Shown here piece by piece: positions 1-34,189 of a DNA stretch of 34,189 nt (its first letter is position 1; each line of letters begins with the position of its first letter). The stretch comes from Phycisphaerales bacterium (GTDB lineage: Bacteria; Planctomycetota; Phycisphaerae; Phycisphaerales; SM1A02). The notes under the pieces were generated by a model that was not told the DNA's origin, searched no databases, and worked only from the letters and a program-made list of their open reading frames with translations. Location: assembly GCA_030748155.1 (NCBI GenBank), contig JASMMN010000062.1, forward strand, positions 1-34,189. The letters are read 5' to 3'. The position numbers and the translations under genes are program-made.

Positions 1-7
1 AGATGAG

Positions 8-1465
8 ATGGTCATGGAGGTCACCGCAGACGGAAGCATGGCCTTTGACCTGCCAGCCCGCGAGCACTCACAAACCCTTCGAACGAGATGGAATGCACGG
101 CACGCCGCCGCAATCGACGACATTGCAGCCCTCGTACCAGAGATAGACAGAAAATCACTCGTCGCCATGGGCCAGGGCAAGGAGCGCGAGGAATCACACT
201 CGGTCGAATCATCAACCACCGTCATCATCGGGAGCAGCGGTGACGAAGAAGAAGGTGCTGTGGTTGTGAGTTCCTCTGTGTCCTCGGGGGGCGATCCGTT
301 CAGCGGGCTGGACAGGGGGCTCACAACAATCCCGAGCATTCAGCAGTTCGTGCTTGATGGACTCGCTCGAGACCTCCGCCTCGATGATGCTGGTCGCTCA
401 AGCCTGGAAGCACTGCATGCGGATCATGAGTCCCCACGAGCGGCCATGGAAACCGAGCGAGGAGACGCGCGTCGCGCTCTCCGGCAAGAAGTGAGGCAGA
501 AGTTCATGGCCGGCGAGAAGCCGGATCAAGCCACCCTGATGCGGGGCTTGATCATGATGCAGCCGATCTCGCGTGAGGGACTCGATGAACTCGATGCAGC
601 CTTCTTTGGGGGCGCAACTGCACTTACCGATGATCCGGAACTCGTCGAACCGTGGCGGCTGGCGCGGGTCCGTGAACTCTCGCATCTCTCCGGGGGCATG
701 ATGTCGGCCAGCATCGATATGATCGGTGTCCCGGACAACCGCTGGAAGGCCGATCTCTTCATGATGATTGAGCGGTCCGATATGGACGACGCCGACCGAC
801 ATGCTGCCAACAACGAGATGGCGAACTGGCACGCAGCTGCCACATCCCTCGCAGTCGAGATCAAGCAAGCGAACGATGCCTTCGACGCAGCCATGCAAGC
901 GATGATGAAGGCCGCTGAAGATGGCGGGAAGGTGGAAATCGACCTCACTGCAGCGATGGAGGTCGAGAAACTACAGCAGGCTGTCACCGAGAAACGCACC
1001 GCCCTCTCGCGACTTACCCAGCGCACCGCCAACCGCATCCGCGAGGCCGTGTCCGACCCGCAGGCGTTTCATCTCATATGGATCGAACACGCCTTTCCCA
1101 GTATCGCTACCACCGATGAGTACTCCAAGCGGTATCACGATGCCGCCAATGCACCCGATTTGACCGACGAGCAGCGTGGTTCGATCGCCATGCTTCGCGC
1201 CGAGCATGATGAGGCGTGGTGGCTTGAGATCGAAGCCGCCGTTGCCATCCTGACCGCCGAGCGAGATGAGGCTCAAGACCAAACCGAGGCTTTCTTTCAA
1301 GGCCAGCAGATCAAACAAGAAATCGACCGGCACATCTTCACTCGCCGCGAAGAGGCCCTCAAGCGGCTCGAGCGGCTCCGCAGCATCCTGACCGAGCAGC
1401 AACTGGCCGCCGCAGGTGGGCTGACCGATCCAGCAGCCCCCCAGACGCTTGCGCTGCCCTATTGA
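8..1465 (+). CDS. Hypothetical helical/coiled-coil protein with Ser-rich linker; frame is open to the window edge so 5' end may be truncated
   Basis: 485-aa ORF with Glu/Ala/Arg-rich amphipathic composition, C-terminal LTEQQLAAAGG; weak similarity by eye to the 7495-8670 product. Confidence 0.75.
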   Translation: MVMEVTADGSMAFDLPAREHSQTLRTRWNARHAAAIDDIAALVPEIDRKSLVAMGQGKEREESHSVESSTTVIIGSSGDEEEGAVVVSSSVSSGGDPFSGLDRGLTTIPSIQQFVLDGLARDLRLDDAGRSSLEALHADHESPRAAMETERGDARRALRQEVRQKFMAGEKPDQATLMRGLIMMQPISREGLDELDAAFFGGATALTDDPELVEPWRLARVRELSHLSGGMMSASIDMIGVPDNRWKADLFMMIERSDMDDADRHAANNEMANWHAAATSLAVEIKQANDAFDAAMQAMMKAAEDGGKVEIDLTAAMEVEKLQQAVTEKRTALSRLTQRTANRIREAVSDPQAFHLIWIEHAFPSIATTDEYSKRYHDAANAPDLTDEQRGSIAMLRAEHDEAWWLEIEAAVAILTAERDEAQDQTEAFFQGQQIKQEIDRHIFTRREEALKRLERLRSILTEQQLAAAGGLTDPAAPQTLALPY

Positions 1466-1484
1466 CCCGGCGAGTTCATGTATC

Positions 1485-1513
1485 CGGTTGCACAAGCGGA
1501 GGTTATGCAACCG
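1485..1513 (+). terminator. Inverted repeat CGGTTGCA-13 nt-TGCAACCG after ORF 8-1465
   Basis: Perfect 8-bp arms starting 20 nt after the stop codon; no U-tract, so terminator function is uncertain. Confidence 0.35.
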
Positions 1514-1566
1514 CCAGCCATGTAAGTCATTGAGTCACAAAGAGATAAATTGCCCGTTGGGTCGAG

Positions 1567-1572
1567 TATACT
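1567..1572 (+). promoter_or_regulatory. -10-like TATACT 6 nt before panB ATG
   Basis: TATACTcccgcgATG, no Shine-Dalgarno between. Confidence 0.45.
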
Positions 1573-1578
1573 CCCGCG

Positions 1579-2412
1579 ATGGCTGGAAACGACGCCACAC
1601 CGGTCACGCTTCGTACGCTGCAGCGGTTTGCCGCCTGCGGCGAGCGGTTTGCTTGTCTGACAGCCTACGACGCCGTGACCGCGCGGCATCTGGAGCGGGC
1701 GGGCATTCCGCTGTTGCTCGTCGGCGATACGGCGGCAGAGATGGTGCTCGGGCTGACCGGCACGATTCATGCGCCGCTCGAACTGCTGCTGATGTTGACC
1801 GCCGCCGTCAAACGGGGTGCTCCCAAGACGTTTGTGATGGGCGACATGCCCTTCATGTCCTACCAGTGTGACGAGGCAGAAGGCATTCGCAATGCGGGGC
1901 GTTTCCTGACCGAGGGAACCGCCGATGGGGTCAAACTCGAGGTCGACGGCACCTTCACAGGGCTGATCTCACAGATGAATCGCGCTGGCATTCCGGTGTG
2001 CGCCCACGTGGGATCCCGTCCGCAGCGTGCCAAACATGAAGGTGGCTACCGAGCCGCCGGCCGAACCAAGGCCGAGGCCGCGAAGATCGTCGAGGATGCA
2101 CTTCGGCTCGAAGATGCTGGTGCCTGCCTCCTTCTGATCGAAGCAACACCCGCCGAGGTATCCGAGGACATTGTCCGCCGCACGAGCGTCCCGGTCATCG
2201 GATGCGGCGCTGGCCCGGCCTGCCACGGACAAATCGTCGTCACGCAAGACATCTTCGGGCTCACCGACTGGCAACCGGCCTTCGCGAAACCTGTCGCAGA
2301 CATTGCGTCCGCCGTGCAAGCCGCCGCCATTCGGTGGAAGACGATGGTGGCCGCCTCTGAACTCGGCACGCACCCCTACTCGATGCTCGACGAATCCAGC
2401 CCCGTCTCGTGA
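1579..2412 (+). CDS. panB: 3-methyl-2-oxobutanoate hydroxymethyltransferase
   Basis: CLTAYDAVTARHLERAGIPLLLVGDTAAEMVLGL, HVGSRPQ, IGCGAGPACHGQIVVTQDIFGL motifs. Confidence 0.95.
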   Translation: MAGNDATPVTLRTLQRFAACGERFACLTAYDAVTARHLERAGIPLLLVGDTAAEMVLGLTGTIHAPLELLLMLTAAVKRGAPKTFVMGDMPFMSYQCDEAEGIRNAGRFLTEGTADGVKLEVDGTFTGLISQMNRAGIPVCAHVGSRPQRAKHEGGYRAAGRTKAEAAKIVEDALRLEDAGACLLLIEATPAEVSEDIVRRTSVPVIGCGAGPACHGQIVVTQDIFGLTDWQPAFAKPVADIASAVQAAAIRWKTMVAASELGTHPYSMLDESSPVS

Positions 2413-3875
2413 GCGCACACCACCACCCTGTTCGAACCGTGCTACCGACGCTGCTGCTGCTCATCAGCGTGCTGGTCGTGATCGTGGTGGTTCGGTGGGG
2501 ACAACGGGAACTCGACTTTCAGCACACGCAGGTTGAGGTTCGCAACGCCGCCCTTCGGCTGGCTTCTCCGGACGGTGATGGGGCCGTGCTGGCAAGTCTC
2601 AGCCGGGCCCAGCGAGATCTGGCCGCCTTCGTACAACCGTCGGTCGTCCACATCGAGGGCATTCGATCCAATCCACACCACGGAAACAAGGTGGACAATC
2701 GCGCTACTGGAAGCGGTTGGATCTGGGATGAACAAGGCCATGTCATTACGGCGTGGCATGTCGTCCGTGGAGCCAATTTCATCGAGGTACAACTGCATGA
2801 TGGTTCGGTTCGCAGCGCCACTCTGGTCGCTGGCGATCCGCTGACAGACATCGCGGTGCTCTCCATGGATGCAGCCCGAACGCTGCCTGCTACGCGATCG
2901 CCATCTCCTGGATCGCAGCAAGGTGACATGGTGTTCGCATTCGGTTCACCGCTGGACTTTCGGTTTTCCGTCACTGGCGGTGTCATCTCGGGGCTCGGAC
3001 GCGCCGCCGGCAGTCTCAATCACTCCGGATTGCCGACCTACGAGAATTACCTCCAGATCGACGCCCCCATCAATCCAGGCAGCAGCGGTGGCCCGGTCAC
3101 CAATCACCTCGGCCATGTTGTCGGCATGAGCACGGCCATTGCAGACGATGCCTCGAACCCGATATCCGGCGGCCGATTCACTGGCGTCGCACTAGCCATT
3201 CCCATCGAGATGATCGAGTCCATCGTGCCACAACTGATCGAGGAGGGCCACGTACACCGCGGTCTGCTCGGCGTACGAGCACTCGATCCCGATCGCACGA
3301 TTGTCAACATGCTTACTGCCAGGTTGATCGATGGCGGGATCTTCGTTGCAAGCGTGGCAGAAGATTCACCACTCCACGCTGCAGGTCTCCGACGCGGCGA
3401 TGTCATCTGGCTGTGCAACGAAGCGTCGATCGTGGATGCCTTGGATCTGCATTCGCTGCTTCGCTCGGGTGCCGCCATCAAACTTGAGGTATCACATGCG
3501 TGGCATGGCGATCCATTGCATCCACGCAATCTGACTCTCTCGGGGTTCCGGGAGAGCAGCGCAATTGAACTGTTGCCCATGACCGCCCCCATCCATGCCA
3601 TGCTCGCCACGCTCGGTGCCCCCCCCACCGGCGTGCTCGTCAAATCGGTGACGCCTGGCGGTGGCGCGATGGAGGCTGGCATCCTTCGTGGCGATCTCAT
3701 CACGCACGTCGATGCGAGAGAAATTCGCACGGTCGATCAGTTGCGAGCAGTCGTCTCTGCCATCTCACCGGGGACACCCATTGAAGTGTTGTTGTGGAGA
3801 TCCACCGAAGATGGTGGCAAGCACTTGACGATTACCGCGACCTTGACCGATCGGGCTGAAAGTCGGCCCCGGTGA
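2409..3875 (+). CDS. HtrA/DegP-like membrane-anchored serine protease with two PDZ domains
   Basis: N-terminal TM (LLLLISVLVVIVVV); triad context AWHVV, LTDIAVL, NPGSSGGPV; two C-terminal PDZ-like segments; GTG start overlaps panB stop (GTGA). Confidence 0.92.
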   Translation: MSAHHHPVRTVLPTLLLLISVLVVIVVVRWGQRELDFQHTQVEVRNAALRLASPDGDGAVLASLSRAQRDLAAFVQPSVVHIEGIRSNPHHGNKVDNRATGSGWIWDEQGHVITAWHVVRGANFIEVQLHDGSVRSATLVAGDPLTDIAVLSMDAARTLPATRSPSPGSQQGDMVFAFGSPLDFRFSVTGGVISGLGRAAGSLNHSGLPTYENYLQIDAPINPGSSGGPVTNHLGHVVGMSTAIADDASNPISGGRFTGVALAIPIEMIESIVPQLIEEGHVHRGLLGVRALDPDRTIVNMLTARLIDGGIFVASVAEDSPLHAAGLRRGDVIWLCNEASIVDALDLHSLLRSGAAIKLEVSHAWHGDPLHPRNLTLSGFRESSAIELLPMTAPIHAMLATLGAPPTGVLVKSVTPGGGAMEAGILRGDLITHVDAREIRTVDQLRAVVSAISPGTPIEVLLWRSTEDGGKHLTITATLTDRAESRPR

Positions 3876-4636
3876 CCGCGGCACTTGAGATCAGCCACCT
3901 GAGTATCCAACTGCCTGAGGCCCGCACTGGCCGGCTTCGATCCGTACTCCACGATGTGAGCCTGAGTATCGCGCCCGGCAAAACGCTCGGGCTGGTGGGC
4001 AGTTCCGGTTGCGGAAAGACAACCTGCGCCCGCGCGGCGCTGCGGCTGCTCATACCAGATTCGGGTACCGTCCAAGTCAACGGAACGGATCTCGCCTCGC
4101 TGTCAGGCGGGGAACTCCGCCGCTTCCGCCGCCACATACAGATGGTCTTTCAGGACCCCGGCGGCTCGCTCAATGGACGCATGCGAGCGGGTGATCTCGT
4201 GGCCGAGCCCATTCTCGTACATGATCTGGCCACCCCCGAAAAGGCGACAAAGCAGGCGATGGCACTGCTGCAGCAATGCGGGCTGGACACCGATTCCTTC
4301 GATCGCTGGCCCCACCAGTTTTCCGGTGGCCAGCGGCAACGCATCTGCATCGCCCGGGCCTTGGCCAGCAATCCGTCGCTGCTGGTGTGTGACGAGCCAA
4401 CCTCATCGCTGGACGTCACGGTCCAGGCGAAGATCCTGAATCTGCTCCACCGCCTCCGCGAGCGGCATGGCCTCGCGATGCTCTTCATCACCCATGATCT
4501 GGGCGTTGCCCGCGCCATCTGCGACCGGATCGCCATCATGGAGGCGGGCCGCATCATCGAGGAAGGCGAGGCCGAGCAGGTACTGGGCTCACCCACCCAT
4601 GCCGTCACCCGCGAACTCGTTGCAGCCGCCTTCTGA
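3872..4636 (+). CDS. ABC transporter ATP-binding protein, OppF/DppF-like
   Basis: Walker A GSSGCGKTT, signature FSGGQRQR, Walker B LLVCDEPTSSLD; GTG start overlaps protease stop. Confidence 0.93.
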   Translation: MTAALEISHLSIQLPEARTGRLRSVLHDVSLSIAPGKTLGLVGSSGCGKTTCARAALRLLIPDSGTVQVNGTDLASLSGGELRRFRRHIQMVFQDPGGSLNGRMRAGDLVAEPILVHDLATPEKATKQAMALLQQCGLDTDSFDRWPHQFSGGQRQRICIARALASNPSLLVCDEPTSSLDVTVQAKILNLLHRLRERHGLAMLFITHDLGVARAICDRIAIMEAGRIIEEGEAEQVLGSPTHAVTRELVAAAF

Positions 4637-4657
4637 AAGCCGCTACCCTGAGCGGCA

Positions 4658-5452
4658 ATGCGTCAGTATCTCGATCTTCTGCGTGATGTCCGTAATGGCG
4701 GCTCGAAGCGAGCCGATCGAACCGGCACAGGCACGCTGAGCGTCTTCGGTCGGCAACTTCGATTTGACCTCACCGCCGGTTTTCCACTGGTCACGACCAA
4801 GAGAGTGCACCTGCGATCGATCATTGCGGAACTGCTGTGGTTTCTTCGCGGCGACACGAACGTCGGGTGGCTGCGTGAGCAGAATGTAACCATCTGGGAC
4901 GAGTGGGCCGATGATCGCGGCGATCTTGGACCCGTCTACGGAGCGCAGTGGCGGAGTTGGAAAGGTGCCGATGGCCGCACACATGACCAGATCACCGCGG
5001 TCCTCGACGGCATCCGCAACAATCCGGATAGCCGCCGCCTGATCGTCTCCGCGTGGAATGTCGGTGAGATTGAACACATGGCACTCGCGCCTTGCCACGC
5101 GATCTTTCAGTTCTATGTCGCCGATGAACGGCTCTCGTGTCAGTTGTATCAGCGGAGTGCCGATCTCTTTCTCGGGGTGCCATTCAATATCGCCTCGTAT
5201 GCCCTGCTCACACACCTGATGGCGCACGTCACGGGATTGCAACCAGGCGAGTTCGTACACACCTTCGGCGATGCTCATATCTACAGCAATCATGTAGAGC
5301 AGGTGGATGAGCAATTGTCTCGGGACACACGATCGCTCCCGAAACTGCAACTCAACACAGATGTCACCGATCTGTTCGCCTTCACCGCCGACGACATCAC
5401 CATCGTCAACTACGACCCACATCCACGAATCTCGGCCCCCGTGGCGGTATAA
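4658..5452 (+). CDS. thyA: Thymidylate synthase
   Basis: [70 protein letters not shown]. Confidence 0.97.
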
Positions 5453-5456
5453 GTCG

Positions 5457-5945
5457 ATGGGCAGACCTCAGATCGTGCTGGTTACCGCTGTCTCGGACAA
5501 CGGCGTCATCGGTCGCGGCGGCGACATGCCGTGGCATCTCCCGGATGATCTCAGGCGATTCAAGAAACTCACCATGGGCCACCCGATCGTCATGGGTCGG
5601 CGGACTTGGGATTCGATTGGTCGCCCGCTTCCGGGGCGGACCAATATCGTGATGACCCGTGATACCTCCTTTGCAGCCGAAGGTGCTGTCGTCGCACACT
5701 CAGAGGACGACATCTTCGCCGCAGCGGGTGATGCGGACACCATCATGGTGATCGGCGGAGGTGAGATCTACCGAATCTTCTTGCCAAATGCGGATCGCGT
5801 CGAACTCACGCGAGTGCACATCACGGTGGATGGGGACACATTGTTTCCGGAACTGGGGGATGAATGGGTCTGTGTGGAGTCGGTTGAGCACTCACCGGGC
5901 ATGTCGTTTGAGACTTGGCGAAGGAAGTCGGGTTCAGAGGTCTGA
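5457..5945 (+). CDS. folA: Dihydrofolate reductase
   Basis: MGRPQIVLVTAVSDNGVIGRGGDMPWHLPDDLRRFKKLTMGHPIVMGRRTWDSIGRPLPGR; ATG 4 nt after the thyA stop. Confidence 0.96.
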   Translation: MGRPQIVLVTAVSDNGVIGRGGDMPWHLPDDLRRFKKLTMGHPIVMGRRTWDSIGRPLPGRTNIVMTRDTSFAAEGAVVAHSEDDIFAAAGDADTIMVIGGGEIYRIFLPNADRVELTRVHITVDGDTLFPELGDEWVCVESVEHSPGMSFETWRRKSGSEV

Positions 5946-5949
5946 CCCC

Positions 5950-6360
5950 TTACCGAATGGAGATGAAGCCGATCAGTGGCTCGCCTGGAGCCGACTGTGC
6001 CTCGACCAATCGCACCGGCATCGATCGACGGGTTGACAGAAAGCCGCCCGCCGGAAATGTCTCACCGATATTGTCGCGGAAACTCGACAAACTCATCTGC
6101 ACGGTCTGCCCGGCAGCGAGTCGTGCGAGTGGAGCACTGAAACTCTGATTGATCCAGATGGTCGGAGCATCCCAAGATCGGGCGGAGGCGTTGACGATTG
6201 AAATCGTGGTACCGTCGCGGAATACCTCTACGGGCAGTGTCTCGGTGGTATGGAGATCGTAGGGGTAGGGTGAATGGGCTTTGGATGGGTCAAAGTCCGG
6301 ACGATTACACGAAGCGAGCAGCAACACCGCAACTGGAACGATCGATCGCATGGGGACCAT
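5950..6360 (-). CDS. Small putative lipoprotein
   Basis: MVPMRSIVPVAVLLLASC lipobox; ends 4 bp from folA stop (convergent); start may be 6351. Confidence 0.7.
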   Translation of the reverse strand: MVPMRSIVPVAVLLLASCNRPDFDPSKAHSPYPYDLHTTETLPVEVFRDGTTISIVNASARSWDAPTIWINQSFSAPLARLAAGQTVQMSLSSFRDNIGETFPAGGFLSTRRSMPVRLVEAQSAPGEPLIGFISIR

Positions 6361-6383
6361 CCTACCATGGTGACCGAAGAACC

Positions 6384-7547
6384 ATGTCCACACACACACC
6401 ATCAACGAAACGACCCCGGACAACCTGCGACGAGAGAACCAGACAGTTCGCCGCTGAAATCAGGGTCGATCCGCGCATTTCTGCAGCAGTTCCGGGCTTT
6501 GATGCTCCCTTCTTTCAAGCCGGACTCGCCGGTTACTCCGATGCCGCCATGCGGCTCATTGCCAGGCGACACGGATGTCCATATTGCGTCACCGAAGCGC
6601 TGCTCGATCGCACACTCATCAGCGGCGGCAAGGGTCGCACTCGAGAAGATCCGGATATTCTCCGCGCAGAATGTGATCTTGGTGATCCCGGAGAGAATCG
6701 ATTGGCCGGGATGGAAGATCACCCGGTCGCGGGGCAGGTCATGGGCACCGATCCGGACGAGATGGGTGAGGCTGCCGCTTTGCTCGTCGAACTTGGGCAC
6801 GACGTCATCGATGTGAATCTCGCCTGCCCGGTCAAGAAAATCAAGCGACGCAAACGCGGCGGGCACTTTCTGACGGCACCCGTTGAAGCGATCGAGGTGC
6901 TCCGCGCAGTCCGAGATGCTGTGCCAAACACGATCCCCTGTACCGTCAAACTTCGCCGAGGCTGGGACGATTCTCCGGAAATGGAAGCCAACTTCGATCG
7001 GGTCTTCAATGGTGCTTACGAAGCCGGGTTTCTCTGGGCCACGGTGCACTGCAGAACGGTCGAGCAGAAGTACATCGGCCCATCACACTGGCCCTTTCTC
7101 ACGGAACTCGTGCGGCGGTATCCGGACCGTCTCATCTTCGGAAGCGGCGACATCTTCGAGGTCGGCGACATCTTCGCCATGATGCAGAAAACCGGCGTAC
7201 ATGCCGTCAGCGTGGCGAGAGGGTGCATCGGTAACCCGTGGATCTTCATGCAGGCAAAGCAGATGATGCGGGGTGAGCAGCCGACACCGCCCACGCTGGA
7301 GCAGCAGCGTCACACGCTGATCGATCACTTTCGACTGTGCACAGCACTCCACGGCGAGACGGGTGGTTCACGCATGATGCGGAAATTCGGAATTCGCTTC
7401 TCGGTGCATCACCCGCACGCCGAACTGGTCCGCAAGGCATTCGTTTCCGTCGGGTCGGCGAACGACTGGAAGCAGGTTCTGGACTCCTGCTACCTCAGTG
7501 CCCCACCGCAAGAATGCGACGAATCGCCGCCTTCTGTCCATCGCTGA
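6384..7547 (+). CDS. tRNA-dihydrouridine synthase (Dus family)
   Basis: AGYSDAAMRLIARRHGC, VMGTDPDEMGEAA, DVNLACPVKKIKRRKRGGHFL, SGDIFEVGD, VARGCIGNPWIF; upstream ORF extension (6198-6383) considered noncoding. Confidence 0.93.
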   Translation: MSTHTPSTKRPRTTCDERTRQFAAEIRVDPRISAAVPGFDAPFFQAGLAGYSDAAMRLIARRHGCPYCVTEALLDRTLISGGKGRTREDPDILRAECDLGDPGENRLAGMEDHPVAGQVMGTDPDEMGEAAALLVELGHDVIDVNLACPVKKIKRRKRGGHFLTAPVEAIEVLRAVRDAVPNTIPCTVKLRRGWDDSPEMEANFDRVFNGAYEAGFLWATVHCRTVEQKYIGPSHWPFLTELVRRYPDRLIFGSGDIFEVGDIFAMMQKTGVHAVSVARGCIGNPWIFMQAKQMMRGEQPTPPTLEQQRHTLIDHFRLCTALHGETGGSRMMRKFGIRFSVHHPHAELVRKAFVSVGSANDWKQVLDSCYLSAPPQECDESPPSVHR

Positions 7548-8670
7548 GCAGTCGTATGACGCAGTCGTACATCTCGCGCTCCAGAACAGAACGCTCACCG
7601 CTGTTGCGGAGGTATTGCATGCGCACATCCATGGCTTCGCTCACAAGCGATGCTGCATCGTGGTCGAGATCGACACCGAGTTTGCGGCCTTCGCGAAGAA
7701 GAGCCACAGCCTCACTGCGAAGCGTGCGGAGTCGCTCCATGGAGTCGGCTATACACACTTGCGATCGGGCTGCCTGCGCAGCGTCTCCATTCTTCGCAAT
7801 CCAATTCGTCGCGATTGCAGCATCAAGTGGATTGCACGCGCTCGGAAAGAACGCCGCATTGACGCGGTCGATCCATTTTCTGCTCGCCTCGTCATTGCTC
7901 GTCTTCAACAGCGATGTGATCGCGGCTATGGCCGCATCTTGGACAGCCATCCGGATCCGCCATCGCTCGGCCGATGCACGCTGTAGCGATGCACGAGCCG
8001 CGGCATCTCGCTGGAGAGATGCAATGGCATCGGTGATCTTGGCTTCCCGCACTGCAAGTGCATCGTCCCGGGCAGTCGTCGAAATTGATTGTTCATACGT
8101 CGCAAGGGCCGCTCGCAAAGCCGCCTCGTCAATGTCCTCCAGTTCCTCGGCATCTGCAGCAAGTTCGCACACATCGACAAGTCCTGCTCGACCGTGTCCG
8201 GTCAAGTACACACGCCGGTGCAGGCGTCCAACCGCGTTGGATTGTGTTTCCGAGTTAGCCGTGGAAAGTAGCGTGCCCCATTCGATCATCTCCTGCAGCC
8301 GCTCATCGGCAACCTTCCACGACTCCCGAACCGCCATGCGAAGCGACAGCCGGAGTTCTCGGATCGCGTCCGCACTCAAACGGATCCGCCCATCGAGCGC
8401 CGCGTCGAGCCGCTCACGATCCCGCTCCTGCTTCACCCGTAGATCGGCCAGTACCTGCCGCATTCCGGTGGCGTAGTCTTCAAGCAGCAGATCGGCGGCG
8501 TCCATCTCATCACGACCAAGTTGCAGATCTGTCACAAAGGCGAGAAAGTCCGCCGGGGCCACAACGGGTTCAATACCCGCCTGCCTGAACGCCTCGGCAT
8601 CACTCGCCGCCGAAGGCGCAAGTCCGGAGAACAAGAGTAGAAGCACTGTGACATATCGCATGGCCGTCAT
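7495..8670 (-). CDS. Secreted helical protein of unknown function
   Basis: Signal peptide MTAMRYVTVLLLLFSGLAPSAAS then Ala/Arg/Glu-rich helices; extension to 9063 is antisense within the recombinase gene. Confidence 0.75.
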   Translation of the reverse strand: MTAMRYVTVLLLLFSGLAPSAASDAEAFRQAGIEPVVAPADFLAFVTDLQLGRDEMDAADLLLEDYATGMRQVLADLRVKQERDRERLDAALDGRIRLSADAIRELRLSLRMAVRESWKVADERLQEMIEWGTLLSTANSETQSNAVGRLHRRVYLTGHGRAGLVDVCELAADAEELEDIDEAALRAALATYEQSISTTARDDALAVREAKITDAIASLQRDAAARASLQRASAERWRIRMAVQDAAIAAITSLLKTSNDEASRKWIDRVNAAFFPSACNPLDAAIATNWIAKNGDAAQAARSQVCIADSMERLRTLRSEAVALLREGRKLGVDLDHDAASLVSEAMDVRMQYLRNSGERSVLEREMYDCVIRLLSDGQKAAIRRILAVGH

Positions 8671-8692
8671 GGTATCCCCATGCTCCAGCGAA

Positions 8693-9613
8693 TCAAGCAG
8701 ACTTGCGATTCCGCGGCAGGCACTGCTGCACAACGTCACGCAGGCGGGATCGGTCGATATGCGTGTAGATCTGCGTCGTGGCGATATCGGCATGACCAAG
8801 CAGTTCTTGCACGACACGCAGATCGGCGCCGCCAGCCAGCATGTGTGTGGCGAAACTGTGACGGAGCATGTGAGGGTGCACGTTGTCGAGGCTGGCACGC
8901 ACCGCCAAGCGGCGAATGATCTGCCAGACGGCGACGCGTTCAATCGGACGGCCGGTGTGTGAGAGCAGAAGCCGATCTTCGTCACGGCCGTCATCAAATC
9001 GAACCAGGTGTGGCCGCAGTTCCTCGCAGTAGCGTTCAATAGCCTCGGTCGCAGGTCCACCAATCGGAACGAGCCGCTGCTTGTCGCCCTTTCCGGTGAC
9101 GAGTACGACGGCGAGTTCCTGCTTCCAATCGCTCAGCCGGAGTGTCCCTGTCTCACTGGCGCGAAGTCCGGCACCGTACATCACCTCGACGAGCGCGCGA
9201 TCTCGCTGCCAGAGTTTGCTTGTTCCAGGTTCGGCTGCTTCAACGAGCGCCCGCATCTGCTTGGGAGAGAGCACCCCCGGAAGTCGCTTCCACCGCGTGG
9301 GAGGTACGAGTGGTCCGGCGGGGCTTCGCTCGATGCGCCGCTCGGCTTCGAGATATTTGAAGAACATGCGGATCGTGGAGAGATGCCGCGCGATGCTGCT
9401 CGGCTGCATGCCCCGATCGCGGTGCAGGGTCTGCACATGCGCTGCGAGGTCGCGTGGGCCGACATCACCGGGCGCGACGACATCGTGCTCAGACATATCC
9501 TCGACCAGATCGCGCAGGTCCCGCCCATACGCGGACAACGTGGCTGCCGACAGGCCGCCCTCGACGCGAAGCCAAGTCAGGAAGTCACGTACCGGTTGGT
9601 CGAAGCCGCTCAT
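8693..9613 (-). CDS. Tyrosine recombinase XerC/XerD-like
   Basis: GLRASETGTLRLSDW, HPHMLRHSFATHML, LLGHADIATTQIYTHID catalytic R-HxxR-H/Y pattern. Confidence 0.94.
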   Translation of the reverse strand: MSGFDQPVRDFLTWLRVEGGLSAATLSAYGRDLRDLVEDMSEHDVVAPGDVGPRDLAAHVQTLHRDRGMQPSSIARHLSTIRMFFKYLEAERRIERSPAGPLVPPTRWKRLPGVLSPKQMRALVEAAEPGTSKLWQRDRALVEVMYGAGLRASETGTLRLSDWKQELAVVLVTGKGDKQRLVPIGGPATEAIERYCEELRPHLVRFDDGRDEDRLLLSHTGRPIERVAVWQIIRRLAVRASLDNVHPHMLRHSFATHMLAGGADLRVVQELLGHADIATTQIYTHIDRSRLRDVVQQCLPRNRKSA

Positions 9614-9884
9614 GTGATGACACCGTGATGATGACGGGCACGGGCGGGGGCCCGACATTGCCGTGTTTCATCCGAATGGCGGCGAAGGCAGCGCAGCATC
9701 GATGATCGTCCGAAAAACACGTGTCCAACGCCTCCTCAAGGCTGTCGAGGCGGAATCGGTCACCACAGCGGGCGTGGCCGAGGTCCACATAGGGGCAACA
9801 ATCTCTCTCGGGGGCGTCCATGCCATTGGGCGATATCGGCTGAACCACGGGTACTGCGTGAATGAGGAGAAACAGGTCAGACAC
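9585..9884 (-). CDS. Small Cys-rich protein (putative metal-binding)
   Basis: DCCPYVDLGHARCGDRFRLDSLEEALDTCFSDDHRCCAAF, regular Cys spacing; lies between trpS and recombinase on the same strand with its 3' end overlapping the recombinase start; alternative ATG start at 9821. Confidence 0.6.
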   Translation of the reverse strand: MSDLFLLIHAVPVVQPISPNGMDAPERDCCPYVDLGHARCGDRFRLDSLEEALDTCFSDDHRCCAAFAAIRMKHGNVGPPPVPVIITVSSHERLRPTGT

Positions 9885-9952
9885 CGCCCATGAGACACTC
9901 GCTGAAGAAGTTGATGGGCGTCATTGCCCCCGAGCGGCACGTGGCCCCACTT

Positions 9953-11026
9953 TCAGTTGAGCGTCAGGGTGCGGGCGAAAAAACCTGTTCCGGCGACTTC
10001 CTTGACCATGTCGAGCGTCTGCTCGGTGGCGGCGATTGCTCGGGCGGTACCGGACTTGAGGACTTTGAGTACGACGGCGTCATCTTCATATTGCCTGCGG
10101 CGTTCCCGCATCGGTTCGAGCAACTCGTTGATCGCGTCAGCGACGAGCATCTTCACTTCGCCATCGCCGATGTTGTCGCCTCGCTCGTACCTGTCGCGGA
10201 TGTCAGCCTTCATCGCTTCGTCGTGAACGAAGACGTCGAGATACTGAAAGAGCGGATTCTCATCGGGGTCGATGATGCCCGGATCGGTCGGCTGGCGGCT
10301 GTCCTGACCGGTGTAGATCTTGCCGATCTTCTGCTTGACCTGCTTGGCCGAATCAATGACGTGAATCGTATTGTCGAGCGACTTGCTCATCTTATTCTGC
10401 CCGTCTGTACCGACCAGACGACCGATCTTGCCGACATCTGCAACTGGAATCGGGAATACGCCGCCAAGCGACTCGTGATCTTCATCGAGTGCTTTGTCAG
10501 GAACACCGCAATATGTCTTGTTGAAGCGGCGGGCGACTTCACGGGTGAGTTCCAGATGCGGCACCTGATCTTCACCGACCGGCACACTGTGTGCTCGGAA
10601 CGCCAGGATGTCCGCTGTCTGCCCGACGGTGTAGAGCGGAAAGCCAAACGAGTAGTTGTCCGCGAGTCCCTTGACGGTAAGTTCGTCCTTCAGCGTCGGG
10701 TTCCGCATTACCCGGTTGAAGGGCAGCAGCATCGCAAAGAGGTAGGTCAGTTCAGACAACGCTGGAACTTCACTCTGCAAGAAGATAGCCGCCTTCTCTG
10801 GATCGATGCCCATGGCAAGCGCATCGCGGGCAACCTCGATGGAATCGCGGTGCACATCCTGCGGGGCATCGGCCCTTGTAGTGTAGGCGTGCAGGTTGGC
10901 GATCAGAAAGTAGCAGTCGTGGGTTTCCTGCAACTCGACCCGCCGCCTGACCGAGCCGACCCAGTGGCCGATGTGGAGGTTGCCGGTAGGCGTATCGCCG
11001 GTGAGGATGCGGTGGGTGTGGCTCAT
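9953..11026 (-). CDS. trpS: Tryptophanyl-tRNA synthetase
   Basis: MSHTHRILTGDTPTGNLHIGHWVGSV (HIGH motif), GQNKMSKSLDNTI (KMSKS). Confidence 0.96.
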   Translation of the reverse strand: MSHTHRILTGDTPTGNLHIGHWVGSVRRRVELQETHDCYFLIANLHAYTTRADAPQDVHRDSIEVARDALAMGIDPEKAAIFLQSEVPALSELTYLFAMLLPFNRVMRNPTLKDELTVKGLADNYSFGFPLYTVGQTADILAFRAHSVPVGEDQVPHLELTREVARRFNKTYCGVPDKALDEDHESLGGVFPIPVADVGKIGRLVGTDGQNKMSKSLDNTIHVIDSAKQVKQKIGKIYTGQDSRQPTDPGIIDPDENPLFQYLDVFVHDEAMKADIRDRYERGDNIGDGEVKMLVADAINELLEPMRERRRQYEDDAVVLKVLKSGTARAIAATEQTLDMVKEVAGTGFFARTLTLN

Positions 11027-11035
11027 GGAGAGCAG

Positions 11036-11041
11036 AGGATA
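11036..11041 (-). promoter_or_regulatory. -10-like TATCCT 9 nt before trpS ATG
   Basis: Minus-strand TATCCTctgctctccATG, no Shine-Dalgarno. Confidence 0.4.
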
Positions 11042-11075
11042 CGAAACAGTGAGCCCTCGCGGGATCCATTCTGGA

Positions 11076-12014
11076 TCACATCACGAAGACCAGATTGCCG
11101 GCATTGAACACCATGTGCATGGTGATCGAGGCCGTCAAGCGACCCGTTTTGGCATATGCCCAGCCGAATCCCAGCGACAGCACGAACAGCCCTGCCAGAC
11201 CATGTGGATCGACCGCCCCGACATGCATCGCCGTGAACACCAGGCTCGCCAGCACGACCGACTGCCACGGGGCTCCGCAACCGAACAAGTTGGCTCGCCG
11301 AAACGACTCCTGCAGCAGGCCGCGGTACAGGATCTCCTCGATCACCGCCGGGAACACGATGACCGAGGCTGCCATTCCCAGCCTGATTGCCGTGGATGGC
11401 TCAGCCTCGAACTGCCGCAGCAACTCGTGCGCCATGGTGGATGGTGGGTCTCCACTCAATGACTGCCACAGCATGCCCGCGATGCCGGCGGCGGCGAGGG
11501 TCATGGGCCAGAACAGCAGCAAACCGACCAGCCCCACCAGCCCCGCGTAGAGGCGGCTGCGGCGGCGGTCTGGGCATACGACGCCACGGCGAGGCATTCG
11601 GCGGGTATCCCCGGGCATCGGCGGATCAACCACCGCTCGCACCCAAGGAAGGCAGCATGCAGCAGCAAGCTGTCCACCCCAACTTGCGAGCATGACCGGC
11701 AACAGTTCGCCGAGCGTGGGTGATTCCGCGGGGTCGATACCCATCACGACAGCGACCACGCCCCCCATCACCGCGCCCGCAAGAACCGCCAACACATATG
11801 TCAGTACCCCCGCACCGGGCCCGAACCGCCAAGGTCGCACGGGCACCCGCCTGAGCCGCCCCCAGCCCGACCCGGCAAAGATCGCCGCTGCGATTCCGCC
11901 CGCCACGAAGGCCCAGAGTGGCGTTCCCGTAGCCGGATCTACCGTTTCTGGCACCGTCAGTTCGGTCGGCGCGGCTATAGTCGCTCCCCACACCCCACCG
12001 ACCGGTACCACCAT
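11076..12014 (-). CDS. CPBP-family intramembrane glutamic endopeptidase
   Basis: EEILYRGLLQESFRR and HVGAVDPHGLAGLFVLSLGFGWAYAKTGRLTASITMHMVFN motifs, multiple TM segments; N-terminus ambiguous (12026, 12014, or GTG 11954). Confidence 0.88.
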   Translation of the reverse strand: MVVPVGGVWGATIAAPTELTVPETVDPATGTPLWAFVAGGIAAAIFAGSGWGRLRRVPVRPWRFGPGAGVLTYVLAVLAGAVMGGVVAVVMGIDPAESPTLGELLPVMLASWGGQLAAACCLPWVRAVVDPPMPGDTRRMPRRGVVCPDRRRSRLYAGLVGLVGLLLFWPMTLAAAGIAGMLWQSLSGDPPSTMAHELLRQFEAEPSTAIRLGMAASVIVFPAVIEEILYRGLLQESFRRANLFGCGAPWQSVVLASLVFTAMHVGAVDPHGLAGLFVLSLGFGWAYAKTGRLTASITMHMVFNAGNLVFVM

Positions 12015-12840
12015 GAGCACGCCCATCACCCTCCAAACCATCGTCGAGCACAAGCGGAACGAGGTTGCATCGCGGCAATTGGAGTGCTCGCTCGAGCAAT
12101 TGCAGAAGGAGGTGGCAGACGCTCCCCCGCCCCGCAACTTCTTCGCAGCGGTCTCAACCGGCAACGGACCCGGCGGCATCAATGTCATCGCCGAGGTCAA
12201 GCGTCAAAGTCCCTCCGCAGGGGTCATCCGTGAGAAGTACGATCCCGTATGCATCTCCCTACAGTACGAAAATGCGGGTGCTGTCGCGATTTCATGCCTC
12301 ACGGATGAACGCTTCTTTGGCGGCTCACTCGACACGATCGCGGCAATCAAGGAAGCCGTCAGAATCCCCGTGCTCCGCAAGGACTTCCTGATCGACCACT
12401 ATCAGATCTGGGAGGCCCGTGCAGCGGGTGCCGATGCGGTCCTGCTGATCTCTGAGTGCCTCTCCGAAGGTCAGCTCATGGACATGCTGATTCTGGCCCA
12501 TGAACTGAGTATGACGACATTGGTCGAGGTGCACGACATGGAACACCTGCTGCGGGTTCGCCGGCACGTGGGCTTCCCACACCCGGGATACATGCTGCTG
12601 GGCATCAACAACCGAAATCTCGCCACCATGAAAACCGACGTCGGCCACACCATCCGGATGCTGGAACTGGTCGAAGATCACTGCGACATCCTCGTAACCG
12701 AGTCCGGCATCAAGACGCCAGCGGACATCGAGCGGATGATTCGGCACGGCGTTCGCCGCTTCTTGGTCGGCGAGACCCTGCTGAAGCATGAGCGGCCCGG
12801 TGATGCGCTTCGGGAACTCGTGGGTACGCCTTGGGAGTAG
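12013..12840 (+). CDS. trpC: Indole-3-glycerol-phosphate synthase
   Basis: VIAEVKRQSPSAGVI, ISCLTDERFFGGSLD, PVLRKDFLIDHYQIWEARAAGADAVLLI, GINNRNL, ESGIKTPADI. Confidence 0.97.
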   Translation: MSTPITLQTIVEHKRNEVASRQLECSLEQLQKEVADAPPPRNFFAAVSTGNGPGGINVIAEVKRQSPSAGVIREKYDPVCISLQYENAGAVAISCLTDERFFGGSLDTIAAIKEAVRIPVLRKDFLIDHYQIWEARAAGADAVLLISECLSEGQLMDMLILAHELSMTTLVEVHDMEHLLRVRRHVGFPHPGYMLLGINNRNLATMKTDVGHTIRMLELVEDHCDILVTESGIKTPADIERMIRHGVRRFLVGETLLKHERPGDALRELVGTPWE

Positions 12841-12857
12841 AGGGATCGCCGGGGCGG

Positions 12858-12863
12858 TATGCT
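12858..12863 (+). promoter_or_regulatory. -10-like TATGCT 7 nt before ATG of the first crotonase
   Basis: TATGCTctgtcccATG, no Shine-Dalgarno. Confidence 0.4.
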
Positions 12864-12870
12864 CTGTCCC

Positions 12871-13614
12871 ATGCCACTGGTTGATCTCACCCGCGCCGGC
12901 ACGATTGTCACCGCCGAATTCAATCGGCCCGAGAAACACAACGCGCTGTCGCCCGAACTGATTGAGGCGTTGCACCTCGCGCTCGACGAACTCGAACAGG
13001 ACCGGGACATGCGAGTACTCATTCTCGGCGGTCGAGGCAAGTCGTTCTGCGCTGGTATGGATCTACGTGGTGTGCTTGAGGACGTTGATGCCATGGGGGG
13101 CATGCTCAGCGGACTCGGCCGCGCCACATGGCGCCTGCGTCAACTCTCCGTTCCGGTCATCGCCCGCATACAGGGCGCCGCCATCGGCGGTGGGTGTGGA
13201 TTCGCTGCGGTTGCCGATCTGGCCATAACACATCCAGAAGCCAAACTCGGATACCCGGAGGTCGGCCTTGGAGTCTGCCCGGCCGTCGTTGCGCCATGGC
13301 TCGTCCGCAAGATCGGCACCGGTCCGGCTCGGGCCATGCTGCTGCAGGGTGGCACCATGGACGGGGTGGCTGCACTGAACAACGGCTTGATCGACCGACT
13401 CGTTGAGCGGTCTGAACTTGAGCGGCTCACGATGGACTTGGCCGAGACGCTTGCAAGCGGCGGCCGCCACGCCATGGCCGCTACCAAGGCGTGGCTCAAC
13501 GAGTTGGAGGGCCCGGTCCCGCTGGAACTTCTGGAGCGAGGTGCCATCTTGTCAACCGAAGTCATCGCCGGAGATGAGGCTCAAACGCGGCTCAAGAAGC
13601 TCTTTTCGAGGTAG
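12871..13614 (+). CDS. Enoyl-CoA hydratase/isomerase (crotonase) family, methylglutaconyl-CoA hydratase-like
   Basis: FNRPEKHNALSPELIEAL, FCAGMDL, IQGAAIGGGCGFAAVADLAI, YPEVGLGVCPAVVAP. Confidence 0.88.
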   Translation: MPLVDLTRAGTIVTAEFNRPEKHNALSPELIEALHLALDELEQDRDMRVLILGGRGKSFCAGMDLRGVLEDVDAMGGMLSGLGRATWRLRQLSVPVIARIQGAAIGGGCGFAAVADLAITHPEAKLGYPEVGLGVCPAVVAPWLVRKIGTGPARAMLLQGGTMDGVAALNNGLIDRLVERSELERLTMDLAETLASGGRHAMAATKAWLNELEGPVPLELLERGAILSTEVIAGDEAQTRLKKLFSR

Positions 13615-13648
13615 CCGAGGCTCCAAGAGAAGCGTTCTTCTTGTTATC

Positions 13649-13696
13649 ATGGGCGGTCTCGCCAAAGGGGATCCGGTGGTCTCTGTTATGGCTTGA
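13649..13696 (+). CDS. Possible 15-aa leader peptide MGGLAKGDPVVSVMA
   Basis: ATG...TGA short ORF upstream of and overlapping the structured element; no clear Shine-Dalgarno. Confidence 0.2.
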   Translation: MGGLAKGDPVVSVMA

Positions 13697-13740
13697 GGAG
13701 GGGCCAAAAGCCCGCTTGAGCCGCTGTGATCGCCACCGGA
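13672..13740 (+). promoter_or_regulatory. Candidate structured leader RNA / cis-regulatory element
   Basis: TCCGGTGG (13672-13679) pairs with CCACCGGA (13733-13740); inner helix GGCTTGAG (13690-13697) with CTTGAGCC (13715-13722), topped by GGGC-CAAAA-GCCC (13701-13713); 5' UTR of the 13849 gene. Confidence 0.6.
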
Positions 13741-13848
13741 AGGCGTGAAAGCGACGACGACATTTCAGCCTGCTGGGCCCATGCCGCACTCGCTGCGACC
13801 CGCGCCGCCTCCACCCGTCAGACGGATCTCAGGAGTACTTTCCACACA

Positions 13849-14718
13849 ATGACCGCCATCTCTCCCACCACGACCTTTCCACTCGATCGCGCCGCTGATG
13901 GCAGTGCCGTCCTGTGGCTTGAAGCACCACACCAAAGCGTTGTGGTCCTCGATCGTTTGATGATCGCTCGGCTTGAAGCCACGATCGACAGGCTCGAGTC
14001 CGATCCACCATCACTGTTGATCGTACGGAGCCGCGATCAGCGGGTCTGGGTTGCAGGTGCCGACCTCAAGGAGATCAGTACGCTCAGCGACGAGCAACTC
14101 GACGCCTATCTCACCGAAGGTCAGCATACTTTCGGCCGCCTCGCCGCCCTGCCCTTCCCTGTCATCGCCGCCGTCTGCGGCGCCACGCTCGGCGGAGGGC
14201 TGGAACTGGCGATGCACTGTCACGGCATCGTCGCCAGCAAGCAGTCGATGCGCGGCAAGCCCTACCCGATCGGCCTGCCAGAAGCCTCGCTCGGTCTCTG
14301 CCCGGGATGGGGCGGAACCCAGTTGCTGCCCGCCCGCGTCGAACCGAACCTCAGCGTTCCCGCGATTGCTTCAGGCATACCCTTCCTGAGCGAGTCCATG
14401 CCCGAAGGGCTGTGCGACATGCTGGTCGAGGACGATCTGGAGGATGCCAGCCGCGCGCTGGCAGCTTCACTGAACCCGTCCGACTTCCCGCGCACCATCG
14501 CCTGCTGCGATGAGGAGATGCTCCTTGCCGAGGTCGACCACATCCGACACGCCATGGACACCGAGGAAGCAGCCAAGGTCGTGGCTCACTGCGTTGCCAC
14601 CGGCATCAAGGACGGCCTCGCCGCCGGACTCGACATGGAACGCAAAGGACTCGTGTCCCTTCGAAATACCGAACATACCACGCGGCTGTTACAGGCCTTT
14701 CTAGCAAAGAGCGTTTAG
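13849..14718 (+). CDS. Enoyl-CoA hydratase/isomerase (crotonase) family
   Basis: AGADLKEI, CGATLGGGLELAMHCHGIVAS, GLPEASLGLCPGWGGTQLLPARV with both catalytic Glu contexts. Confidence 0.9.
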   Translation: MTAISPTTTFPLDRAADGSAVLWLEAPHQSVVVLDRLMIARLEATIDRLESDPPSLLIVRSRDQRVWVAGADLKEISTLSDEQLDAYLTEGQHTFGRLAALPFPVIAAVCGATLGGGLELAMHCHGIVASKQSMRGKPYPIGLPEASLGLCPGWGGTQLLPARVEPNLSVPAIASGIPFLSESMPEGLCDMLVEDDLEDASRALAASLNPSDFPRTIACCDEEMLLAEVDHIRHAMDTEEAAKVVAHCVATGIKDGLAAGLDMERKGLVSLRNTEHTTRLLQAFLAKSV

Positions 14719-14757
14719 CACCGAAAGTAATCTTTTGGAATCCACTGGAGTGCATTG

Positions 14758-16713
14758 ATGAGTACCAAACCCTCTCTCGCCGACAGTCTCAAGAACGTCG
14801 ACGCCCGAGACATCAAGCAGATCAAAGCGGCCGAAGAGATGCTCGGCCCCGAGCCCGAGGAGATGGGCTTCTGCAAAAACCTCTTTTGGGGCAACATCCT
14901 TGAGCGGGATGTGTTCCCGTATCCCGAAGCCTCCGCCGAAGAAACGGCTCGGTGTGATCAGATGCTCGCCGAACTCGATGACTACCTTGAGAACGAGCAT
15001 CCCGCCAACGAGATCGATCGTATGCAGGATATCCCGTACTGGGTACTCAAGCGGCTCTTTGAAACCGGCGTGATGGGCATGATCGCTCCGCAGGTGTACG
15101 GCGGTGGTGGGTTTGGTGTGACCAGTTACAACCGAGTACTCGAGCGAATCGGCCGCACCTGCGGCTCAACCGCCGTCGTGGTCTCCGCCCACCAGTCGAT
15201 CGGCTGCGGAGCCGTCACGCTCTTTGGATCAGAAGAACAAAAGAAGTACTGGCTCCCGCGGATCTCCAATGACATGCTCAGCGCGTTCTGCCTGTCCGAA
15301 CCCAATGTCGGCTGCGATGCCGGAGGGCAGGAATCTCGCTGTGAAGTCAGCGAGGACGGCGAGTACTACATCCTCAACGGCGAGAAGAAATGGGCCACCT
15401 CCGCCGCCCTCTCGGGCATGTTCACCGTGATGGCCAAACAGAAATTGGTCGATCCACGAACCGGCAAGGAGAAGGACAAAGTCACGGCGCTGATCGTGAC
15501 ACCGGACATGGATGGCATCGACATCTTCAGTTCGAATAGATCCAAGTGCGGCATTCGCGGTACCTGGCAGGCGCGGATTCGCTTCACCGACGTCAAGGTG
15601 CCCCGGGCCAACCTGCTCTACAAGGAGGGACAGGGCCTCAAGATCGCCTTGACCTGCCTGAACTATGGGCGATGCACCCTCGCCGCTGGCATGGTTGGGG
15701 CCGGCGTGTCGGCATACAAGCAGGCGCTCAAGTGGGCACAACTCCGATACCAGTTCGACCGGCCCATCGGCGAATTCGATCTCATTCGTGATCACATCGC
15801 CCAGATGGCGGCCCAGTGCTACGCCATGGATGCCATGCTCTACATGACCACCGGCCTCGTCGATCGCAGCGACGAAGACATCATGGTCGAGACGGCAATC
15901 TGCAAGGTCTTCTGCTCGGAGATGGGTTTCCGAACCTGTGACAGTGCCCTGCAGATCATGGGAGGCGAGGGCTACATGACCGAAGCCACGGTCGAGCGGC
16001 TCTGGCGGGACTCCCGTATCAACCGCATCGTCGAAGGCGCCAACGAGGTCATGCACTCGTTCATCTTCGCCTACGGCTCCAAGCAACTCGGTGAGTACAT
16101 GCTCGGCGTCAAGGCAAATCCCATGAAGCACATGGGGGCCGCGATGAAGATCGGTGTGCAACTTTTCCTCGGCGTTCGCCCACCGGCGCCGAAGATCACC
16201 AGGTTGCACCCGTCGCTACGGCATCACGCGGACGAACTCGAAGCATTGACCCGTGAGTTCAGCCATCAGGTCAAAATGGCCTTCAAGAATCACGGCGAAG
16301 ATCTTGTCACGGCCCAAATGGTGCAGCGACGGCTCAGCTGGTGCTCTGTCTGGCTGTTCGCCCTCACATCTGTGCTCTCCAAATACGATCGAGACATTGA
16401 AAATGGACTCGATGGTGTCTCGCTTGAGCACGATCGGTCCATCGTCGACCATTGCGTCGCCATGGCTGCCCACGAGATTCGCAGCGAGATCCGCGCCTTG
16501 CGAGACAACATCGACACCACGATGCAGCGATGCGCCGACGCGGCGTGGAGCGAATTGCCGTCGATGCCGCACGGCGACTACCACATCCCGGAGATGACGC
16601 CGGTCGAGGAAGCCCGCGGCAAGGGGCGGCCCGTCGATACCGAGAACATCCAACAGTTCGGCGGAGGGTCCATCGCCGCCGAATTCGAGCAGATCTTCAA
16701 ACAAGGAAGTTGA
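14758..16713 (+). CDS. Acyl-CoA dehydrogenase, long form with C-terminal extension (VLCAD-like)
   Basis: AFCLSEPNVGCDAGG, LNGEKKWATSAALSGMFTVMAK, QIMGGEGYMTEATVERLWRDSRINRIVEGANEVM. Confidence 0.94.
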   Translation: MSTKPSLADSLKNVDARDIKQIKAAEEMLGPEPEEMGFCKNLFWGNILERDVFPYPEASAEETARCDQMLAELDDYLENEHPANEIDRMQDIPYWVLKRLFETGVMGMIAPQVYGGGGFGVTSYNRVLERIGRTCGSTAVVVSAHQSIGCGAVTLFGSEEQKKYWLPRISNDMLSAFCLSEPNVGCDAGGQESRCEVSEDGEYYILNGEKKWATSAALSGMFTVMAKQKLVDPRTGKEKDKVTALIVTPDMDGIDIFSSNRSKCGIRGTWQARIRFTDVKVPRANLLYKEGQGLKIALTCLNYGRCTLAAGMVGAGVSAYKQALKWAQLRYQFDRPIGEFDLIRDHIAQMAAQCYAMDAMLYMTTGLVDRSDEDIMVETAICKVFCSEMGFRTCDSALQIMGGEGYMTEATVERLWRDSRINRIVEGANEVMHSFIFAYGSKQLGEYMLGVKANPMKHMGAAMKIGVQLFLGVRPPAPKITRLHPSLRHHADELEALTREFSHQVKMAFKNHGEDLVTAQMVQRRLSWCSVWLFALTSVLSKYDRDIENGLDGVSLEHDRSIVDHCVAMAAHEIRSEIRALRDNIDTTMQRCADAAWSELPSMPHGDYHIPEMTPVEEARGKGRPVDTENIQQFGGGSIAAEFEQIFKQGS

Positions 16714-16714
16714 C

Positions 16715-16728
16715 CCTGGGATCCCAGG
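16715..16728. repeat. 14-bp perfect palindrome CCTGGGATCCCAGG abutting the Shine-Dalgarno of the amino-acid dehydrogenase
   Basis: Direct reading: ...tgacCCTGGGATCCCAGGAGGAGGGcataccGTG. Confidence 0.6.
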
Positions 16729-16741
16729 AGGAGGGCATACC

Positions 16742-17815
16742 GTGCATGTATTCGGGCAGATGATGGATCACGGCCACGAGCGAGTGTGTTTCCATCAGGA
16801 CGCCGACACCGGTCTCCGCGCCATCATTGCAATTCACTCAACCAAACTCGGCCCGGCCCTCGGCGGCACCCGCCGCTGGCACTACGCCACCGAAGAAGAA
16901 GCCATCTTCGATGTGCTGCGGCTCTCCGAAAGTATGTCCTGCAAGGCCGCCTGCGCGGGCCTGCCCATGGGCGGCGCCAAGAGCATCATTCTGCTTCCCG
17001 AGCGTGGGCACCCCGCTACCGAAGCCGAGGCGCGAGCCATGGGACGATTTGTAAACACGCTCTCGGGTGACTACATCGCGGCAGAGGACGTCGGCCTCAA
17101 CCCACAATTCATCGACTGGATGGCGATGGAAACGGACCATGCCATGGGTGGCGAGACCGTTTCAACCGGCGGAGATCCCTCGCCGTTCACCGCGCAGGGC
17201 ACCTTCAACGCGATGAAGGCGTGTCTGCGGCACCGCGGGAAGGATCCAGACTTCGCCGGCTTGAGCGTCGCCGTACAGGGCCTCGGCCATGTCGGAATGG
17301 ATCTCTGCCGAATCCTGCACGGCGAGGGCGCCTTGCTCACCGTGGCCGACATCAACGAAACACGCGTCGCAGAAGCCGTCGCCTCGTTTGGCGCAGACGC
17401 GGTGGATGCCACGCACATCCTGCAGGCCAACTGCGACATTCTCGCCCCCTGCGCCCTCGGAGCGGTGATTGGGCCGGATGAAGTGCGTCGGCTCCAAGCC
17501 GGTATTGTCTGCGGTGCCGCCAACAATATTCTCGTGGACCCTGCACGTGAAGGAATCTCGCTCGCTCAGGAGGACGTCCTGTATGCCCCGGACTTCGTCG
17601 CCAACGCGGGCGGTCTGATCTGGCTGGCCGGACTGCATCTCGGGTACAGTCGCGAAGAACTGGACCTCCGCAATGAAGCCATCGAAGAGACGACTCTGGA
17701 AATCCTCGACGCAGCCGCCGATTGCCCATCAACGCATCACGCGGCCATTGCTGTAGCGGAGTGCCGATTTGCGGCAGGACCAACCACCGGGAAGGAGCCC
17801 ATGCATGCCAGTTGA
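16742..17815 (+). CDS. Glu/Leu/Phe/Val dehydrogenase family, leucine/valine dehydrogenase-like (GTG start)
   Basis: LGPALGGTRRWHYATEEEAIFDVLRLSESMSCKAACAGLPMGGAKSII; Rossmann VAVQGLGHVGMDL; upstream GGAGGAGGG. Confidence 0.93.
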   Translation: MHVFGQMMDHGHERVCFHQDADTGLRAIIAIHSTKLGPALGGTRRWHYATEEEAIFDVLRLSESMSCKAACAGLPMGGAKSIILLPERGHPATEAEARAMGRFVNTLSGDYIAAEDVGLNPQFIDWMAMETDHAMGGETVSTGGDPSPFTAQGTFNAMKACLRHRGKDPDFAGLSVAVQGLGHVGMDLCRILHGEGALLTVADINETRVAEAVASFGADAVDATHILQANCDILAPCALGAVIGPDEVRRLQAGIVCGAANNILVDPAREGISLAQEDVLYAPDFVANAGGLIWLAGLHLGYSREELDLRNEAIEETTLEILDAAADCPSTHHAAIAVAECRFAAGPTTGKEPMHAS

Positions 17816-18899
17816 TTGCGCATTCGAGATCGCCATTGAACGGGTTTCGATTCTCGATGAACACGGCGTGTTTGATGAGTCGCTTGCGCAGGGTCTCATC
17901 CCTGACGATGACGTGGTGAAGTTGTATCGCCACATGAGCATGTGCCGGCACTTCGACGAGATCGCCTTCAAACTGCAGCGATCAGGCAGAATGGGAACCT
18001 ATCCGGAGAATCGCGGGCAGGAGGCCACCTCGCTCGGTGCTGCCTACGCGCTTGAAGACAAGGATTGGATGGTTACCTGCTACCGCGAGAACGCGGGGCT
18101 GTTCTGGCGGGGTGTCGATCCCGAGAAGATTCTCCTGCACTGGATGGGCGATGAGCGGGGCAATAACATCTCCGTCCGCGCCACGCCCTTGGCAATTCCG
18201 ATCGGCACACAGATGCTGCACGCCGTTGGTTTGGGATGGGCATCGAAGTATCGCGGCGAGGACGGCATTGCCTGCACCTTCTTTGGGGACGGCGCCACAA
18301 GCGAGGGCGACTTCCATGAGGCGATGAACTTTGCAGCGAATCTCGACCTGCCAGTCGTGTTCGTATGTCAGAACAACTCGTGGGCCATCTCCACACCGAC
18401 CGCGATCAACTGCTCGGCCCCCACGCTTGCCCAGCGGGGCCTCGCCTACGGAATGCACTGCGTGCAGGTCGATGGAAATGATCTCTTCGCCATGGTCAAG
18501 GTCATTCGCGATGCAGCAACCCGCGCCCGCACCGAGAGCAGGCCGACCTTCATCGAAGCAATTACCTATCGGCTCGGTGATCATACGACAGCAGATGACG
18601 CCCGTCGTTACCGCGATCAGGACGTCGTGGACGAATGGTCTGCGAGAGACCCCATGATCCGGCTGCGAAAGTGGCTTGAGCAGAGGGATCTCTGGGACGA
18701 AGGCCGGGAGCAGGCCTTGCGAACGGAGAATGAGATCTATGTCAAGGGTGTGGTCGAGCGGGCGGGTGGTATCGAGCCACCGACCACTGACGACATGTTC
18801 GCCTGGATGTACTCGGAAATACCGCCCGTACTCGATCTCCAGCGTCGCACACTTCGCACAAGCAGCCTTGGACAGGGCATCGACGGATCTGGATCCTGA
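17805..18899 (+). CDS. 2-oxoacid (likely branched-chain) dehydrogenase E1 alpha subunit
   Basis: GDGATSEGDFHEAMNFAANLDLPVVFVCQNNSWAISTP TPP motif; overlaps the 3' end of the previous gene. Confidence 0.92.
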   Translation: MPVDCAFEIAIERVSILDEHGVFDESLAQGLIPDDDVVKLYRHMSMCRHFDEIAFKLQRSGRMGTYPENRGQEATSLGAAYALEDKDWMVTCYRENAGLFWRGVDPEKILLHWMGDERGNNISVRATPLAIPIGTQMLHAVGLGWASKYRGEDGIACTFFGDGATSEGDFHEAMNFAANLDLPVVFVCQNNSWAISTPTAINCSAPTLAQRGLAYGMHCVQVDGNDLFAMVKVIRDAATRARTESRPTFIEAITYRLGDHTTADDARRYRDQDVVDEWSARDPMIRLRKWLEQRDLWDEGREQALRTENEIYVKGVVERAGGIEPPTTDDMFAWMYSEIPPVLDLQRRTLRTSSLGQGIDGSGS

Positions 18900-18919
18900 C
18901 CCGGAAAGGCGCACGCACC

Positions 18920-19888
18920 ATGGCAAACCTCACACTTGTACAGGCCATCAACCTCGCCCTGAGTCAGGAAATGGAGAAGGACGATCGTGTGATGCTGATG
19001 GGTGAAGACATCGGCATCAACGGTGGCGTCTTCCGCGTAACCGAAGGACTGCATGAGCGATTCGGATCTCGCAGGGTCGTTGACACGCCGCTTGCCGAAT
19101 CCGGCATCATCGGCACTGCCATTGGACTTGCGATGGGCGGTCTGCGCCCCGTTCCTGAAATCCAATTCGAAGGTTTCCTCGCCCCCGCCTACGATCAAAT
19201 CTGCACACACGCCGCCCGCATGCGATCGCGGACCCGCGCGGGTCTCACTGCGCCGCTGACGATCCGCGTACCGGTCGGCGGCGGCATCCACGCCCCTGAA
19301 CTGCACAGCGACAGCCCCGAAGCGATCTTTACGCACAACCCGGGCATAAAGGTCGTCATGCCGTCTTCGCCGTATGACGCAAAGGGTCTGCTAACCAGCG
19401 CGATCCGCGACCCGGACCCGGTGATCTTCTTCGAGCCCAAGCGTATCTACCGGGCCTTCCGCGAGGAGGTACCCGAGGACGAGTACACCCTGCCTATCGG
19501 CAAGGCTCGCGTCGTCCGCGAAGGATGTGAAATGACGATGGTCTCGTGGGGTGCCACGGTCGTGCAGTGCATGAACGCGATCGAGGCATCGGGACGCGAT
19601 ATTGAACTCATCGACCTTCGCACCATCAATCCGTTTGATATGAACACGGTCGCCGCGTCGGTCTGCAAGACCGGCCGCGCAGTCGTCGTGCACGAAGCTC
19701 CGATGAGTTGTGGAATCGGCGCCGAACTCTCGGCTCGTATCATGGAGCAGTGTTTCTTGCGCCTCGAAGCTCCGGTTCAGCGAGTGACCGGCTTCGATAC
19801 GATCATGCCATACTACAAACTCGAACTCGACTACATGCCGGACGCCGAGCGAATCGGCAAGGCGATCAGTGAAACTGCGGCCTACTGA
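18920..19888 (+). CDS. 2-oxoacid (likely branched-chain) dehydrogenase E1 beta subunit
   Basis: MLMGEDIGINGGVFRVTEGL, VDTPLAESGIIGTAIGLAMGGLRPVPEIQF, LIDLRTINPFD. Confidence 0.94.
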   Translation: MANLTLVQAINLALSQEMEKDDRVMLMGEDIGINGGVFRVTEGLHERFGSRRVVDTPLAESGIIGTAIGLAMGGLRPVPEIQFEGFLAPAYDQICTHAARMRSRTRAGLTAPLTIRVPVGGGIHAPELHSDSPEAIFTHNPGIKVVMPSSPYDAKGLLTSAIRDPDPVIFFEPKRIYRAFREEVPEDEYTLPIGKARVVREGCEMTMVSWGATVVQCMNAIEASGRDIELIDLRTINPFDMNTVAASVCKTGRAVVVHEAPMSCGIGAELSARIMEQCFLRLEAPVQRVTGFDTIMPYYKLELDYMPDAERIGKAISETAAY

Positions 19889-19908
19889 AGCCGAGAGGAT
19901 TGCATTCA

Positions 19909-21216
19909 ATGGTGATGAAGCAACCAGATGATCGATCGCACTTCCTGCTGCCGGACCTCGGTGAGGGCGTGACCGAGGCCGAACTGATCAGTTGGAAGGT
20001 TTCACCGGGCGATATGGTCAAGGAGCACCAAACGCTTGCCGAGATGGAAACGGACAAGGCACTCGTCGAAGTGCCGAGCCCGTGGTCCGGGACAATCAAG
20101 GAACTCAACGGCAACGTCGGTGACATCATTCTGGTTGGATCGGCGTTGGTGACGTACGACATCGGCGATGCGGCCCCAGAGTCGGTTGCTGCAGAAGTCA
20201 TTGATGTCGCTGCTCGCGAGGATGCTGGCACGGTTGTCGGCAGTGTCAGCGAAGCACTCTCTGTGCCTCCCGGCTTTCATCGGAAACCCGAAACACCTAC
20301 AGCCTCTCCCACGGACGATCGTTCGCTGGCCACACCATCCGTTCGCCGCATTGCCCGCGATCTGAATGTCGACATCGATGTTGTCTCTGGAACAGGCCGT
20401 GGCGGCCGCGTCACGGCCTCGGACATTCAATCGCATGTGGAAGGGCCTGCCGCCATCACTCCGATCTCGTCTCCCGCTCAGGAAGAAATCGCAATCGCCA
20501 CACGGGTTGCGCAGCCCATCGAAGGCATTTCCGAGCGGATCCCATTCCGAGGTGTCCGGCGAAAGATCGCCGAAGCGCTGCAGCACTCACTGCGGACGGC
20601 CGCTCACTTCTCCGTAAACGAAGAGGCCGACATCACCGACCTAGAGAAGCGACGCAAGGGCCTTGAAACACTGCTCGGCCGCCGAATCAGTCCGCTTCCT
20701 TTCGTACTGGCTGCCGTGTGCAAGGCCCTTCGAACGCATCCACGGATGAATTGCACGGTGGATGACTTCGTCGAAGAAATCCAGATTCGAAGCATCGTGA
20801 ATCTCGGCTGCGCAGTGGATACTGATCACGGACTCATGGTCCCGGTTGTGAAGAACGCCGACGCACTTGGTCTCGTGCAACTCGCCGACCGCGTCTCGGA
20901 ACTTGCCAAGGAATGCCGTGATCGCACGATCGACCGTGAGGATCTCAGCGGTGGCACGTTTACCGTCTCGAGCGTCGGCAACTGCGGCGGCATGTTCACG
21001 ACACCGATCATCAACTACCCGGAAGTAGGCATCCTTGGTGTCGGACGTGCCCGCGAGCAGGTGCTGACCAAAGACGGCGCCTTCTACGCTGGCTTTGTGT
21101 TGCCCATGAGCCTCTCGTGCGACCACCGCGTCGTAGACGGTGCCGAAGCGGCCAGATTCCTGACGACGATCAAAGGACTTCTGGAAGCACCAGAGCATAT
21201 CCTGCCGACCGTTTGA
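19909..21216 (+). CDS. Dihydrolipoamide acyltransferase E2 component
   Basis: Lipoyl domain LPDLGEGVTEAELISWKVSPGD...METDKALVEV; E3-binding ATPSVRRIARDLNVDIDVVSGTGRGGRVTASDI; catalytic SCDHRVVDGAEAARF. Confidence 0.94.
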   Translation: MVMKQPDDRSHFLLPDLGEGVTEAELISWKVSPGDMVKEHQTLAEMETDKALVEVPSPWSGTIKELNGNVGDIILVGSALVTYDIGDAAPESVAAEVIDVAAREDAGTVVGSVSEALSVPPGFHRKPETPTASPTDDRSLATPSVRRIARDLNVDIDVVSGTGRGGRVTASDIQSHVEGPAAITPISSPAQEEIAIATRVAQPIEGISERIPFRGVRRKIAEALQHSLRTAAHFSVNEEADITDLEKRRKGLETLLGRRISPLPFVLAAVCKALRTHPRMNCTVDDFVEEIQIRSIVNLGCAVDTDHGLMVPVVKNADALGLVQLADRVSELAKECRDRTIDREDLSGGTFTVSSVGNCGGMFTTPIINYPEVGILGVGRAREQVLTKDGAFYAGFVLPMSLSCDHRVVDGAEAARFLTTIKGLLEAPEHILPTV

Positions 21217-21220
21217 CGCG

Positions 21221-22051
21221 TCAGGGCACAATCGCCTCCAGCGAATACCAATCCCCGTCGGCATGCACCCGAAATACAGCATGGTCCGGATCGTGGTCGA
21301 GCACCAGCGTCCATGACTCCGCCACGGACCGCTCGAGCAACAGGCGTTTGGAGAGCATGTTCTGATACGGCAACATGTCGTAGCCCATGCTGTAAGGAGC
21401 GCCGACGTGGTGACGGGTGGGGCAGACGTCGCCGGGAAAACACACGACGCCGTCGGCGGTGTCGATCAACACGGCCTGCTGCCCCCACGTGTGACCGGGC
21501 ATCGGCCACGAACGCACCCCCGGAAGTATGACCTGCTCGCCGTCGAGCAGGCTCACGCGATCTGCGATTGGATCGAGATGGGTGCGGAGATATGTGCCGG
21601 TCATGGTGGATCGATTGGCGAGAGCATCTTCCCATTCGCGTCCCTGTACATGCACTGCCGCATTTTCAAATACCGGAACAACATCGTCGCCATCAACTCT
21701 TGTAAGACCGCCTGCATGATCGAAGTGCAGATGCGTCACCATCACATCGGTGATATCACTGGGCGGCACCTCCTGCCCGCCGAGCGCGTCGATGATCGTC
21801 CGATTCTCAATTGCGAAGATCGTTCGTGTCTTGGCGGACCACTTGTCTCCACAGCCGGTTTCCACGAGCACTATGCGATCATCGGATCGGAGCAGAAGAC
21901 AGTTCGTCTGCAAGCCGATTCTGTTCGCGTCATCCGGCAGCGTGAGCTGCGACCAGATTGCCCGCGGTACCACTCCGAACATACCGCCGCCATCAAGACG
22001 AAGTGTGCCGGCCTGAAGCACCGCCCAATCCCAGCAGGAAACGTCAGACAC
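21221..22051 (-). CDS. MBL-fold metallo-hydrolase
   Basis: VTHLHFDHAGG (HxHxDH), PMPGHTWGQQAVLI, CFPGDVCPT; probable GTG start overlapping the aminotransferase stop. Confidence 0.9.
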   Translation of the reverse strand: MSDVSCWDWAVLQAGTLRLDGGGMFGVVPRAIWSQLTLPDDANRIGLQTNCLLLRSDDRIVLVETGCGDKWSAKTRTIFAIENRTIIDALGGQEVPPSDITDVMVTHLHFDHAGGLTRVDGDDVVPVFENAAVHVQGREWEDALANRSTMTGTYLRTHLDPIADRVSLLDGEQVILPGVRSWPMPGHTWGQQAVLIDTADGVVCFPGDVCPTRHHVGAPYSMGYDMLPYQNMLSKRLLLERSVAESWTLVLDHDPDHAVFRVHADGDWYSLEAIVP

Positions 22052-23228
22052 CGACGGCTGCGTGAGTACGCACGAAGGTGATGATCGTCTCAGCCACGCG
22101 GGTTCGCTGCGACTCGGTGAGCTCGGAATAGATCGGAATGGCGATACTCTCGGCAGCCGCCTGCTCGGTCCAGGGAAGTTCGGTGGCGGGCAGTCCGAGG
22201 AAACACTCCTGCACATGAAGCGGAACCGGGTAATAGACATCGTGACCGATCTTCTGGTCCACGAGATGGGCACGAAGATCGTCCCGTAGCGACGCAGGGA
22301 GACGCAGCACATACTGGTTGTAGATGTGACGCGAAGGTGCTTCGGGCCGCGCAGGCGTCAGGATCGGCAACCGGCACTCGCCGAGTGATGCCGTTGTATC
22401 CCCGCCGCCTGCCTCGTGAAACATCTGGTCATAGTGCGACGCATTGGCGGCCCGAGCATCCGACCACGCATCAAGGTGGGGAAGTTTGGCGTTCAAAACA
22501 GCTGCCTGCATGGCGTCGAGCCTGCTGTTGAGGCCGACCTCGTGGTGGTAGTACTTCGGATCCATGCCATGATTCCGAAGTCGCCGCAGGTGGTCCGCAA
22601 TACCTCTGTCATTGGTCGTGATCATGCCGCCATCGCCAAAGCCGCCGAGGTTCTTCGAAGGAAAGAAGCTGAAACACCCGGTGGTGCCCCGCGATCCGGC
22701 AGCAGCGGCGGTCGTGTCACGCGATCCGATTGCTTGAGCTGCATCCTCGATGAGCGGTACACCGAGATCCTCGGCTACCGCGATCATACCGCACATATCG
22801 ACGGTCTGTCCGAACAGATGCACGGGCATGATGGCCTTCAGGGAGGTGCAGGTCACAGCCGCCGCTCGCACACTCTCGGGGGTGCAGTTGTAGGTCACCG
22901 GATCGATATCCACCCACACGGGTCTGGCGCCAAGCCGCCATATCGAGCCTGCCGTTGCAAAGAAGGTGTAGGAGGGGCAGATCACCTCGTCGCCGGCCCC
23001 GACCCCCAAGGCCATGAGTGAGAGCAGCAAGGCATCCGATCCGCTGGCGCATCCGACGGCGTGCTTCGCGCCACAGTACTCGGCCAATGAGGTCTCAAAG
23101 GCATCTAGGTGTGGTCCCCCGATGAACCACTGCGTGTCTGCGACGTTCCGCAGGAGCGGTTCGATCTCGTCGCGAATACTCGCGTACTGGGCCTTCAAAT
23201 CGAGCAGGGGAATAGGGTCGTGCGTCAT
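22044..23228 (-). CDS. DegT/DnrJ/EryC1/StrS-family aminotransferase
   Basis: GCASGSDALLLSLMALGVGAGDEVICPSYTFFATAGSI, IEDAAQAIGS, GCFSFFPSKNLGGFGDGGMI, RLDAMQAAVL. Confidence 0.95.
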   Translation of the reverse strand: MTHDPIPLLDLKAQYASIRDEIEPLLRNVADTQWFIGGPHLDAFETSLAEYCGAKHAVGCASGSDALLLSLMALGVGAGDEVICPSYTFFATAGSIWRLGARPVWVDIDPVTYNCTPESVRAAAVTCTSLKAIMPVHLFGQTVDMCGMIAVAEDLGVPLIEDAAQAIGSRDTTAAAAGSRGTTGCFSFFPSKNLGGFGDGGMITTNDRGIADHLRRLRNHGMDPKYYHHEVGLNSRLDAMQAAVLNAKLPHLDAWSDARAANASHYDQMFHEAGGGDTTASLGECRLPILTPARPEAPSRHIYNQYVLRLPASLRDDLRAHLVDQKIGHDVYYPVPLHVQECFLGLPATELPWTEQAAAESIAIPIYSELTESQRTRVAETIITFVRTHAAVGV

Positions 23229-23306
23229 GGGGAAGTCTCCGCGTGAATCGTGGATTCTAGCGGATTCAATCCCTCTGAACGCGGTACCAGAGTAGGGGAG
23301 GCTGGA

Positions 23307-25838
23307 TCAAGTGGGGTCGGGGTTGTTGATCAACCACTCCAACAGTTCCTCGAACGTATCGATACCCGGGGGCCATGTACTTTCATCACCGGGATCGAAG
23401 GTGTCCCAGAAGTCGTCCGGAAGACCGCCAGAGCCACCGCCACCGTCATCGCCGCCACCGCCGCCATCGCCGCCATCGCCGCCGCCATCGCCGCCGCCAT
23501 CGCCGCCACCGCCGAACGGGTCGCCTCCGCCGCCACCACCGTCGCCACCGCCACCGTCGTCTTCACCACCAACGCTGTCATCACCCTCATCCGGCAACGG
23601 CTGCAAACTCGGTGTTGAATCATCCACCACGCCAGTCATGTCCACCACACGGTATCCGCGCAGGACGTGTGTGGAGACATCAGCGACAGCAGTACGATCA
23701 GCGAGTGAGGCGATCTGCAATTCGATCGAGTGCTGAACAAATTCCGGAAGATCTCCGAGCAACTGAGTGGCATGAAGCGGATCAAGCATGTAGCCGACAA
23801 GTGCAGTGGAGCCTTCAAGCAGGTCTTCTACCTGATCGATCAGTCCGGGAACATCCACATCATCGGCATCTGCAAACTCATCCAAGAGCGATGTCAATGA
23901 GGACAACTCGTCACTGTCTGGTGGCGTTGCAGCCGTCGCCCGAGCACCAAGTTCGATCAAGGCTCCTTTTTTTGTCCCAACAGTGATCGTGCCAGTAGAT
24001 CCATGAATCACCGGGGCCCGTGGGCGGCCTCGCTCAAGGATCTCCCGGTCGGTCCAAGTCAGATACCCGCTGTCGAGCAGGACAGTGTCGTCCATCTGCC
24101 AGATACCTAGGCGGCTTGTTGATGTTTCGATCGCGATGATGTCTCCGGCATTTCCATCACCGTTGAAATCGCCAACCCTCCACGGCAGCCAACTCTGTAA
24201 CGGCAGGACAACGGCACCCGAAGAGTCCGTTATGGGAACATCCGAGACGATTGTGGATGGATCTCGCTCCGCATAGTCCACCGCTACAAAGTGACGGGTG
24301 CCACCGCGATTCCGCCACAGGATTCGATCATTCTCGCCAACAATGCCTGGCAGAACGACCCATGGTCGCCAAGCCCAGCTACGCGTCTGCCCGTTCCCCG
24401 TGATCCAAACGTCATCACCAACGGAGCCGGGGGCCGATGGATCGATATCCCAGACAGCAAGTGAGCCGGTATCTGGATCCCACCAAATCAAATCCCTTGC
24501 ACGATCGCCATTCAGATCAGCCAGTTTCCATGGCTTCCAGCCGAGGTCTGGCGGGTCAAGTTCCAGATTTTCAACTCTGTGCGCACCCTCCATGATCCAA
24601 AGTTGCATCCGATGGCTTTGCGCATCGTTCGCGGATCGTCTCCACAGAAAGTCGAGATCTCCATCCCCATCGACATCTCCAGGATAGGTGTGCCATTCTC
24701 TGCCTATCAAACTGACGGGTGAGCCATCAGGGTCGGTCAACACCACACGACCGGTGACATCACCAAGGGGCTGATCGTCGGCGTCCAAATCCTCCCAGAG
24801 CACCGCCTGTAGATCGACATCGAAATCAAGACCGCCGACGGCCATCGCTGGTGGAACGACATATCCACTTCCGGGATTCACGATGGTCCCGCCATTGATT
24901 GGACCCCTTCGGATCATGCGGTACGCAAAATTCTCACCATCGCCCTGTGGCGTCAGAATCGGGTCGCTTGTGTACCCACTGCCGCCTGCATTTGGATTCC
25001 CGGGAGCGAACAACACTCTGTCAATGGCACCAGCCAGAAAAGCCCGCAGTTCAAGTCCGGATCCTTGCTCGGGGGCAGGAAGTACGGTGAGCGCCGGAGT
25101 GTCGATGAAGTCGGAACCACGTTCGGCAATATCAACTCGATCTACTACACCCTCGGCGTTTACGTAGGCGATTCCCGCAAACGGATCCCCAGTGTGTCCA
25201 AGCAGATTGGCGTTGAGTACCGCCAATTCAGCGCCGGGTTCATACCCGCTGCCCCCATTGATAATGACGACCTTTCGCACTTCGCCAGGCGTCCCAGCCA
25301 ACGTCGAGTACAGAAGATCAAGCCCCGACCCATCGGTGCCAGTCTCATCGATATCGAAATACCCTATTCCGGTATCGTGGTAGCCATACCCACCATCAGT
25401 CACTTCGATCTCGATGACCGGCCCGGTGATATCGAATGATGCCTCAAATCCCTGTCCGCCAGTCCCCCAATGGTCGACGATGGCAATCCGCTCGTCGGCT
25501 GCATTTTCATAGATGGTTTCGTCGTCTATCACATTGATAGCGCCGATCGTGCCCTCTCCGAAAAACACCCCGCCGTCGGCATTCAGATCCGCAGGCGTCA
25601 ACAGGCGATCTACACCGTCGTGCATGTACAGAATGACGACCTCTCCAGTGCGGGTATCGCGGTACAACGCGTCTGGATTGCCATCCGAAGTCGGATCATC
25701 AGCAGAGGCACCAAAGTCACCGACGTGCTCCATGACATGCTCACCAAAGGCAGGTGTGCCCACGAGCATGATGCCGGTAACCGCCGCCAATCGGCAAGAA
25801 CCGGTGAGACCATTGACGATGTTGATGCAAACATTCAT
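23307..25838 (-). CDS. Large secreted protein with GSGY-type repeats, FG-GAP/VCBS-like repeats, Gly/Asp-rich linker and short C-terminal tail
   Basis: Signal peptide MNVCINIVNGLTGSCRLAAVTGIMLVGTPAFG; repeats INGGSGYEPG, NAGGSGYTSDP, NPGSGYVVPP; DVDGDGDLDFLWRR, ADLNGDRARDLIWWD, GDFNGDGNAGDIIAI. Confidence 0.85.
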   Translation of the reverse strand: MNVCINIVNGLTGSCRLAAVTGIMLVGTPAFGEHVMEHVGDFGASADDPTSDGNPDALYRDTRTGEVVILYMHDGVDRLLTPADLNADGGVFFGEGTIGAINVIDDETIYENAADERIAIVDHWGTGGQGFEASFDITGPVIEIEVTDGGYGYHDTGIGYFDIDETGTDGSGLDLLYSTLAGTPGEVRKVVIINGGSGYEPGAELAVLNANLLGHTGDPFAGIAYVNAEGVVDRVDIAERGSDFIDTPALTVLPAPEQGSGLELRAFLAGAIDRVLFAPGNPNAGGSGYTSDPILTPQGDGENFAYRMIRRGPINGGTIVNPGSGYVVPPAMAVGGLDFDVDLQAVLWEDLDADDQPLGDVTGRVVLTDPDGSPVSLIGREWHTYPGDVDGDGDLDFLWRRSANDAQSHRMQLWIMEGAHRVENLELDPPDLGWKPWKLADLNGDRARDLIWWDPDTGSLAVWDIDPSAPGSVGDDVWITGNGQTRSWAWRPWVVLPGIVGENDRILWRNRGGTRHFVAVDYAERDPSTIVSDVPITDSSGAVVLPLQSWLPWRVGDFNGDGNAGDIIAIETSTSRLGIWQMDDTVLLDSGYLTWTDREILERGRPRAPVIHGSTGTITVGTKKGALIELGARATAATPPDSDELSSLTSLLDEFADADDVDVPGLIDQVEDLLEGSTALVGYMLDPLHATQLLGDLPEFVQHSIELQIASLADRTAVADVSTHVLRGYRVVDMTGVVDDSTPSLQPLPDEGDDSVGGEDDGGGGDGGGGGGDPFGGGGDGGGDGGGDGGDGGGGGDDGGGGSGGLPDDFWDTFDPGDESTWPPGIDTFEELLEWLINNPDPT
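23426..23571. repeat. Low-complexity GCCGCCATC/GCCGCCACC microrepeat encoding the Gly/Asp linker (minus strand)
   Basis: Imperfect 3- and 9-mer reiteration in the sequence. Confidence 0.85.
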
Positions 25839-25954
25839 ATACACACCTCTCGACAGTGCCCGGTGAGGGTAGGAATCGCAGAAAGCCATCAGCAGAAACC
25901 TCATTCTACGGCCGATCCAACCGCCTGAACGCGGGATAGTACGTACTTCAACCA

Positions 25955-25960
25955 TATCAT
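25955..25960 (+). promoter_or_regulatory. -10-like TATCAT 9 nt before ATG of the rmlB remnant
   Basis: TATCATccatttgacATG. Confidence 0.35.
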
Positions 25961-25969
25961 CCATTTGAC

Positions 25970-26197
25970 ATGGAGTCTCCAGTCACCATCCTGATTACGG
26001 GCGGCGCGGGCTTCATTGGGTCCCAATACGTCCGCATGATCGCTGAGGATCACCCAGATTGGTCTATTCGGGTGCTCGATTGGCTGACATACAGCGGCAC
26101 AATGACGAATCTAGCGAGTCTTGGGGGGCGATTGTCGTTCATCAGGGGTGATGTCGCCGACCCGGCTGTCGTAGATGATGTGACGTACCGCCAGTGA
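25970..26197 (+). pseudogene. Truncated dTDP-glucose 4,6-dehydratase (N-terminal Rossmann part only)
   Basis: ILITGGAGFIGSQYVRMIAEDHPDWSIRVLDWLTYSGTMTNLASL...FIRGDVADPAVVDDV then stop after 75 aa; full-length RmlB is about 350 aa; downstream is the opposite-strand BtuF-like gene. Confidence 0.8.
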
Positions 26198-26218
26198 GAG
26201 TGACGCCCTTGCGTGTTG

Positions 26219-27052
26219 TCATGGGGGGTAAGTATAGGAACTGAGAATTGAACGGATCTGCGGCGCTAGGGTAGCCAGATGGGGACCGGGTACATCGATC
26301 GCAGAACACGAGAGGACCCGGAGGCAATCCGTTCCAACCGCCGCCTGCAGGGCTGTGAGATCGCCGGGATCACCGTCCGCAGGCACTAGCAGAAGATCGG
26401 GGTGCAGTCGCACGATGTCCTCCAGCGAAAGTGAACGCCACTCGCTGTCGGGAAGCAGGTTGGTGCCACCAGCGGCCTCGACAAGTTGCCCGAGATAGGT
26501 GTCTCCTCCCCAAGCCAGTGGGGATGGACCCGGGGTGACGATCAGGACGCTGGGTGACGCGGTCATTTCAACCAACTGGAGGGCATCCTCGATCTCGGTC
26601 ATCAATTGATCGCATTTCTCATTGATGCCTGCTGCCGGGAAGATGACCGGCAGCCTCCTCACCAATTCCGCAACATCGTGTAGATCAACCAGCCGCTGCG
26701 CCACGATTGTCCATCCGTGCAACTGGGCCAATTGTCGAAGACCCCGATCCACACTTTCCAGAGGTCGCTGAATGAACACATGTGAGGGTGTGAGTCTGAC
26801 CAGTTGCTCGGGGTTCACTCGTTGAAGGTCCCCCACTGTGGGAAGTTGCTCGACATCGCGGCAGAAGGCCGACCGCCCAACGATGTGCTTCCCGAGTCCG
26901 GCCTGCTGTAGTGTCATGGTCATGGCCGGGCTGAGACTGGCGATTCTCGTTGCCTGCGATTCCGGTGAATCGGAATTCGATGGCTTGCAACCACCAAGTG
27001 ATGTCATACAGATCACTGCGAGGTGAATCCAGAATCGTCGCGTCACATGCAT
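26219..27052 (-). CDS. Periplasmic substrate-binding lipoprotein, BtuF/FhuD-like
   Basis: Lipobox MTSLGGC; RIASLSPAMTMTLQQAGLGKHIVGRSAFCRDVEQLPTVGDLQRVNPEQLVRLTPSHVF; WGGDTYLGQLVEAAGGTNLLP. Confidence 0.88.
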   Translation of the reverse strand: MHVTRRFWIHLAVICMTSLGGCKPSNSDSPESQATRIASLSPAMTMTLQQAGLGKHIVGRSAFCRDVEQLPTVGDLQRVNPEQLVRLTPSHVFIQRPLESVDRGLRQLAQLHGWTIVAQRLVDLHDVAELVRRLPVIFPAAGINEKCDQLMTEIEDALQLVEMTASPSVLIVTPGPSPLAWGGDTYLGQLVEAAGGTNLLPDSEWRSLSLEDIVRLHPDLLLVPADGDPGDLTALQAAVGTDCLRVLSCSAIDVPGPHLATLAPQIRSILSSYTYPP

Positions 27053-27057
27053 GGCTG

Positions 27058-27666
27058 CTACTTCCCGGGCAATCGCTCCAGCGAGGCGTAGTCTGCTCGC
27101 AGAGATCTGCAGTGGTACACCCCCGCTGGCGGACAATTCATCGCCACAAGTGAAAACGAGACCTCTTTGAAGACGCGTTTGTACATCGACATGTAATACC
27201 AGGGAATTTGCGTAATCTGCGTGAATGTCCCGGATGTGCACCGCCTGAACCATGTGTCCAGAATCTGACGATTCACCTCCTGCGGAAGGCTTGGTACAGG
27301 AAGACAGGACAAGAAGCAATCCACCGAATCCATTCCACACGCATCGAGTATTCCGTCAATATCTCCAGCACTTCTGTGAATGATCTCCACGTTCGGACAG
27401 CGCTTTTTTGCGATTGCGTGAAGCTCATCATCCACTTCTACGGAAATGAATCTGCTTTCCGGATGCATGGTTTGCTGAATCACTTCTGTGACCGGTCCAG
27501 TGCCGGCACCAAGTTCCAGAATGGTTTGCGGTCGGGTCGGGTCGATGTCCTTGCACATCGCCCGTGAGAGCCAGCGACTCGATGGGGCGATGCTCGCGAT
27601 CTTTCGACCATGTGTCGCGAATTTGCTTGCGAACTTCAGTCGGTCACTGAGTCTCGGACCCGCCAT
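27058..27666 (-). CDS. Class I SAM-dependent methyltransferase, phospholipid N-methyltransferase (PmtA)-like
   Basis: RLKFASKFATHGRKIASIAPSSRWLSRAM, ILELGAGTGPVTEVI. Confidence 0.82.
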   Translation of the reverse strand: MAGPRLSDRLKFASKFATHGRKIASIAPSSRWLSRAMCKDIDPTRPQTILELGAGTGPVTEVIQQTMHPESRFISVEVDDELHAIAKKRCPNVEIIHRSAGDIDGILDACGMDSVDCFLSCLPVPSLPQEVNRQILDTWFRRCTSGTFTQITQIPWYYMSMYKRVFKEVSFSLVAMNCPPAGVYHCRSLRADYASLERLPGK

Positions 27667-28376
27667 TACTTGGCCCCCTTCGTGTCATCCTCGCTGAGCA
27701 TGGATCGCAGTGCCGGCTCCATGGCGTTCCGCCAGCGACGATATCCCTCTGTCGAGAGATGCAACGAATCCGGCATGATCTCAGGAGTGATGGCGCCATC
27801 ATCATCGATGAACACATGACCGATCGGCAGGTACACGACACTCTCCTCATCATGCAGACGCGCAAGGGCCTGGTTGATCTGTGTAATGCGACCACGATCT
27901 TGATTGAAGTGTGCGCCTCGGGGGAATATATCCAACAGCAGTACACGTGTATTTGGACTGATCTCGCGAATGCGTTTTACCACCGCCTGAACTCCATCGA
28001 GTACCTCGTCGGTGGAATGAGCGTTGTGACTGATGTTGTTGGTTCCGATCATCACTACGGCGACCTTTGGAGTGATGCCGTCGAGATTGCCGTGATCAAG
28101 TCGCCACAGCACATGCTCAGTCCGGTCGCCGCTGATGCCGAGATTGACCGCACGGCGTGGACTGTACGCCTCCTCCCAGATGGTGCGGCCTGCCCCCTCC
28201 CAGCCCTGTGTAATCGAGTCGCCCACAAACACCAGATCGACCGCACCCTGACGACTCGCGACGGCTTCATTGATACCTTGATGCCGCTCCGCATGCCAAC
28301 CATCACGCTGCTGCGGTGTCGTCGCGGCAGATCCAAGCACAGAGAGAATGGTCAATATTGGCAGCATGATCGGCAT
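27666..28376 (-). CDS. SGNH/GDSL hydrolase (PAF-acetylhydrolase-like)
   Basis: VFVGDSITQGWEG, RRAVNLGISGDRTEHVLWRL, VMIGTNNISHN, PDSLHLSTEGYRRW; stop overlaps next start (TAATG). Confidence 0.92.
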   Translation of the reverse strand: MPIMLPILTILSVLGSAATTPQQRDGWHAERHQGINEAVASRQGAVDLVFVGDSITQGWEGAGRTIWEEAYSPRRAVNLGISGDRTEHVLWRLDHGNLDGITPKVAVVMIGTNNISHNAHSTDEVLDGVQAVVKRIREISPNTRVLLLDIFPRGAHFNQDRGRITQINQALARLHDEESVVYLPIGHVFIDDDGAITPEIMPDSLHLSTEGYRRWRNAMEPALRSMLSEDDTKGAK

Positions 28377-28610
28377 GAGTGGTCATCCATCTCGAGGGAG
28401 GAGGGAAGGAAGCAAGTCGGCCGATCATACCGACCCTCCATCGACTCCAAACGGACCATCCATGCCATGTAACCGGAAGAATGTGGCCTCAGCGGTGATC
28501 TGACAAGGAATTCGGTCCTCGGGCGAACTGGCAAATCCCCTTGAATCGTACACCTGTGCCTGCCGCCGCTCCCCGTAGCGAGCCCCTCCCCCCAAAGGAG
28601 TCCACGCTCC

Positions 28611-31600
28611 GTGAACCAGTTCCTGATGTCCTCATTTGCCACCGGAGCCGCCTCCAGCATTGCTGTGGGCGCACCATCGTTGTTCCTTGAGCAGTCTTCG
28701 GGCTGGAGCGGTGGATACACCGCCTCTATCACCATCGAAAACCCTCACGGACAACCCGCTATCGATGGCTGGTCCCTGCAATGGGTGGATGGACCCGCGA
28801 TTGAGAATCTCTGGAATGGCGTTCGATCTGTGAATGGAGACACCACAACGGTCGTCAATGAGTCGTGGAACGGAAGAATCGAGCCAGGCTCCTCAAGATC
28901 AACCGGGTTCACGGCCGAGGGGGAGTGGCCACCTTCGTTTTCAGAACTCTCCTACAACAACATGTCGATCTCCATGACCGACATCACTGAAGGCGGCGAC
29001 GGAAGCGATGGATCTTCAGGTGGCGATGATGGAAGTGGCTCGTCCGAATCACTTGGGTTCCCTGATCTGACGACGTCTGCGGTGGTTGTCAGCCTCGGAA
29101 ACTCCACCTTCTCGCTCACGTCGGGTCAGAACGCTTCGCTCTCCGCGCATACCAACAACCCGGATGTCCTCGGTGTCTCCATCGATGGAAATCAACTCGT
29201 CATACATGCCAAAGCATCTGGATTCGCATCCGTTCGCGTGGATGACGCAACCAGCGGCGATCGTGTCCTGCTTGGTGTTGCGGTTCGAGGAGGCGATGGA
29301 AACATGCCTGGCCTTCCCGACTATCTCGCAGTCGGGAGTGTCAGTGAGGATGTCGAATCTCATCTGGAGTTCTTCCGTGACTTCGGATTGGGTGACACCA
29401 ATCGCCGCGTTGATGTTCGCTACATCTACATCAATGGTGGTCCAATCAATGGTTGGAGAACATGGACCCCAGAAGAAGGCCAACGTGTCAGCAACTACAT
29501 CCGCAACAGCAAGCAACTCGGCATGATTCCTTGTCTCATCTGGTACAACGTGCCCGACGGCGGCGAGTCCTATTGGACCAACAGCGAACATCTCTTTGAT
29601 CCCGAGTACATGTCCGCCTACTGGCAAGATCTTGACTTCATGCTCGACCTGGCCCACGCCGAAACGCAGGATGGCTGGCCCGTCATGATCGTGCTTGAAC
29701 CGGATCTGCTTGGTTACTTTGCGCAGGCCGGACTGAGCCCACATGAGTCATCCTGGTCGGTCGGCATCACTGGTTCGCCTCAGGTCTCGTCTGCCTACAG
29801 CACGATTGGCGTGGGCGGAGAACCCATTCTCGCCGCAGGCGAGGATCCTGCATTCGATAACTCGATCGAGGGGCTCGTCAAAGCCATCAATTACATCATC
29901 GACCGCGATCTGCCTGCCGGCATCGTCGGCTGGCAGTTCAATCTCTGGGCCTCCCCTCCCGGAGGTCATACAGGCGTCGGAGTTCCGGGAACAGGGCTGG
30001 TACACCTCAGCGACACCGTGGGCATCGATGAGGGCCGCGCTGCGATTGCCGCGGAAGCCCAAGCGATGGCCCAGTGGTACGTGGATGCGGGGGTGATGTC
30101 ACACGGAGCAGATTTCATCTCGCTCGATAAATATGGTCTCGACGCAGCAGGCACGACCTCCTCGGCAGCGGACGATCCTGCGTCATCGGCCTGGTTCTGG
30201 AACAATGACCACTGGCTCAATTACCTCGAAGTCGCCAAGTCGGTCGGCGAAGTTGCTCAGGCACCCACGGTGCTGTGGCAGATTCCGGTTGGTCACATCA
30301 ACGAGAGCCAGGTGGTTGACGGTGACGGTCTTGCATTCCCGGTGCTGGAGAACACTCACCAGCACTATGAGGATTCCGCCGGCACCTTCTTTCTCGGAGA
30401 CACCTTTGTATCCAGTGGCGATCGATTCGATCACTTCTCCGCAAACGACTCTGGGGATCCCTTGGTTTCGTCCAGCGGCAATGCCATCACCTGGGGAAGC
30501 CACATGCAGGAGGCAGCTGATGCGGGCGTCGTTGCCGTCTTGTTTGGTGCTGGTGTTGGATCCAGCACACAGGGCACACCTCGCAGCGACACAATCGCAG
30601 GAGATCCGACGGACGGGGGGTGGTGGATCACCAAGGTACAGCGATACTACGAGCATGTTGTACCGCTCTCCAGTCAGGATGGCAGTGGCAACGACTCACA
30701 ATGTGAGCATGATCTCAATGCCGACAATGCTGTTGACATCAGCGATGTCCTGATACTCATTTCCAGCTGGGGTCTTTGTTCGGACCCTACCAACTGTGCT
30801 TCAGACTTCGACGGTAATGGGAGTGTCGATGTTGATGATCTCTTGGTCATGGTGGTGGCATTCGGCTCATGTGTTGCCGGTGGCGGCAGTGACAACGGCG
30901 GTGATAATCCTGGTGGTGGCGGCGATGACAACGGCGACGGTAATCCCGGTGATGGCGGCAATGACAACGGCGGCGGTAGTTCTAGTGATGGCGGCGATGA
31001 CGCTGGCAACAGCGGGGGCGAAACTGACCCTGATGATCGCATCGTGGCCTACTACATCGAGTGGGGTGTTTACGGCCGAGACTACCAGCCTTCCGACATC
31101 CCGGTCGACAAGATCACACACTTGAACTATGCCTTCGCCAATATCGACGATGATGGACGCATTGCCATCGGCGATCCCTACGCCGCCATCGACAAGTCCT
31201 ATCCCGGCGACACATGGGATCAGCCCTACCGGGGCACCTACAACCAGATCAACAACGTTCTGAAAGCGGCACATCCGCATCTCAAGACGCTGATCTCGGT
31301 AGGTGGATGGACGTGGTCCGGCAGGTTCAGTGATGTGGCGCTCACGGAAATTTCCCGCCGCAAATTTGCCGAGTCATGCGTGAACTTTATTCGCACATAC
31401 AACTTCGATGGTGTCGATATCGACTGGGAGTATCCGGTGTGCTGCGGGCTCAGTGGCAACACCTATCGCCCGGAGGATCGCGACAACTACACGCTGCTCA
31501 TGGAGGAACTTCGATCACAACTTGATGCGGCCGCAGCCGAAGATGGCAGCGAGTACTTGCTGACGATCGCGGCTGCAGGCGGCGTCGACAAACTCGCCAA

Positions 31601-32201
31601 CTATGATCTCGTCGGCATCGCAGCCCAGTGCGATTGGATCAACACAATGTCCTACGACTTCGCAGGCGCGTGGGATCTGTCCATCACCAGGCACCACAGC
31701 GGTCTGTATGCCAACACATCGAACCCATCTTCCAATGAGAATGTTCGGCTGCACTACAACACCAAAGGCTCGGTGCAGCCCTGGCTCGATGCCGGAGTGG
31801 ACCCTCACAAAATCGTGATGGGCGTTCCTTTCTATGGCCGGGCGTGGGGTGGCGTGGGCAGCAACAACGGCGGGCTGTTCCAATCCGGTTCCACAGTGCC
31901 GCCCGGCACTTGGGATGACTGGTCCAGCGGTGCCACGGGCATCAATGACTTCAGTCAAATCGAAGAACTCCTCGCCAGCGGCAACTACACCCGCTATTGG
32001 GACAATCAGGCCAAAGTGCCGTGGCTCTACAGCGCCTCACAGCACGGCGGTCACTTCATCTCCTACGACGATGCCGAGTCGATGCAACACAAGGTTGACT
32101 ACGTCGAAGATCTCGATCTCGGCGGAATCATGTTCTGGGAAATCACCGGCGACCGAAATGATGTTCTGCTCGACGTAATTCACGACGGGCTACTTGAATA
32201 A
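28611..32201 (+). CDS. Modular secreted glycoside hydrolase: CBM2-like domain, beta domain, uncharacterised TIM-barrel-like hydrolase domain, dockerin-like module, Gly-rich linker, GH18 chitinase domain (GTG start)
   Basis: SGWSGGYTASITIENPHGQPAIDGWSLQW (CBM2-like); CEHDLNADNAVDISDVLILISSWGLC...DFDGNGSVDVDDLLVMVVAFGSC (dockerin-like); FDGVDIDWEYP (GH18 DxxDxDxE) at about 31407. Confidence 0.93.
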   Translation: MNQFLMSSFATGAASSIAVGAPSLFLEQSSGWSGGYTASITIENPHGQPAIDGWSLQWVDGPAIENLWNGVRSVNGDTTTVVNESWNGRIEPGSSRSTGFTAEGEWPPSFSELSYNNMSISMTDITEGGDGSDGSSGGDDGSGSSESLGFPDLTTSAVVVSLGNSTFSLTSGQNASLSAHTNNPDVLGVSIDGNQLVIHAKASGFASVRVDDATSGDRVLLGVAVRGGDGNMPGLPDYLAVGSVSEDVESHLEFFRDFGLGDTNRRVDVRYIYINGGPINGWRTWTPEEGQRVSNYIRNSKQLGMIPCLIWYNVPDGGESYWTNSEHLFDPEYMSAYWQDLDFMLDLAHAETQDGWPVMIVLEPDLLGYFAQAGLSPHESSWSVGITGSPQVSSAYSTIGVGGEPILAAGEDPAFDNSIEGLVKAINYIIDRDLPAGIVGWQFNLWASPPGGHTGVGVPGTGLVHLSDTVGIDEGRAAIAAEAQAMAQWYVDAGVMSHGADFISLDKYGLDAAGTTSSAADDPASSAWFWNNDHWLNYLEVAKSVGEVAQAPTVLWQIPVGHINESQVVDGDGLAFPVLENTHQHYEDSAGTFFLGDTFVSSGDRFDHFSANDSGDPLVSSSGNAITWGSHMQEAADAGVVAVLFGAGVGSSTQGTPRSDTIAGDPTDGGWWITKVQRYYEHVVPLSSQDGSGNDSQCEHDLNADNAVDISDVLILISSWGLCSDPTNCASDFDGNGSVDVDDLLVMVVAFGSCVAGGGSDNGGDNPGGGGDDNGDGNPGDGGNDNGGGSSSDGGDDAGNSGGETDPDDRIVAYYIEWGVYGRDYQPSDIPVDKITHLNYAFANIDDDGRIAIGDPYAAIDKSYPGDTWDQPYRGTYNQINNVLKAAHPHLKTLISVGGWTWSGRFSDVALTEISRRKFAESCVNFIRTYNFDGVDIDWEYPVCCGLSGNTYRPEDRDNYTLLMEELRSQLDAAAAEDGSEYLLTIAAAGGVDKLANYDLVGIAAQCDWINTMSYDFAGAWDLSITRHHSGLYANTSNPSSNENVRLHYNTKGSVQPWLDAGVDPHKIVMGVPFYGRAWGGVGSNNGGLFQSGSTVPPGTWDDWSSGATGINDFSQIEELLASGNYTRYWDNQAKVPWLYSASQHGGHFISYDDAESMQHKVDYVEDLDLGGIMFWEITGDRNDVLLDVIHDGLLE
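30873..31023. repeat. Gly/Asp/Asn-rich linker microrepeat in the chitinase gene
   Basis: Reiterated GGCGGYGATGACAAC-type units. Confidence 0.75.
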
Positions 32202-32236
32202 CCCTGATCTGATCGGGATGCCATGCTTGCATCATT

Positions 32237-32269
32237 GACAGGCTTCCAGCCTCCGGCTGGAAGCCTGTC
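32237..32269. terminator. Strong hairpin, possible bidirectional terminator or REP-like element
   Basis: GACAGGCTTCCAGCC-TCC-GGCTGGAAGCCTGTC, perfect 15-bp stem, 35 nt after the chitinase stop, in a convergent intergenic region. Confidence 0.65.
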
Positions 32270-32419
32270 TGCATTTGCAACGGGCTATCGCGGCTATCTC
32301 CACGAGTGAACTCATATCTGTCACTATGGTTGCCTTCATCAAGAACGAGGGGGAGAACCCACTCGATTTGCCAAGGTCAACGTGACGAGTTTCGGTTGCA
32401 GAGGCCTGACCCATTTGTC

Positions 32420-33040
32420 TCAGAGCGCCTCGGCATGCGATGACAGGTAATCGGCAACGCCATCGGCTGAGGGTGTCATCGCGTCCTCGCCACTGGCCCA
32501 GCCGGCCGGGCAGACCTCGCCATTCTCCTCGTGGAACTTGAGTGCATCCACCATCCGGAGCATCTCGTCGATGTTTCGTCCGAGCGGAAGGTCGTTGACG
32601 ACCTGATGCCGAACGATGCCGCTGCCGTCGATGAGGAATGAGCCACGAAGGGCCGGTCCATCCGGGTGTTGCACGCCGTAGGCGCGGCAGATCTCGTGCT
32701 TGATGTCCGCCACCATCGGATAGGCGATCGGACCGATGCCGCCCTCGGCGACGAGTTTGTCCCTCCAGGCAATGTGCGAGAAAACCGAGTCGATACTCAC
32801 GCCGAGTACTTCGCAGCCACGCTGCTTGAACTGATCGAGCCGCCTGTCGAAAGCGATGATCTCGGTGGGACAGACGAAAGTATTGTCGAGCGGCCAGAAG
32901 AACAGCACAACATAACTGCCGCGGAAAGCAGACAAAGTCACGTCCCCGATTGATCCATCGCCCATGACCGCCGCTGCAGTGAAGTCGGGAGCTTCGCGGG
33001 TTACCAGAACGTCCAAGCCGGTATTACAACAACTCATCAT
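32420..33040 (-). CDS. 2-Cys peroxiredoxin (AhpC/TSA family)
   Basis: FFWPLDNTFVCPTEIIAFDRR (peroxidatic Cys), GEVCPAGW (resolving Cys), GSFLIDGSGIVRH; upstream GGAAGGA. Confidence 0.95.
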   Translation of the reverse strand: MMSCCNTGLDVLVTREAPDFTAAAVMGDGSIGDVTLSAFRGSYVVLFFWPLDNTFVCPTEIIAFDRRLDQFKQRGCEVLGVSIDSVFSHIAWRDKLVAEGGIGPIAYPMVADIKHEICRAYGVQHPDGPALRGSFLIDGSGIVRHQVVNDLPLGRNIDEMLRMVDALKFHEENGEVCPAGWASGEDAMTPSADGVADYLSSHAEAL

Positions 33041-33100
33041 ATCTTCCTTCCAATTCGATTCGCCTCATTGCGATCGGCGGCATGATATCAGTTCAATGGC

Positions 33101-34189
33101 CTACTCCGGCGGCATCGCAGATGCTGGCCAGACTGCAATGACGACATCACGATCGGTCACGATGGCAGGCTGTGTTAACGCACCCTGCGCGACGAATTCA
33201 CTGATCCATGACAGCCGATTCTCTGGAAACGTCGATATAAAGAAGACGGGGTGTTCCGCCGTTGCCGGAAGTACTGCATTTACAAACTCATCTTCGGTGA
33301 TGTGCGCATCGGCGTGCTCCTGAAAGTTCTCCACTCCCCAATGCAACTCGCCGGGTGAGCCAAACAATCGAACCTCCGCGTCTGGCCACTGCCACTTGGC
33401 GGCATGAATGAAATCACGGCCCGCAAGCACGGTACTCCGAGTGGCAATGGGCGAAAACGACTCCATCCAAGCCATGGGAGCCTTGGAGATGGTCATCCAA
33501 CCGGTAGGCAGCATCGCCGGAATAACCGCAAACAACGCCCCGGCACCGATTCCGCCAATCAACACGCGGCCGCGGCCATCGTCCGTTCGATACGACACCC
33601 AGTCGGACATGCCCCAGAAGATCAGTACCAGACCCAGAACGGCGAGCCTCCAGACACCACCGTCCTGCCATGGACCGCCATGGAGAGGATCGACTGGAAT
33701 GAAGGGTGTCGCAAGCAGTGCCACGATGCCGAACACGATCAGGATGCCACTGGGCAGTAGTTCACCGAAGGTCCGCCGCGGCGGCTCGTGCGTGAATCGC
33801 TCGACGAGGCCAACTGCCAGCATCGCTGCTGCAGCTGGGAAACATGGGAGGATGTACGTCGGCAACTTTCCGGACGACACCGAGAAGAAGGCCAGTGGAA
33901 TCAGTATCCAGCACACCAACAACCGGCTCTCAGCAGAGCCGAACCCGCGGCGGAGCAGCCCCGCCAAGGCCAACGGGCCGGCGAACACCCATGGAATCAG
34001 GCCCACCAGAATGATCGGGATGAAGAACCACCATGGTTCGGGATGCTGCGCATGCTCGCCGCCTGTGAACCTCTGCACATGCTCGACCCAGAAGAAGTAC
34101 TCCCAGAATTCAGCGGACCGCCAATGCACGGCCAGTGACCAAGGGAGCGCCGTCAGGAGTGCTGCGACCGCCGGTATCCACGGCAGCAC
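33101..34189 (-). CDS. GT39/ArnT-like membrane glycosyltransferase, partial (N-terminus beyond window)
   Basis: Multiple TM helices; HPEPWWFFIPIILVGLIPWVFAGPLAL, SSGKLPTYILPCFPAAAAMLAVGLVERF. Confidence 0.85.
   Translation of the reverse strand: MLPWIPAVAALLTALPWSLAVHWRSAEFWEYFFWVEHVQRFTGGEHAQHPEPWWFFIPIILVGLIPWVFAGPLALAGLLRRGFGSAESRLLVCWILIPLAFFSVSSGKLPTYILPCFPAAAAMLAVGLVERFTHEPPRRTFGELLPSGILIVFGIVALLATPFIPVDPLHGGPWQDGGVWRLAVLGLVLIFWGMSDWVSYRTDDGRGRVLIGGIGAGALFAVIPAMLPTGWMTISKAPMAWMESFSPIATRSTVLAGRDFIHAAKWQWPDAEVRLFGSPGELHWGVENFQEHADAHITEDEFVNAVLPATAEHPVFFISTFPENRLSWISEFVAQGALTQPAIVTDRDVVIAVWPASAMPPE

Follow-up and report, generated by a model that had tools for sequence, protein, structure and literature searches.

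What occupies the 234-nt gap (13615–13848) between two crotonase genes, both matching Pfam ECH_1, in a marine Phycisphaerales genome, and could it head the genes downstream as a structured leader RNA? The initial annotation of the window, by which we mean the whole stretch of 34,189 nt analysed here, had drawn a nested fold in this gap and read it as a candidate riboswitch or attenuator leading a branched-chain/acyl-CoA catabolic cluster. We examined the locus in nine species of the window's genus, g1 (marine Phycisphaerales), to which the metagenome-assembled genome carrying the window (G000) belongs, and in a family-wide set of 181 genomes. The idea of a structured leader held: a conserved fold, made of three tandem stem-loops, lies behind a conserved promoter at the head of the operon, as had been proposed.

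Gene order and promoter

The two crotonase genes are adjacent in eight of the nine g1 species, separated by 234–332 nt, and the gap of G006, a sister species, is 88% identical to that of the window. Since the order of the genes that follow is retained in g1, the gap heads an operon, whose branched-chain/acyl-CoA substrate is suggested by the protein families encoded. NCBIfam labels fall below threshold for most of the operon genes and only E1 alpha clears its cut-off (as pyruvate dehydrogenase). The top NCBIfam match of the dehydrogenase at 16742–17815 is tryptophan dehydrogenase ScyB (295 bits against a cut-off of 600), and the same window encodes an indole-3-glycerol phosphate synthase (within 11692–12840) and a class-I W/Y-type tRNA synthetase (9953–11026, minus strand); the substrate of this dehydrogenase may be other than a branched-chain amino acid.

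An N-terminal extension of the downstream crotonase to a GTG at 13726 was ruled out, as G006 has no in-frame start upstream. The leader is not a dispersed repeat either: its sole full-length match in the genome is its own locus, the others being fragments of 14–30 nt. Elsewhere in the window, 28611–32201 encodes a 1196-residue protein with an N-terminal CBM_2 cellulose-binding domain and a C-terminal GH18 (chitinase-type) domain, and an 885-residue open reading frame on the minus strand (23307–25964) has no Pfam match at E ≤ 0.001. In the same genome, one crotonase-paralogue match occurs twice, inverted and with identical score, on a single contig (G000:C24:7035–7565, plus strand, and 55620–56150, minus strand), which suggests either that the assembly is artefactually palindromic here or that an inverted duplication took place recently.

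Hexamers of the TA[TC][CA]AT type, mostly with an extended −10 TG, were found in all eight g1 gaps, roughly 150–210 nt before the start codon of the second crotonase gene. Elements of similar role (GCTAGAAT, GCTATCAT, TTATAAT or TACAAT) occur in the orthologous gaps of genera g50, g61, g8, g5, g14, g55 and g19, so that a promoter-type element precedes the orthologous gene in most of the other family genera that we examined; we found no comparable element in the g47 gap, and no comparable promoter-leader arrangement in g57 or g47. A generic sigma-70 scan of the window did not report the element at 13642–13650, because a good −35 box is absent. Judged from its position, the transcript would start at about 13656–13658, at the base of the first stem-loop.

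A fold shared by the leaders of the genus

All the elements drawn in the initial annotation are present in the DNA: an outer stem of 8 bp (TCCGGTGG, 13672–13679, with CCACCGGA, 13733–13740), an inner helix (GGCTTGAG, 13690–13697, with CTTGAGCC, 13715–13722), a cap, GGGC-CAAAA-GCCC (13701–13713), and an upstream mini-hairpin, GGCG-GTCT-CGCC (13652–13663). The drawn fold is the minimum free energy (MFE) structure of 13665–13745 (−35 kcal/mol, RNAfold), but dinucleotide shuffles of these 81 nt reach −29.6 ± 3.4 (z −1.6), with 9 of 200 equally good, and the entire 234-nt gap is no more stable than its shuffles (z 0.15). As a structure drawn from one sequence, it is barely above chance, and structure is supported instead by comparison with related sequences.

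RNAalifold on the leaders of five g1 species gave a consensus with four helices, P0, P1, P3 and P4, making possible three tandem stem-loops, SL1 (13657–13696), SL2 (13701–13713) and SL3 (13722–13753) (Table 1). Three tandem stem-loops were also obtained by single-sequence folding in each of G001, G003, G004 and G005. In SL1, the pair closing the P1 loop changes from C-G to G-C, and P1, which competes with the outer stem drawn earlier, is the MFE pairing in G006, G005 and G008, with an equivalent hairpin in G003 and G001. The stem of SL2 is GGGC/GCCC in the window, GGAGGC/GCCUCU in G001 and AGAGGC/GCCUCU in G003. In SL3, P4 reaches 6–9 bp (P about 0.95–1) in G001, G004, G005 and G007, and its closing strands, CGCU/AGCG in the window, are CGUUGCAGC/GCUGCAACG in G001, CGCUGU/ACAGCG in G004, CGCUGUA/UGCAGCG in G005 and UCGCUGA/UCAGCGA in G007. 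The SL1 motif is missing from G004, which lacks P1, and from G007. Moreover, the hairpin loops differ in sequence among g1 leaders, in contrast to typical ligand-binding RNAs, where loop sequences are conserved.

Table 1. Features of the leader and the operon that it heads (window coordinates).
Feature	Position	Strand	Basis
Extended −10 promoter element TGTTATCAT (TATCAT at 13645–13650)	13642–13650	+	Found in 8/8 g1 leaders
SL1 basal helix P0, 5′ strand UCUCGCC, pairing with 13690–13696	13657–13663	+	RNAalifold; 2/6 pairs with double changes, 79% of cells paired
SL1 internal loop, 5′ side AAA, conserved unpaired	13664–13666	+	AAA (or AAU) in 6/8 g1 leaders
SL1 apical hairpin P1: GGGGATC (13667–13673), loop CGGT, GGTCTCT (13678–13684)	13667–13684	+	83% of cells paired
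Fold of the initial annotation	13672–13740	+	MFE in window species only; not conserved
SL1 internal loop, 3′ side GUUAU	13685–13689	+	Invariant in 5 aligned species; GAUAU in G008
SL1 basal helix P0, 3′ strand GGCUUGA	13690–13696	+	Same bases pair with 13715–13722 in the alternative fold
SL2 hairpin P3: GGGC (13701–13704), CAAAA, GCCC (13710–13713)	13701–13713	+	4 bp; 100% of cells paired, 2 pairs with double changes
3′ strand of inner helix (P2), pairing with 13690–13697	13715–13722	+	Possible alternative pairing, excludes P0; 79% of cells paired, 2 double changes
SL3 hairpin P4: CGCU (13722–13725), AGCG (13750–13753), variable inner part	13722–13753	+	95% of cells paired; C-G to U-A double change
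Unpaired GACGACGACA 3′ of SL3	13753–13762	+	Same or similar in G006, G005, G004; partly in G003, G001
Ribosome-binding site AGGAG of downstream crotonase gene	13831–13835	+	Predicted mostly paired
Crotonase-family gene (ECH_1, PF00378), operon gene 1	13849–14718	+	Pfam; gene order kept in genus
Operon remainder, genes after crotonase	14755–21216	+	Order kept across g1 wherever contigs extend
Acyl-CoA dehydrogenase	14755–16713	+	Pfam/NCBIfam
Glu/Leu/Phe/Val-type dehydrogenase	16742–17815	+	Pfam/NCBIfam
2-Oxoacid dehydrogenase E1 alpha	17769–18899	+	Pfam/NCBIfam
2-Oxoacid dehydrogenase E1 beta	18920–19888	+	Pfam/NCBIfam
E2 acyltransferase	19900–21216	+	Pfam/NCBIfam

Comparison across relatives bore out a covarying structure. 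In the five-species consensus, 85.6% of cells are paired and 9 of 24 pairs show double changes, against a mean of 5.2 in shuffled alignments and at most 3 in slid controls, and the covariation score was 0.371 compared to 0.199 ± 0.040 (shuffled) and at most 0.204 (slid). The RNAalifold energy of the five leaders gave z −3.3 against column shuffles and, as G006 and G000 are near-duplicates, each was dropped in turn, with z −5.0 (without G006) and −4.8 (without G000). We also slid 120-column windows along a 4-kb alignment of four species running from crotonase 1 through the leader and crotonase 2 to the acyl-CoA dehydrogenase gene. The two leader windows, 13635–13749 (z −4.09) and 13673–13787 (z −3.39), were the lowest of 95 (next-lowest, −2.14; overall mean −0.27, sd 1.0), and the 3′ half of the leader was at background level. 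The reverse-strand alignment scored too (z −4.6), as expected since the stems contain few G-U pairs, and the strand assignment therefore rests on the promoter and the direction of the operon.

A covariance model built on the five leaders (R1) and searched against the 181 family genomes recovered held-out leaders at the orthologous place in G004 (34.6 bits, E 8e-8) and G008 (28.6 bits, E 8e-6), for which a sequence-only model gave 26.0 and 22.8 bits; structure thus adds 6–9 bits, and sequence alone already suffices to find both. R1 does not match G007, and its match in G004 is without P1. Beyond g1, R1 gave only matches at chance level among the 181 genomes, and the element could not be detected there. 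The best R1 match of this kind, in G122 (E 5e-4), was rejected because the P1 part is missing, and a match at G003:C33:21863 was rejected as a second copy because many pairs are broken.

The evidence for the fold thus spans 5–8 sequences. A chance fold in a GC-rich spacer, to which the modest single-sequence z values and the unconserved outer stem would point, is very improbable: the covariation tests, the window scan and the held-out matches already refute it for SL1–SL3. Moreover, leaders at the same locus in g8/g5 and g19, which serve as negative controls, showed no structure signal (z +0.2 and +0.4, respectively), so that the structure test does not fire on everything.

The fold drawn earlier fared unevenly in this comparison. 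Its outer stem is paired in 56% of cells with no double changes (five species); in G006, where the arms are CCCTGTGG/CCGCCCGA, three of the eight pairs are lost, and forcing the stem costs 12 kcal/mol. The inner helix (P2) shows some covariation but is only partly conserved, being full length in G000 and G006, shortened in G003 and G008, and either weak or missing in G001 and G005. The symmetric 9x9 internal loop described between these two helices thus disappears, and the conserved internal loop is the AAA/GUUAU within SL1. Of the drawn parts, only the cap covaries cleanly. The mini-hairpin is present in the DNA, but its first bases precede the predicted transcription start (~13657), and the RNA therefore probably lacks it. 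We therefore rejected the drawn fold as the functional structure, its outer stem being unconserved, without double changes and costly in G006; chance is the likely reading for that stem.

Nonetheless, the drawn fold keeps the lowest MFE in the window species (−44.8 compared to −38.2 kcal/mol with P1, ~6.6 kcal/mol better) and may form there, with P1 presumably forming first during transcription. P0 and P2 share 13690–13696 and are mutually exclusive; this could constitute a switch, on which we do not build given the species where P2 is weak or absent.

Structured leaders in sister genera

In g61, the leaders of the orthologous crotonase gene from six species (G173–G178; loci L150–L155) gave z −6.3, with none of 300 shuffles as good, and 12 of 35 pairs with double changes against 5.7 in shuffled and at most 4 in slid alignments. 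These leaders, of 230–260 nt, are closed by a long-range stem, GRUCCGG/CCGGAYC. They also contain a hairpin, GCCACC-N4-GGUGGC, which changes to GUCACC/GGUGAC or GCCGCU/UGCGGC, and in all six species the ribosome-binding site is covered by a hairpin. They have no Rfam match, and a model built on them (R3) found only those six loci in the 181 genomes and nothing in g1; R1 and R3 matches outside their own genera or at other genes were at chance level. The g61 leader makes a stronger candidate for a regulatory element than that of the window itself.

The three g50 leaders gave z −3.3. In this genus, the leaders L147 and L148 have hairpins CCTTGCAG..CTGCAAGG and GTCGC..GCGAC / GTGCC..GGCAC around a conserved loop, GGCAGAGCCCAA, 20–80 nt before the start codon. 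Those of g60 (L209, L211, L212 and L213) show CCGAG-NNNN-CUCGG inside a closing stem of the CGGUGAAC/GUUCACCG type and a conserved stretch, UCAGACU or CCAGACU; their sequences are nearly identical, too similar for covariation. The same gene is thus preceded by a structured leader in several genera, and no homology can be recognised between the architectures.

Proposed function of the leader and its alternatives

We favour, with moderate confidence, a lineage-specific cis-acting 5′ leader with three covarying stem-loops and its own promoter, most likely tuning the translation and/or stability of the operon mRNA. Transcription from the extended −10 promoter between the two crotonase genes would produce a ~190-nt 5′ leader, whose first 100 nt would fold into SL1 (with its AAA/GUUAU internal loop), SL2 and SL3, maintained by compensatory mutation, and whose 3′ half would bear the ribosome-binding site. 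Acting in cis on the operon mRNA, the leader may then affect mRNA decay and/or how readily ribosomes reach the first gene, with the SL1 internal loop as the likeliest recognition site. Of these inferred levels, translation control is the most economical guess, given that a conserved hairpin covers the ribosome-binding site in g61 and that the site is mostly paired in g1, itself a weak indication as the pairing partners differ between species.

A passive role, in which the 5′ stem-loops sense nothing and only protect the operon mRNA against decay, is possible though unlikely. SL1 begins at the predicted 5′ end, stems are kept while loops vary freely and the architecture is replaced between genera, all as expected of a stabiliser, which would nevertheless leave the conserved internal loop and the GACGACGACA stretch unexplained.

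Many protein-binding leaders are single copy, locus-specific and fast-evolving. The leader studied here has these same traits, and, instead of sensing a metabolite, it might be the binding site of an operon product in autoregulation, or of an RNA-binding regulator; the protein partner would be hypothetical, and we regard this reading as improbable.

Somewhat more doubtful is a small-molecule riboswitch, in which the SL1 internal loop, perhaps with P0–P2 switching, would bind a pathway metabolite and open or close the ribosome-binding site. Its place in front of a metabolic operon, the conserved unpaired AAA/GUUAU between covarying helices, the mutual exclusion of P0 and P2 in some species and the covarying g61 hairpin would all suit it. 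However, no aptamer-like core is conserved outside one genus, in which six of eight members keep the AAA/GUUAU loop and the SL1 motif is missing from G004 and G007; loops are variable, P2 is not general in g1 and no intrinsic terminator was found at the window leader. The covarying hairpin that covers the ribosome-binding site of this gene in g61 does resemble translational riboswitches and other leaders with a sequestered site, whereas g1 has no single conserved sequestering helix.

Among known elements, the window gave no Rfam 15 match at the gathering threshold, and no family, T-box, SAM and ilvB-type included, matched the eight g1 loci or 17 other leaders at E ≤ 1. A limited literature search found no RNA regulator of this operon. 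Like T-box leaders of branched-chain amino-acid genes, the g1 leader precedes an amino-acid-related operon but, unlike them, it has no Rfam match at that E value and no terminator/antiterminator. It is closer to the cis-regulatory motifs found by comparative genomics, such as the 104 candidate motifs of Weinberg et al. (2010; PMC2864571), in its covarying stem-loops, fixed site upstream of a gene and narrow taxonomic range, often seen in such motifs; it differs in that neither it nor the sister-genus leaders match any Rfam family.

The ilvB-II motif of the Corynebacterium ilvBNC leader was likewise a predicted, genus-level conserved RNA motif before a branched-chain amino-acid operon and turned out to be a uORF, conserved, rich in branched-chain residues and acting by attenuation on a biosynthetic operon (PMC10272879). 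Despite this precedent and a short frame reading VVSVMA in both G000 and G006, leader-peptide attenuation is the least credible reading of the g1 leader, which heads a catabolic operon and has no terminator, and no start–stop frame is conserved across g1 or g61 leaders.

Returning to the favoured cis-acting leader, a broader and distinctly speculative proposal, to which we attach little probability, is that the catabolic operon in this Phycisphaerales family has kept a promoter followed by 100–230 nt of structured RNA (g1, g61, g50 and possibly g60), with an architecture replaced too fast for models to cross genus borders and a preserved function such as branched-chain metabolite sensing with gating of the ribosome-binding site. 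If true, this would define a new class of regulatory leaders, remodelled rapidly and rebuilt by convergence. In marine Phycisphaerales, an uncatalogued covarying leader precedes a catabolic operon, and sister genera have independent structured leaders before the same gene. The breakdown of branched-chain amino acids or acyl-CoAs thereby gains a concrete, testable candidate for control at the RNA level, and the locus lends itself to studying the rate at which leader RNAs turn over while their position stays fixed.
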